Shown piece after piece: positions 1-45,360 of a stretch of DNA of 45,360 nucleotides. The stretch lies in contig CALLJF010000033.1 of the NCBI GenBank assembly GCA_938091495.1, forward strand, positions 1 to 45,360. The letters run 5' to 3'. Source of the stretch: an uncultured Nitrososphaerales archaeon (GTDB lineage: Archaea; Thermoproteota; Nitrososphaeria; Nitrososphaerales; JACAEJ01). Below the pieces are notes generated by a model. The model saw nothing but the letters and a program-made list of their open reading frames with translations. It was not told the origin of the DNA and did not search any database. Numbering within the stretch: position 1 is the stretch's first letter; each line of letters begins with the position of its first letter. The position numbers and the translations under genes were made by a program.

Positions 1-139
1 TCAAGCATGGATAGTAATCATCAAAGCCATCAATCCTATTCTAGATACTGAATGGTTCTCTCTTGAACCAAGACATCCCTTCGAGTCCTAAGAGGAAAAG
101 ATCTGACCATCAAGTCAAAATGATGCTAATTTAACACCG
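1..139 (+). repeat. Long inverted-repeat copy A
   Basis: This stretch matches the reverse complement of 18692-18821 almost base for base. The two differ by a few substitutions and by a short divergent segment around 75-100. The match may continue left of the window. One frame reads a peptide end with the core DTEWFSLEPRH and then a stop, but identity also covers bases after that stop, so this is DNA-level duplication rather than only protein similarity. It contains a small hairpin (TGGTTC, loop, GAACCA). No transposase is seen next to it. Identity is unknown; a small non-autonomous element or a duplicated gene end are both possible. Confidence 0.75.
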
Positions 140-157
140 CCGCGCTAAGAGACGAAA

Positions 158-183
158 AGTTTATAATTACCAAAGGGTAATTA
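158..183 (+). promoter_or_regulatory. Probable promoter and operator of the regulator-CODH/ACS operon
   Basis: A TATA-like stretch (TTTATAATTA, about 160-169) lies about 26-30 bases before the expected transcription start, which would fall only a few bases before the ATG at 195. It overlaps a perfect inverted repeat: arms TAATTACC (164-171) and GGTAATTA (176-183) with a 4-base spacer. A dimeric winged-helix protein bound here would block TATA-binding protein, so the neighbouring regulator probably represses its own operon. The sequence is seen directly; the regulatory role is inferred. Confidence 0.6.
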
Positions 184-194
184 CTATTTAAAAA

Positions 195-521
195 ATGTCG
201 CAAGGTGGAGTTTTAGAAAAAACGAAGAACTACAGTACTGCTGCTACTATGTTCAAGGTTCTAAGCAACATGAATAGGCTTAGGATAATAACGTGCTTGG
301 AGAAAGAATCTTGTTCTTTTGGAGAACTTTTGAAAGAATTAGCCATAAATCCGAAAGTCCTTAACGACCATCTCAACATTTTGATTGCTAACAAGCTCGT
401 TGCAAAATCTTATCCCTATAGAGTGTACGCATTAACTCCAGTAGGTCGTGTAATCAAACAAGGATTAGACGCCTTCAATGGCTATATTACAAAGATAGCT
501 TATGCTATTAAGGAGGAGTAA
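195..521 (+). CDS. ArsR-like winged-helix transcriptional regulator
   Basis: A 108-residue protein with one winged helix-turn-helix domain. Residues 17-40 form the first helices (TMFKVLSNMNRLRIITCL, the usual ArsR/MarR opening). A recognition helix sits near residues 50-65 (NPKVLNDHLNIL), and a beta wing near 70-80. It is the first gene of the CODH/ACS cluster. The Shine-Dalgarno sequence of cdhA (AGGAGGAG, 511-518) lies inside its last codons, so the two are co-transcribed. No clear metal-binding Cys pair of the ArsR type is visible: the two cysteines (CLEKESC) flank the second helix and might sense redox or metal, but that is speculation. Likely role is control of the carbonyl branch through the palindrome at 164-183. 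Confidence 0.8.
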   Translation: MSQGGVLEKTKNYSTAATMFKVLSNMNRLRIITCLEKESCSFGELLKELAINPKVLNDHLNILIANKLVAKSYPYRVYALTPVGRVIKQGLDAFNGYITKIAYAIKEE

Positions 522-526
522 CAAAG

Positions 527-2857
527 GTGACAACAAAGCTATCCATCAACGAATTAGAGTCAAGTTTTGCCAAGATTAAAGGGCTGGAGCTACTTATAGG
601 AAAAATAGTTGAGGAAGAATGGGATGAGATTGTCGGTCCTACCCCTTATCCATCTATAACTGATTTAAGAACTTGGGATCATCGCCTCCTCCAGAGATAT
701 GAACCTTTTTACTCTCCTCTCTGTGATATGTGCTGTCTTTGCACTTTTGGAAAATGTGATTTGACTAAAGGAAAGAAGGGCTCTTGTGGTATAGACATCA
801 GAAGCCAGCAAGGAAAGATAGTTTTAATTGCTTGTCTTATGGGCGCAGCATGCCATGCTACTCATGCCCGTCATATCGTCAATTATTTGATTGAAAAGAA
901 AGGTCGAGACTACCCTATTCATCTTGGGGAAGAAATCGAACTCGAAGCCCCTCTAATTCGCTTGGTTGCTGGTATTAAACCTAAGAAACTTGGCGATCTT
1001 GAAGAAGTTCTTGATTATATTGAACGACAAATAACTCACCTTCTTTCAGCAACAGCTACAGGGCAAGAGGAAAGTTACATAGACTTTGAATCAAAAGCCT
1101 TGCATGCAGGTATGGTGGATAACGTTGCTCTGGAAGTGGCAGATATCGCTCAAATCTCAGCACTAAGATTTCCCAAAGGAGATCCCGATGCCCCTCTTGT
1201 AGATCTAGGAATGGGTGTAATTGATAAGACTAAGCCTGTAATACTGTGCGTTGGACATAACGTTGCTCCAGGTTCAGAAGTAATAAATTATCTTGAGAAG
1301 TCAGGCATTTATGGCTCTGTCGAAGTTGCTGGCATATGCTGTACAGCCCATGACCTAACTAGATACTCTACTGGTGCAAAGATAGTAGGCCCTCTATCAA
1401 GGCAACTGATCTTCGTTAGATCTGGGGTAGCAGATGTTATAATCCTTGATCAAGAGTGTATTAGAACAGACATAATAGACGAGGCTAAGAAGGTTGGAAC
1501 AAGGGTTATCACTACCATAGACCAAGTCTGTGCAGGGCTTCCAGATATGACGAAGAGCCCTATCGAATCTATAATAAAAGAACTTGTATCAGGGAGCGTT
1601 CCTGCAGTTCTTATACACGATCCAGCAAAGGCTGGCGAAGTGGCTGTCAAGGTAGCTTTAGAGATCGCTCCTAACAGAAGAGCAAGAATTGTCTCAGATG
1701 AACAAGAAGTTCTTGATGCAATTTTAAGGTGCAAAGATTGTGGACGTTGTAGAAGGAACTGCCCCATAGATTTACCCATAAATGAAGCAGTCTACGCTTC
1801 TCATGAGAAGAATTTCGATTTATTGGCTGAAATTTATAATCAATGCTTGTTATGTGGTAGATGTGAGAGTGAGTGCCCTGAGCACATACCCATAGTCTCT
1901 GCGATAAGAGTAGCAGCCATGGAAAAGATAAGGAATGAGAAGTATAAGATAAGGTCAGGAAGAGGGCCCATAAAAGATACTGAAATTAGAAAGGTTGGAA
2001 GACCCATAGTAATGGGAGAGATACCGGGGGTAATAGCTTTTGTAGGTTGCGCAAATTACCCAAATGGCAATAAGGAATTAGTAGAGATGGCTGATGAATT
2101 TGCGAAGAGAAGATACATAGTTGTTGCTTCAGGCTGTGCAGCCATGGATATTGCCCGCTATAAAGATGAGGATGGCCAAACTTTATATGAAAAATACGCA
2201 GGAGATTTTGACGCAGGTTGTATTCTTAACACAGGTTCATGTGTATCTAACGCCCATATAATAGGCGCCGCTGTAAAAATTGCTAATATATTTGCGAATA
2301 GAAAGTTGAGAGGAAACTTTGAGGAGATAGCAGACTATATCTTAAACAGAATAGGTGCAGTAGCCATAGCCTGGGGAGCTCAGCATCAGAAAGCAGCCTC
2401 AATAGCAACAGGTGCAAATAGACTAGGCATACCAGTAATTTTAGGTCCTCAAGGAGTTAAGTATCGTAGAGCTTACCTTGGAAGGGCAGATAAGAAGGAA
2501 AACTGGATTGTCTATAATGCAAGGACAGGCGAAAAAGTTTATGCTGGACCTGCTCCTGAGCATCTGCTATACGTTACAGAATCAAAGGAAGAAGCCATTG
2601 TAACTGCAGCGAGGCTTGTAATGAGACCGAACGACACAAACAAAGGTAGAATGATCAAACTTTCACATTATATAGACCTTCATCAGAAACTTTATGGTAT
2701 ACTCCCAGAGGATCTTCATCTATTCGTTAGGACTGAGGCAGACCTACCTTTAACTATGAAAGATCAACTGTTAAAAATGCTTAAAAAAAGAGGCTGGGAA
2801 CCTATGGAGCTTCCAGACCCTACACTATTAGAAAGACAGATTATTAGGAGGGAGTAA
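527..2857 (+). CDS. cdhA: CODH/ACS complex alpha subunit (carbon monoxide dehydrogenase)
   Basis: Catalyses reversible CO2 reduction to CO in the archaeal acetyl-CoA decarbonylase/synthase complex. At 776 residues it has the length expected for CdhA. Cysteines at 66, 69, 70, 72, 77 and 87 (CDMCCLC...) match the B/D cluster region. Two ferredoxin-type motifs occupy about 402-455 (CKDCGRCRRNCP and CLLCGRCESECP), a feature of the archaeal alpha subunit and not of bacterial CooS. C-cluster regions are recognisable as GHNVAPGSE, DQECIRTD, GCANYPNGN, SGCAAMD and NTGSCVSNAH. The start is GTG with a strong Shine-Dalgarno sequence (AGGAGGAG) 8 bases upstream. cdhB begins 2 bases after the stop. Identification is secure. 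Confidence 0.96.
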   Translation: MTTKLSINELESSFAKIKGLELLIGKIVEEEWDEIVGPTPYPSITDLRTWDHRLLQRYEPFYSPLCDMCCLCTFGKCDLTKGKKGSCGIDIRSQQGKIVLIACLMGAACHATHARHIVNYLIEKKGRDYPIHLGEEIELEAPLIRLVAGIKPKKLGDLEEVLDYIERQITHLLSATATGQEESYIDFESKALHAGMVDNVALEVADIAQISALRFPKGDPDAPLVDLGMGVIDKTKPVILCVGHNVAPGSEVINYLEKSGIYGSVEVAGICCTAHDLTRYSTGAKIVGPLSRQLIFVRSGVADVIILDQECIRTDIIDEAKKVGTRVITTIDQVCAGLPDMTKSPIESIIKELVSGSVPAVLIHDPAKAGEVAVKVALEIAPNRRARIVSDEQEVLDAILRCKDCGRCRRNCPIDLPINEAVYASHEKNFDLLAEIYNQCLLCGRCESECPEHIPIVSAIRVAAMEKIRNEKYKIRSGRGPIKDTEIRKVGRPIVMGEIPGVIAFVGCANYPNGNKELVEMADEFAKRRYIVVASGCAAMDIARYKDEDGQTLYEKYAGDFDAGCILNTGSCVSNAHIIGAAVKIANIFANRKLRGNFEEIADYILNRIGAVAIAWGAQHQKAASIATGANRLGIPVILGPQGVKYRRAYLGRADKKENWIVYNARTGEKVYAGPAPEHLLYVTESKEEAIVTAARLVMRPNDTNKGRMIKLSHYIDLHQKLYGILPEDLHLFVRTEADLPLTMKDQLLKMLKKRGWEPMELPDPTLLERQIIRRE

Positions 2858-2859
2858 AA

Positions 2860-3399
2860 ATGTCAGCAACACCATGGCAAATAGGAGACGTACCAGGTCC
2901 AAAGCAAGCTCACATCCTAAGACCGGAGGTGTTTCCGAAAATAGTCAAGACTTTGAAAAGGCCTTTGATAGTAGTAGGGAGCAGAAAGGAAGTTTCAGAA
3001 GACAAAGATATAGCAAACAATATAGTAATAATGGCTAAATCAATGAACTCGCCCTTGGTCGTCTCTCCCAGTGTTTTCAAGAACTTCATGAAATTTAAAG
3101 ACGTAAAAGTAGTGTGCATGGGCATCGAAGATTTGGTGAACCATCTAAAAGAGAAAGAATGGAAAGGCTTTGATGATAAGGGAAATTATGACTCTATTCT
3201 ATTCGTTGGAGGCGTATACTATTTTCAATCTCAAATGCTTTCTACGCTAAAACATTTTGCCCCTCATTTGAAGACTTTTTCAATGGATAGATTCTATCAT
3301 CCGAATGCAGAATTCTCTTTCGAGAATATGAGCGAAGTTAGATGGGTGCAAGAATTCAGGGGCATGGTTGAAACGATAAAATCATCTTCAGTTAGTTGA
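2860..3399 (+). CDS. cdhB: CODH/ACS complex epsilon subunit
   Basis: A 179-residue protein with the size and pattern of the small epsilon subunit that pairs with CdhA in an alpha2-epsilon2 unit; a role in electron transfer has been proposed for it. The DHS-like Rossmann fold is suggested by hydrophobic strands followed by loops (RPLIVVGSRKE near 34-45, SILFVGGVYY near 108-117). The C-terminus ends with the family-like RFYHPNAEFSFENM region. It has no iron-sulfur motif, as expected. It lies between cdhA (2-base gap) and cdhC (10-base gap) in the usual archaeal order, and GGAGGGAG precedes the ATG. Confidence 0.92.
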   Translation: MSATPWQIGDVPGPKQAHILRPEVFPKIVKTLKRPLIVVGSRKEVSEDKDIANNIVIMAKSMNSPLVVSPSVFKNFMKFKDVKVVCMGIEDLVNHLKEKEWKGFDDKGNYDSILFVGGVYYFQSQMLSTLKHFAPHLKTFSMDRFYHPNAEFSFENMSEVRWVQEFRGMVETIKSSSVS

Positions 3400-3409
3400 G
3401 GCGATATAA

Positions 3410-4849
3410 ATGGTTGACAAATATGATGAATTTAGTGAAAAAAGCGGGATAACAGGGCTTGAGAGGCCTGAATTTCCTGTTGATGTTGGAGAGATGTATG
3501 AGGGGGAAAGAATTCGTAAGCCAGATATGTATTTAGAGTTTGGTGGCATGAACGTTAATAAGAAATGGGAGTTAGTCCTGACAAGACCTAAGGATCAATT
3601 AGAAGATGGAAAAATTACGATAATAGGCCCTGATTTATCAGAAATGACTCCCGGGGGCAGCTATCCTATAGGGATATTGGTGGAAGTGGCTGGTGATAAG
3701 GTGGAGAAGGATTTAGAAGGAGTTTTGGAGAGAAAGGTTCACTACTTTACAAACTACATCGATGGAGTTATGCACCTCAATCAAAGATATGATATTTGGA
3801 TAAGAATCAGCAAAAGAGCCTATCAGAAAGGTTTGAATTCCTTAGTCTGGATCGGAAAAATTCTTGCATGGCTCTATAAATCTAGTTTCCCTGTTATAGA
3901 AAAGATACAGATAACCATTTACACAGAAAAGGCAAAAGTTGAAGAGTTATTTCCTACAGCTATGGATACATGGAGTAAAAGGGATGATAGAGCAAGAACC
4001 TTGAAGGATGAGGAAGTCAACGAATTTTATACATGCGCTATGTGCCAGTCTTTCGCACCTAGCCATACGTGTGTCATAACTCCAAACAGAATTGGCTTAT
4101 GTGGATCCGTAAGCTGGTTCGATGCTAGAGCTGCTTACAACATAGACCCCAATGGTCCCAACTTCCCAATTCCTAAAGGCGAATGCTTAGACCCTATAAA
4201 AGGTATTTATGAAGGTATAAATAAAGTGGTTCAAGAGAAGTCTTTAGGTACTATAAAATCCATTTCGCTTTATAGCATGTTCGACAATCCTCACACTTCT
4301 TGTGGTTGCTTTGAAGGTATAGCCTTCTACATACCTGAAGTTGATGGAATAGGCATCGTGCATCGTGATTTTAAGGGGCAAACTGTTAACGGCCTAACCT
4401 TCTCATCCATGGCAGGGCATACAAGCGGAGGGACTCAGAATCCCGGATTTAATGGAATTGCTATAGAATATTTGAGATCATCGAAATTCCTTCAAGCCGA
4501 TGGAGGGTGGGAGAGAGTTGTCTGGGTGCCCTCTGAAATCAAAGAAAGGGTAAAAGATTCCATACCTAAACATATTTTTGACAAAGTAGCCACTGAAGTT
4601 GAATGCAAAACCATAGGCGAGTTGAAAGAGTTTCTAAAGAGCAGGGAACATCCTGTAGTGAGTCGTTGGAAGGTTGAGGAAGTTAAAGAAGTTCCTAAAG
4701 AAGAAGTTAAAGAAGAGGCACCAGAGGTTGTTTTGCCAACCCAACTCCCTACTGGCATTGAGATACCAACCCAAGGTGGAATAAGGATAATTCTAAAGAA
4801 TGTCAAGATAACAGCAGAGAAGGTCATTATAAAACGCGAAAAGAGTTAG
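3410..4849 (+). CDS. cdhC: CODH/ACS complex beta subunit (acetyl-CoA synthase)
   Basis: Joins CO, a corrinoid-bound methyl group and CoA to acetyl-CoA at the Ni-Ni-[4Fe-4S] A cluster. The cluster cysteines are visible: C209 and C212 (YTCAMCQSF) and C298 and C300 (TSCGCFEG). Conserved stretches ITPNRIGLCGSVSWFDA and MAGHTSGGTQNPGF surround them. The protein is 479 residues, the short archaeal form that lacks the N-terminal CO-tunnel domain of bacterial AcsB. The C-terminus carries a Lys/Glu-rich linker (about 418-435) and a short terminal module (GGIRIILKNVKITAEKV), as in other archaeal CdhC proteins. It follows cdhB by 10 bases, and cdhD follows about 50 bases later. Confidence 0.95.
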   Translation: MVDKYDEFSEKSGITGLERPEFPVDVGEMYEGERIRKPDMYLEFGGMNVNKKWELVLTRPKDQLEDGKITIIGPDLSEMTPGGSYPIGILVEVAGDKVEKDLEGVLERKVHYFTNYIDGVMHLNQRYDIWIRISKRAYQKGLNSLVWIGKILAWLYKSSFPVIEKIQITIYTEKAKVEELFPTAMDTWSKRDDRARTLKDEEVNEFYTCAMCQSFAPSHTCVITPNRIGLCGSVSWFDARAAYNIDPNGPNFPIPKGECLDPIKGIYEGINKVVQEKSLGTIKSISLYSMFDNPHTSCGCFEGIAFYIPEVDGIGIVHRDFKGQTVNGLTFSSMAGHTSGGTQNPGFNGIAIEYLRSSKFLQADGGWERVVWVPSEIKERVKDSIPKHIFDKVATEVECKTIGELKEFLKSREHPVVSRWKVEEVKEVPKEEVKEEAPEVVLPTQLPTGIEIPTQGGIRIILKNVKITAEKVIIKREKS

Positions 4850-4900
4850 TGATTTATTTTGAGAATGCAAAAACCTAAAAAAATTACGAGTGAATGAAAA

Positions 4901-6124
4901 ATGGCAGTCTTCTTTGGAGATGATTATGAGGAAAAGGAAGAGGCAAAGGCTCTGATAAAGAGCCTGGCCAAGCTCATAGAAAAGCTTGGCGATTTGGAGA
5001 TAGAGAATGTCGAGATAAGGGCTGAAGAGCTTACTCTTATCCTTCAACCTATGATAGGAGTCATGGCACAGGCACCTCAATTACTACCAAAGGTTGAAAA
5101 AGCGATAGAAACTCTACTCAAAACGGAGTTCTCACCACCTATAGAAACCTATCCGGGACAGATCGCTGAAGTTCAAATAGGAGCTACAAGGTCTGATGGC
5201 GGCTCTAGGAAAAAAGTCGTAAGGATAGGCGGGGAGAAGACTATGCCATTCTATAGTTTTGAGGCTTTGAACCCAAATAGGCTTGCCTTTGCTATGGATG
5301 TATTTGATATGCCTGTAGCACTGGCAAAATCAGTAAAACAACACTTTGAAGATGTTATGCATGATCCTGCTGATTGGGCGAAGAGATGCGTCGAAGATTT
5401 TGGCGCTGAGATTATTTCTCTTAACCTAATAAGCACTGATCCATTGATAAAAGACACATCTACGAAGGATGCTGCTAAGACTGTTGAAAGAGTTTTGCAG
5501 GCTATAGATGTACCATTAATAATAGGAGGATCGGGTAACAAGGCTAAAGATCCATATGTTCTTGAGGCTGCTGCTGAGGTGGCAAGTGGTGAAAGATGCG
5601 TCCTTAATTCTGCCAATGTGGATAATGATTACAAAAGGATAGCAAGAGCAGCTAAGAAGTATGGCCATATAGTCGTAGCTTTCACTCCCATGGATATTAA
5701 CAACCAGAAGAAGCTCAATAGGCTTCTTCTTGATGAGGGCTTGTCGAAGGAGCAAATAATAATCGATCCAACTACTGCAGCTCTTGGCTACGGTCTTGAC
5801 TACACTCTTAGCCTAATGGAAAGGATTAAGCTTGCAGGCCTTCTTGGCGATTCTGATTTACAGATGCCCATACTTGCTTCAACGAGTAACAGTTGGGGTG
5901 CCAGAGAAGCTTGGATGAAGTCTGAAGAGTGGGGGCCAAGAGAGTACAGAGGACCCCTTTGGGAAACTGTGACAACGATTACGGCTATGATGGCTGGAGG
6001 CGACCTTTTCATGTTGAGTCATCCTGCAACTGTTAGAGTTATAAAGGGATTAATGGAGGATTTGTACGGAGAAGTCGATACAGATCAAAGGATTCAAGAC
6101 TGGATAACCGATATAGGGATGTGA
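4901..6124 (+). CDS. cdhD: CODH/ACS complex delta subunit (corrinoid protein small subunit)
   Basis: Partner of CdhE in the corrinoid iron-sulfur protein that carries methyl groups between tetrahydropterin and the A cluster. The 407-residue protein has the family's N-terminal helical segment and then a TIM-barrel region related to pterin-binding methyltransferases. Family stretches include GGEKTMPFYSFEA (about 109-121), MHDPADWAKRCVEDFGAEII, IIGGSGNKAKDP and the C-terminal SWGAREAWMKSEEWGPREYR. It lies 4 bases before cdhE. The roughly 50-base gap from cdhC is AT-rich and could hold a ribosome site but shows no strong promoter. Confidence 0.94.
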   Translation: MAVFFGDDYEEKEEAKALIKSLAKLIEKLGDLEIENVEIRAEELTLILQPMIGVMAQAPQLLPKVEKAIETLLKTEFSPPIETYPGQIAEVQIGATRSDGGSRKKVVRIGGEKTMPFYSFEALNPNRLAFAMDVFDMPVALAKSVKQHFEDVMHDPADWAKRCVEDFGAEIISLNLISTDPLIKDTSTKDAAKTVERVLQAIDVPLIIGGSGNKAKDPYVLEAAAEVASGERCVLNSANVDNDYKRIARAAKKYGHIVVAFTPMDINNQKKLNRLLLDEGLSKEQIIIDPTTAALGYGLDYTLSLMERIKLAGLLGDSDLQMPILASTSNSWGAREAWMKSEEWGPREYRGPLWETVTTITAMMAGGDLFMLSHPATVRVIKGLMEDLYGEVDTDQRIQDWITDIGM

Positions 6125-6128
6125 AATC

Positions 6129-7535
6129 ATGCCAGAAAAAGTGACCTTACTCTCAGTCTATCGTTTCCTTCCTCAGACGAACTGTGGAGAGTGTGGAGAA
6201 CCTAATTGTATGGCCTTCGCCTCTAAGCTTTTGGAGAGAAAGTTTACTCCAGAAAATTGTCCTCCGTTGAAGAAGCCGAAGTATAAAGAACAAATGGCTA
6301 AACTAATCGAGCTTATAGCCCCTCCTATAAAAGAAGTAACGATAGGCACAGGGAATAGCATAGTAAAGATAGGAGGTAAAGAAGTCATGTATAGGCATGA
6401 GCTTACTTATCATAACCCTACAGCAATAGCAATAGATGTAAGTGATACGATGGATGATGGCAAAATTGTTGAGACATGTAAAGCCATAGAAAATATCTCT
6501 TTAGTTAGAATAGGGGAAACTCTCAAGTTAAATATGGTAGCTGTTAGATGCGCATCAAAGGATCCTGATAGATTCTCTTATGTGACATCTCTTGTGGCAA
6601 GAAGTTGTAATCTTCCTTTAATTCTCTGCTCTTTTGATCCTAAGAGTCTTAAGGCTGCTTTAGAAAAAGGGCAAGTAGCCAACAAAAGACCATTGTTATA
6701 TGCTGTATCAGAGGAGAACTGGAGAGAAGTTTCAGAGTTGGCTAAGCAGTATGATTGCCCAGTAGTTATCTTTGCGCCCAACAATTTAACGCTATTAAAA
6801 TCCTTAATCAAGACTTTACAGGCTATAGGAATTCGTGATATAGTCATGGACCCAGGCTCATACACAGAAGGCAAACTTCTAAAGGATAGCATTAACAACT
6901 TGGTCATGATAAGAAGGGCAGCCATACAAAGAGGAGACAAAGACCTAGGCTATCCTATCATGGCTGTGCCAGCGATCATATGGATGGGAGAGAAGCAAGA
7001 CCCCATAACTGCATCATATAAAGAAGCCTATATCGCATCTTTATTCATGAATAGATATGCAGACTTGCTCATAATGCACACCTTAGAAACTTGGGCCTTA
7101 CTTCCAGTGCTTACTCTAAGGCAGAATATATACACCGACCCAAGAAAGCCAGTATCAGTGGAACCAGGCCTTCGCATTATAGGTAAGCCGGACGAGAAAT
7201 CACCAGTATTTCTCACGACAAATTTTGCGCTAACATACTTCACAGTAGCCAACGACCTTGAATCTGCGGGGATAAACTGCTTCCTGCTAGTATTGAATAC
7301 TGAAGGACTAGCTGTAGAGGTGTCAGTGGCAGGAGGACAGTTCAATTCGTCTAATGTGAGAGATCTATTTTTATCTTCAGGTGTAGAAAAGATGGTGAAG
7401 CACAATAAACTTATCATCCCTGGCATGGCGGCAAGGCTGAAAGGGGATATCGAGGACTCAACTAACTGGGAAGTGATAGTAGGCCCTAGGGATTCATCAC
7501 AGATAAAGAGCTTTCTTACAAAATATTGGGCTTAA
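6129..7535 (+). CDS. cdhE: CODH/ACS complex gamma subunit (corrinoid protein large subunit)
   Basis: Large subunit of the corrinoid iron-sulfur methyl carrier. The N-terminal [4Fe-4S] domain has C19, C22, C27 and C44 (TNCGECGEPNC ... ENCPPL), the same spacing as known CdhE/AcsC proteins; this cluster reactivates Co(II) corrinoid. A TIM-barrel methyltransferase-like domain follows. The C-terminal part (about 340-468, with LTTNFALTYFTVANDLE and PGMAARLKGDIED) is the corrinoid-binding region. At 468 residues it is a normal length. It starts 4 bases after cdhD and ends 10 bases before the ferredoxin gene, so it is fully inside the operon. Confidence 0.95.
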   Translation: MPEKVTLLSVYRFLPQTNCGECGEPNCMAFASKLLERKFTPENCPPLKKPKYKEQMAKLIELIAPPIKEVTIGTGNSIVKIGGKEVMYRHELTYHNPTAIAIDVSDTMDDGKIVETCKAIENISLVRIGETLKLNMVAVRCASKDPDRFSYVTSLVARSCNLPLILCSFDPKSLKAALEKGQVANKRPLLYAVSEENWREVSELAKQYDCPVVIFAPNNLTLLKSLIKTLQAIGIRDIVMDPGSYTEGKLLKDSINNLVMIRRAAIQRGDKDLGYPIMAVPAIIWMGEKQDPITASYKEAYIASLFMNRYADLLIMHTLETWALLPVLTLRQNIYTDPRKPVSVEPGLRIIGKPDEKSPVFLTTNFALTYFTVANDLESAGINCFLLVLNTEGLAVEVSVAGGQFNSSNVRDLFLSSGVEKMVKHNKLIIPGMAARLKGDIEDSTNWEVIVGPRDSSQIKSFLTKYWA

Positions 7536-7545
7536 TGGGTGAATC

Positions 7546-7959
7546 ATGAGGTTCCATATAGAAGTTGTTCATCCTGAAAGATGTATTGGCTGCTATAGCT
7601 GTGTTTACGCATGTTCAAGACATCTATTCAATATTATAGACCCATCTAAAGTAGCAGTATTCGTGAGAGTTAACGGAACTCTTGCAAACCCTTTCACAGT
7701 CATAACTTGTAGATTTTGTAAGAATCCAGAATGTGCTTTAGTCTGTCCTAGAGGCGCTTTACAGCCTTTGCCAGAAGGAGGAATAACTTTGATAGCATCG
7801 AAATGTGAAGGCTGCAAGACCTTTGATTGTATAAATGCATGCATGATTAGAGCACTGGCTTTAGATAAAATAACGAATCTTCCAATAATATGTGATAGAT
7901 GTGGAGATTGTGCCAAATATTGCCCTCATAACGTTTTCAAGTATGAGGAGATGAAATGA
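7546..7959 (+). CDS. Four-cluster ferredoxin, electron partner of the adjacent AOR
   Basis: A 137-residue polyferredoxin with four four-cysteine motifs: CIGCYSCVYAC near the start, CRFCKNPECALVCP, CEGCKTFDCINAC, and CDRCGDCAKYCP near the end. The layout resembles HycB/DmsB-type electron-transfer subunits and the small subunits encoded beside some aldehyde ferredoxin oxidoreductases. It has no signal peptide and is cytoplasmic. It lies between cdhE and the AOR gene, so it may pass electrons between AOR, CODH and the soluble ferredoxin pool. Its TGA stop is followed at once, in the same frame, by the TTG start of the AOR gene. Confidence 0.85.
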   Translation: MRFHIEVVHPERCIGCYSCVYACSRHLFNIIDPSKVAVFVRVNGTLANPFTVITCRFCKNPECALVCPRGALQPLPEGGITLIASKCEGCKTFDCINACMIRALALDKITNLPIICDRCGDCAKYCPHNVFKYEEMK

Positions 7960-9762
7960 TTGCCAATTAGAATTCTTTATGTCAATCTCTCAGAAAGATC
8001 GAGCAGAGTAGTAGATAGACCAGATTTATTCTCTAAATATCTCGGTGGCGCAGGCATAGCTTCAAAACTTCTCCTTGAAGAAGTTAGACCAGGCATAGAC
8101 CCCTTCTCTCCCGAGACACCGATAATCTTCGCAGCAGGTTATATGACTGGGGTTTTTCCATGCATGGTCAAAGCAATAGCTATGTTCAAGTCTCCTTTGA
8201 CAAAAAACCTAGGAGAATCCCATTCTGGAGGCCACTTTGCAAGCGCTCTAAGGTTTGCTGGTTATGATGCATTAGTTATTCATGGAGCATCTGAGCATCC
8301 TATCATTATAAAGATAATAGATGATGAAGTAAAAGTTAAAATGGCTGATTCCCTCTGGGGGCTATCACCTTTAGATGTTGAAAAGGCCCTTAGAGAATGT
8401 AGTTACGAAGGAATGCAGAGTGTAATAAGCTGTGGAAAGGCTGGAGAGAATCTTGTATGTTACAGCAATGTGATAGTTGATAGATTTCATCATTTTGGAA
8501 GACTAGGTCTTGGAGCTATATTTGGAAGCAAGAAGCTGAAAGCCATCTCGATCCTGGGAAGAAAAGGGATCTCATTAAAGAACCCCTTGGCTGTGAAGGA
8601 GGTTTATGAAAAATTGCATCATAAAGTTGTTATAAGCGATGAAATGTCAAAATATCATAATCTCGGGACATCGGCTAATATGCTTGAGCTAAACGAGTTG
8701 GGAGCTTTGCCCACCCATAATTTTAAGGAATCAAGGTTCAAGGATGCTGAGAGAATATCTGGAGAAACTATGGCTGAATCCTTATTGAGAAGAAAGATTT
8801 CATGCCCTGGATGTCCTATAGCATGCATACACTTGGCAGGATTGAAGACTAGCTTTGCCCCTGAGCATGAAAGAGGTAAAAAGGAGATATTTCATGAAGA
8901 AGTGTTAGTCCCATACAATTATGAGGCTATGTATGCATTAGGAAACAACCTTCTAATAAAGGACAAAAGGGATTTGATTCTTCTCATATATCGTTGTGAA
9001 AGTCTTGGCTTAGACGCTATGATGATGGGAACAGTTTTGGCATGGGTTACAGAGGCTTTTGAAGAAGGTAGAATAACCCTTGATGAAACTCTCGGAATAA
9101 AACCTGCATGGGGAGACGCTGAAGCATATATTAAAATAATTGATAATACAGTGGAAATGAAGAATAAATTTTATGCCAAGTTAGCCCAAGGTGTAGTAGC
9201 AGCTTCTGAAAAGTATGGTGGAAGAGAATATGCCATGGCATTAGGTAACAATGGTATGGCTGGATACATAACTGGTTATGGGGCCATATTAGGACCTTTA
9301 GTAGGAGCGAGGCACTCACATCTTAGCAACTCTGGATATAGTATAGATCAGAAGATTATGAATAAGCCTATAAGTATTGAGCAGATGGTTGACTTTTTGA
9401 TAGACCAAGAGGACTGGCTTTACGTTCTTTTTTCTTTAGGAGCTTGCTACTTTGCCAGAAGGATCTACAGCGAGGAAGTTGTCTGTGAAGCTCTTAAAGC
9501 TCTAGGCATAGATAAGACCCAGGATGAATTGATGAAGATGGGCAAAGAAATTTTTCATAATTTATATAAATTTAAGGTTAGAGAAGGTTTTGAGTTAAGT
9601 GAGCAAAATATACCTAAAAGAATCTTTGAAGTTCAAACCCCTCATGGCAAGCTTGAATTTGAGAAGATTAAAAGCATGATAGACTATTACATAAAGAAGA
9701 GAGAAAAGGAAGGTCTTCATTTAAAACCTGAGGAGAAGGCTTTGAAGGAGCTTCTTAAATGA
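7960..9762 (+). CDS. Tungsten-dependent aldehyde:ferredoxin oxidoreductase
   Basis: Oxidises aldehydes to carboxylic acids, or reduces acids when ferredoxin is strongly reduced, using a tungstopterin and one [4Fe-4S] cluster. At 600 residues it matches the AOR family (about 600-620). The N-terminal domain has YLGGAGIASKLL and the pterin-binding region GESHSGGHFASALRFAGYDA (about 86-105). Cluster ligands are CPGCPIAC (about 285-292) and a later Cys in SLGACYFARR. The start is TTG directly after the ferredoxin stop; no ATG/GTG alternative fits, and the protein aligns from its first residues with the AOR N-terminus (ILYVNL). Its place at the end of the CODH/ACS operon suggests acetaldehyde/acetate chemistry, but the substrate cannot be told from sequence. 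Confidence 0.92.
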   Translation: MPIRILYVNLSERSSRVVDRPDLFSKYLGGAGIASKLLLEEVRPGIDPFSPETPIIFAAGYMTGVFPCMVKAIAMFKSPLTKNLGESHSGGHFASALRFAGYDALVIHGASEHPIIIKIIDDEVKVKMADSLWGLSPLDVEKALRECSYEGMQSVISCGKAGENLVCYSNVIVDRFHHFGRLGLGAIFGSKKLKAISILGRKGISLKNPLAVKEVYEKLHHKVVISDEMSKYHNLGTSANMLELNELGALPTHNFKESRFKDAERISGETMAESLLRRKISCPGCPIACIHLAGLKTSFAPEHERGKKEIFHEEVLVPYNYEAMYALGNNLLIKDKRDLILLIYRCESLGLDAMMMGTVLAWVTEAFEEGRITLDETLGIKPAWGDAEAYIKIIDNTVEMKNKFYAKLAQGVVAASEKYGGREYAMALGNNGMAGYITGYGAILGPLVGARHSHLSNSGYSIDQKIMNKPISIEQMVDFLIDQEDWLYVLFSLGACYFARRIYSEEVVCEALKALGIDKTQDELMKMGKEIFHNLYKFKVREGFELSEQNIPKRIFEVQTPHGKLEFEKIKSMIDYYIKKREKEGLHLKPEEKALKELLK

Positions 9763-9763
9763 T

Positions 9764-9780
9764 CGATTATATAATTTATT
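9764..9780 (+). promoter_or_regulatory. Possible internal promoter for the nickel-maturation genes
   Basis: An AT-rich TATA-like run (ATTATATAATTT) lies in the 40-base gap after the AOR stop, about 35-45 bases before the start of the CooT-like gene. This fits a secondary archaeal promoter for cooT-cooC-cooC. No experimental support; read-through from the CODH/ACS operon is equally possible. Confidence 0.35.
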
Positions 9781-9811
9781 AACTTCTTTTACTAGATAAA
9801 TAGTGATAGTT

Positions 9812-10153
9812 TTGTGTGAATTCAAAGTCATCAACAAAGAAGCCAAGAAAGAGCGAAAAGTTGGAGAGGATATAGTCTATGCGAAATTTAGCGAAGATCA
9901 CGTTTTGCTCAGAGATATCCTTGGAGGAGCCACTAAAATTCATGGAGCCATAATAGAGGAAGTGGACGTAAATTCAGAAATCTTAAAATTGGCAAGTTCA
10001 CCTATAATTATAAAAATAAATAAGTTCTTGAATGCTTGTCAAAAGTGTGATTCTGAGAAAGTTTACGATAAAAAATTGGAAGCTCTTTGGGAGGATGTAA
10101 AAGCTTCCGGCGACGAGGCTATTCGTACGCTCTGGAAGAAGTATGGAAAGTGA
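9812..10153 (+). CDS. CooT-like nickel-binding protein with C-terminal extension
   Basis: The first ~60 residues resemble the CooT family, small dimeric Ni(II)-binding proteins linked to CODH maturation: VGEDIVYAKF, VLLRDILGG, HGAIIEEVDV and EILKLAS follow the CooT pattern. A GTG at 9803 gives MIVLC..., but the in-frame TTG at 9812 gives Met-Cys at the N-terminus, and Cys2 is the known nickel ligand in CooT, so 9812 is preferred. CooT is normally 61-66 residues. This protein has about 50 more at the C-terminus, including CQKC and a charged helix. It overlaps the first CooC gene by 11 bases, which ties it to nickel insertion. Assignment is by pattern and context, not by alignment. Confidence 0.65.
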   Translation: MCEFKVINKEAKKERKVGEDIVYAKFSEDHVLLRDILGGATKIHGAIIEEVDVNSEILKLASSPIIIKINKFLNACQKCDSEKVYDKKLEALWEDVKASGDEAIRTLWKKYGK

Positions 10154-10928
10154 GAAATTGACCTTTAGCATAGCGGTATCAGGCAAAGGCGGGACTGGCA
10201 AGACAACCATTACAGCCCTTCTAGTAAGGGCTTTGATCAAAAAAGTAAATGGACCCATACTTGTAATAGACGCTGATCCAAACTCTAACTTGAACGAGGC
10301 TTTAGGAATAAATATCAATAATACTATAGGAGATTTGAGGGAGAGTTTTCTTAAGAACAAAGATAACCTTCCACCAGAGCAGTCAAAGGAAGATTACCTC
10401 AACTATCTTATTCAAAGCTCTATTATAGAGACTGATGATTATGATTTTATCGCCATGGGAAGGCCTGAAGGACCTGGCTGTTACTGCTTTATCAATAACA
10501 TATTGAGAAAAATATTAGACACAATCTCTCACCACTATCCTTTGGTGTTAATAGATACAGAGGCTGGCCTCGAGCATTTTAGCAGAAGAACCACTAGAGA
10601 CTTAGACTTGCTTTTGGTTGCTACAGACCCGACTATTAGTGGTGCTAGAACAGCGAAAAGGATAAAGGAGCTCTGCAAAGAGTTGCACATAAACATTGAA
10701 AAGACTCTCCTGATTGTGAATAGAGTACCCCCTTCTATGAAAGAAAGAATTGATGAAGTGATAAAAGCATCTGGGATGGACTACTTAAGCATGATCCCTG
10801 AAGACCCTTTGATACAACAGTTCAACGCAGAAGGAAAGCCTTTATTTGATTTGCCTTCTTCATGTATAGCCTTAAAAGCTGTTGACAATCTTGTAAACGG
10901 GCTTATTCTTCAGTTAATTACAACATAA
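10143..10928 (+). CDS. cooC: CooC-like nickel-insertion ATPase (first copy)
   Basis: A 261-residue MinD/SIMIBI-class ATPase expected to deliver nickel to the CODH C cluster (or to ACS). It has a deviant Walker A motif SGKGGTGKTT near residues 13-22 with the signature lysine. Walker A' (VIDADPNSN) follows. The CooC-specific CxC motif (GPGCYCF) has cysteines at 113 and 115, where characterised CooC has its Zn/Ni-binding pair. The region LIDTEAGLEHFSRRT is also typical. It starts inside the 3' end of the CooT-like gene and is followed 15 bases later by a second paralog. Confidence 0.9.
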   Translation: MESEKLTFSIAVSGKGGTGKTTITALLVRALIKKVNGPILVIDADPNSNLNEALGININNTIGDLRESFLKNKDNLPPEQSKEDYLNYLIQSSIIETDDYDFIAMGRPEGPGCYCFINNILRKILDTISHHYPLVLIDTEAGLEHFSRRTTRDLDLLLVATDPTISGARTAKRIKELCKELHINIEKTLLIVNRVPPSMKERIDEVIKASGMDYLSMIPEDPLIQQFNAEGKPLFDLPSSCIALKAVDNLVNGLILQLITT

Positions 10929-10943
10929 TTTTGGCGATTATTA

Positions 10944-11735
10944 ATGAAGTTAGCCATAGCTGGAAAAGGAGGAGTTGGTAAGACTACTTTAGCAGGAGTC
11001 CTTGCAAGATTGTTGGCTAAGGGTGGTTACAAGGTTATTACAATAGATGCAGACCCTGCCATGAACCTTTCCTCTGTTTTAGGGATAGACCAAGAAACCG
11101 CTTCAAAAATAATCCCTATAAGCGAAAACTACGATCTAATCGAAGAAAGGACAGGGGCAAGGCCTGGCTCTTCAGGCTCTGTCTTTAGTTTAACGCCGTC
11201 CGTTCACGATATAGCTGAGAAGTACGGAGTTCTAGGTCCTGACAATACTAGGTTAATTATAATGGGAACTGTCAAGTCTGGCGGTTCTGGTTGCATGTGC
11301 CCTGCGAATTCATTGTTAAGGGCTTTGCTAAGACATATCTTGATCAATAGAAAAGATGCTGTCATAATGGATATGGAAGCTGGGTTAGAGCATCTAGGGA
11401 GAGGAACTGTTAAAGGAGTTGATGCCATTTTAAGCGTAGTTGAACCGAGAGTGCAATCCATAGAGACTGCTAATAGAATTTCAAAACTTGCTCGAGACAT
11501 AGGAGTGAATTCAATATTTACCATTGGTAATAAAGTGAAAAATGAAGAAGAGAAGAATTTTCTTTATGATACGCTGAACAAAATAAACCTTCCAATAATT
11601 GGTGTTATTCCTTACGATGAGGCTATAGCTAAGTCTGATATGCTAAGAGTTTCTCCTATTGACTTTGCACCTAACTCCCCAGCTATAAAAGCCATAGATG
11701 CTATAAAAGAAATTCTGATGAAATACTACACTTGA
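10944..11735 (+). CDS. cooC: CooC-like nickel-insertion ATPase (second copy)
   Basis: A second CooC paralog of 263 residues. Walker A is AGKGGVGKTT near residue 6 onward, Walker A' is TIDADPAMN, and the CxC pair is at 117 and 119 (GSGCMCPANS). MDMEAGLEHLGRGT corresponds to the switch region. It is clearly different from the first copy, so this is an old duplication rather than a recent one. Two CooC-type ATPases beside a CODH/ACS operon may serve the C cluster and the A cluster separately (the AcsF-like role); sequence alone cannot assign which. It ends before a convergent membrane-protein gene. Confidence 0.9.
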   Translation: MKLAIAGKGGVGKTTLAGVLARLLAKGGYKVITIDADPAMNLSSVLGIDQETASKIIPISENYDLIEERTGARPGSSGSVFSLTPSVHDIAEKYGVLGPDNTRLIIMGTVKSGGSGCMCPANSLLRALLRHILINRKDAVIMDMEAGLEHLGRGTVKGVDAILSVVEPRVQSIETANRISKLARDIGVNSIFTIGNKVKNEEEKNFLYDTLNKINLPIIGVIPYDEAIAKSDMLRVSPIDFAPNSPAIKAIDAIKEILMKYYT

Positions 11736-11798
11736 TCCTTCTTTTCTAGACTCTTTACGATAAGAAACTGCTTTTATCATTTTTAATTCAAAGTTGTA

Positions 11799-12206
11799 TT
11801 AGAAGATCAACAGTATGGCAATGGGTACAAGGATGCCTATTATCAAAGCGAGGACTATGAAGACCGCTATAGCCAGCAAAGCTATGCCAAAAGCCTGTAA
11901 CCAACCTGTGCTAAAGCTCGCTTTGTAGACCCAAAGCCAGAAGATAAAAGCAAGAACCAAAGCCAGTAAGGCTGCTTGGCTAACGCCCAAAAATCCTAGG
12001 AAGATTATTGCAAGGGTTCGAACGGATGCGAACACTATAGGACCAAGCAAAGTAGCCAGCATAGCTTGACCGAAACTTGCTTTGCCTCCTTTGATTATCT
12101 TCGCTGCTATGTAGATTGGTATGGATACAATTATCCACATTAGAACGAAAATAGCAAGAACCAAGAGAATGTAAGCTAAGCCAAAAGCCATATCATGAAA
12201 ATTCAA
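11799..12206 (-). CDS. Small integral membrane protein, unknown function
   Basis: A 135-residue, very hydrophobic protein with about four predicted membrane segments (roughly residues 8-33, 45-70, 72-94 and 102-134). A positively charged loop (KIIKGGKASFG, near 36-46) lies between the first two. No signature of a known transporter family was recognised. It lies 17 bases downstream of the SemiSWEET gene on the same strand, so the two probably share a transcript. It is convergent with cooC. Confidence 0.7.
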   Translation of the reverse strand: MNFHDMAFGLAYILLVLAIFVLMWIIVSIPIYIAAKIIKGGKASFGQAMLATLLGPIVFASVRTLAIIFLGFLGVSQAALLALVLAFIFWLWVYKASFSTGWLQAFGIALLAIAVFIVLALIIGILVPIAILLIF

Positions 12207-12223
12207 AGTCTTGTATAAAAATT

Positions 12224-12484
12224 TTAACTTTTTCTATATGACAGTTTCATTATTGCAAGCATGAATACTAAAACAAAGATTATCGAATTTGTCCAAATAA
12301 TGAACAAATCTGATCTGCTAAAGCCATAAACAATCCAAGACGTAGCTGCTATTATCAATAGAAGCAAAGTATAGAATGAGAGATCTTCAGCCTTCTTTGT
12401 CTTGAAAGTCTTTACTACTTGAGGGAAGAAGCCTACTGATGAGGCTATCAATGCTATGAATCCAACTATCTGAAAGGCATCCAT
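12224..12484 (-). CDS. SemiSWEET/PQ-loop small transporter
   Basis: An 86-residue protein with three membrane helices and the PQ motif (SVGFFPQVVKTFKTK, about 16-30). Another conserved position lies in ATSWIVYGFSRSDLFIIWTN (about 47-66). This is the single triple-helix-bundle layout of SemiSWEETs, which dimerise to move sugars or other small solutes across the cytoplasmic membrane. Its substrate is unknown. A TATA-like stretch (TTTAAATATATA on the minus strand, about 12504-12515) lies close upstream, consistent with a leaderless or short-leader transcript that also covers the next membrane protein. Confidence 0.85.
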   Translation of the reverse strand: MDAFQIVGFIALIASSVGFFPQVVKTFKTKKAEDLSFYTLLLLIIAATSWIVYGFSRSDLFIIWTNSIIFVLVFMLAIMKLSYRKS

Positions 12485-12591
12485 AATGATATTGTTCTTT
12501 ATCCATATATATTTAAAAGCCTCTATACCATGAAAATATTTTTTCCTTAATACTCTTTTTCCATGATTTCATCCTTCAGAGTAGATAAAAT

Positions 12592-12726
12592 TTATAAAAA
12601 TATAGTGATTTTTATCTTTGAATTTTGGTATCTCTGAATCAGGATAAGACTTTCTAAACCTTGTGTTATCTCCCACAATTCAGGGTCCTCTGCTGATAAA
12701 CCTGTAGCAGTTATATAAAACCATAT
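12592..12726 (-). other. Short open fragment in a gene-poor stretch, probably decayed
   Basis: The stretch from 12490 to 12760 holds no intact gene. On the minus strand a 44-codon open segment without a start codon reads LSAEDPELWEITQGLESL and then ILIQRYQNSK. In the same frame upstream, across one stop, the reading continues as NFTVVIPVSV. It may be the remnant of a protein gene lying behind the broken Cys-rich gene, but it is too short to identify and could be chance. Confidence 0.25.
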
Positions 12727-12760
12727 TTATACAGAAACTGGAATCACGACAGTGAAGTTA

Positions 12761-13715
12761 TTATCGATTAAATATTTTATTAAACAAAGAGGACAGCCAT
12801 TCAACTAAATTAAAACCTTTGTTTTCTGGTGATGTTGTCCACACAGGAGGGTCGCACAAGTATTTTGAATTTGAAGTGTATATTCCTTTAGCATAACACT
12901 GACCAGTCCCAGGATTAGGACCATTAGCATCGTCAACGCAACAATATGAAGGGGTACAGTCTGAATTATGTACACAAGGACCACATAATGTACAAGTATA
13001 ATTAGGATTTACATTATTTTGTGGCGGACTATTACTCTAGCATATCTATTCGGATAATTTGTGCATGTTATACCTTTGTTTACACAATCAGCATCATTGC
13101 AGCAAAAATTAGGGGGAGAATAAACTTCTATATACGGATCTCTCCAATGCCACCCATGAGCTGTGGTATAAACACATGTCAAAGTATAACCAGCAGAATG
13201 AGTTACTGTCTGGCCGCATTTAGAGGAATCGCATTTTATACCATTACAGTTCCTGTCGCAAAATATTGACTTGTCTTTGTCGCTTCTATAGCCTGGATAT
13301 ACTTCATCGCAAGCAGCAGAAGCAGTGCAAGCAGATTCACATGTATTAAATTCAACATAATTATTACAATCACCAGCTATGACACAGCCTTCTTTATAAC
13401 CACTAAACTTTACACAATCACCTTCGCTTTTGTCGTATTTTTCCTTCGTCTATAAACGCATCGCAATTCCAACCACCTCCTCTTTTACATATCTGTGCTT
13501 CCGGACCTGAACAAAAAACCAGCTACACTACCTTCACGTCTGTAAAATAACCTATAACACATGAAGTAAATGGAATACCATAGAAATCCTTAATATTCGT
13601 ATCATATGGTGTACAACTAGAATCGAGATATCCGAAGTATACGGCATTCGAATCTCCTATATAACAGTAACTATCTAACACACAGGCTACACCTCTGAAA
13701 TGGAGGATTGAAACT
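12761..13715 (-). pseudogene. Disrupted Cys-rich, probably secreted protein gene
   Basis: Minus-strand reading gives a Cys-rich polypeptide broken into pieces. From the 5' side: a segment with CVLDSYCYIGDSN ends at an in-frame TAG (13523-13525). It continues in the same frame (VFCSGPEAQICKRGGGWNCD) to a frameshift at a run of five T's (13438-13442). The next segment has CESACTASAACDE, RNCNGIKCDSSKCG and NFCCNDADC. A second frameshift near 13025-13045 leads to CTLCGPCVHNSDC and SYCCVDDANG, ending at TAA (12761-12763). The repeated C-x5-C and CC patterns suggest disulfide-rich extracellular modules. No signal peptide or start codon is found. Either a true pseudogene or an intact gene with homopolymer sequencing errors. 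Confidence 0.7.
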
Positions 13716-13826
13716 TACAAGAAATTTGGTTTAGTTAAAGGGAAACATTATGATAAATTGTTTCTCTCAAACTTGATTGGATACCATTCCAGCCCATTAC
13801 CTTTAACGATTTCTCTGTAGACCAAA
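13683..13826 (+). pseudogene. Possible transposase C-terminal fragment
   Basis: A start-less plus-strand segment reads PLKWRIETYKKFGLVKG, then KHYDKLFLSNLIGYH, and stops at TAG. The W-R-I-E-T-Y pattern recalls the Y/RWxIE motif near the C-terminus of IS4-like DDE transposases. It overlaps the upstream end of the disrupted Cys-rich gene on the other strand, which may mark an insertion boundary. The match is short, so confidence is low. Confidence 0.25.
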
Positions 13827-13874
13827 GTGTTTTTTTATCCGGCAAGATTTATCGGTGATGGATATGCTCGGAGC

Positions 13875-13881
13875 TATAAAA
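13875..13881 (+). promoter_or_regulatory. TATA box of tRNA-Arg
   Basis: TATAAAA lies 28 bases before the first base of the tRNA gene, the usual archaeal box A distance for a tRNA promoter. Confidence 0.6.
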
Positions 13882-13902
13882 GAGTTACGGACATATCCAG
13901 TT

Positions 13903-13989
13903 GGGCCCGTGGCTCAGCATGGATAGAGCATCGGCCCTCTATTTTTTGAGGATAGCCGGGGGTCGTGGGTTCAAATCCCACCGGGCCCG
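13903..13989 (+). tRNA. tRNA-Arg(TCT) with a 12-base intron
   Basis: Cloverleaf: acceptor GGGCCCG/CGGGCCC, D arm GCTC/GAGC, anticodon stem TCGGC/GCCGG, T arm GTGGG/CCCAC with TTCAAAT loop, discriminator G, followed by CC and a T-rich end. The anticodon loop is interrupted by a 12-base intron (13942-13953) between positions 37 and 38. CCTC pairs with GAGG to make a 4-bp helix, and a 3-base bulge ATA marks the 3' splice site: a relaxed bulge-helix-loop substrate for the archaeal splicing endonuclease. The spliced loop reads CCTCTAA, giving anticodon TCT. Position 33 is C instead of the near-universal U. The body resembles other archaeal tRNA-Arg genes. Confidence 0.88.
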
Positions 13990-14118
13990 CCTTTTATTTT
14001 AAATCCATTAAAAAGCCCATTAAGCCTATGTGGATTATCTTAACTATACTTTAAAGTCAGAGTTGAATCGAATAAAACTTAAAAGAAAAACAAATTTTAT
14101 TAATTATGGTGTTTAACT
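13990..14118 (+). other. Intergenic region with tRNA terminator and a repeated 31-mer
   Basis: T-rich DNA directly after the tRNA (CCTTTTATTTTAAA) probably ends its transcript. Bases 14016-14046 match 15481-15511 in 27 of 31 positions, with the same orientation; mismatches fall in a 5-base core. An AT-rich TATA-like run (AAATTTTATTAATTA, about 14092-14106) precedes the DJ-1 family gene. Confidence 0.5.
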
Positions 14119-14691
14119 TTGGCTAAAGCATTAGTGTTGATCGCACCAGGATTTGAGGAAATAGAAGCATCGACTATTGTGGACATCTTAAGAAGATGTA
14201 ATGTGGAAGTAACCATGGTTGGTTTAAAGCCAGATGTAATAGAAGGCTCACATAGGATAGGATTTAGAATTGATAAATCCATTGAAGAGGTATCTGTAAA
14301 AGACTTTGATGCAGTTATCTGTCCAGGCGGGTCTCCTGGTTATGAAAACCTTAGGAAAGACCAAAGAGTATTAAGCATGATTAGAGAGGCTTTTAATTCT
14401 AATAAACTTGTGGCTGCAATCTGTGCAAGTCCGGCAGTCCTTTCAGATGCAGGTATTCTTGAAGGAAAATCATGTACTATATACCCAGGTATGGAAGAAG
14501 AAATTAAAAAAGGAGGAGGTAAGCTCAAAAGAGGTTTAGTTGTAGTTGATGGAAATATAGTAACTAGTAGAGGACCAGCAACAGCCCTTCTATTCGCCCT
14601 TAAATTAGCTGAAAAGCTGGTAGGAAAAGAGGTTGCCAAAAAGGTTAGAAAAGAGACCTTAGCGGATACTGCTTTAAAATATAAACTATAA
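14119..14691 (+). CDS. DJ-1/PfpI family protein
   Basis: A 190-residue class I glutamine amidotransferase-like protein of the DJ-1 branch. The acidic residue partner is in APGFEEIEAS (near 10-19), CPGGSPGYENLR forms the next loop, and the nucleophile elbow is AAICASPAVL with the reactive Cys near 101. SRGPATALLFALKL near the C-terminus is typical of DJ-1 and not of PfpI proteases. Family members act as glyoxalase III/deglycase or redox-responsive proteins; which applies here is not visible. The start is TTG; no better start matches the N-terminal beta strand (KALVLIAPGF). It stands alone between the tRNA and an unknown gene. Confidence 0.85.
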   Translation: MAKALVLIAPGFEEIEASTIVDILRRCNVEVTMVGLKPDVIEGSHRIGFRIDKSIEEVSVKDFDAVICPGGSPGYENLRKDQRVLSMIREAFNSNKLVAAICASPAVLSDAGILEGKSCTIYPGMEEEIKKGGGKLKRGLVVVDGNIVTSRGPATALLFALKLAEKLVGKEVAKKVRKETLADTALKYKL

Positions 14692-14779
14692 AGAGCAGAT
14701 AGAAGGAGACAAAAATTTTCATATTAAAGGTAGACCCCATATAGATAGTATTTCCCGCTTTTAACTGGAGGTCTAAAAA

Positions 14780-15349
14780 ATGAGAACATTGATATATGTT
14801 CCAAGGATGTACAGAAAGGATGAATTCGAAAAACTAACTTCTGAAATTCCGGAAGATTTTGATGTGCGATCAGAAGAGTTCTGGAACTATGTAGAAAGTA
14901 AATTAAAGCCCTTTGTTGGGCATATTCACAAGGTATACTACGAATCATTGTATAAAGGTGGTGAGGAAGGCATGAAAATTCTTAATTCATTCAATAATAG
15001 AGATTATTCAATTATCAAAGAACTGGTTGAAAAAGGCGCAAAACTTCAGGAAACTGAGGATCGTTTGCTGGTTTTAGAGACCCAAGCTTGGCTTGAGCAA
15101 GCAAGAAGCAAATCAGATATTATAATTAAAGAGATGTATGATAAATGCATAGGAGACCGAAGCAAGCATATTTCGAACGTAATTGATCAAACATTAAAAG
15201 ATAATGAAATTGGTATTATTTTTATTGAATCAGGCTATAAACTCAACCTGCCAGAAGATATAAGAGTTATAAAGATGTGCCCTTTTGAGCCAAGTGATTA
15301 TTTAAATATACAGATTCAGAAATTGAAGTTGAGAAAAGCTAATTTATAA
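14780..15349 (+). CDS. Conserved-looking protein of unknown function
   Basis: A 189-residue soluble protein that I cannot assign to a family. It begins with a beta strand (RTLIYVPRMY), is rich in helical charged stretches (about 20-120), and ends with a second alpha/beta part (EIGIIFIESGYKL, then DIRVIKMCPF). The overall alternation suggests a small alpha/beta domain. It has its own ATG preceded by GGAGG (14767-14771). It is separated by about 125 bases from the ABC permease, so co-transcription is uncertain. Confidence 0.6.
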   Translation: MRTLIYVPRMYRKDEFEKLTSEIPEDFDVRSEEFWNYVESKLKPFVGHIHKVYYESLYKGGEEGMKILNSFNNRDYSIIKELVEKGAKLQETEDRLLVLETQAWLEQARSKSDIIIKEMYDKCIGDRSKHISNVIDQTLKDNEIGIIFIESGYKLNLPEDIRVIKMCPFEPSDYLNIQIQKLKLRKANL

Positions 15350-15531
15350 TAAGATCAACTATTAGCTAAAGCTTAGACCGTAATAAAAGAAGTGAAGAAA
15401 GTATCTTTTATTCGAGCATTAAACTGTCTCAATGATTATCTATTAGATTAAATTAATAAACTTATTCAGACACTATGTTCCCCATTAAGCCTATATATCT
15501 TATCTTAACTAATTTTTTGCAGTCAAGTTGG

Positions 15532-17253
15532 ATGAGCAAGATAAAACTACTGATACTCGTTTGCCTATTATTACTGCTCGTTCCAACTGTTTATGCTCAA
15601 GATGAAATTATAGCATTAAATCCATTCTTAATTCCTTTTTACACTTTAAGTTCTTTAATTAGGATGCTCATCGCCTTTCTAATATCTCTAGCCTTTGCTA
15701 TACCTTATGGCATAATTGCTGCGAGGAAAGTAAGAGCAGAGAAGATATTGATTCCTATTCTCGATATTCTCCAATCAGTGCCCATTCTCGGCTTTTTCCC
15801 TGCTGCTGTCTTCTTTTTTATAGCCTTTTTTAATAGTAGTTGGCTTGGAATAGAATTTGCTGCAATATTTCTCATCTTTACCAGTATGGCTTGGAACCTT
15901 ACTTTTGCGGTTTATGAGCAAGTGTCATCGATACCAAAGGATATAGAAGAAGCATTGGAATCTTTTGGCGTTAAAGGCTGGACGAAAATTAGGCGGCTGC
16001 ATTTACCAGCAAGCGTTCCCAAATTAGTTTACAATGGCATAATGTCTTGGGCTGGTGGATGGTACTTTCTCGTTGCAGCTGAGATAATATCTCTTGGCTC
16101 AGAGACTTACACTCTCCCAGGAATAGGAAGTTTTCTTGCTAACGCTACTTACAAGGGTGATTTTGGGGATGCCCTTTTAGGGTTAGGAGCCCTTATTACA
16201 ACGATTTTATTCATAGATATTTTTGTGTGGAGGCCTTTAGAGGCTTATGCAAACCGTTTTAAATATGATTATGTTTCTGCTATTGAACCTTCAAAGGAAG
16301 CAGCCTTTCCTCTTTTTAGATTGACAAGTTTCTTAGTTAAATATCCAAGACCTCTTATACATACATTGTCGAGTAAGATTGTAACATTTTTCTCAAATAC
16401 TTTCTCTATGGTAGGTAATTTATTCGCAAAGGTCTACAGTAAATTAATTGAAAACATTATTGTCATAAAGATATTTTCATATTCTGTTATATTGGTTTTA
16501 TTTTCTGCCTTTGTGTACGGGTTAGCCTCGTTGATATTAGAACAAGGACCTCCTTTTATAGAGTCTTTTAGGCTACTTTTTATAGAGAATGAAACTGCTC
16601 AGTTAGTCTTCTCCATACCTTCAGCCATAATCTTGTCGATAGCACGCCTCTTTTTAGCCTACTTAATAGCAGTAGCATGGACCCTTCCTGTTGCTGTAAA
16701 GATCTCTAAGAGCCCAAGATTGTTCAATTCTCTTATGCCAATTTTTCAGACTTTTGCCTCTATTCCCGCTGTGGCCTTCTTTCCCTTCATATTTGTTTTG
16801 TTGGTAGGCTTACCTTATGGGCAAGAATTTGCATCGATTCTACTCATACTCACAGGAATGCAGTGGTATCTGCTCTTTAACCTTATAGGAGGCGTGAAAT
16901 CAATTCCTGGTGATATAGAGGAGGTTGCTAAAACATTCAACGCAAAGGGAGGATTTTATTGGAGGAGGTTTCTCTTACCGTCTATCTATCCTTCCTTAGT
17001 TACAGGGAGCATAACTGGCTGGGGAGGGGGCTGGAACGCCCTCATTGTTTCAGAATATATCATGTTTAGCGGTAAGGTCTATTCAGTTCTAGGGATAGGC
17101 GCACTACTAGATATAGCCGCTTATGAATTAGGCAATGTAGCCTTAATTCTATTATGTGTTTTTGCAATGATCGTTGTAATTTTTACAATTAATAGGCTTA
17201 TCTGGAGAAGGCTATACAAAATAATCATGGAGAGGTATAGAATTGAGTATTAA
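15532..17253 (+). CDS. ABC transporter permease, NitT/TauT type, two fused permease domains
   Basis: A double-length permease with two binding-protein-dependent transport domains in one chain. The EAA-type loops are EEALESFGVKGWTKIRRLHLPAS and, in the second half, EEVAKTFNAKGGFYWRRFLLPS; each half has about six membrane helices. Such tandem permeases occur with nitrate/sulfonate/taurine-like importers. An in-frame ATG at 15475 would add 19 residues, but the ATG at 15532 starts a clean signal-peptide-like segment (MSKIKLLILVCLLLLLVPTV then YAQ), and a TATA-like CTATATATC lies at 15491-15499. I therefore prefer 15532. It overlaps the ATPase gene by 11 bases. No solute-binding protein gene is nearby, so the substrate is unknown. 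Confidence 0.88.
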   Translation: MSKIKLLILVCLLLLLVPTVYAQDEIIALNPFLIPFYTLSSLIRMLIAFLISLAFAIPYGIIAARKVRAEKILIPILDILQSVPILGFFPAAVFFFIAFFNSSWLGIEFAAIFLIFTSMAWNLTFAVYEQVSSIPKDIEEALESFGVKGWTKIRRLHLPASVPKLVYNGIMSWAGGWYFLVAAEIISLGSETYTLPGIGSFLANATYKGDFGDALLGLGALITTILFIDIFVWRPLEAYANRFKYDYVSAIEPSKEAAFPLFRLTSFLVKYPRPLIHTLSSKIVTFFSNTFSMVGNLFAKVYSKLIENIIVIKIFSYSVILVLFSAFVYGLASLILEQGPPFIESFRLLFIENETAQLVFSIPSAIILSIARLFLAYLIAVAWTLPVAVKISKSPRLFNSLMPIFQTFASIPAVAFFPFIFVLLVGLPYGQEFASILLILTGMQWYLLFNLIGGVKSIPGDIEEVAKTFNAKGGFYWRRFLLPSIYPSLVTGSITGWGGGWNALIVSEYIMFSGKVYSVLGIGALLDIAAYELGNVALILLCVFAMIVVIFTINRLIWRRLYKIIMERYRIEY

Positions 17254-18016
17254 AACGCAAATGGTAACACCTATTCTCGATGTAAGGAATGTGAATAAGG
17301 AGTTTAATTTCCATGGCAGAAAAGTTCCTATCCTTAAAGATGTTAGCTTTTCTATTCATGAAAACGAGTTTTTATCCATAGTTGGTCCATCTGGCTGTGG
17401 AAAATCCACTCTTCTGAGAATCATACTAGGATTAGTACCTCCAGATAAGGGCGAAATCATCTATAAAGGTGAGAGAATTCAAAGCGTAAGCCCTCATATG
17501 TCCATGGTCTTCCAATCTTTTGCTCTTTTACCTTGGTTAACTGTAATAGAAAATGTCGAGTTAGGCTTGGAAGCTCAAGGCATACCTAAGGAGCAAAGAC
17601 AAAAAAGAGCTTTGAAGATAATACAAGAGGTAGGGTTGGAAGGCTTTGAAGATGCTTACCCTAGAGAACTCTCTGGTGGTATGAAACAAAGAGTAGGCTT
17701 GGCAAGAGCGTTGGTAACAGACCCTGAAATTTTATTAATGGATGAACCCTTCTCATCTCTTGATCCTCTTATCGCCGAGGGTCTTAGAGAAGAAATATTG
17801 AAACTATGGAGTGACAAATCTACTTCTCCAGAAATCGTAATTATGGTTACCCACAATGTAGAGGAGGCTGTCTACTTATCTGATAGAGTAATAGTTTTGA
17901 GTCATAGACCTGGAACTGTACTGTCAGAATTTGATATAGATTTAAAAAGGCCAAGGAATAAGCGAGGCCAAGAATTATACGAGTTAGTAGATAAAATTAC
18001 ATCCCTCATAGCGTAG
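17243..18016 (+). CDS. ABC transporter ATPase, NitT/TauT (SsuB/TauB/NrtD) type
   Basis: A 257-residue ATPase that powers the fused permease. Walker A is GPSGCGKST, the Q loop is FQSFALLPWLTV (the LLPW variant is typical of the nitrate/sulfonate/taurine group), the signature is LSGGMKQRV, Walker B is LLMDEPFSSLD, and the H loop is VTHNVEEA. The start is TTG at 17243 inside the permease gene; an ATG at 17261 is an alternative and would remove six residues. The AAA-associated C-terminal domain often fused to these ATPases is absent and encoded as the next gene. Confidence 0.92.
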   Translation: MSIKTQMVTPILDVRNVNKEFNFHGRKVPILKDVSFSIHENEFLSIVGPSGCGKSTLLRIILGLVPPDKGEIIYKGERIQSVSPHMSMVFQSFALLPWLTVIENVELGLEAQGIPKEQRQKRALKIIQEVGLEGFEDAYPRELSGGMKQRVGLARALVTDPEILLMDEPFSSLDPLIAEGLREEILKLWSDKSTSPEIVIMVTHNVEEAVYLSDRVIVLSHRPGTVLSEFDIDLKRPRNKRGQELYELVDKITSLIA

Positions 18017-18062
18017 AATTAATCGCAACCTTAAAATTTATGGTAAAAGAATCAAGAATCGG

Positions 18063-18527
18063 ATGTCTATACCAAAAGTTCATTACAGCCGTCTTATAGG
18101 CCTCTTAGAGGCTTTAGAGGATTTTGGCGGCAAAGTAGATATTGCTAAGATAGCTGATGACTTAAACTTAGAGCTTGATGACCTTCTTCCAGTTATTGAA
18201 GCTGCAGAGCTCTTGGGTTTTTTAAGGACAGAGTCTGGTGATATTTCGCTCACAAACGAGGGTCTAGAGTTCTTGAGCAACGGGACTAGAGGTAGAAAGA
18301 AGCATCTTGGTAAGAAACTCCTTACGCTAGATCACTTTAAGAAGTTAATAGAATTCATAAATCAAAAGGAGGATAAATCTATTACAAAGGAAGAGTTATC
18401 GAACTTCTTAGCAGAAGAACTTCATGAGATTGATAGTAAGGCAGTATCTGAATGGACAATTGAATGGGGACGCCATGGTTTATTGTTAAGGTATAATAGC
18501 AAAGAGGACAAAATCAAACTCTTATGA
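18063..18527 (+). CDS. Stand-alone AAA-associated C-terminal domain protein
   Basis: A 154-residue protein matching the domain usually found at the C-terminus of NitT/TauT-type ATPases (AAA_assoc_C). It has a winged-helix-like first half (LIGLLEALEDFGGKVDIAKI, then a recognition-like helix) and a second half with TLDHFKKLIEFI and SEWTIEWGRHG. Here it is a separate gene 46 bases after the ATPase. The domain is thought to regulate transport or sense the substrate; its real function is not established. An open reading stretch of 62 codons continues in frame after the stop but is not recognisable as part of the family. Confidence 0.75.
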   Translation: MSIPKVHYSRLIGLLEALEDFGGKVDIAKIADDLNLELDDLLPVIEAAELLGFLRTESGDISLTNEGLEFLSNGTRGRKKHLGKKLLTLDHFKKLIEFINQKEDKSITKEELSNFLAEELHEIDSKAVSEWTIEWGRHGLLLRYNSKEDKIKLL

Positions 18528-18993
18528 TTAGTCTTATTCCATGAGCTTTCGATAATTCACAGCATTCATGAACTGAAACTCTATATTATTTTAAAAGAAC
18601 TAAAAATGGAAAGGACCAAAGAAAAGTTAAGTAGCTTTGACAAGGATAGAGATCTAAGAGACAGATTTCTCATAAACTCAATATCAATAGACGGTGTTAA
18701 CTTAGCATCATTTTGACTTGATGGTCAGATCTTTTCCTCGCCCTTATGTCTTGGTTCAAGAGAGAACCATTCAGTATCTAGAATAGGATCGATGGCTTTT
18801 ATGATTACTATCCATGCTTGAGCATGTGAATAGATTGCTCTATCTCTTCACATATCTACACGATGCTAGAAGACACATCAAGTTTAAAGAGATACTGAGC
18901 CTCGAGGTGAGTGGGCCTTAAGTTACATCGCCTGTAAATCATTCAAAAAGTATTTTTGGTTAAACTATATTATGGGATAAGATGTGAAAATTC
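18528..18993 (+). other. 466-base region without a clear gene
   Basis: It contains a 62-codon open stretch (to 18716) in frame with the preceding gene, ending GVNLASF, which I do not recognise. Next is the inverted-repeat copy B (18692-18821). From an ATG at 18813 there is a 34-codon segment (LLYLFTYLHDARRHIKF) that ends at TAA and looks like the beginning of a truncated helix-turn-helix protein, though this is weak. An AT-rich stretch (GGTTAAACTATATTATG, near 18958-18974) may serve as promoter for the regulator at 18994. Confidence 0.4.
18692..18821 (-). repeat. Long inverted-repeat copy B
   Basis: Reverse complement of bases 1-139 of the window with only a few mismatches and one short divergent segment. 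Identity stops at about 18821 or at the window edge in copy A, and at 18692 (CGGTGTTAA) on the other side. It lies in a gene-free stretch between the ABC transporter and the purine regulator. No target-site duplication or transposase was found. Confidence 0.75.
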
Positions 18994-19698
18994 GTGAACA
19001 AATACTTAGAGATAAAGACTAGACTATCATCGATAGAAATTCTTAGGCTTATGAAAGAGGAGCATTCTTATGAAGAATTATCATCTCTGTTAGGACTTTC
19101 AGCACCAATACTAAGTAGGTATATTAATGGTCATGTCCTTCCAAGCTTAGAAAGATCAGGTAGGATCACAGAAGCCTTCAAAGAACAACTAACCACGCTT
19201 ATAAAGAGTAGGATAAAATTTGAGGATGGGAGAATATTCGACCACTCAGAAGTGCTCTACAACCCTAACCTTCTTGACAAGATAGGCAAGTTGGCTTTAC
19301 ACGAATTTAGTTCTATGAAAGTGGATAAAGTGCTTACCGTTGAAACTGATGGCATACCATTGGCTGTTCAAGTTAGCAGAGAATTCGGTGTGAATTTTGT
19401 TGTTGCAAAGAATAGGAAGGAGATGGGCATAAAAGATTTCATAGAAGTAAAGAGAGTCTTCAGCTCAGGGGCTTACTCCTACCTATTCGTACCTAAACGC
19501 TCTATAGAGCAAGGTGAGCACGTATTGATAGTCGATGATGCCGTGAGAACAGGATTTACTTTAGAGACTCTTTTGGAGATTTGTAAAAAGTGTGGAGCAG
19601 AGCCTGTAGGAATCTTTGCTATAATCTGCTTTGAGGATACTTTGAACAGATTAAGGCAGAGAATAAATTATCCGATGAAGGTCTTGGTGAGCATTTGA
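18994..19698 (+). CDS. HTH-phosphoribosyltransferase regulator (GfcR/PurR-like)
   Basis: A 234-residue protein with an N-terminal XRE-like helix-turn-helix (about 22-52, SYEELSSLLGLSAPILSRYI) fused to a type I phosphoribosyltransferase fold. The PRPP-binding loop is VLIVDDAVRTGFT (near 175-187). The layout is that of archaeal GfcR-like regulators and parallels bacterial PurR, which uses a dead PRTase domain to sense PRPP. The start is GTG. It lies just upstream of the purine operon and of a perfect palindrome at 19701-19724, so it is the prime candidate for purine control. Catalytic activity as an orotate- or adenine-type PRTase cannot be excluded. Confidence 0.8.
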   Translation: MNKYLEIKTRLSSIEILRLMKEEHSYEELSSLLGLSAPILSRYINGHVLPSLERSGRITEAFKEQLTTLIKSRIKFEDGRIFDHSEVLYNPNLLDKIGKLALHEFSSMKVDKVLTVETDGIPLAVQVSREFGVNFVVAKNRKEMGIKDFIEVKRVFSSGAYSYLFVPKRSIEQGEHVLIVDDAVRTGFTLETLLEICKKCGAEPVGIFAIICFEDTLNRLRQRINYPMKVLVSI

Positions 19699-19700
19699 AT

Positions 19701-19724
19701 TTTTTAACATAATTATGTTAAAAA
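19701..19724. promoter_or_regulatory. Perfect 24-bp palindrome, candidate operator of the purine operon
   Basis: The half-site TTTTTAACATAA is followed directly by its exact reverse complement TTATGTTAAAAA, with no spacer. It lies right after the stop of the HTH-PRTase gene and about 20 bases before a TATA-like run (ATATTTATATAAAC, about 19743-19756). It could be the regulator's binding site, or the terminator hairpin of the regulator gene; the absence of a loop and of a T-tract favours a protein-binding site. Confidence 0.55.
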
Positions 19725-19742
19725 TCTTATATATCATAAGAG

Positions 19743-19756
19743 AATATTTATATAAA
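19743..19756 (+). promoter_or_regulatory. TATA box of the purine operon
   Basis: The run ATATTTATATAAAC is the best TATA-like sequence between the regulator and purS. It predicts a transcription start near 19775-19782 and a leader of about 65-70 bases. Confidence 0.45.
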
Positions 19757-19845
19757 CAAACACTACAACCCTTCTATAGAGAGCGTAATGATCTTATCTT
19801 CCATGATCAAGGTCTATCTTTTTGAAATATTTTATGGTGAAGGAT

Positions 19846-20112
19846 ATGAGGACTTACCTTGTTAAAGTGGTTATAGAGAATAAGGCAAGTGCCAGAGACC
19901 CTGAGGGAGAAACCATTCTAAAGGACCTTTTGATAAAAGGTGGTTATAAAAAAATCAAGGCGGTAAGAACAGCGAAGTTATTGAAGATTTGGGTCGAGGC
20001 TGAGAACGATAAAGAAGCAAAAGAGATGGTGTCAAAGCTATGCAACGAGTTGAGAATCTATAATCCTGTGGCTCACACATGCTCCATAAATGCAAAGGAG
20101 AATAAAAATTGA
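19846..20112 (+). CDS. purS: FGAM synthase subunit PurS
   Basis: Small subunit of the three-part FGAM synthase (PurS-PurQ-PurL), which bridges the glutaminase and the synthetase. The start ATG at 19846 is preferred over TTG 19822 and ATG 19834 because GGTGA lies just upstream and MRTYLVKVVIENK matches the usual PurS N-terminus. That gives 88 residues, the normal size. Family features are ARDPEGETI and VRTAKLLKIWVEAE. It overlaps purQ by four bases (TTGA) and is the first gene of the operon. Confidence 0.9.
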   Translation: MRTYLVKVVIENKASARDPEGETILKDLLIKGGYKKIKAVRTAKLLKIWVEAENDKEAKEMVSKLCNELRIYNPVAHTCSINAKENKN

Positions 20113-20813
20113 GAGTAGCAATAATTCAGTTCCCAGGTAGCAACTGTGATTTTGATACCCTTCATGTTTTAAATAAAGTTATGAATGTCAGAGCAAATCT
20201 TGTATGGCATAAGTGTGATGATCTTAAAGATTACGATGCAGTTATACTACCAGGAGGATTCTCTTATGGTGATAGACTAAGAGCAGGAATCATAGCAGCC
20301 TATAGCCCTGTCATGAGAGAAGTGAGAAGAATGGCGAAGGATGGTTATCCTATACTTGGAATATGTAATGGTTTTCAGATACTGATAGAATCTGGCTTAC
20401 TCCCAGGGGCATTGCTAAGAAATTCATCTCTAAAGTTCATCTGTAAATGGGTGAACCTTTCTGTTATTAGCAATAAAGCCATCTTCACTCATAAAATCAA
20501 GAAGAATCATTTGCTAAGAATGCCCATAGCCCATAACGAAGGAAGATACTTCATAGAGGAAGATGACCTTAAAGAACTCTACAAAAGAGATCAGATAGTA
20601 CTCAAGTATGCTGATGAGCATGGCAAGATTAGTGAAAGATCAAACCCGAATGGCTCGATAGATAACATAGCAGGTATATGTAATTATGAAGGTAATGTCT
20701 TTGGTCTGATGCCGCATCCTGAAAGAGCATCTGAAAAGTTGTTAAGCCCTTTTGATAGCGATGATGGGAAAATGATCTTCTCGTCCATGATTGAATATGC
20801 AAAGGAGAGGTGA
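20109..20813 (+). CDS. purQ: FGAM synthase glutaminase subunit PurQ
   Basis: Class I glutamine amidotransferase that feeds ammonia to PurL. The nucleophile Cys is in LGICNGFQIL (near 87), and the catalytic His/Glu pair is in LMPHPER (near 200). MPIAHNEGRYF is a PurQ-specific region. At 234 residues it is a normal length. The start is TTG overlapping the purS stop (TTGA), and its own stop overlaps the purL start (GTGA), a sign of translational coupling. Confidence 0.95.
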   Translation: MRVAIIQFPGSNCDFDTLHVLNKVMNVRANLVWHKCDDLKDYDAVILPGGFSYGDRLRAGIIAAYSPVMREVRRMAKDGYPILGICNGFQILIESGLLPGALLRNSSLKFICKWVNLSVISNKAIFTHKIKKNHLLRMPIAHNEGRYFIEEDDLKELYKRDQIVLKYADEHGKISERSNPNGSIDNIAGICNYEGNVFGLMPHPERASEKLLSPFDSDDGKMIFSSMIEYAKER

Positions 20814-23800
20814 ATTCGTTGGTTGCACTAAACTCAATCTTAGTGGAATTGACTGAAGATGAGATAAGAGAAGCAAAAAGAATGCTGGGTAGAGAACCTA
20901 ACAATTTAGAGCTAGCTATGATAGATGCAGAGTGGTCAGAGCATTGTAGCTATAAGTCATCAAAGCCTGTTTTAAAGCAATTGCCAACAAAAGGACCTAG
21001 AGTGATAATAGGACCTGGCTATGATGCTGGAGTTGTAGACGTTGGTGATGGTTACGTAGTAACTTTGCATATAGAGAGTCATAATCATCCATCTGCCATA
21101 GACCCTTATGGGGGGGCAGCAACAGGGATAGGAGGAGTTTTAAGAGATATTCTTTGCATGGGTACGAGGCCTATAGCTTTACTGGATTCTCTTAGGTTTG
21201 GTAACATAGAAGAGAGCACTCACTCTAGATGGCTCTTTAAGCATGTCGTGAGAGGTATAAGCGATTATGGTAATTGTATTGAAGGGAAAGAATATGTCTA
21301 CATTAGCAACTCAGGCGATTTTATCGTACAGAAGTTTGAAGATTTATTTAATAATTTTATGAATTCAAATAAAGTAACTGTTGAATTCGCTGAGAAAGAT
21401 AAAGTCATTTTAAAGCCAAAAATTGATCTTTATGCTCTCTCATACGATTTTAAAAATGGAAAAACCGGCTTTGCTAAGGTAAATAGGTTATACCGCAGAC
21501 GTGTCCACAAACTAATCCGAATAAAGACTACCATGGGTCGTGGATTAAATGTAACTCCTGATCATCCAGTAGTTTTGTTCAAAGATGGGCATGTTATAAT
21601 AAAGCCAGCAAGGCAAATCATGCCTGGTGATCAAATACCTATACTTTGTGATCTTCCTAATAGCAACTTAGAAGATGCCCCTCTAACTATTGATATTATC
21701 GAGGAATTAGTCATCCACGGGCTTGTAAAGGAGATAAGTGTGAGACCTAAGGGAAGATCATTCAAGGATTATAAGATTGAATTAATCCCGCTTCTTAAAA
21801 AAATCGGAGTGAAATCTAATGTTTGGTGCAATTATTTCAAGTATAATTATATGCCTTTAAGCATTTACTTAGAGGTAGAAAAGCTAAGTAAAGATATTCC
21901 CATTAAACGTGCTGATCTCTTGCTTTACCCTAAAAGGGGAAGAATTAACCCAATTCCAAGCAATATATCTGTCACGAGAGATCTAGCTAGATTAATAGGA
22001 TATTACTTATCAGAAGGTTGTCAAAGCAAGGATGTGGATGAGAAAGGGGCAACTTCTAGAATAATATGGACTTTCAAAAAGGACGAAACTGAGTATATCA
22101 ATAACATATGTACTACTCTTGATAAGATGGGAATAAGATACTCTGTAAGACAGAATTCTCTTACAACGATGCAAATCAGAGTATCCTCAAAAATTCTTGG
22201 ATTCTTACTTCAAAAAGTACTAAAATGTGGTTGGGATTCTTACTCAATGCGAATCCCAACCCTTTTCTTTAAGGATTCAAAACTTCTTGAAGATGTACTC
22301 ATTGGAATACTTAGAGGAGACGCCCATGTAAAGACTGGACAAAATCAGTCGACCATTACACTATCTTACTCAACTGTGAGCGGGACTCTTTTCCATCAAC
22401 TACTATTAATATTACAAGCCTTTGGTTACGTGCCTGAGTGTTACATATCATATCATGAAAAGTCGACGGTTCCACTCTTCAATCTTGAAATACATGGTGC
22501 TGAATATTTGGGCAAAATTAAGGACTATTTCAGCACACCGATTAAAGGGAGAATTCGAGTTAGACTTCAGAATTATAGTCATCCTGAATATGCTGGCTAT
22601 AGGCATACTAAGTTTGACAGTTTTGCTATCGTGAAAGTAGTGAGAACTGAAGAATTAACGGGGGAATTTGACGTATACAACATGGAAGTCAATGGAACGA
22701 ATCTTTATGTCACTTCAACAGCGATAATTACACATAACTGTGTTGGAGTTCCAACAGTTGCAGGAGAAGTTGAGTTTGATGATTGTTTTGAGAGAAATTG
22801 TCTAGTTGATGTAGTTTGCTTAGGACTCGGAAAGATTAATGATCTTGTATTAGCAGAGGCGAAGCATCCTAATGATAGTGTAATCCTAGTTGGTGGGAGC
22901 ACAGGAAGAGACGGGATTCATGGTGTAACCTTTGCATCCAGAGTTTTAACTGAAAAGTCTGATGACGAGAGATCAGCGGTTCAAATCCCTGATCCATTCA
23001 TGAAGAAGTTGATTATAGAAGCAACTCTAGAGGCTATTGCTACAGGTCATGTGAGAGGGCTTAAGGATTTGGGAGGAGGAGGGCTAACTTGTGGATTGTC
23101 GGAGATGGCAGACAAAGGAGGATGTGGAATAGACTTAGAGTTATCAAGAGTTCATTTACGTGAGAAGGATCTTAGTCCAATAGAGATAATGATATCAGAG
23201 TCTCAAGAGAGAATGGTCTTTATAATCGAGCAAGGTCATGAAAAAGAAGTATGTGAAATCTTCGATAAATATGAATTGCCTTACAGCATCATAGGAAAGG
23301 TTACTGATAGTGGTAAATTGATCGTAAAGATGAATGGATCAGAGTTAGCCAGCCTTCCTGCCAAGGTAGTGGCAAATGCACCCATAATATATAGAAAGGC
23401 AGTTGAGCCAAATTACATAAAGAAGATAAGAATCGTAGAAAAACCATCATTACCATCAAATCTCTCATCGGTTTTATTAAAGATGCTAAGTTGCCCAAGC
23501 ATAGCAAGTAAGAGTTGGGTTTATGAACAGTATGATCATGAGGTAGGAATAAGAACTGTAGTGAAGCCAGGTCAAGGAGACGCTTCAGTGCTAAGGCTGC
23601 CCAATGGAACATTCTTAGCTATAAAGGCTGATGGGAATAGCAAGCATTGTTATATTGATCCTTATAATGGCTCAGCAGGATGCTTATCTGAGGCATGCAG
23701 AAATCTAGTATCTGTAGGAGCAGAGCCTTTAGCCTTTGTAGATCATCTTCAATTTGGCAATCCAGGAAATTCTGAAGTATTTTGGACTTTCAAAGAATCT

Positions 23801-24502
23801 GTTAGAGGATTAGCAGATTACTCTAAAGCCATAGGTTTGCCATGTATAGGTGGTAAGGTTAGCTTTTACAATGAAGATAAGGTGAAGAATATGGCCATAA
23901 AGCCATCGCCAGTCATAGCAGCCATAGGAAGGATAGAAAAGCAAGAATGGATTATAACTATGAACTTCAAGCATTATGGTAATCATATCGTAATTTTAGG
24001 CGAAACGAAGTCAGAGATGGGTGGTTCAGAGTACTATGAGTATATTCATGGCTTAACTGGAGGAATAGCACCAAGAATTGATTTTGATAAAGAAAAGGCA
24101 ACTATGCACGCTGTTTTAGAAGCTATAAGAAAAGGGCTTGTCAAAACTGTTCACGATGTATCGAAAGGAGGAATAGCAGTAGCCTTGGCAGAGATGTGTA
24201 TATCTGGAAGCATTGGTGCATCCATTGATTGCACAAAAATTCCTGCTCATGATCTGAGAATAGATGAACTTCTCTTCTCAGAGACTCATTCTAGGTTCGT
24301 AATAGAAACCGATGACGCTAATATTGATGAATTTTTGAGCATTATGAAAAAAGCTGGTATTGCATACAATATTATTGGCAAGGTTGGAGGAGATGCTTTG
24401 AAATTTAACAAAAATAAGGAAGAATTGATGTCAATACCTCTATCAGATTTAAAGGATAGTTGGTTAAATTCAATTCCTAAATTTATGGGTGATAGTGAAT
24501 GA
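20810..24502 (+). CDS. purL: FGAM synthase large subunit PurL with embedded intein
   Basis: A 1230-residue precursor. Residues 1-155 and 644-1230 form a 742-residue PurL, normal for the small archaeal/Gram-positive type. The extein has EWSEHCSYKSSK (active-site His45), HIESHNHPSAIDPYGG, and KDLGGGGLTCGLSEMA in the AIRS-type domains. It converts FGAR, ATP and ammonia to FGAM. Residues 156-643 are an intein inserted in the conserved DYGN/CVGVPTVAGE segment, so activity requires splicing. The start is GTG overlapping purQ; a TTG at 20819 is an alternative. Its stop overlaps the purF start (ATGA). Confidence 0.95.
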   Translation: MNSLVALNSILVELTEDEIREAKRMLGREPNNLELAMIDAEWSEHCSYKSSKPVLKQLPTKGPRVIIGPGYDAGVVDVGDGYVVTLHIESHNHPSAIDPYGGAATGIGGVLRDILCMGTRPIALLDSLRFGNIEESTHSRWLFKHVVRGISDYGNCIEGKEYVYISNSGDFIVQKFEDLFNNFMNSNKVTVEFAEKDKVILKPKIDLYALSYDFKNGKTGFAKVNRLYRRRVHKLIRIKTTMGRGLNVTPDHPVVLFKDGHVIIKPARQIMPGDQIPILCDLPNSNLEDAPLTIDIIEELVIHGLVKEISVRPKGRSFKDYKIELIPLLKKIGVKSNVWCNYFKYNYMPLSIYLEVEKLSKDIPIKRADLLLYPKRGRINPIPSNISVTRDLARLIGYYLSEGCQSKDVDEKGATSRIIWTFKKDETEYINNICTTLDKMGIRYSVRQNSLTTMQIRVSSKILGFLLQKVLKCGWDSYSMRIPTLFFKDSKLLEDVLIGILRGDAHVKTGQNQSTITLSYSTVSGTLFHQLLLILQAFGYVPECYISYHEKSTVPLFNLEIHGAEYLGKIKDYFSTPIKGRIRVRLQNYSHPEYAGYRHTKFDSFAIVKVVRTEELTGEFDVYNMEVNGTNLYVTSTAIITHNCVGVPTVAGEVEFDDCFERNCLVDVVCLGLGKINDLVLAEAKHPNDSVILVGGSTGRDGIHGVTFASRVLTEKSDDERSAVQIPDPFMKKLIIEATLEAIATGHVRGLKDLGGGGLTCGLSEMADKGGCGIDLELSRVHLREKDLSPIEIMISESQERMVFIIEQGHEKEVCEIFDKYELPYSIIGKVTDSGKLIVKMNGSELASLPAKVVANAPIIYRKAVEPNYIKKIRIVEKPSLPSNLSSVLLKMLSCPSIASKSWVYEQYDHEVGIRTVVKPGQGDASVLRLPNGTFLAIKADGNSKHCYIDPYNGSAGCLSEACRNLVSVGAEPLAFVDHLQFGNPGNSEVFWTFKESVRGLADYSKAIGLPCIGGKVSFYNEDKVKNMAIKPSPVIAAIGRIEKQEWIITMNFKHYGNHIVILGETKSEMGGSEYYEYIHGLTGGIAPRIDFDKEKATMHAVLEAIRKGLVKTVHDVSKGGIAVALAEMCISGSIGASIDCTKIPAHDLRIDELLFSETHSRFVIETDDANIDEFLSIMKKAGIAYNIIGKVGGDALKFNKNKEELMSIPLSDLKDSWLNSIPKFMGDSE
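21275..22738 (+). other. PurL intein (488 residues) with LAGLIDADG endonuclease domain
   Basis: Begins with Cys (CIEGKEYVYI, block A) and ends with His-Asn (AIITHN) before a Cys +1 extein residue, the class 1 intein layout. Block B is NVTPDHPVVL, with the Thr-x-x-His motif. LAGLIDADG-like helices are LARLIGYYLSEG (block C) and DVLIGILRGDAH (block E). Block F is VYNMEVNGTNLYVT. Length and motifs indicate a full bifunctional intein: splicing plus a homing endonuclease that still has both acidic residues (E of LSEG, D of RGDA). Removing it restores an uninterrupted PurL sequence at GN/CVG. Confidence 0.93.
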
Positions 24503-25926
24503 GAGAGAAATGTGGGGTAATTGGCGCTTATTCCTTTGATGATTTTGATGTATCACAATTTTTGGTTAGAGGCCTTGAAAGCCTTCAGCATAGGGGTCAA
24601 GAATCGTGGGGGATAGCTGTATTTGGGCACGCTGTCTTTAAGAAACTCGGCTTGGTCTTAGAAGACCCTGAAGATGCTTATAATATTGAGAGGATGAAAG
24701 GAAATGTTGGAATTGGTCATGTCCGCTATTCAACTAAAGGTAGAACTGCCATAGAAAATGCTCATCCTATAGAGATAGGAAAGTCTTTTTTCATATCCCA
24801 TAATGGTACAATAGCAAATGCTGATGAATTGATGAATAAAATTTCGAAGGAAAATAGCATCTCAAGCTCAGTTACAGATACAGAATTGGTTGGTATCAGG
24901 CTCAAACAAATATACCATCAGCATAAGGATTGGTCAACTTCCTTTGAAATTTTGAGCAAAGAGTTGAGTGGTTCCTACTCAATGGCGATGTTGACCGAAA
25001 ATGGAGAGCTTTTGGTAGCAAGAGATGGGAGAGGCTTTAGACCTCTTTGTATAGGCTACCATAAAGAAACAAAAACTTATCTAATGGCTTCAGAGAGCTG
25101 TGTATTTGATTCTCTTGGAGCAGATTTGATAAGAGATGTAAAGCCTGGCGAATTAATTAAGATAGATAAGAACGGTCTCTCAACTTACATGTTTTGCAAT
25201 GAAGAAAGGCATGCCCACTGCCCCTTTGAATACACATATTTCTCTCATCCTGGCTCATACCTAGAGGGAATCAACGTATATCTTGCTAGGAAAAGGATTG
25301 GAGTTGAGTTGGCCAAGAAGTATCGATTGGAAGGAGATGTAGTAATACCCGTCCCAGACTCAGCGAGGCCTGCTGCCCAAGGATTTTCAGCAGAATCGAA
25401 GATTCCTTTTGAAGAGGGTTTGATGAAAGATAGGTATAGAAAGAGGGGTAGCTTGAGAAGCTTCATAGAGCCCTTTCAGAAGAGAAGAGAAGAGATAGTA
25501 AAGAAGATCAGCTCTGTGAAGGCTATTGTAAAAGATAAGAATGTAATAGTAGTTGATGATAGCATAGTGAGGGGCACTAGCTCATTGATAATCGCAGATA
25601 TATTAAAGAAGGCAGGGGTAAGAAAGATAAGTTTCGTAATAACATTTCCACCAATAAGATATCCTTGTTATGCTGGCATAGACTTCCCTACTCAAGAAGA
25701 GCTCATCGCTTATAGATTTTGTAAAGATAAAACCGATTTAAATCACATCAATGAAATGGTTGCCTTTGCCTTGAACGTAGACTTCGTTGGTTACAACGAT
25801 GTGGAGGGATTGTGTAAGGGCATAGGTCTGTCTAGTAACGAATTTTGTCTCTCATGTGTTTCAGGAAATTACTCTTGCCTCAAATGCATCCCTAAGTTTA
25901 GAAGTAGAGAGGAGATGAAGAGATAG
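24499..25926 (+). CDS. purF: Amidophosphoribosyltransferase PurF
   Basis: First committed enzyme of purine synthesis; makes phosphoribosylamine from PRPP and glutamine. It begins MREKCGVIGAY, so a four-residue propeptide probably precedes the N-terminal nucleophile Cys5. Ntn glutaminase motifs are LQHRGQESWG and GHVRYSTKG. The PRPP loop is VIVVDDSIVRGTSS. Cysteines RYPCYAGID and FCLSCVSG near the C-terminus fit the structural [4Fe-4S] cluster of B. subtilis-type PurF. At 475 residues it has normal length. It overlaps purL by four bases. Confidence 0.95.
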   Translation: MREKCGVIGAYSFDDFDVSQFLVRGLESLQHRGQESWGIAVFGHAVFKKLGLVLEDPEDAYNIERMKGNVGIGHVRYSTKGRTAIENAHPIEIGKSFFISHNGTIANADELMNKISKENSISSSVTDTELVGIRLKQIYHQHKDWSTSFEILSKELSGSYSMAMLTENGELLVARDGRGFRPLCIGYHKETKTYLMASESCVFDSLGADLIRDVKPGELIKIDKNGLSTYMFCNEERHAHCPFEYTYFSHPGSYLEGINVYLARKRIGVELAKKYRLEGDVVIPVPDSARPAAQGFSAESKIPFEEGLMKDRYRKRGSLRSFIEPFQKRREEIVKKISSVKAIVKDKNVIVVDDSIVRGTSSLIIADILKKAGVRKISFVITFPPIRYPCYAGIDFPTQEELIAYRFCKDKTDLNHINEMVAFALNVDFVGYNDVEGLCKGIGLSSNEFCLSCVSGNYSCLKCIPKFRSREEMKR

Positions 25927-26076
25927 TTGGCTGGAATCTTTGGTTTTTATGCTTTTAGTGAAGGGAAGGAGAACTCTGCAAAGAAATTGGATGCTATCCA
26001 TTTTTCAACTAAAGTAAAGTCTAGACTCAAAGGAATGTCGCCTATAATTATCAGTAGGCTTATTCGATCGAAATGA
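25927..26076 (+). CDS. Short ORF, possible remnant of a glutamine amidotransferase
   Basis: A 49-codon frame beginning TTG immediately after the purF stop and overlapping the purD ATG (ATGA). The first residues, LAGIFGFYAFSEG, resemble the N-terminus of class II (Ntn) amidotransferases but lack the nucleophile Cys. The rest (KKLDAIHFSTKVKSRLKG) is not recognisable. The tight spacing suggests it is translated or was once part of the operon. It could be a small protein, a leftover of a duplicated purF-like gene, or chance. Confidence 0.35.
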   Translation: MAGIFGFYAFSEGKENSAKKLDAIHFSTKVKSRLKGMSPIIISRLIRSK

Positions 26077-27671
26077 GCAAGACTTTAGTTGTTGATGCTG
26101 GTGGGAGGGGACATGCTTTATGCTCCCATCTAGCTAGAAGTCGAGAAGTAAAGGAAGTTATTTGGGTTCCTGGTAATGCAGGTGTAGCTTATGATCAAAC
26201 TGGGAAAATACGAAGAGTAATTTTTTCAGAAAAGAAAGATCCGCTAGACGAGATTTGTGAGATTGCAGCTAAAGAAGGAATCGAACTTGCAGTAATTGGA
26301 CAGGAGAAGTATTTGAGATATGGTTTAAGAGATAAACTCGAAGAAGTAGGAGTGAAAACTGTTGGTCCAAAGCAGAAATCGACAATATTAGAAGCAGACA
26401 AAGCATGGACTAAGCAATATCTTAAGAGAATTGGAGTTGATGTACCAGAATTTGTGATCTTTGAGCAAGCTGACGAAGCCATCGATTGGGTTAGTAAATG
26501 GTATAAAGAAAATTCAAAGCCATTGGCAATTAAGGCTAGCGGGCTTGCTGAAGGAAAAGGAACAAGAGTCTGTTGGAACTATGAACAAGCAAGATGTTGG
26601 ATAGAAACCTTAATGGTTGGGGACCCTTTAACAAAAACTTATCAACCAAGGTTTGGCGATGCTGGAAAGAAAATCGTAGTTGAAGAAGGATTGGTTGGAA
26701 AAGATTGGATAGAGATCGCTTACTTTGCTTTAATTGATGAAAAAGGATTTGCATTACCTTTTGGTACGGCTTATGAAGACAAGAGAGCTTTTGATGGGAA
26801 CGAAAATTGTCTGAAGGATTGGAATTTACTCTACACTTTATACAGAAGATGGGATAAACAAAAACCTCCGAATTATTATAGAATACTTTCTATTCTCCGA
26901 GAGTTAACCATCAATCCTAATACTGGTGGAATGATTTGTATTGCCCCTCATCCTTTACTTGATGAAAAATTGAATAAAAAGATAATGAAAGAATTTGTTG
27001 AACCTGTTGTGAGGAATTGTGAAGATTATGATATTCCAAGGTTCCAAGGAGTTCTCTATTTACAATTGATGTTCAATATTCGCACATGTGAAGCAAAAGT
27101 TTTAGAGATCAATGTGAGACATGGTGATATAGAAGCTCAAGTAATTTTGGAGAGACTAGAATCTGAACTCTTCCCTTATCTTAAAGCTTGTGTCGATGGA
27201 AATTTAGCTAAAATGGAAAAATTAAGCTGGAAGCAGGAGTGGAGTTATGGAATTGCTTTGGTTAGTGGCAGTAGTCAAGATAAGGATTTGGGAAAAGAGA
27301 TTAAATCAAAAGCTGAGTTAACTGAAGACATAGCAATGGAAGGTTATGAGGCGAAAAAAGACTGGAATATCGGTTATCCATACGTTCATTTAACTAATCA
27401 ACCTATCGATGGTTTAGAAAAAATAAAAGATGTGAAGATTTATCATAATGGCACAGAGATTATAAATGGAAAACTTTTATCAACCGGAGGAAGAGTTTTA
27501 ACTTTGGTTTATACTTCACCAAATTTTGAAGAAGCTAAAAGAAAAGTTGATGAGGCAGCAGAATCTATTCAATTTTCAACGAAGCGTTACAGAAGAGAAC
27601 CCATTCCTAAAGATAAACTTGATGTGCTTTTACCAAAACTTTATCAATTTCCCCACAATACCATCCCATAA
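26073..27671 (+). CDS. purD: Phosphoribosylamine-glycine ligase PurD, divergent long form
   Basis: ATP-grasp enzyme joining phosphoribosylamine and glycine to GAR. Family features are [15 protein letters not shown] at the N-terminus, [14 protein letters not shown] (nucleotide-binding), NPNTGGM and [13 protein letters not shown] (metal-binding; usually NVRFGDPE). At 532 residues it is about 100 longer than usual PurD. An obvious insertion lies between [13 protein letters not shown] and NPNTGGM, where the canonical enzyme has only a few residues (here about 45). It lies between purF and purE in the operon, which supports the assignment. The sequence is unusual enough that it may come from another lineage. 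Confidence 0.88.
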
Positions 27672-27700
27672 CAAAAGTGAATTGTTTAAGAGTAAAAGAG

Positions 27701-28141
27701 ATGATTGAAATGGAAGTTGCAGTAATAGCAGGCAGCAAATCCGATCAAAAGGTTTTAGATGAAGTATGCGAAATTCTAAAAGATTTTCAAGTTAAATATG
27801 ATGCTAAGATTTTGTCAGCCCATAGAAATCGCGAAGAATTGGAGGATTACATAACGAATTCAAAGGCAGATTTATTCATAGCCATAGCAGGATTAGCTGC
27901 CCATCTACCAGGCTTCATAGCATCTATAACTACAAAGCCAGTCATCGGAGTTCCAGTTTCAGCAAAGCTTGGGGGGCTCGATGCATTATTATCGATAGTA
28001 CAAATGCCATCGAAAGTTCCAGTTGCCTGTGTTGGAATTGACAATGGTAAGAACGCTGCCTTATTAGCAATAGAGATACTTAGCATAAAGAATCCCGAAC
28101 TAAAAGAGAAATTGTCTAATTATAGACGTGGTAATTTATGA
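27701..28141 (+). CDS. purE: Phosphoribosylaminoimidazole carboxylase/mutase PurE
   Basis: Small AIR-carboxylation enzyme. Motifs: [11 protein letters not shown] at the N-terminus, [22 protein letters not shown] and [20 protein letters not shown]. The ATG at 27701 is chosen because the PurE fold starts at [12 protein letters not shown]; a GTG at 27677 and an ATG at 27710 are also in frame. No purK is in this window, so it is unclear whether it acts as N5-CAIR mutase (class I, needing PurK elsewhere) or as a direct carboxylase; [12 protein letters not shown] resembles archaeal forms. It overlaps purC by four bases. Confidence 0.92.
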
Positions 28142-28977
28142 GTGAAGAAGGAAAGCTATTGAGAAAAGGCAAGGTCAAAGACATATACGATATTGGTAAT
28201 GATAGATTACTTTTTGTGTTTAGCGATAGAATATCAGCCTTTGACGTAATTCTCCCATCTTTCATACCAAATAAAGGAGAGATACTTTGCAAGTTCTCAG
28301 AGTTCTGGTTCAATAAGCTAAACATTTCAAATCATATGATCAAAGTTATAGACAAGAATAAAATGGTGGTGAAGAAGCTTTCCATGATTCCTATAGAATG
28401 TGTTGTTAGAGGATACTTGTATGGCAGTTTATACGATAGATTGATGAAAGGAGAAGTGAAGTTAGACATTAGACCAGAACTGGCTTGTAAACTCCCAAAT
28501 CCTTTTTTTGATCCGACTACAAAATCTATGGAGAAGGATTTACCCATATCTAAAAGCGAAATCTTATCAAAGAACTTGCTTAAGAAAGAAGAGTTATCAT
28601 GGATAGAAAAGACTAGTATAGAACTTTACAACAAAATGGCTGAAAGATGTGAAGACGCTGGATTCATAATGGCAGATGTCAAGTTCGAGTTTGGTAAAGA
28701 TGATGATAAAATTCTATTGGCAGATTCTTTAGGTCCTGATGAGTTCAGGCTCTGGCCAAAGGAAAAGTATTCTATAGGAAAGACTCAAGAAAGCTATGAC
28801 AAGCAATTGGTAAGAGATTGGTTGATAAGTGTTGGTTTTAAGAAGGATTTAGATGAGGCTGTTAAGAAAGGTAATCCATTACCTAAGCCTCCAAAATTGC
28901 CAGATGAACTAATATCTGAAACTAAAAAGAGATACATCACAGCTTTTGAAAGGATAACTGGTTTGAAATTTAATTGA
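28138..28977 (+). CDS. purC: SAICAR synthetase PurC
   Basis: Condenses CAIR with aspartate. The 279-residue protein has [20 protein letters not shown] at the N-terminus, the typical DRISAFDV region, [13 protein letters not shown], and [13 protein letters not shown] near the C-terminus. The length is intermediate between the short (~235) and long (~300) forms and is normal for archaea/eukaryote-like PurC. Translational coupling with purE (ATGA) and with purM (TTGA) is visible. No oddities. Confidence 0.95.
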
Positions 28978-28982
28978 TAAAC

Positions 28983-30026
28983 ATGAAAAGACTAACATAC
29001 GCTAAGGCTGGCGTCGATCTAGATGAAGTAAGCAAAATACGCAAGGACATTGTTAGGCAACTTCATGGCACTCTAAATCTAAGAGAAGGCAAGTTTGGAA
29101 GACCCTTGATAGAGATAGGGCATTATGCTGGAATGATAGATATTGGTGATAGAGCATTAACGGTTCATGCTGATGGTGTAGGCACAAAGGTTCTCATGGC
29201 TCAGATGATGGACAAGTATGATACTATAGGAATTGATTGCATAGCCATGAATGTCAATGACCTAATATGCTTAGGATCAGAACCAATAGCTCTAATTGAT
29301 TATCTAGCCCTTGAGAAGCCTAATAGAAAAATTGTAAAGGATATAATGAGAGGTCTTGCTAAAGGAGCAAAAGAAGCTCAGATTTCGATAGTTGCTGGTG
29401 AGACGGCAATAATGCCAGATGTAATAAAAGGAGTTAATGGCAAAGGCTTTGATCTCGTTGGCTTATCAATCGGTGTTGTAGATAAGGATAAAGTAATAGA
29501 TGGAAAGAATCTAAAGCATGGCGATATAGTAATAGGCGTTAATAGCTCAGGAATCCATTCTAATGGCTTATCTCTTGCAAGGAAGGCATTACTTCAAAGA
29601 TATAGAATTGATGAATTCATACCAGAGCTTGGGAAGAGCCTTGGAGAAGAGCTATTGGCTCCAACGAGAATCTATGTAAAGCCCGTTCTTGAAATATTGA
29701 AAGAGTGTGAAATACATGGATTAGCCCATATAACTGGTGGAGCTTTCTCGAAGCTCAGAAGATTATTAATAAAGCCAAGGATAGGCTTCTTACTCGATAA
29801 TATGCCTGAACCTTTGCCAATATTCCAGCTGATCCAAAAAGAAGGCAGTATTACTAATAAAGAGATGTATAGAACTTTTAACATGGGCATAGGCTTCTGT
29901 GTTTGTTCACCAAAGAATGAAGAGGATAGAATAGTTAAAATACTAGCGAAACATGGCATGGTGGCAAGAACCATAGGTAAAATCGTTGAAAAGCCTGGAG
30001 TAATTGTAAGGGGTATTAGTTTATGA
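28983..30026 (+). CDS. purM: AIR synthetase PurM
   Basis: Cyclises FGAM to AIR with ATP. Characteristic PurM segments are TYAKAGVDLDEV at the N-terminus, VHADGVGTKVLMA, CIAMNVNDLICLGSEP and VAGETAIMPDV, and the C-terminal HITGGAF and FNMGIGF. The ATG at 28983 is preferred, although TTG at 28974 overlaps the purC stop and is possible. The length, about 347 residues, is normal. It overlaps the next gene by four bases. Confidence 0.95.
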   Translation: MKRLTYAKAGVDLDEVSKIRKDIVRQLHGTLNLREGKFGRPLIEIGHYAGMIDIGDRALTVHADGVGTKVLMAQMMDKYDTIGIDCIAMNVNDLICLGSEPIALIDYLALEKPNRKIVKDIMRGLAKGAKEAQISIVAGETAIMPDVIKGVNGKGFDLVGLSIGVVDKDKVIDGKNLKHGDIVIGVNSSGIHSNGLSLARKALLQRYRIDEFIPELGKSLGEELLAPTRIYVKPVLEILKECEIHGLAHITGGAFSKLRRLLIKPRIGFLLDNMPEPLPIFQLIQKEGSITNKEMYRTFNMGIGFCVCSPKNEEDRIVKILAKHGMVARTIGKIVEKPGVIVRGISL

Positions 30027-31399
30027 TAAAAAGAGAAGAGATGCAAGAATTGGCTAAAAGGTACAAAGAGCCTGTAGAGCTTATATTGGGTTCTCACTCT
30101 GCTTTAGATGCTGCATCAGGGGCTAGAAACTACGGATTTAGAAGAATCGTCTACACAACGAAAGGAAGAGCCATCATATACTTGCAGAATCCAATATTGG
30201 GCAAAGCTGGGGAAGTGGTAGAGGATTTACCTAAACATGCTAGGGAAGAAATGATTTGTGTATACGATCCGAAGGAATTGAAGAAAAAAGGGGATTGGAA
30301 GACAGCTTTGGTAATCTTTGATAATTATCCTGACATTTACAAGTATTTGGATGAATTTCTAGATCTGGAGTGCCTTCAAGTACCAAACAGAGCTTTTTCT
30401 GTATACTTAGGAGGGGATGAGCGTTGCAGCAAAATAGAGAAAGAATTTTCAATACCAATAGCAGGATCAAGAAAGCTATTGAAGATAGAGAACAGAGGAG
30501 AAATTGAGAGAGATTACTACTGGTTCGCAGAAAAAGCAGGCATACCTTATCCTAAATTCTATGATTTTGATGTTCATAGGAAGGGAATAAGATTCAAGGA
30601 ATTCGTTGATGAGCCCATGGTATTGAAATGTGAGCATGCAAAGAGAGAGCTTGAGAGAGAGTTCATATTCGCTTCTGACAGCAATGATCTTGAAGAGAAA
30701 GTAAAAGCAGAGATGGAACTTGGGAATGTAAATGAGGAAGGATTAAGAAGGGCAAGAGTTGAGCAGATAGTATTAGGTCCTCATGCCAACTTTAACTTCT
30801 TCCTATCACCAATAGATGCAGAGGAGGAATGGGGAGATGTTGATGATTTTTACTCTGAACTTTACGATATGAATCTGGATAAAGCAAGATTTTGCTTAGC
30901 GAACGAACTCCTTTCTATAGATGAGAGAAGAGAGACAATTTTGGATGGTTTGAAGAGATTGCCTATAGATGTTCAACAGAAGATAAAGAAGGTACCATCC
31001 TTTGAAGTTACGTGCCATATCGCCATGAGCCTAAGAGAATCTTTGTTAAAAGACGTTCATAAAGTTGCCAATGCTTTCCTTCTAGCAACAAAAGAGTATG
31101 AACCCCCAGGGATAATTGGAGCTTGGTGCCTTCAAACACTGATAACTTGGGGAAAAGTTCCAGGAAAAGCCATAGAGTATGGTTTGTACGATGTTCCTCC
31201 TGGAGAGGATGTTTATGCCCATATTCCAGTAACTCAGGACGTTGCAACGAGGCATGGTGGAGGGACTAACGTGCATATGGGAATAGGTTCTCAGTATGCG
31301 AACGCAAAACACAATAAGAGAATGAGCACCGGGGATAGAATAGCCTTAGAGATAAAGAGAGCATTGAACTTAAGAAAATTAGATAAGATAGTCACATAA
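30023..31399 (+). CDS. purP: FAICAR synthetase PurP (formate-dependent)
   Basis: Archaeal ATP-grasp ligase that formylates AICAR with formate and ATP in place of bacterial PurH. LGSHSALDAASGARNYGF near residues 22-39 is the PurP N-terminal signature, and GGGTNVHMGIGSQYANAK and MSTGDRIALEIKRA are at the C-terminus. At 458 residues it is about 100 longer than the common 340-370. The extra length lies mainly in the central part (about 225-310), rich in charged residues. It is the last gene of the operon. Its presence indicates IMP synthesis via free formate. Confidence 0.9.
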   Translation: MIKREEMQELAKRYKEPVELILGSHSALDAASGARNYGFRRIVYTTKGRAIIYLQNPILGKAGEVVEDLPKHAREEMICVYDPKELKKKGDWKTALVIFDNYPDIYKYLDEFLDLECLQVPNRAFSVYLGGDERCSKIEKEFSIPIAGSRKLLKIENRGEIERDYYWFAEKAGIPYPKFYDFDVHRKGIRFKEFVDEPMVLKCEHAKRELEREFIFASDSNDLEEKVKAEMELGNVNEEGLRRARVEQIVLGPHANFNFFLSPIDAEEEWGDVDDFYSELYDMNLDKARFCLANELLSIDERRETILDGLKRLPIDVQQKIKKVPSFEVTCHIAMSLRESLLKDVHKVANAFLLATKEYEPPGIIGAWCLQTLITWGKVPGKAIEYGLYDVPPGEDVYAHIPVTQDVATRHGGGTNVHMGIGSQYANAKHNKRMSTGDRIALEIKRALNLRKLDKIVT

Positions 31400-31520
31400 A
31401 TACTAATCCTGATATTTTCCTATGCGAATCATTGAAATTTTTACCCTTGCTTCATCTCTAATTTCCACTATGAAAAATTTTTTGATAATATATTTTTAAG
31501 TAAGCAATTTTAAGTAAACC

Positions 31521-31739
31521 ATGATAGGAATGCAACAATATTGTGTAGAGTGTGGAGGACTGATGATCTATGATATTTCTTCTAAGCATTATTCTTGCAA
31601 GAATTGTGGCTTATACATAACAAAAGAGCAGCTTATGGATTTAAAAGATAAAATTAAGAAGGAAGGAGAGGAACGTAAGAAGAAGAGAAGAGAAGTAAGC
31701 GAGTATTTAGAGTGGTGGCTATCAAAAAAGACTCGTTAA
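31521..31739 (+). CDS. Small zinc-ribbon protein
   Basis: A 72-residue protein with one CxxC...CxxC zinc ribbon (YCVECGGLM near 8-16 and YSCKNCGLY near 28-36), followed by a strongly basic, helical C-terminus (IKKEGEERKKKRREVSEYLE). Archaeal proteins of this kind are often linked to transcription or translation, but no function can be assigned. ATG 31530 is an alternative start three codons in. A TATA-like AATATATTTTTAAG (about 31487-31500) lies upstream, suggesting its own promoter. It is convergent with the Nudix gene, one base apart. Confidence 0.7.
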   Translation: MIGMQQYCVECGGLMIYDISSKHYSCKNCGLYITKEQLMDLKDKIKKEGEERKKKRREVSEYLEWWLSKKTR

Positions 31740-31740
31740 A

Positions 31741-32175
31741 TTAAATATTTTTTAAGAAATTTATCTCTTTTAGTAGCTTTCTTGTAGTATTTGTCATTTC
31801 TAAATCCTTCAACTCATCAGCCTTAAACCACTTAACTTGTGAAGCTTCCTTACTACCTCTAACCTTCCCTTTTATTACTTTGACCATAAAGCCTACTATC
31901 ACATAATGGAAGCGAACTCTATCTTTATCATCATACTCAATACTATCAAAAACATCCACAATCTTGATTACGTCTACCTTTAATCCTACTTCTTCTTTAA
32001 CCTCACGCTTTATCGCATCACTTATTTTTTCACCAAGATTCACAAGCCCCCCTGGTAGAGACCATCTACCCTTGCCTGGTTCATGCTCCCTCTTTACTAA
32101 AAGAACAGAATTATTTTTCTTTATAAGAGCCCCAACTCCAATCATAGGATGCTTTGGATATTCTCTCTTTATCAT
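31741..32175 (-). CDS. Nudix hydrolase, ADP-ribose pyrophosphatase-like
   Basis: A 144-residue Nudix protein. The Nudix box begins GGLVNLGEKISDAIKRE and continues VKEEVG, matching GX5EX7REUXEEXGU, the Mg-binding catalytic helix. The N-terminal HPMIGVGALIKKNNSVLL resembles archaeal ADP-ribose/nucleoside-diphosphate-sugar pyrophosphatases; the true substrate is unknown. It starts two bases after the CinA-like gene, so both are one transcription unit on the minus strand. CinA proteins can also have ADP-ribose pyrophosphatase activity, which makes this pairing interesting. Confidence 0.88.
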   Translation of the reverse strand: MIKREYPKHPMIGVGALIKKNNSVLLVKREHEPGKGRWSLPGGLVNLGEKISDAIKREVKEEVGLKVDVIKIVDVFDSIEYDDKDRVRFHYVIVGFMVKVIKGKVRGSKEASQVKWFKADELKDLEMTNTTRKLLKEINFLKNI

Positions 32176-32177
32176 AA

Positions 32178-32942
32178 TTACTTCATACTCTCTTTTTCTA
32201 TAATCCCGCCATGCTCTATTATCATGAATTTTAATTGCTTAAGGGCATCCTTAACCCTCTTCTTTGCGATGGAAGGTTCTTTAGCCATTGCTGTCACTTG
32301 AATTTCAATCTTGGATATGCCTTCCCCATGACCTTTTGGATGTGATTTTATATACACAAAAGGATTATTTGCCAATGCTTTATCTATCAAAGGCGCCAAA
32401 TCCGACTCAACAATCCCAGTAGTATGGATGCTCTCTTCATGGTAGAAATTCTTTATGACATTTTTTATCATGGGCACAATACTCTCTTTGAATATCCCTT
32501 CCATCTCTCTAGGAACTCCAGGAAGGCAGACGATCTTTCTATCGCCCTCGTCTATCATAACTCCGGGAGCTGTGCCTATAGGGTTTGGTAAAGCTTTGGA
32601 ACCTTTAGGCAATTTAGCCATCTTCAATCTTGCTGGTGTTAAATCAGCCGTCTTTATCATGCCATGATGAGCCATGGATTCATACTTCTTTTCTACTATC
32701 TTCAAGGCATAGGCATCTACAACCAGTTCTCTGTTCAACGCTTTGGCTACGCCTTGGAGGGTCTTATCATCGTAAGTAGGTCCCAATCCCCCAGATATTA
32801 TCAACCAATTTGTCCCTCTCTCCATAGATTCTTCTATAGCAGATGATATATCATCAACATTGTCTCTAACAACTGTGCAGCGCTTTACAAATCCTCCTAA
32901 TTCAGTTATTACCTTTGCAAGCCAATGGGCATTAGTATTCAA
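32178..32942 (-). CDS. CinA-like/MoaB-fold (MoCF-domain) protein
   Basis: A protein of at least 254 residues of the CinA N-terminal family (molybdopterin-binding fold, COG1058). Motifs: WLIISGGLGPTYDDKT and NPIGTAPGVMI, then VCLPGVPREMEGIF. The annotated TTG at 32942 leaves out the family's conserved N-terminus. In the same frame, without a stop, bases 32943-33002 encode VFEIISVGNELLIGKI preceded by LRSD, but no ATG, GTG or TTG occurs before the upstream stop. The real start is therefore probably a rare codon (CTG at 33000-33002 or similar). Family members act in NAD salvage or ADP-ribose hydrolysis. It is paired with a Nudix gene. Confidence 0.85.
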   Translation of the reverse strand: MNTNAHWLAKVITELGGFVKRCTVVRDNVDDISSAIEESMERGTNWLIISGGLGPTYDDKTLQGVAKALNRELVVDAYALKIVEKKYESMAHHGMIKTADLTPARLKMAKLPKGSKALPNPIGTAPGVMIDEGDRKIVCLPGVPREMEGIFKESIVPMIKNVIKNFYHEESIHTTGIVESDLAPLIDKALANNPFVYIKSHPKGHGEGISKIEIQVTAMAKEPSIAKKRVKDALKQLKFMIIEHGGIIEKESMK

Positions 32943-33125
32943 AATCTTTCCAATAAGGAGTTCATTACCTACTGAAATTATCTCAAATACATCTGATCTC
33001 AGAGATTTAACCCCTATACTATCTTAAAAGATTGCTTTAAATTAGTTTTGGGTTTAAAGAGAGTTTATCGTTAGCATAACAGTAAAGTTGATAGGCATCA
33101 TAAATTAATGTTATCTGGAGGGAGC

Positions 33126-33440
33126 ATGGTGAAGAAAGAATACGTAGTTACAGAAATTTCTGCTGCACCCGACGGAGGGCCTTATGTTCTCGTCGCTCTA
33201 GTTGATCCTAGAGATTTGAAGAGTGCATCCCAACCTCGCCCTAGCGTCGTCATGGGCTTCACATCCATGGAGGATTTGATGAAGGATTTGCAGAGAGCCC
33301 TCTCAGGTTTATCAAGGCAGATGATGGGTGGAGCAGTGACTGTGATAAAGCTTGACATGAGAGAGTATGAAGAATCAGGGTTGAAAGTAGGTGATAAGGT
33401 CTACTTAGAAATTACAAGAACTGAGAAGGAAGGAGTTTAA
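33126..33440 (+). CDS. Conserved archaeal protein of unknown function
   Basis: A protein of about 104 residues with a beta-rich N-terminus (KKEYVVTEISAAPDGGPYVL) and a central helix (TSMEDLMKDLQRALSGLSRQ). It ends with VGDKVYLEITR, which recalls small beta-barrel or translation-related folds, but I do not recognise the family. ATG 33126 is chosen over ATG 33108 because GGAG lies five bases upstream of it. It is monocistronic by spacing (about 100 bases to the next gene). Confidence 0.65.
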   Translation: MVKKEYVVTEISAAPDGGPYVLVALVDPRDLKSASQPRPSVVMGFTSMEDLMKDLQRALSGLSRQMMGGAVTVIKLDMREYEESGLKVGDKVYLEITRTEKEGV

Positions 33441-33538
33441 ACTCCTTTCTAAATCTAATCTTGAGAAAAACCACTAAACAATAAAATCCCCAAATTTATT
33501 GATGCAAAAAGTTATCTTTAAGTTTAAAGTTATAATCC

Positions 33539-34324
33539 ATGATTATGCAAATCAAAATCTACAAAGAGCCAGAGCTTAGAGATCCTTACATGGTCACAGG
33601 CCTCCCTGGTATAGGATATGTTGCCAAGCTATCAGTAGATTACCTGATCAAAGAATTGAAAGCAGAGCTATTCGAAGAGCTTTATTCATCTTCATTCCCG
33701 CCCTACGTTCTGATCAAAAAGGACGGTACAGTCGAATTGTTGAAGAATGAATTCTATTATTGGAAGGATATTAAATCAAAGAACGATCTGATAATTTTTA
33801 CTGGAAATACTCAAGCAATTTCTCCAGAGGGGCAATACGAGATTTCTAACGAAGTTTTAAACAGGGCTGAGAAGTTCAAAGTTAGAAAACTCTTCGCAAC
33901 TGCAGCCTACGTAACTGGTAGATATCTCGAAAAACCGAGGGTCTATGGAGCTGCCACTGAGCCAGAATTGGTGGAAGAACTCAAAAAGTATGATGTCTTG
34001 CCTATGGATGCTGGAAGTATTAGCGGCACTAATGGATTACTATTCGGGCTTGCTAAACTTAGGAGGATTCAAAGCGTTTGCCTGCTGAGCGAAACTCCGG
34101 GCTACATGACTCCATCAGGCCGTGTTCTTGCTGATGCAAAAGCTGTACAGGCGCTTTTAGAAGTTTTGAGCAAAATGCTAGACATTAAGATCGATATGAA
34201 GCCTTTAGAGCAAGAGGCTAAGATGGCTGAAGATTTTGTTCAAAAAATGGAAGAGTTAGAGCGTCGCTGGGTTGAGGAAATGCGCAAATCTGTTAGTCCA
34301 CCACCAAAAGACATCTACCTTTAG
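33539..34324 (+). CDS. PAC2 family protein (first of a pair)
   Basis: A 261-residue member of the PAC2 family (COG1938), archaeal relatives of proteasome assembly chaperones. Family features: MVTGLPGIGYVAKLSVDYL near the N-terminus, and GSISGTNGLLFGLAKLR in the middle. The C-terminal third is helical and charged (about 225-255). Archaeal homologs (PbaA/PbaB) bind the proteasome or act as chaperones or ATP-independent activators; a role here is inferred. A homolog of similar size follows 9 bases later. A proteasome gene is not in this window. Confidence 0.82.
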   Translation: MIMQIKIYKEPELRDPYMVTGLPGIGYVAKLSVDYLIKELKAELFEELYSSSFPPYVLIKKDGTVELLKNEFYYWKDIKSKNDLIIFTGNTQAISPEGQYEISNEVLNRAEKFKVRKLFATAAYVTGRYLEKPRVYGAATEPELVEELKKYDVLPMDAGSISGTNGLLFGLAKLRRIQSVCLLSETPGYMTPSGRVLADAKAVQALLEVLSKMLDIKIDMKPLEQEAKMAEDFVQKMEELERRWVEEMRKSVSPPPKDIYL

Positions 34325-34333
34325 GGCGAAATA

Positions 34334-35029
34334 ATGAGTTGGATAAAATACATCGAGAAGCCAGTAGTAAAAGAACCCATCGCTATTGTGGGCTCTCCCG
34401 GCTTAAGATCGGTTGGGAAGATAGTAGTAGACTATTTGATTGAAGAACTTAAACCAAGATTGGTTGCTGAATTGTATTCAAAACATTTCCCCATTCTTTA
34501 CCAGACAAGCCCCTCTTATGTATCACACCCAGATTACCCTGGTCAAGCTGGCACTCTTTTAAAAGGCGGGCAAGTAGAACTTCCGAAAGTTGAATTTCAC
34601 TTATTGACTAACCCAGAATTGCTGATAACAAAAGGCTATCATGCCAATTTCAATGGACAGTATGAGGTAGCCCATAAAATTTTAGATTTTTACCAAGAGT
34701 TTGGAGTTAAGAGAATGATAGTAATTGCAGGCTATGGAAGAGAAGGAAAAGATGTTTGCTGTGCTGCTACAGATTTGGAGCTGATAAAAGAGCTAAAGAA
34801 ATACGATATTAATATTGGATACGAAGGTCCTTTTTACGGTTTTTCAGGACTTGTTTTTGGTCTAGGAATGCTAAGAAAAATTAAAGGTATATGCCTATTT
34901 GGTAAAACCCAACCCAATCTTGAGGATCCAGAATATCCAGATCCGAAAGCAGCAAAAGCAGTTTTGGAAACACTCAGTAGAATGTTAAACCTTACCATCG
35001 ACCTATCAAAATTAGAAAAAGAGAGTTGA
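34334..35029 (+). CDS. PAC2 family protein (second of a pair)
   Basis: A 231-residue paralog of the preceding gene, with the same core (AIVGSPGLRSVGKIVVDYLI at the N-terminus and GPFYGFSGLVFGLGMLR in the middle) and the same C-terminal MLNLTIDLS-type ending. It lacks the charged C-terminal tail of its neighbour. The nine-base spacing means both are co-transcribed and could form a hetero-oligomer, as PAC1/PAC2-type chaperones do in eukaryotes. A cysteine pair (DVCCAATD) replaces the equivalent site of the first copy. Confidence 0.82.
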   Translation: MSWIKYIEKPVVKEPIAIVGSPGLRSVGKIVVDYLIEELKPRLVAELYSKHFPILYQTSPSYVSHPDYPGQAGTLLKGGQVELPKVEFHLLTNPELLITKGYHANFNGQYEVAHKILDFYQEFGVKRMIVIAGYGREGKDVCCAATDLELIKELKKYDINIGYEGPFYGFSGLVFGLGMLRKIKGICLFGKTQPNLEDPEYPDPKAAKAVLETLSRMLNLTIDLSKLEKES

Positions 35030-35132
35030 TGTAATTCTCCTTAAATCTATTACCAATCTCCTAATAGGAGATCATGTAGTTAGAGTGGCAAACAAAAATT
35101 CTTAAACATTTCTTAATTAATTTGATGTTATC

Positions 35133-35891
35133 ATGTTTGTGATCTTTATAGTGGGGACTGCTGGTTCAGGCAAATCTCTTCTAACATCAACTCTAGTCTC
35201 ATGGTACATTGAAAAGGGCACTAATGCTATTGCTGTTAACCTTGATCCAGGGACTTTGGAGCTTCCTTATGCGCCTGATGTCGATGTAAGAAATTATATC
35301 GACCTTCAGACCATAATGGAGTCTTATGAATTAGGGCCTAATGGAGCGTTAATCCTTGCTTCTGATCTCATAGCTACAAAACTCAACGATCTCCAGGATG
35401 AAATAGATGAATTTAGGCCAGATTATGTAATCATTGATACGCCAGGTCAAGTGGAGCTCTTTGCTTATAGAAATAGCGGTCCTTTCATAGTTAACAATTT
35501 AAAATGTGATGGTAGAGCAGTCCTCTTTTTATTCGATTCTTTACTTGTGTCGACTCCCATGAACTTCGTTTCTATAGCGCTCTTGGCAACCTCTGTTCAA
35601 CTAAGACTAAGATCAGCACAGATATCTGTTCTTACAAAAAAAGATATGATAGGAAAGCAAGTAAGGAAGATAATGAAATGGGCATCGAGTTCTGTTGCTC
35701 TCGAGGAATCTATAAGAGAAGGAGAAGAGGATTCCCAGTACTTATTGAGTAGTGGAATTCTACATAAGTTGGTGGAGCTTGGTTTTGCTCATGAACTAAT
35801 ACCTATATCGTCTGTTACTCGCGAGGGAATGGTTGAGCTTTCAGCAACGTTAGCAAACATTTTCCGTGGGGGGGAGGAGGTTGATGGATAA
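35133..35891 (+). CDS. GPN-loop GTPase
   Basis: A 252-residue SIMIBI-class GTPase. The P-loop is GTAGSGKS (8-15), the defining Gly-Pro-Asn loop is at residues 68-70 (ELGPNGAL), Walker B is IIDTPGQVELF, and the guanine-specificity motif is LTKKDMIG. Archaeal members are homodimers related to eukaryotic GPN1-3, which help assemble RNA polymerase II; the archaeal role is not settled. It lies between the PAC2 pair and the corrinoid adenosyltransferase with short gaps. The association with assembly-type chaperones is suggestive only. Confidence 0.92.
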   Translation: MFVIFIVGTAGSGKSLLTSTLVSWYIEKGTNAIAVNLDPGTLELPYAPDVDVRNYIDLQTIMESYELGPNGALILASDLIATKLNDLQDEIDEFRPDYVIIDTPGQVELFAYRNSGPFIVNNLKCDGRAVLFLFDSLLVSTPMNFVSIALLATSVQLRLRSAQISVLTKKDMIGKQVRKIMKWASSSVALEESIREGEEDSQYLLSSGILHKLVELGFAHELIPISSVTREGMVELSATLANIFRGGEEVDG

Positions 35892-35916
35892 TTCCCGATC
35901 AAGAGGTTAATGGGTA

Positions 35917-36459
35917 TTGACTCCAAAGATAGAGAAAGGGCTTGTTCACATAATAACTGGGAAAGGTAAGGGCAAGACTACATCAGCTATAGGGCAAGGT
36001 CTAAGAGCAGCAGGACATGGATTAAAGGTCTACATGATACAGTTCATGAAGGGAGAATTTGAAGGAAAAAAGTATGGCGAGATAAAATCCATCAAAAAGT
36101 TTCGAAACTTTAATGTAATTCAATTTGGCAGTGGAAAGTTGCTTTCTCATGGCGCTCCTAATGAGACTGATTTTGAATTAGCTAGGAAAGGTTTTGAGCA
36201 CGCAAAAGAGATCATTAATAGTAACAAGTACGATATGGTCATATTGGACGAGATATGGGTAGCAGTGCATCATAATTTGATAGACTTGTCAGAAGTTATC
36301 GGCTTGATAAAGAAAAAACCTGAGCGTGTAGAATTGGTATTGACAGGAAGATATGCCCCGAAGGAAGCTTATGATTATGCAGACTACGTCTCAGAGATCA
36401 AGAAGATAAAGCATCCCTATTCAAAGGGTCTTAAGGCAAGAATTGGTATAGAGTTCTAG
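35917..36459 (+). CDS. cobO: Cob(I)alamin adenosyltransferase, CobO/BtuR type
   Basis: A 180-residue P-loop enzyme that adenosylates corrinoids. Signature features: HIITGKGKGKTTSAIGQGLRAAG (P-loop with the inverted-nucleotide CobA/CobO arrangement), VYMIQFMKGE, DMVILDEIWVA, and VLTGRYAPKE near the C-terminus. The length is typical. It begins with TTG; no alternative upstream start was seen. Corrinoid metabolism is needed for the methyl carrier CdhD/CdhE in this genome, although adenosylation itself serves AdoCbl enzymes or salvage. It is convergent with the RHH/PurM-like gene, one base apart. Confidence 0.9.
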   Translation: MTPKIEKGLVHIITGKGKGKTTSAIGQGLRAAGHGLKVYMIQFMKGEFEGKKYGEIKSIKKFRNFNVIQFGSGKLLSHGAPNETDFELARKGFEHAKEIINSNKYDMVILDEIWVAVHHNLIDLSEVIGLIKKKPERVELVLTGRYAPKEAYDYADYVSEIKKIKHPYSKGLKARIGIEF

Positions 36460-36460
36460 T

Positions 36461-37393
36461 TTATAAGACTTTACCTACAATGGTTATAGGCTTTCTAACT
36501 ATCCATGTCAATTTTTCTATCTGTGTTTCATCCATAGTTATTAAAACAGCAGTGGCTGGACCAGCGGGCTTCTCCAAATCAATCTTTATATTGTTGAAAA
36601 ACTTGACTTGGCGTCCAACCATATGAGCTATCATCCTTGCTTCATAAGCTATTCCTTGGGTATCTATTGGAATCAAATCATGAATGAAATCCAACTGTGT
36701 CAATCTAACCAGATCGTGAAGGTCTGCTATCTTTCCCTCCTTTTCAGCTTGAATAACTTCGTCCCCAACCTTTGGTTCTCCCATTAGCACTAGAGCATCA
36801 TTTGGCTGAGTTCTTCCCATTCTTAATTCGTCTTCATGAACCAATCCTACAGCAATAACCCCTAAGCCTGTCTGGTCTGTGCTTATGTTCTCCTCTGTAT
36901 TCATGCTTATAGATTGATCTGGGTCCATTCCTACTTTCTTCGCTTCGCTCTTTATACCTCTTAGTATTTCTATGCCAGTAGGATTCATCTCTACGCTTAG
37001 TGTAGCTATTATCAGCTTCGGCCATGAGTTTATAGAAATGGTATCCATTAGAGCAACTCTAGTCATGAATCTACCAAGTGTAAAACCATCTACCTTGACT
37101 TTATCCATGGATTTTGGACCTATGCCACCAGATGACGTGTAGCTTAAACTCAAAATCAAGCCTGTTGGTAGCTTCATGAGGGTTACGTCTCCCCTCTTCA
37201 TCAATGTGACTTGTGAAGGAACTAATTTAAAGACAGTTGGACGAACTATACTTCCTATGTTCTTAAGCATAGCCAGGTAAAAGGTCAAGGCTTGGCGAAT
37301 GACTTCCGACCTATTTAGCTCATACTCTTTTGCAAATCCATCTATATCGCGGATTAACTTCTTTGGAAGCCTTACGTTTATTGGGTTACTCAA
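36461..37393 (-). CDS. Ribbon-helix-helix domain fused to a PurM/SelD-like (AIRS) domain
   Basis: A 310-residue protein. Residues 1-45 (INVRLPKKLIRDIDGFAKEY, then NRSEVIRQALTFYL) form a CopG/Arc-type ribbon-helix-helix DNA-binding domain. The rest resembles AIR synthase-related proteins: GGIGPKSMDKVKVDGF, the strand-helix segment with LSVEMNPTGIEIL, STDQTGLGVIAVG and PAGPATAVLIT. That fold binds ATP or phosphorylated intermediates in PurM, ThiL and SelD. A fused regulator that senses a nucleotide-type ligand is the simplest reading. The canonical PurM catalytic motifs (HADGVGTK-like) are not present, so it is probably not an enzyme of purine synthesis. Confidence 0.7.
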   Translation of the reverse strand: MSNPINVRLPKKLIRDIDGFAKEYELNRSEVIRQALTFYLAMLKNIGSIVRPTVFKLVPSQVTLMKRGDVTLMKLPTGLILSLSYTSSGGIGPKSMDKVKVDGFTLGRFMTRVALMDTISINSWPKLIIATLSVEMNPTGIEILRGIKSEAKKVGMDPDQSISMNTEENISTDQTGLGVIAVGLVHEDELRMGRTQPNDALVLMGEPKVGDEVIQAEKEGKIADLHDLVRLTQLDFIHDLIPIDTQGIAYEARMIAHMVGRQVKFFNNIKIDLEKPAGPATAVLITMDETQIEKLTWIVRKPITIVGKVL

Positions 37394-37505
37394 ATTCTAT
37401 ATCAACTGATTAGTTTAGAAAGTTAAATCCCCTTATTATCCTCTTGGTTTATGATGAATCTTTTAGCTTATATCTTAGCATAATAAGTTATGGAGTTGGT
37501 GACAG

Positions 37506-38528
37506 ATGGCAGTAAACTCTGATTCTATACTATCAAGATCCATTGGGTGCTTAGCAGGCGTAGCCATTGGTGATGCTATGGGCATGCCTACCTCCAGCTT
37601 CTCTCCAGATCAAATACGCGAAAAGTTTGGCAGAGTTACGGATTTCATCGATGCGCCTGCTGGGCACATTATTCATGATGGGTTGAAGGCAGGCCAGGTT
37701 ACAGACGACACTTGGATAACGCTAATCTTAGCAGATGCTATAATTGAAGATGGTTTTGTATCAAAGGAAGGCTTTGCCCAACGCTTGTTTGAATGGAGTA
37801 AGGGATTGGGTGCCTCTTTAGATAGATTGCTTGGACCTAGCACAAAAAGAGTCTTGAAGAAGATGGCTAAAGGAGTTAAACCTCAAGACATTACTGGGTC
37901 AGGAACCACAGATGGCGCATCTATGAGAATATCTCCTGTAGGAATTTTGAACGCAGGCTTTGATCTGGAAAGGGTTGTAGAAGATGTTGTGAAGGCATGT
38001 GCGTTAACTCATAACACTAGCGTAGCTATCTCTGCTGCTTCGTCTGTAGCGTGTGCTATATCGAAGGCTATAACGGGAAAATGTGGGGTTGACGCAATCG
38101 AGGCTGGAATAGAAGGTGCAAAGCGTGGCGCCAAATTTGGAGTTTTTTACCCAGCAGCCCCAGTCGATAAGAGAATCGAACTGGCTATAAAGATAGTCTT
38201 AAAAGCAAAGAATATTGAAGAAATGACAGATTCGCTCTATAATTATGTTGGAGCTGGTATAGAATCTAATGAAGCTATACCTACTGCCTTCGGCATCTTT
38301 TTCGCTACTAACGGCGAGCCCATGGATGCTATAATAATGGCTGCAAATATTGGAGGAGACTCTGACACTATAGCATCGATAGTAGGAGGTATGGCAGGGG
38401 CATTTAGGGGAATTAAGGCTTTTCCAAAGGATTTAGTTAAGAAGGTTGAGCAAGTCAATGGATTGGATTTTGAGAAGATAGCAAGAAAGCTTCTCGAAGT
38501 AAGGGAGAGGAAGTTGATGAAGTTATAG
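37506..38528 (+). CDS. ADP-ribosylglycohydrolase family protein (DraG-like)
   Basis: A 340-residue member of the ADP-ribosyl-GH superfamily, which removes ADP-ribose from proteins or small molecules using a two-metal centre. Metal-binding motifs: GVAIGDAMGMPT (near 16-27), GQVTDDTWI (near 63-71) and NIGGDSDTIASIVGGMAGAF (near 280-299). Length and motif order are typical. Substrate is unknown. It is divergent from the RHH/PurM-like gene with 112 bases between, so a shared control region is possible. A terminator-like hairpin follows its stop by about 50 bases. Confidence 0.9.
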   Translation: MAVNSDSILSRSIGCLAGVAIGDAMGMPTSSFSPDQIREKFGRVTDFIDAPAGHIIHDGLKAGQVTDDTWITLILADAIIEDGFVSKEGFAQRLFEWSKGLGASLDRLLGPSTKRVLKKMAKGVKPQDITGSGTTDGASMRISPVGILNAGFDLERVVEDVVKACALTHNTSVAISAASSVACAISKAITGKCGVDAIEAGIEGAKRGAKFGVFYPAAPVDKRIELAIKIVLKAKNIEEMTDSLYNYVGAGIESNEAIPTAFGIFFATNGEPMDAIIMAANIGGDSDTIASIVGGMAGAFRGIKAFPKDLVKKVEQVNGLDFEKIARKLLEVRERKLMKL

Positions 38529-38577
38529 ATGTATTAGTGAAAAAGATTAATCAGTTTAGTCGGTTAAGTCGCACCCT

Positions 38578-38616
38578 ATGAGAGCAGGGGACTTGGCTCT
38601 CATCCTTTTATTTTTT
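38578..38616 (+). terminator. Strong stem-loop with T-rich tail
   Basis: Perfect 8-bp stem ATGAGAGC (38578-38585) and GCTCTCAT (38596-38603), with a 10-base loop, followed by CCTTTTATTTTTT. It lies about 50 bases after the ADP-ribosylglycohydrolase gene. It looks like a bacterial-type intrinsic terminator, which archaea use rarely; a structured small RNA is an alternative. Confidence 0.5.
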
Positions 38617-38803
38617 GCTATGATAGACACCTTTTCTAATGATACATTTTAGAGAAGACTTAATTTAGATACACCGGCACTCACGACACTTCATATTATT
38701 AGCCTGTTTTATAGAATGAATTATTATACTTATAATCTAAAGGTTATGTTTTTCACTTTATATTTATTATGATGAGATTAGTGGATAGTGTCCGGATAAG
38801 CCA

Positions 38804-39361
38804 TTACCCCTTTAATGCTCGATAGTATAATATGAACAATCCTAAGAATAGCTTGAGGTTGAATAGTCCACTCATACGGTCTCTTGCACTCAGCTTATGA
38901 TGGAATATCATAGTCCTCTCCTTCAAGTATCTGAAGAACCTCTCTGCTCTGTTCCTCATACCAAACTTCTCATGCCTATATTCTAATCTAAGTCTATTCA
39001 AAGCCCAACAGTACCAAGGGCCTTTATTTACTATGATGATGGGTTTATTTTTACACATCTTCATGACCCTCCTCAAGAACATAAGAGCGTTGAGCTTACA
39101 CCTTTGATAAGATGTATCCATCACTAGAAGCTCCTTCGTATCGACGGCTGACCAGATGTATACTACGCGCTTCTTCACATTAAGCTTAGTTTCATCTACA
39201 GCTATAATGCCAGATACCTTCTTAGCCAACTCATAGACTGTTGACTTACCTATAAGCTCTAACACTAGACTCATGACTTTAGAGACTCTTCTGCAGCTAC
39301 CATGAAACATGTAGTCCAAGACTGCTAAGACCTTGATCTCTCCTTTTAAGTAAAGTTTCAA
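38804..39361 (-). pseudogene. IS6-like DDE transposase, probably inactive
   Basis: A 185-residue transposase of the IS6/IS240-type DDE class. The first Asp is D56 (IIAVDETKLNV). The second catalytic position reads IVNKGPWY, with Asn112 where the family has Asp (VDKGPWY). The Glu is present as RNRAERFFRYLKERT (E140). The N-terminus is short, lacks an obvious full helix-turn-helix and begins at a TTG. An IS-end-like sequence (TAGTGTCCGGATAAGCC, about 38785-38801) lies just past the stop, but no matching inverted end is seen on the other side, so this is a remnant. Confidence 0.75.
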
Positions 39362-39476
39362 AACAACTATTTTTATCAGTATCTATCATTAATTATTCGT
39401 CTCCATTCACATTATCTTTCAAGCTTAAAAGGAGTGTTAAGAATCTTTGAACTATCTTTTTCCTTAACATTTAATT

Positions 39477-39495
39477 ACTTATTATGATAATAAGT
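39477..39495. promoter_or_regulatory. Palindrome just upstream of the Hef cassette
   Basis: Perfect arms ACTTATTA and TAATAAGT with a 3-base spacer (TGA), ending 9 bases before the preferred ATG at 39505. Its position over the likely core promoter fits an operator, but the high AT content makes chance plausible. Confidence 0.3.
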
Positions 39496-39504
39496 TGAGT
39501 GAAG

Positions 39505-39825
39505 ATGTCTGAGGATAAATTAGTATCCTTCCTTAAGACTGGATCAGACTGGGCTAGAATGAAGACCACAATACCTGGTTTATTCATACTTAAACTTCCA
39601 GCATATAAGAACAATCCATCTAGGCTTGCTATAGAACTGAATCCTGTAGATGAATCTGGATCACCTACAAAGAAGAGAGGATTAGTTATAAGGTCTTCAC
39701 AAGAGCTTAATGAGTTTAATAAGCTCTTTCAATACGATAAGCTCTCTTCATTACTAAAGATTATAGATAAAATAAATCCAGCTCCTAAGAAGGCAAAGCC
39801 TGGTGAAGAAGTCTTAGAGATCTAA
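39505..39825 (+). CDS. Conserved-looking protein upstream of the Hef-type helicase
   Basis: A 106-residue soluble protein. It contains LKTGSDWARMKTTIPGLFIL and LAIELNPVDESGSPTKKRG, ending with a helical part (LLKIIDKINPA) and an acidic tail. I believe similar proteins occur next to Hef-type helicases in other TACK archaea, but this is memory, not a search. ATG 39505 is preferred over GTG 39499. It ends one base before the helicase start, so it is co-transcribed and may be a helicase partner. Confidence 0.65.
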   Translation: MSEDKLVSFLKTGSDWARMKTTIPGLFILKLPAYKNNPSRLAIELNPVDESGSPTKKRGLVIRSSQELNEFNKLFQYDKLSSLLKIIDKINPAPKKAKPGEEVLEI

Positions 39826-39826
39826 T

Positions 39827-41920
39827 ATGGGATATGTATCACACCCACTAATCTACCCAGATACTGTTGAAGATAGAGACTATCAGAGAAGAATAGTTGA
39901 AGCTGCTAAAGATAAAAATACGATGGTAGTATTGCCAACAGCATTAGGAAAGACTGTAATATCATCATTGATAGCTGTTAACATACTCTATAACTATCGA
40001 AATAAGAGAATCCTTGTCATGGCTCCTACAAGACCTTTATGCATGCAGCATAAAGACACATTTCAGAGGATCATAAGACTTCCTCAAGATGATTTCACTT
40101 TACTAACAGGAAGAGTACCATCAGATTATAGAGAAGCTATATGGAAAGGATCATCAAGAATAGTATTCGCTACTCCCCAAGTTGTTAGAAACGATATCTT
40201 GATGAAAGGATTGAAGTTAAACGATTTTGGATTATTAGTATTCGATGAATGCCATAGATCTGTTAAAGAGTATGCATACACTGAGATTGCTCAGCATTAT
40301 GTGAAGAATTCAGATTATCCATTGATTTTAGGGATGACAGCATCGCCAGGCTCAGATATTGAGAGAGTAAGAATGGTATGTGAATCATTGTTCATAGAAC
40401 ATGTTGAGTATAGATGTGACGAAGATGATGACGTTAAACCATACGTTCAACCTATTCATGTTGAGTGGAAGAGAGTCAATTTACCACTACAATATCAACC
40501 ATTAAGAGATATTCTTAGAGGCATGCTAAATGACAAGATAAAATGGCTTCAAAGCAGAGGATATCTTAAGAATATATTTAAAGAAGTTACAAGGAAGCAA
40601 CTCATAGAGCTAGGTGCAGAATTAAGGTATAACGCTGAGATGAGCATAGAAGAAGAAAGAGGGCCAATATATCAAGCTATAATGAGACAATCATCTGCAT
40701 TAACATTATTTCATATGCTAGAACTTTTAGAGACTCAAGGTGCATACACACTCAAAGCATTCATAGAAAGAATGGAAAATGATGATAAAAGGGCTCATAC
40801 AATTCTGATGAAAGAAGATATTTATGGAGAGCTATTAGATTTGTTAAGTGGCAAATGCTATGCTGAGCATCCAAAAGCTGAACTGTTAAAGCAAGTAGTG
40901 AAAGATCAGATAACAGCTAACTCAAGCTCAAGAATACTTGTATTCACTCAATATAGAGATACTGCAACACATCTTGTTGAAGAGCTAAATAAAATAAACA
41001 ATGTTAGAGCTGAGAGATTCGTAGGACAAGCTACTAGGTTCGGTGATAAGGGATTGACACAAGAGCAACAAGTATCTTTGATTGATGATCTAAAGAAAGG
41101 ATATCTGAATACATTAGTAGCAACATCTATAGCTGAAGAAGGATTAGATATACCTGAAGTAGACTTAGTAATATTTTATGAACCGATACCATCTGAGATA
41201 AGATACATTCAAAGAAGAGGTAGAACAGGAAGAAAGACTGCTGGAAGAGTAGTAATACTTGCAACCAATGATACTTATGATATGATCTATTTGTATGCAT
41301 CTTCTAGAAGAGTTGAAAAGATGAGAAACATAGCAAGTAAGCTGAACAGCATTCTTAAGCCAGTATTAAGGATTAGGATGAAGCCTAAAGAAAATCCTAT
41401 GACTCAAGAAGAGATTTTACAAATACAACGAATATCTGGATTAAAGCGTGAGCCATTACTAATTCCAAGTGAGTTAGAGAGATTCAAAGATCTTAGCAGA
41501 GAAGTAGAAAGAGCTGAAAGGATTATATACTTTAAGATATTAGAAAAAGGAGTATTAGGTTTAAATGATGAAGAGCTATACCATGAGATGGAGAAAGAAG
41601 GATTCAATAAAGGAATAGTGAAAGCAGCATTATCAAAGCTGATTAAGAAAAGGTATGTAGCTAATAAGAATAACATATCAGCTATACAAATGAAGAGCGT
41701 ACCTGGAGCTAAGATTATGGATATTGAGATAGAGAAAGTCATAGCAGGACAGGCAGTAGTATGGGTGAATAGTAAGTGGAGGGCAAGGTTATTACCTGAG
41801 AATTATTATGGACCTAAAGAGCTGATAAGAAAGGGTTCAAGCTTTAAAGCGTTATGTGAGCTGTATCATGATTCAGGAGTGCTATGTGTAAAGGTAAGAC
41901 AAGTAATCCAATTTTTATGA
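39827..41920 (+). CDS. Hef/FANCM-type superfamily 2 helicase without nuclease domain
   Basis: A 697-residue helicase that opens with HPLIYPDTVEDRDYQRRIVE, the Hef N-terminus. Walker A is LPTALGKT, the DEAH-box variant is FDECHRS, motif III is GMTASPGS, and motifs V-VI are SIAEEGLDIPEV and IQRRGRTGR. Hef from euryarchaea has a C-terminal XPF-type nuclease; here the C-terminus has instead a winged-helix-like part (about 560-610) and a short beta-rich end, with no ERKxxxD motif. It likely acts at stalled forks or branched DNA, perhaps with a separate XPF nuclease. Its last bases overlap the next gene (ATGA). Confidence 0.88.
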   Translation: MGYVSHPLIYPDTVEDRDYQRRIVEAAKDKNTMVVLPTALGKTVISSLIAVNILYNYRNKRILVMAPTRPLCMQHKDTFQRIIRLPQDDFTLLTGRVPSDYREAIWKGSSRIVFATPQVVRNDILMKGLKLNDFGLLVFDECHRSVKEYAYTEIAQHYVKNSDYPLILGMTASPGSDIERVRMVCESLFIEHVEYRCDEDDDVKPYVQPIHVEWKRVNLPLQYQPLRDILRGMLNDKIKWLQSRGYLKNIFKEVTRKQLIELGAELRYNAEMSIEEERGPIYQAIMRQSSALTLFHMLELLETQGAYTLKAFIERMENDDKRAHTILMKEDIYGELLDLLSGKCYAEHPKAELLKQVVKDQITANSSSRILVFTQYRDTATHLVEELNKINNVRAERFVGQATRFGDKGLTQEQQVSLIDDLKKGYLNTLVATSIAEEGLDIPEVDLVIFYEPIPSEIRYIQRRGRTGRKTAGRVVILATNDTYDMIYLYASSRRVEKMRNIASKLNSILKPVLRIRMKPKENPMTQEEILQIQRISGLKREPLLIPSELERFKDLSREVERAERIIYFKILEKGVLGLNDEELYHEMEKEGFNKGIVKAALSKLIKKRYVANKNNISAIQMKSVPGAKIMDIEIEKVIAGQAVVWVNSKWRARLLPENYYGPKELIRKGSSFKALCELYHDSGVLCVKVRQVIQFL

Positions 41921-42132
41921 AAGTCAAAAAGTTCATGATCGTTGGTTGTCCAAGTTGTGAGAATCTTCAACTTACTGCATCAAAGAATGCTATGAAGTGC
42001 AAGTACTGCAGGAAGATAACAAGTATAAATAAGCTGAAAGTATTCTATTCTTCTAATAGTCATAAGGATGCTCTCAAAACCTTATATCAAATGAAAGAAG
42101 GGAGTTATAGAGACTTAAATCGCCAACTTTGA
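41917..42132 (+). CDS. Small zinc-ribbon protein coupled to the helicase
   Basis: A 71-residue protein with a CxxC pair (VGCPSCENLQ) and a second pair (MKCKYCRKIT), forming a zinc ribbon, and a C-terminal helix (HKDALKTLYQMKEGSYRDLN). The ATG at 41917 overlaps the helicase stop (ATGA); a frame start at 41884 exists but would overlap the helicase more deeply. Tight coupling suggests a shared role in DNA repair, possibly as a DNA-binding or scaffold protein. No family name can be given with confidence. Confidence 0.65.
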   Translation: MKVKKFMIVGCPSCENLQLTASKNAMKCKYCRKITSINKLKVFYSSNSHKDALKTLYQMKEGSYRDLNRQL

Positions 42133-42256
42133 CTCCTAAGAGTTCAGGTATAGTTCTTCGTTAAAATAATTCTGCCTTTAAAAGACTCGACTTTATTCAT
42201 CTAAGCCTTCACTCCATATTTAGCTCAAAATAATAAATAGGGTTAAGTTTGTCTAG

Positions 42257-42634
42257 CTTGCAAAATATGTGTTGCTTAGGCTTGATATGGAAAAATGGGA
42301 CTTATCAGTTTTTCCTGGATATCCCGGTCAAGTAACGGTTGAGCATATTCTTCCACACAACCCTTCACCTGAGAGCAAATGGTGTAAAATATTTAGTGAG
42401 AAAGATAGGGCAGAATGGACAAATAGGCTAGTAACTTAGTTTTGCTTAGCGGAACCAAAAACAGGAGCTCAAACTTTGATTTTAAAAAGAAGAAAGAAAC
42501 ATATTCCAAAAAGAAATGTTCACCATTTAAACTAACAGAGAGATTTTTAGCTATGATAACTGGACCATAATGAATTAAAAGAGCGGCATGAAAAATTAAT
42601 TAGGGAACTAAAGAATATTTATGTTGGCAAATAA
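42257..42634 (+). pseudogene. Broken GmrSD-type DUF1524 (HNH) gene fragment
   Basis: Plus-strand remnant of the C-terminal HNH-like domain of DUF262/DUF1524 proteins (GmrSD type IV restriction enzymes). Segment 1 reads LAKYVLLRLDMEKW, then QVTVEHILPHNPSP (EHILP is the HNH-like His motif), then EWTNRL. One missing base near 42430 breaks the frame; the next frame reads NLVLLSGTKNRSSNFDFKKK and SPFKLTERFLAM. A second shift near 42560 leads to DHNELKERHEKLIRELKNIY and TAA. The 5' part of the gene, including the DUF262 ParB-like domain, is absent. The surrounding 42133-42730 holds nothing else recognisable. Confidence 0.72.
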
Positions 42635-42730
42635 TTGGCGAGTCTGATTCTAAACACTAAATCATTTTTAAGTGCCTAAGAATTTGCACTTTTCACAAAC
42701 TATCCTTAAAACTAAATCCATGAGATTATC

Positions 42731-43813
42731 CTAAGTGATGAAATTCTCTAAGCCAACTTCTTTCGCTATTTTTACAGTTAGCTCCATTTCATCGCTATTT
42801 AAGCGCCTTCTTAACTCTGGCACTTCATCAGCTCTCCAATGAGGTGTATACTGAAACATTACATTAACTCTAACGCCTTTACCAAGATTTTTAACTATCC
42901 ATTCTACTATGGGTCTAAAGCAACAATCGATATGCTTTGGTAAAACCAATATTCGAATTATCAACTCTCCATGCTCTTTAGCAACAAGATGGTTTCTTGT
43001 GCAAGCCTCCCAGTACTTTGGCGCATCTGAAATTCTTACTGCACAATCGTCATTACCATACTTAAAGTCCAATAAATAAACATCTGCCCACTCAGCCAAC
43101 AGTTGTGATGAAGGATAACTGTAGTAGCTATTTGAGTTCCAAACCGTTGATATATTCTCATTAATCATTTTTGATACTTTCAACCAATGGTAAAGATAAG
43201 GTGTAGGGTCTCCTCCTACCATGTTCAGATTTCTACAACCTCTTGCTCTTGCTATGTCAGCTTGCCTTGCCACCTTTTCAAGTTCATATAGAGTTCCTGG
43301 TTCGTACCATTGGCTTATGCTCCAATTCTGGCAGTGAAGGCACCTCATAGTGCAACCTATCGTGAAGACGGTAAAAGATGGTATTAGTTCAGGCTCTTCT
43401 CCATAATGATCGAACATAGTGGAAACAGGAAAGTTTGAATTACAGCCGCAATACTTCGTTTCGCCCTTAAGTCTATTTACTGCACAAGCCCTCATGCAAA
43501 ACGTGCATCTCTCAAGAATCCTTTTAGCCAATTCTATCTTAAGGTCTAATAGGCTACTTTTAGCAGATTCATCGGGCTTTCTGTTGCCTGAGTCAACCTC
43601 TTTTACATAAGTCTTGAATTCCTTTATCAAATTATTATGTAACTTCCACATCTCAGCGTTATCCATATCTTGAAACTCTGCAGGGAAGGTCTTCAAGAGC
43701 TTAAACTTTGCAAGCTTCTTATCGAAGATTATGTCGAAGTATCTTGATAGGGATTTTCTACACTTTTCATCGTAAAGCACATTTATAGAATCTGGGCGAA
43801 GCGCTCTCCACAT
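42731..43813 (-). CDS. Radical SAM enzyme, PflX-like (COG1313)
   Basis: A 360-residue radical SAM protein. The cluster motif CTMRCLHCQNW (CxxxCxxC, about 154-164) binds the SAM [4Fe-4S]. An upstream cysteine group (CTFCMRACAVN, near 101-111) and a CGC sequence resemble the pre-radical segment of pyruvate-formate-lyase-activase-like proteins of unknown target. NMVGGDPTPYLYHWL is the GGE-like motif (GGD here). It lies about 80 bases downstream of a second radical SAM gene on the same strand. Substrate unknown. Confidence 0.82.
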   Translation of the reverse strand: MWRALRPDSINVLYDEKCRKSLSRYFDIIFDKKLAKFKLLKTFPAEFQDMDNAEMWKLHNNLIKEFKTYVKEVDSGNRKPDESAKSSLLDLKIELAKRILERCTFCMRACAVNRLKGETKYCGCNSNFPVSTMFDHYGEEPELIPSFTVFTIGCTMRCLHCQNWSISQWYEPGTLYELEKVARQADIARARGCRNLNMVGGDPTPYLYHWLKVSKMINENISTVWNSNSYYSYPSSQLLAEWADVYLLDFKYGNDDCAVRISDAPKYWEACTRNHLVAKEHGELIIRILVLPKHIDCCFRPIVEWIVKNLGKGVRVNVMFQYTPHWRADEVPELRRRLNSDEMELTVKIAKEVGLENFIT

Positions 43814-43895
43814 TTAAGTCACACTACATAATTAAATTGTCCTTGGCTTATTCTATTCTTAAATTGCTTATAAAGTTCTTCATTATTATTGCTTA

Positions 43896-44939
43896 CTAGT
43901 AAAACCATCTTCCAAAGGTTCTAGCATTGGCATTTCCTACTATATTGATCTTAAATCCGCATTTAGGGCACGTATTTCCTTTTGCTAGGTCAACTTTAAG
44001 CACGTCAAAACCCATTCTTCTTATCAAAATATGCTTGCAATTAGGGCAAAAAGTATTCTCTCCCTCTCCTGGAACATTTCCAATGTAAACGTATTGTAAT
44101 CCTTCTTCCTCAGCTATTTTCTTAGCTTTTAACAAAGTCTCAAAAGGAGTTGGAGGTCTATCGACCATCTTGTAATTAGGGAAGAATCTTGAAAAGTGTA
44201 AAGGAGCATCCTTCCCAACATTATCTCTTACCCATGCAGAAAGCTGTCTTATTTCATCAGTAGAATCGTTTATTTCAGGGATTATCAAATTCGTGACTTC
44301 AATATGAATCCCTCTTTTCTTCATCAGCTTCGTTGCTAATAGTACAGATTCTAAATCTCCTTTACAATAGGTTCGATAGAAATTCTCAGTAAAGCCCTTT
44401 ATGTCAACGTTTGCAGCATCTATGAAATCAACTAATTGTGAAAGAGCCCCTTCTGTTATATAGCCATTGGTAACAAGTATGTTGTGAATCTTATTTTCTT
44501 TTGCCAGCTTTGATGTATCGTATATGAACTCATACCATAGTAAGGGTTCATTGTAAGTGTAAGATATGGATGAAGAGTTTGATTTAATTGTCTTTTCAAT
44601 AACTTTATCAGGAGTGAGCTCATGGGCATAAACTTCTCCAGGAGATGCTTGGCTTATCTCCCAATTTTGGCACCATGGACATGCAAAAGTGCAGGATAGA
44701 GTTGATATAGAGTATGTATCACTACCAGGCCAGAAGTGGAATAATGGTTTCTTTTCTATCGGATCGATAGCCTCTGCCGTAGTTAGACCATATATCAAAG
44801 TGAAAAGAGTACCATCTCTATTCTCTCTAACTCTGCAAACTCCTCTCTTACCACTCTTTATTACACACGATCTAGGGCATAGATTACATTTTACATAGTT
44901 ATTGTCAATCTTTGTATAAGCCATGGCTTCCTTTTCCAT
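43896..44939 (-). CDS. AmmeMemoRadiSam-system radical SAM enzyme (AmrS-like)
   Basis: A 347-residue radical SAM protein of the COG1180 group. The N-terminal Cys motif CNLCPRSCVI precedes KRGVCRVREN; the SAM cluster motif is CTFACPWCQNWEISQ (CxxxCxxC). The segments SYTYNEPLLWYEFI and HFSRFFPNYKM are typical of AmrS. The C-terminus has a zinc-ribbon (FCPNCKH ... CPKCGFKI). Members of this family occur with Memo and AMMECR1 genes, and no such partner is in the window. Its function is not settled. It is probably co-transcribed with the next radical SAM gene. Confidence 0.85.
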   Translation of the reverse strand: MEKEAMAYTKIDNNYVKCNLCPRSCVIKSGKRGVCRVRENRDGTLFTLIYGLTTAEAIDPIEKKPLFHFWPGSDTYSISTLSCTFACPWCQNWEISQASPGEVYAHELTPDKVIEKTIKSNSSSISYTYNEPLLWYEFIYDTSKLAKENKIHNILVTNGYITEGALSQLVDFIDAANVDIKGFTENFYRTYCKGDLESVLLATKLMKKRGIHIEVTNLIIPEINDSTDEIRQLSAWVRDNVGKDAPLHFSRFFPNYKMVDRPPTPFETLLKAKKIAEEEGLQYVYIGNVPGEGENTFCPNCKHILIRRMGFDVLKVDLAKGNTCPKCGFKINIVGNANARTFGRWFY

Positions 44940-44960
44940 TAGCGCTACTCCTTCTTACTC

Positions 44961-44982
44961 TTTAACAAGAATATTATGTTAT
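44961..44982. promoter_or_regulatory. Imperfect palindrome upstream of prs, weak match to the purine palindrome
   Basis: TTTAACA (44961-44967) and TATGTTA (44975-44981) flank a short AT spacer, resembling the half-sites of the palindrome at 19701-19724 in a degenerate form. It lies in the divergent gap between the radical SAM gene and prs. It is suggestive only. Confidence 0.2.
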
Positions 44983-45049
44983 CTGGTCCTTATAGAACTT
45001 TCTAAAGAACGATAAGGAAAAAAGGTAGTATAAATCAACCTTCATAGAT

Positions 45050-45360
45050 ATGACTAAATCCTCACAAAGAGAATGGCTGATAGCTCCAGCACCAGCGTCG
45101 AAGGAATTGGCGATAAACATAGCTAAGAATGTTGGGGCTGATATTTTGCATATCGATTCAAAAGTCTTCCCAGACGGTGAAAGCTACTTTAGGATAATCA
45201 GTGATGTTAGAAATAAAAGAGTTGCAATAGTTCAATCGACTTATCCACCTATTGATAGGCATATCTCACAACTATTGTTTTTAGCTCATAAGCTCAGTGA
45301 AGATGGAGCAGAGGTTCATGCAATAATTCCATATCTTGCCTATGCTAGGCAGCATAGGGC
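45050..45360 (+). CDS. prs: Ribose-phosphate pyrophosphokinase (PRPP synthetase), 3' truncated by window
   Basis: The first 103 codons of PRPP synthetase, running off the right edge. It starts with ATG (45050) and gives WLIAPAPASKELAINIAKN, then KVFPDGESYFRI (the FPDGE motif typical of Prs) and VAIVQSTYPPIDRHISQLLF. The last residues, HAIIPYLAYARQHRA, are the start of the PYLGYARQDR motif (Ala replaces Gly). The enzyme supplies the PRPP used by PurF and by the HTH-PRTase regulator. It is divergent from the radical SAM pair. Confidence 0.92.
   Translation, partial: MTKSSQREWLIAPAPASKELAINIAKNVGADILHIDSKVFPDGESYFRIISDVRNKRVAIVQSTYPPIDRHISQLLFLAHKLSEDGAEVHAIIPYLAYARQHR

Follow-up and report, generated by a model that had tools for sequence, protein, structure and literature searches.

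A putative operon-encoded ArsR-type repressor at the head of the CODH/ACS operon in Nitrososphaeria

Few carbon-fixing enzymes are as old as CODH/ACS and, to our knowledge, little has been learned about how uncultured archaea control it. Does the small winged-helix protein encoded directly in front of the CODH/ACS genes of an uncultured Nitrososphaerales archaeon control these genes, and itself, through a palindromic site in their promoter? We addressed this question in a 45,360-nt stretch of DNA (the window), which comes from a genome of 1.39 Mb that is 96.6% complete (G000), and in its relatives. We describe the promoter anatomy, the gene order, the conservation and near-uniqueness of the site, and the parallel loss of gene and site. 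Our preferred reading, to which we give a probability of roughly three in four (0.77), is that the protein encoded at 195-521 is a dedicated, operon-encoded repressor, which would bind this site next to the presumed transcription start and so repress both the CODH/ACS operon and its own gene.

The features of the locus are as follows:

154-159, plus strand: BRE-like purine-rich element GAAAAG (from sequence and the aligned promoter block; also present at the regulator remnants of G005 and G006)
160-167, plus strand: probable TATA box TTTATAAT (from sequence; kept in G001 and G003)
164-183, plus strand: inverted repeat TAATTACC-AAAG-GGTAATTA, putative operator (exact in G001, one mismatch in G003)
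177-184, plus strand: self-complementary octamer GTAATTAC, invariant core of the putative operator (from conservation across regulator promoters)
195-521, plus strand: operon-opening gene for an ArsR-type winged-helix regulator of 108 aa; its mRNA probably has little or no leader (Pfam, orthologs)
511-518, plus strand: Shine-Dalgarno-like AGGAGGAG ahead of cdhA (from sequence)
527-2857, plus strand: cdhA, CODH/ACS alpha subunit (TIGR00314, 1187.5 bits, cut-off 781.3)
2860-3399, plus strand: cdhB, epsilon subunit (TIGR00315)
3410-4849, plus strand: cdhC, ACS beta subunit (TIGR00316)
4901-6124, plus strand: cdhD, corrinoid protein delta subunit (TIGR00381)
6129-7535, plus strand: cdhE, corrinoid protein gamma subunit (NF003195)
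7546-7959, plus strand: ferredoxin-like 4Fe-4S protein (Fer4 Pfam models)
7960-9762, plus strand: aldehyde ferredoxin oxidoreductase, AOR (AFOR_N and AFOR_C)
9803-10153, plus strand: CooT-like CODH accessory protein (PF10133, 33.5 bits, cut-off 27)

As the original prediction held, an ArsR-type open reading frame opens the operon and is followed by cdhA-B-C-D-E, all five of which score above their NCBIfam cut-offs. The regulator gene stands first, behind its own putative site, which is the layout of an operon-encoded autorepressor. The gene run from the regulator to the CooT-like gene, with intergenic gaps of 0 to 51 nt, is consistent with a single transcript. Ferredoxin and AOR directly follow cdhE (7546-9762), an order common to families f1 (that of the window), f4 and f13. 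Elsewhere in the window, a 24-bp perfect palindrome, TTTTTAACATAATTATGTTAAAAA (19701-19724), lies directly 3' of a 234-aa open reading frame and about 98 nt ahead of the next one. No Rfam element matched in window positions 1-3000.

Re-reading of the promoter confirmed the predicted exact 8-bp inverted repeat, with TAATTACC at 164-171 and GGTAATTA at 176-183 around a 4-bp spacer, as well as its overlap with the presumed TATA box, since the left arm shares positions with TTTATAAT. What we take to be the BRE and the TATA box are so labeled from general knowledge of archaeal promoters. Archaeal transcription usually starts 22-27 nt beyond the centre of the TATA box. The start would thus be expected at about 186-191, shortly before the ATG at 195, probably leaving the regulator mRNA without a leader or with a very short one; upstream of this ATG, no Shine-Dalgarno-like stretch was seen. 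The DNA upstream resembles that of G001 and G003 only from position 152 onwards, and positions 1-151 differ in G000, through either a rearrangement or an assembly end.

How unusual is the palindrome? Counting overlapping occurrences, we found 17 exact 8-bp inverted repeats with spacers of 0-8 in the window, where shuffled sequence gave 10.75 on average (range 2-19); when the 100 bp upstream were shuffled, 71 of 4000 trials contained at least one such repeat. By this shuffle test, the palindrome on its own is not rarer than chance in an AT-rich window. Moreover, TAATTA is itself palindromic, so any two copies automatically give an inverted repeat. The palindrome alone is therefore weak evidence, and the case rests on conservation.

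To follow the regulator through the genomes, which are metagenome bins, we used a profile built from seven orthologs. It matched 7 of 400 genomes of the class (E<=1e-12), with one copy in each, always heading the cdh or cdhC operon. The carriers belong to two families: f1, with G000, G001 and G002 (genus g1) and G003 (g2), and f13, with G018, G031 and G040. CdhC was found in 17 of the same 400 genomes, leaving 10 CdhC genomes without the regulator. The order in f1 is regulator-cdhA-B-C-D-E-ferredoxin-AOR, with CooT next in G000, G001 and G002 (the stretch of G003 examined stops inside AOR). The f13 operon reads regulator-cdhC-D-E-ferredoxin-AOR, and cdhA-B are located elsewhere; G018 also carries CooT and two CooC-like ATPases (the latter by our own sequence reading), while the contigs of G031 and G040 end at AOR and inside cdhC, respectively. 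Three further, weak profile matches among 398 genomes of the phylum (1.4e-12 to 8.1e-11), all in long frames, were rejected as unrelated or unclear, with no cdh gene among the open reading frames listed.

Same-genus relatives of the source organism include the MAGs Nitrososphaeria archaeon JZ2_bin.220247 and DRTY6_bin.138. The first is reported as an mcr carrier (PMC10833072, in excerpt), and a Thaumarchaeota MAG, JZ-2 bin_220, was given the name Ca. Methylarchaeum tengchongensis (PMC6783470, in excerpt); we infer that JZ2_bin.220247 and JZ-2 bin_220 are one organism. We found mcrA in G001, which has the regulator, and in G004, G005 and G006, which lack it, and did not find it in G000, G002 or G003. 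As mcrA occurs both with and without the regulator and is absent from G000, the two are not coupled. G000 and G001 share a genus and have Cdh proteins that are 95-98% identical, yet of these two only G001 has mcrA, by loss or because of bin incompleteness.

Conservation of the site wherever the regulator-cdh order is kept was a check set beforehand. The octamer at 177-184 passed it in 7 of 7 promoters; the perfect 8-bp repeat, by contrast, is not strictly kept. Exact GTAATTAC starts 13-18 nt ahead of the start codon in all seven regulator promoters (the start codon of G040 is TTG) and occurs in none of the 200-nt regions upstream of 19 cdhA or cdhC genes, drawn from 12 genomes, that have no regulator next to them, although these 7 and 19 promoters are not 26 independent cases, because the seven stem from two families. 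The same 19 regions held no one-mismatch GTAATTAC within 80 nt; the scoring left aside G025 and some contig-end copies of cdhA. Mismatches in the inverted repeat number zero in G000 and G001, one in G003, two in G040, and three in G002 and G018. Its left arm reads TAATTACC in G000, G001 and G003, TTATTACT in G002, and TAGTTATC in G018 and G040; in G031 it could not be made out. As judged from these alignments, the conserved unit is the right-hand octamer GTAATTAC and not the perfect inverted repeat. We take GTAATTAC as the core because its final C (184) is invariant though it lies outside the repeat, and we read the left copy as an auxiliary half that would have to serve the TATA box too.

The surroundings of the octamer are also constrained. 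A 31-column block from the BRE to the octamer is common to six of the seven promoters, with G031 three bases longer. Since BRE/TATA and octamer are equally far apart in all six, while the spacing from octamer to start codon varies, the octamer is positioned relative to transcription rather than translation. G000 and G003 are 90% identical over 39 nt of promoter, compared with 69% within the coding sequence of the regulator and 51% over the next 100 nt upstream of the promoter.

Family f13 has other elements as well. A GGTATATA-type element stands ahead of the TATA region in second-copy cdhA promoters and in the G018 regulator promoter (L054, L055, L107, L108, L109), and in the latter it forms TATGGTAT-ATAC-ATACCATA. 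A different palindrome, ATTTTAG-TAG-CTAAAAT, is conserved about 1-25 nt ahead of the stand-alone first copy of cdhA in G018 and G031 (L095, L096); a different regulator may bind there.

We then considered how specific the site is within each genome. With zero or one mismatch, the 20-bp site occurs once per genome in G000, G001 and G003, always at this promoter. The promoter site of G002 has three mismatches, with a two-mismatch site elsewhere in that genome, and the G031 promoter is absent from the 20-bp matches with up to three mismatches. At that threshold, counts were equal to or below those of a reversed control pattern in six of seven genomes (five against three in G040). Sites at this level are about as common as the control, and weak further targets are therefore not visible. 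We read the surroundings of 18 sites at the three-mismatch level, nine in G000, five in G001, three in G003 and one in G002, several of them inside genes, setting aside the remaining sites of G002 and those of G018, G031 and G040. These 18 sites revealed no shared further target except one syntenic site in the near-twins G000 (L120) and G001 (L125). One three-mismatch site of G003 lies 86 nt ahead of a gene that we read as hydrogenase small subunit-like (L127); it was not found in the other genomes.

A search of the seven genomes for the octamer with an ATG 4-12 nt behind it gave 24 rows, close to what the control gave. Six of the seven yielded the regulator start, the exception being G040 with its TTG start, and just one further site was shared, in identical form, by G000 and G001. 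Such a near-unique site points to a single-target regulator, and weak sites may exist besides.

The sister genus g3, in the same family as the window, carries cdhC-D-E-ferredoxin-AOR without the regulator, and has cdhA-B elsewhere. About 100-300 nt ahead of cdhC in G005 and G006 (L080, L081), we found the first 25-30 or so regulator-like codons, followed by the first 24 or so cdhA-like codons. The E values are 0.021 and 0.001 for the cdhA remnant and 0.043 and 0.064 for the regulator remnant (profile domain) in G005 and G006, respectively; the regulator remnants, weak alone, are suggested by their position, order and exact spacing. Both remnant promoters keep GAAAAGCTTATTAT, with BRE and TATA identical in the two. 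The octamer remnant, 17 nt past GAAAAG as in the window and outside the 200 nt scanned upstream of the cdh genes, has one mismatch in G005 and four in G006. With BRE and TATA intact and the octamer decayed, this suggests that the site decays after loss of the regulator while the core promoter persists. G004 showed no clear remnant of the regulator. A CdhC+D+E tree of 16 genomes groups f13, f4 and f1 together. Presence of the regulator in f13 and part of f1 and its absence from f4 require losses or transfer: the regulator may be ancestral to all three families, with losses in f4 and g3, or it may have been transferred.

The window protein matches HTH_20 (PF12840) with 31.3 bits (gathering cut-off 27) and HTH_5/ArsR (PF01022) with 28.5 (cut-off 22), and both Pfam families match all seven orthologs (E<=0.01). 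The recognition-helix stretch, NPKVL(N/R)DHLN, is identical in the seven except for one residue (N/R). In a PDB profile search, the closest solved sequences were ArsR-type regulators, including HlyU, NolR and archaeal members (E 0.00013-0.0087). An AlphaFold2 model from a three-sequence alignment had a mean pLDDT of 48.4, too low for use. The metal-responsive mechanism that had been envisaged was not borne out: the seven orthologs have no invariant Cys, their sole invariant His (H59) sits with the invariant D58 inside the recognition helix, and the NCBIfam metalloregulator model NF033788 gives 35.8 bits, below its cut-off of 55. On the same grounds, with the conserved Cys/His/Asp ligands absent, we did not class the protein as an ArsR/SmtB metal sensor. 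Nor does it belong with the Phr heat-shock repressors (NF053602, 17.4 bits against a cut-off of 320) or with MsvR, the redox regulator of methanogens (NF053755, 12.8 against 220).

Our model proposes that a dimer of the regulator would bind 164-184, with GTAATTAC at 177-184 as the essential part and the left half overlapping the TATA box. From there, between TATA and the expected start, it would deny TBP, RNA polymerase or both access to the promoter. Release of the repressor would come from a metabolic or redox signal, rather than through a conserved metal site, and would induce the whole set of cdhA-B-C-D-E, ferredoxin, AOR and the CooT-like gene at once.

Could the protein instead be an activator or a dual regulator, which binds the octamer and helps recruit basal factors? 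The conservation data fit any direct binding equally well, and the top PDB sequence matches include HlyU, whose deposition calls it a transcription activator. We nevertheless regard this as unlikely. The site lies downstream of the TATA box and overlaps it, where, as a matter of general knowledge, bound proteins usually block, and Phr, an archaeal ArsR-type repressor, binds over its transcription start (PMC6316755, in excerpt). A shade less probable still is that another, unlinked regulator binds the octamer and the ArsR-type gene acts elsewhere, as octamer and gene occur together (7/7), are absent together (0/19) and decay together in G005 and G006. A third alternative, that the palindrome arose by chance or belongs to the core promoter that these archaea use in general, agrees with its not exceeding chance as such, but is very improbable given that octamer-ATG pairs stay at control level genome-wide, with the regulator start the sole gene shared, bar the one G000/G001 site, and that the site is conserved across two families.

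How does a local repressor of CODH/ACS compare with known systems? ArsR/SmtB metalloregulators typically have an autoregulated operon layout, like that of the window operon. One of them, presumably CzrA, is the weak profile match 1r1u (E 0.0086), and the group shares the Pfam ArsR/HTH_20 domain; the window protein differs in lacking conserved metal ligands and falling below the metalloregulator cut-off. The archaeal ArsR-family structure 2p4w, which we take to be Phr, is also a profile match (E 0.00037). Phr is an archaeal ArsR-type winged helix like the window protein, but the 2p4w chain has 202 residues with an extra C-terminal part, and Phr targets heat-shock genes. In Pyrococcus furiosus, this ArsR-family heat-shock repressor covers a 29-bp site over the transcription start (PMC6316755, in excerpt).

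The original prediction had described dedicated regulators of archaeal CODH/ACS as little known. This needs qualifying, because Thermococcus has two known regulators of a CODH cluster, EnfR and CorQR, although there the CODH is hydrogenogenic. EnfR (TON_1525) of Thermococcus onnurineus is, like our candidate, an archaeal repressor of a CODH gene cluster, and binds as a dimer to a 36-bp pseudo-palindrome in the codh promoter (PMC10570040, in excerpt). It differs in being Tfx-family-like, with an 'eighth note' fold, and not ArsR (PMC10570040 and PMC4791640, in excerpt), and in controlling a hydrogenogenic CODH cluster and not CODH/ACS. It would also be encoded outside its target operon, as TON_1525 is far from the codh genes TON_1018-1023. 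CorQR of the same species, likewise an archaeal CODH cluster regulator, is a CO-responsive activator, with no CODH/ACS link in the excerpts of its description (PMC4791640). MreA of Methanosarcina acetivorans, also an archaeal regulator, is described in excerpt as a global regulator of acetate and methanogenesis genes, and not as local within a cdh operon (PMC12918732). Among open-licence papers and titles, in a search that was not exhaustive, we found no regulator that is both dedicated to a CODH/ACS operon and encoded inside it.

Thus, regulator and site are most likely an ordinary kind of local repressor, new in its target and lineage. We see an even chance that they represent the first case of a regulator family confined to this lineage and to a single target, CODH/ACS in Nitrososphaeria, one that would answer to a non-metal signal of the pathway (for example acetyl-CoA, the state of the C1 carrier, or redox) and would have been shed on operon rearrangement in the mcr-bearing sister genus. 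Regulator, putative site and target all lie within about 10 kb, and the relatives provide a natural series of losses. This system could reveal the signal that tells hot-spring archaea to run the Wood-Ljungdahl pathway.

Follow-up and report, generated by a model that had tools for sequence, protein, structure and literature searches.

Closest described regulators

To my knowledge, the transcriptional control of purine synthesis in archaea is poorly known, and dedicated purine switches or regulators are largely unknown there. In Halobacterium salinarum, a purine regulator other than TrmB was inferred, but a PurR homologue could not be recognised from sequence (PMC3794607). I found no archaeal purine operator of the kind proposed below described in the open-licence literature.

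In Bacillus subtilis, PurR (TIGR01743; PDB 1p4a, 1o57, 7rmw) combines an N-terminal DNA-binding domain with a phosphoribosyltransferase (PRT) domain carrying a PRPP motif, and represses from PurBoxes upstream of the -35 element, with PRPP as the inducer (PMC8789054). These boxes are two 14-bp inverted repeats with a CGAA centre, 16–17 bp apart (PMC8789054). An archaeal PRT-type transcription regulator is also known, namely the haloarchaeal GfcR (NF045507; pyrE1/gfcR), encoded by pyrE1, which is an activator (PMC11519228); it possesses an OPRT-like PRT domain, and controls sugar degradation, not purines. For TrmBL1 of Pyrococcus furiosus, a global regulator of another protein family and pathway, the operator is the palindromic TGM (TATCAC-N5-GTGATA). 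In vitro, repression was seen on nine tested templates whose sites lie 3′ of the promoter elements, and activation on two of three whose sites lie upstream, ahead of BRE/TATA (PMC4706686).

The locus described here lies within a 45,360-nucleotide stretch (hereafter the window) of an archaeal genome (G000; 1.39 Mb in 59 contigs), and includes a 234-residue protein (18994–19698, + strand), hereafter the HTH-PRT protein. As in PurR, an N-terminal DNA-binding domain precedes a PRT domain with a PRPP motif, and the proposed target is a purine operon. The PRT effector domain is of the PurR type, with the PRPP loop VLIVDDAVRTGFT aligning with VLIIDDFMKAGGT and the fold matching 1p4a and 7rmw. However, the protein falls below the PurR family cut-off (85.3 bits against 258.7, over residues 60–221 only), and its N-terminus is a Pfam HTH_3 domain, an unrelated HTH outside the PurR-aligned region. 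The site next to it is a single 18-bp palindrome, TTAACA-N6-TGTTAA, where PurR has paired boxes; the promoter is archaeal, and the regulatory sign is possibly opposite. The protein also misses the GfcR family cut-off (24.1 bits against 300). The resemblance to TrmBL1 is limited to a palindromic archaeal operator upstream of BRE/TATA, here one site rather than a global regulon. The best reading is PurR-like logic, with a PRT sensor and a purine operon, but without PurR family membership; the DNA-binding domain and the layout of the operator are not those of PurR, and the sign perhaps is not either.

A long palindrome between the HTH-PRT gene and purS

A first-pass annotation had reported a spacer-less perfect 24-bp dyad at 19701–19724, between an HTH-PRTase regulator and the purine operon, and both the dyad and its placement were confirmed. 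The sequence TTTTTAACATAATTATGTTAAAAA (no strand assigned) is a perfect palindrome of 12 + 12 bp, beginning right 3′ of the stop codon of the HTH-PRT gene and lying upstream of purS. In a palindrome scan it is the longest in the window, with the runner-up at 18 bp. Arms of at least 12 occurred in 1 of 200 matched random windows (second-order Markov), and in 0.03% of shuffles of the AT-rich intergenic region that holds it. The runner-up, AAGGAGTTTAAACTCCTT (33430–33447), is also perfect, and sits at the 3′ end of a small ORF (33108–33440).

Downstream of the dyad, sequence inspection predicts a core promoter for the pur operon, GAATA TTTATATAAA, at 19742–19756 (+ strand), with a TATA-like box at 19747–19756.

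Conservation of the dyad and its geometry

The closest named relatives are Nitrososphaeria/Nitrososphaerales MAGs, namely JZ2_bin.220247, DRTY6_bin.138 and L.E.AR.22, with regulator identities of 97%, 82% and 77% respectively, and all three share the order regulator-dyad-promoter-purS-purQ. The HTH-PRT gene, the dyad, the core promoter and purS occur together in all four sampled genomes with a close relative of the regulator (G000–G003). Absence of the motif upstream of purS, in relatives that share the regulator, had been named as evidence against a purine circuit, and the opposite was found. The arrangement is known from four genomes of hot-spring archaea, mostly metagenome assemblies, from two genera; the co-occurrence of dyad and regulator is phylogenetically a single event, as all carriers belong to one family. 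Two further members of this family (G004, G006) keep purSQ and lack the regulator, and no dyad was found before their purS.

The dyad reads TTTTAACATGATCATGTTAAAA in G001, TTTTTAACACAATTGTGTTAAAAA in G002 and TTAACATGATTATGTTAA in G003, the last with one asymmetric position. The conserved portion is the inner 18 bp (19704–19721, no strand assigned), the proposed operator core; the outer T/A arms are gone in G003. This core is identical to that of the window at 16 of 18 positions in G002 and 17 of 18 in G003, with 40% and 62% identity, respectively, for the remaining intergenic sequence. Inside the core, two genomes carry mirror-symmetric double substitutions (P ∼3.5e-4 under a simple null model, where the same number of substitutions is scattered at random). 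In G001, the four central bases change symmetrically from AATT to GATC. The symmetry appears to reflect selection on the DNA, because this change falls in the would-be loop of an RNA hairpin. Judged on sequence, symmetric change even at the central bases would fit the site of a DNA-binding dimer rather than a terminator.

The distance to the promoter is also conserved. The TATA region (GAATATTT(A/T)-rich) lies 19–20 nt 3′ of the dyad core in all four genomes, and the leader between TATA and purS is strongly divergent in G002. The TATA box begins ∼34 bp 3′ of the core centre, which from the usual archaeal spacing would lie ∼65 bp upstream of the transcription start.

One site per genome

I scanned 400 genomes of the order for TTAACANRATYNTGTTAA. 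A single match was obtained in each of G000–G003, all at the regulator-purS locus, while the other 396 genomes together gave three matches, the same count as the reversed control. With one copy in each of these four genomes and chance-level counts elsewhere, the motif would be a one-site local operator rather than the mark of a regulon. A genome-wide motif search, proposed in the first-pass annotation as a check, gave no support for a wider regulon: the exact core is unique in the window's genome, and with two mismatches allowed the counts were near the reversed control in every genome, with no sign of a regulon found. A motif-defined regulon was rejected on these grounds.

A degenerate copy of the dyad had also been suggested before prs (44961–44982). 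I rejected it, as its half-site spacing is 9 rather than 6, G001 has a changed left half, and G002 and G003 have no comparable sequence there. Next to it, a block TTATAG(A/G)ACTTTCTAAAGAACGATAAGGAAAAA (44985–45025) is strongly conserved in G000–G002 and partly in G003; it could be a regulatory site, either the prs promoter or something else. No dyad was found in the purA upstream regions, no conserved dyad upstream of the regulator gene itself that could serve as an autoregulatory site, and no conserved adjacent dyad at 77 further loci of distant HTH-PRT family members. A palindrome before purS in G011, TTACATAAATATGTAA, was set aside, similar sequences being present elsewhere in that genome at a near-chance level. 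For the PurR-like archaeal circuit first suggested, the dyad in all four genomes and the closeness of the PRT domain to PurR in the PDB are in favour, while the prs copy and any wider regulon are not supported.

The HTH-PRT protein and its family

The HTH-PRT protein is a full member of NCBIfam NF006328/PRK08558 (251 bits against a cut-off of 184, residues 1–233), and both Pfam HTH_3 and Pribosyltran score above their cut-offs. In the AlphaFold (AF2) model (pLDDT 92), the N-terminal HTH_3 domain is well folded, and the PRT domain matches structures of APRT, XPRT and PurR; the best PDB sequence match of this domain is B. subtilis PurR. The PRPP loop is intact and has the same key residues in 36 family members. 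Several further PRT-domain genes are present in the window's genome.

Members of the family are spread widely among archaea (Nitrososphaeria, Bathyarchaeota, Thermococcus, haloarchaea), but most others lack an adjacent purine operon or dyad: relatives lie mostly apart from purine genes and are dyad-free, and proteins of ∼45% identity occur in other contexts. I found no report of a DNA-binding role for this family in the open-licence literature. In three genomes of family f11 of the order (G047, G054 and G060), the HTH-PRT gene is present and purQ is not detectable; the protein has another role there, perhaps in salvage. Because relatives occur in other contexts without the dyad, some in genomes without detectable purQ, the family may consist mainly of enzymes.

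In a Thermoprotei MAG (L087, 1–4678), purC and two tandem purF-like genes point away from the HTH-PRT gene, in divergent orientation, which independently hints at a tie between the family and purine synthesis. The intergenic region was considered as the same operator and rejected; it contains AT-rich repeats, but the motif is different.

Proposed mechanism and alternatives

I infer that the dyad is probably the operator of the adjacent HTH-PRT protein, which would bind it as a dimer, sense PRPP and control the pur promoter, more likely by activation. In a homodimer, one HTH_3 recognition helix would contact TTAACA and the other TGTTAA, with about one helical turn between them. Once bound, the homodimer would control the single promoter from which purSQLF and the purine genes beyond are transcribed. 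The PRT domain would most likely sense PRPP, or a competing purine nucleotide, so that operon output would track precursor supply and purine demand. Activation through aid to TBP/TFB recruitment would be the more likely mode, with repression as the alternative sign; activation is favoured because the site precedes the BRE/TATA region by a constant ∼20 nt. The TrmBL1 templates and the precedent of GfcR as an activator point the same way. Position by itself is compatible with either sign, since B. subtilis PurR represses from upstream of -35.

The same operator and regulator could instead form a classic PurR-type repressor, with transcription blocked by a dimer, in its apo or nucleotide-bound form, until PRPP releases it. 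This has in its favour that the PRT domain is closest to that of B. subtilis PurR, a PRPP-induced repressor with boxes just upstream of the promoter (PMC8789054). I nevertheless regard it as somewhat unlikely: the dyad lies clear of BRE, TATA and the predicted start, archaeal sites so placed usually activate, and the fixed TATA spacing suggests contact with the basal machinery. There is also a single dyad, with no tandem pair for spreading.

A distinctly less likely possibility is that the dyad is the operator of another, unlinked transcription factor, with the HTH-PRT neighbour coincidental. The linkage of dyad and regulator in one lineage only, and the distant HTH-PRT relatives with no such dyad nearby, would be expected in that case. 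However, the dyad and the regulator are present or missing together among genomes of the same family, and a single copy per genome agrees with a linked regulator acting locally. An 18-bp dyad with a 6-bp centre is also well suited to an HTH_3 dimer, going by the operators of this fold.

That the palindrome is an RNA element, a terminator or hairpin ending the regulator mRNA 3′, is very improbable. A weak AU-rich hairpin could form (-7 kcal/mol, z ∼ -2.8), and the palindrome directly follows the stop codon and opens with a six-T run. But the layout is T5-stem-A5 on either strand, which leaves no U-run after the stem whichever way it is read; the symmetric substitution in G001 reaches pairs within the would-be 4-nt loop; the T-run is lost in G003 while the core is kept; and the spacing is tied to the next promoter. 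An Rfam search of the region gave nothing above the gathering score, the best being a below-threshold mir-1302 match to the palindrome; neither an intrinsic terminator (stem plus U-run) nor a known structured RNA family was recognised here. The 5′ leader folded no better than shuffles. The terminator, put forward in the first-pass annotation as the finding that would overturn an operator, is thus disfavoured, by the T5-stem-A5 layout of both strands and by symmetric change extending to the centre.

The last alternative, a purine salvage phosphoribosyltransferase beside a chance palindrome, agrees with the NF006328 title (adenine phosphoribosyltransferase) and the intact catalytic-type PRPP loop, but can hardly be sustained against symmetric conservation of the dyad in four genomes with diverged flanks, which speaks strongly against chance, and a well folded N-terminal HTH_3 domain. 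On its sequence, the HTH-PRT protein could be both enzyme and regulator.

If the dyad is indeed the landing site of the HTH-PRT regulator, the locus would represent a dedicated purine-synthesis switch in archaea, and it suggests that a phosphoribosyltransferase fold was recruited as an archaeal purine regulator with a different DNA-binding domain. Tentatively, HTH_3 and a purine PRT may have been joined independently of PurR into a dedicated purine-operon regulator, a PRPP-gated activator acting through one operator; this would be a convergent PurR of opposite sign, possibly still a salvage enzyme. The locus is open to direct testing, since it names the protein and supplies its 18-bp site together with a promoter at a conserved geometry.

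The leader and the pur operon

A possible upstream ORF of 25 codons (MILSSMIKVYLFEIFYGEGYEDLPC; 19788–19865, + strand) overlaps the purS start, and a leader peptide or translational coupling is possible. Short leader ORFs in G001 and G003 have a similar peptide start, M[IV]LSxM; none is seen in G002, where the corresponding ATG is in frame with purS.

All genes of the operon are on the + strand. purS (19846–20112; Pfam PF02700, 68 bits) is followed by purQ (20109–20813; TIGR01737, 328 bits), purL (20810–24502) and purF (24499–25926; TIGR01134, 362 bits, above cut-off), and then by nearly contiguous purD-like, purE-like, purC-like, purM-like and purP/DUF1297-like ORFs (26073–31399), recognised from the ORF list. 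Apart from purS, purQ, purF and the regulator, the genes were identified by inspection. No good match to IMP dehydrogenase (PF00478) was found in G000–G003 (best ∼26 bits), and purA is encoded in all four.

An intein-like insert interrupts purL in frame between ...DYGN and CVGVPTVAGEV...; it was read by eye from the translation, with the flanking halves matched in relatives. In the three relatives examined, these flanking parts are adjacent and insert-free.

The gap between purF and purD (25927–26072) opens with a reading frame that looks like the beginning of another PurF-like protein (AGIFGFYAFSEGK...). In G002, G003, G004 and G006, a second PRT-domain ORF of ∼440 residues lies directly 3′ of purF. 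G000 may thus retain, in this gap, the remnant of a lost paralogue.
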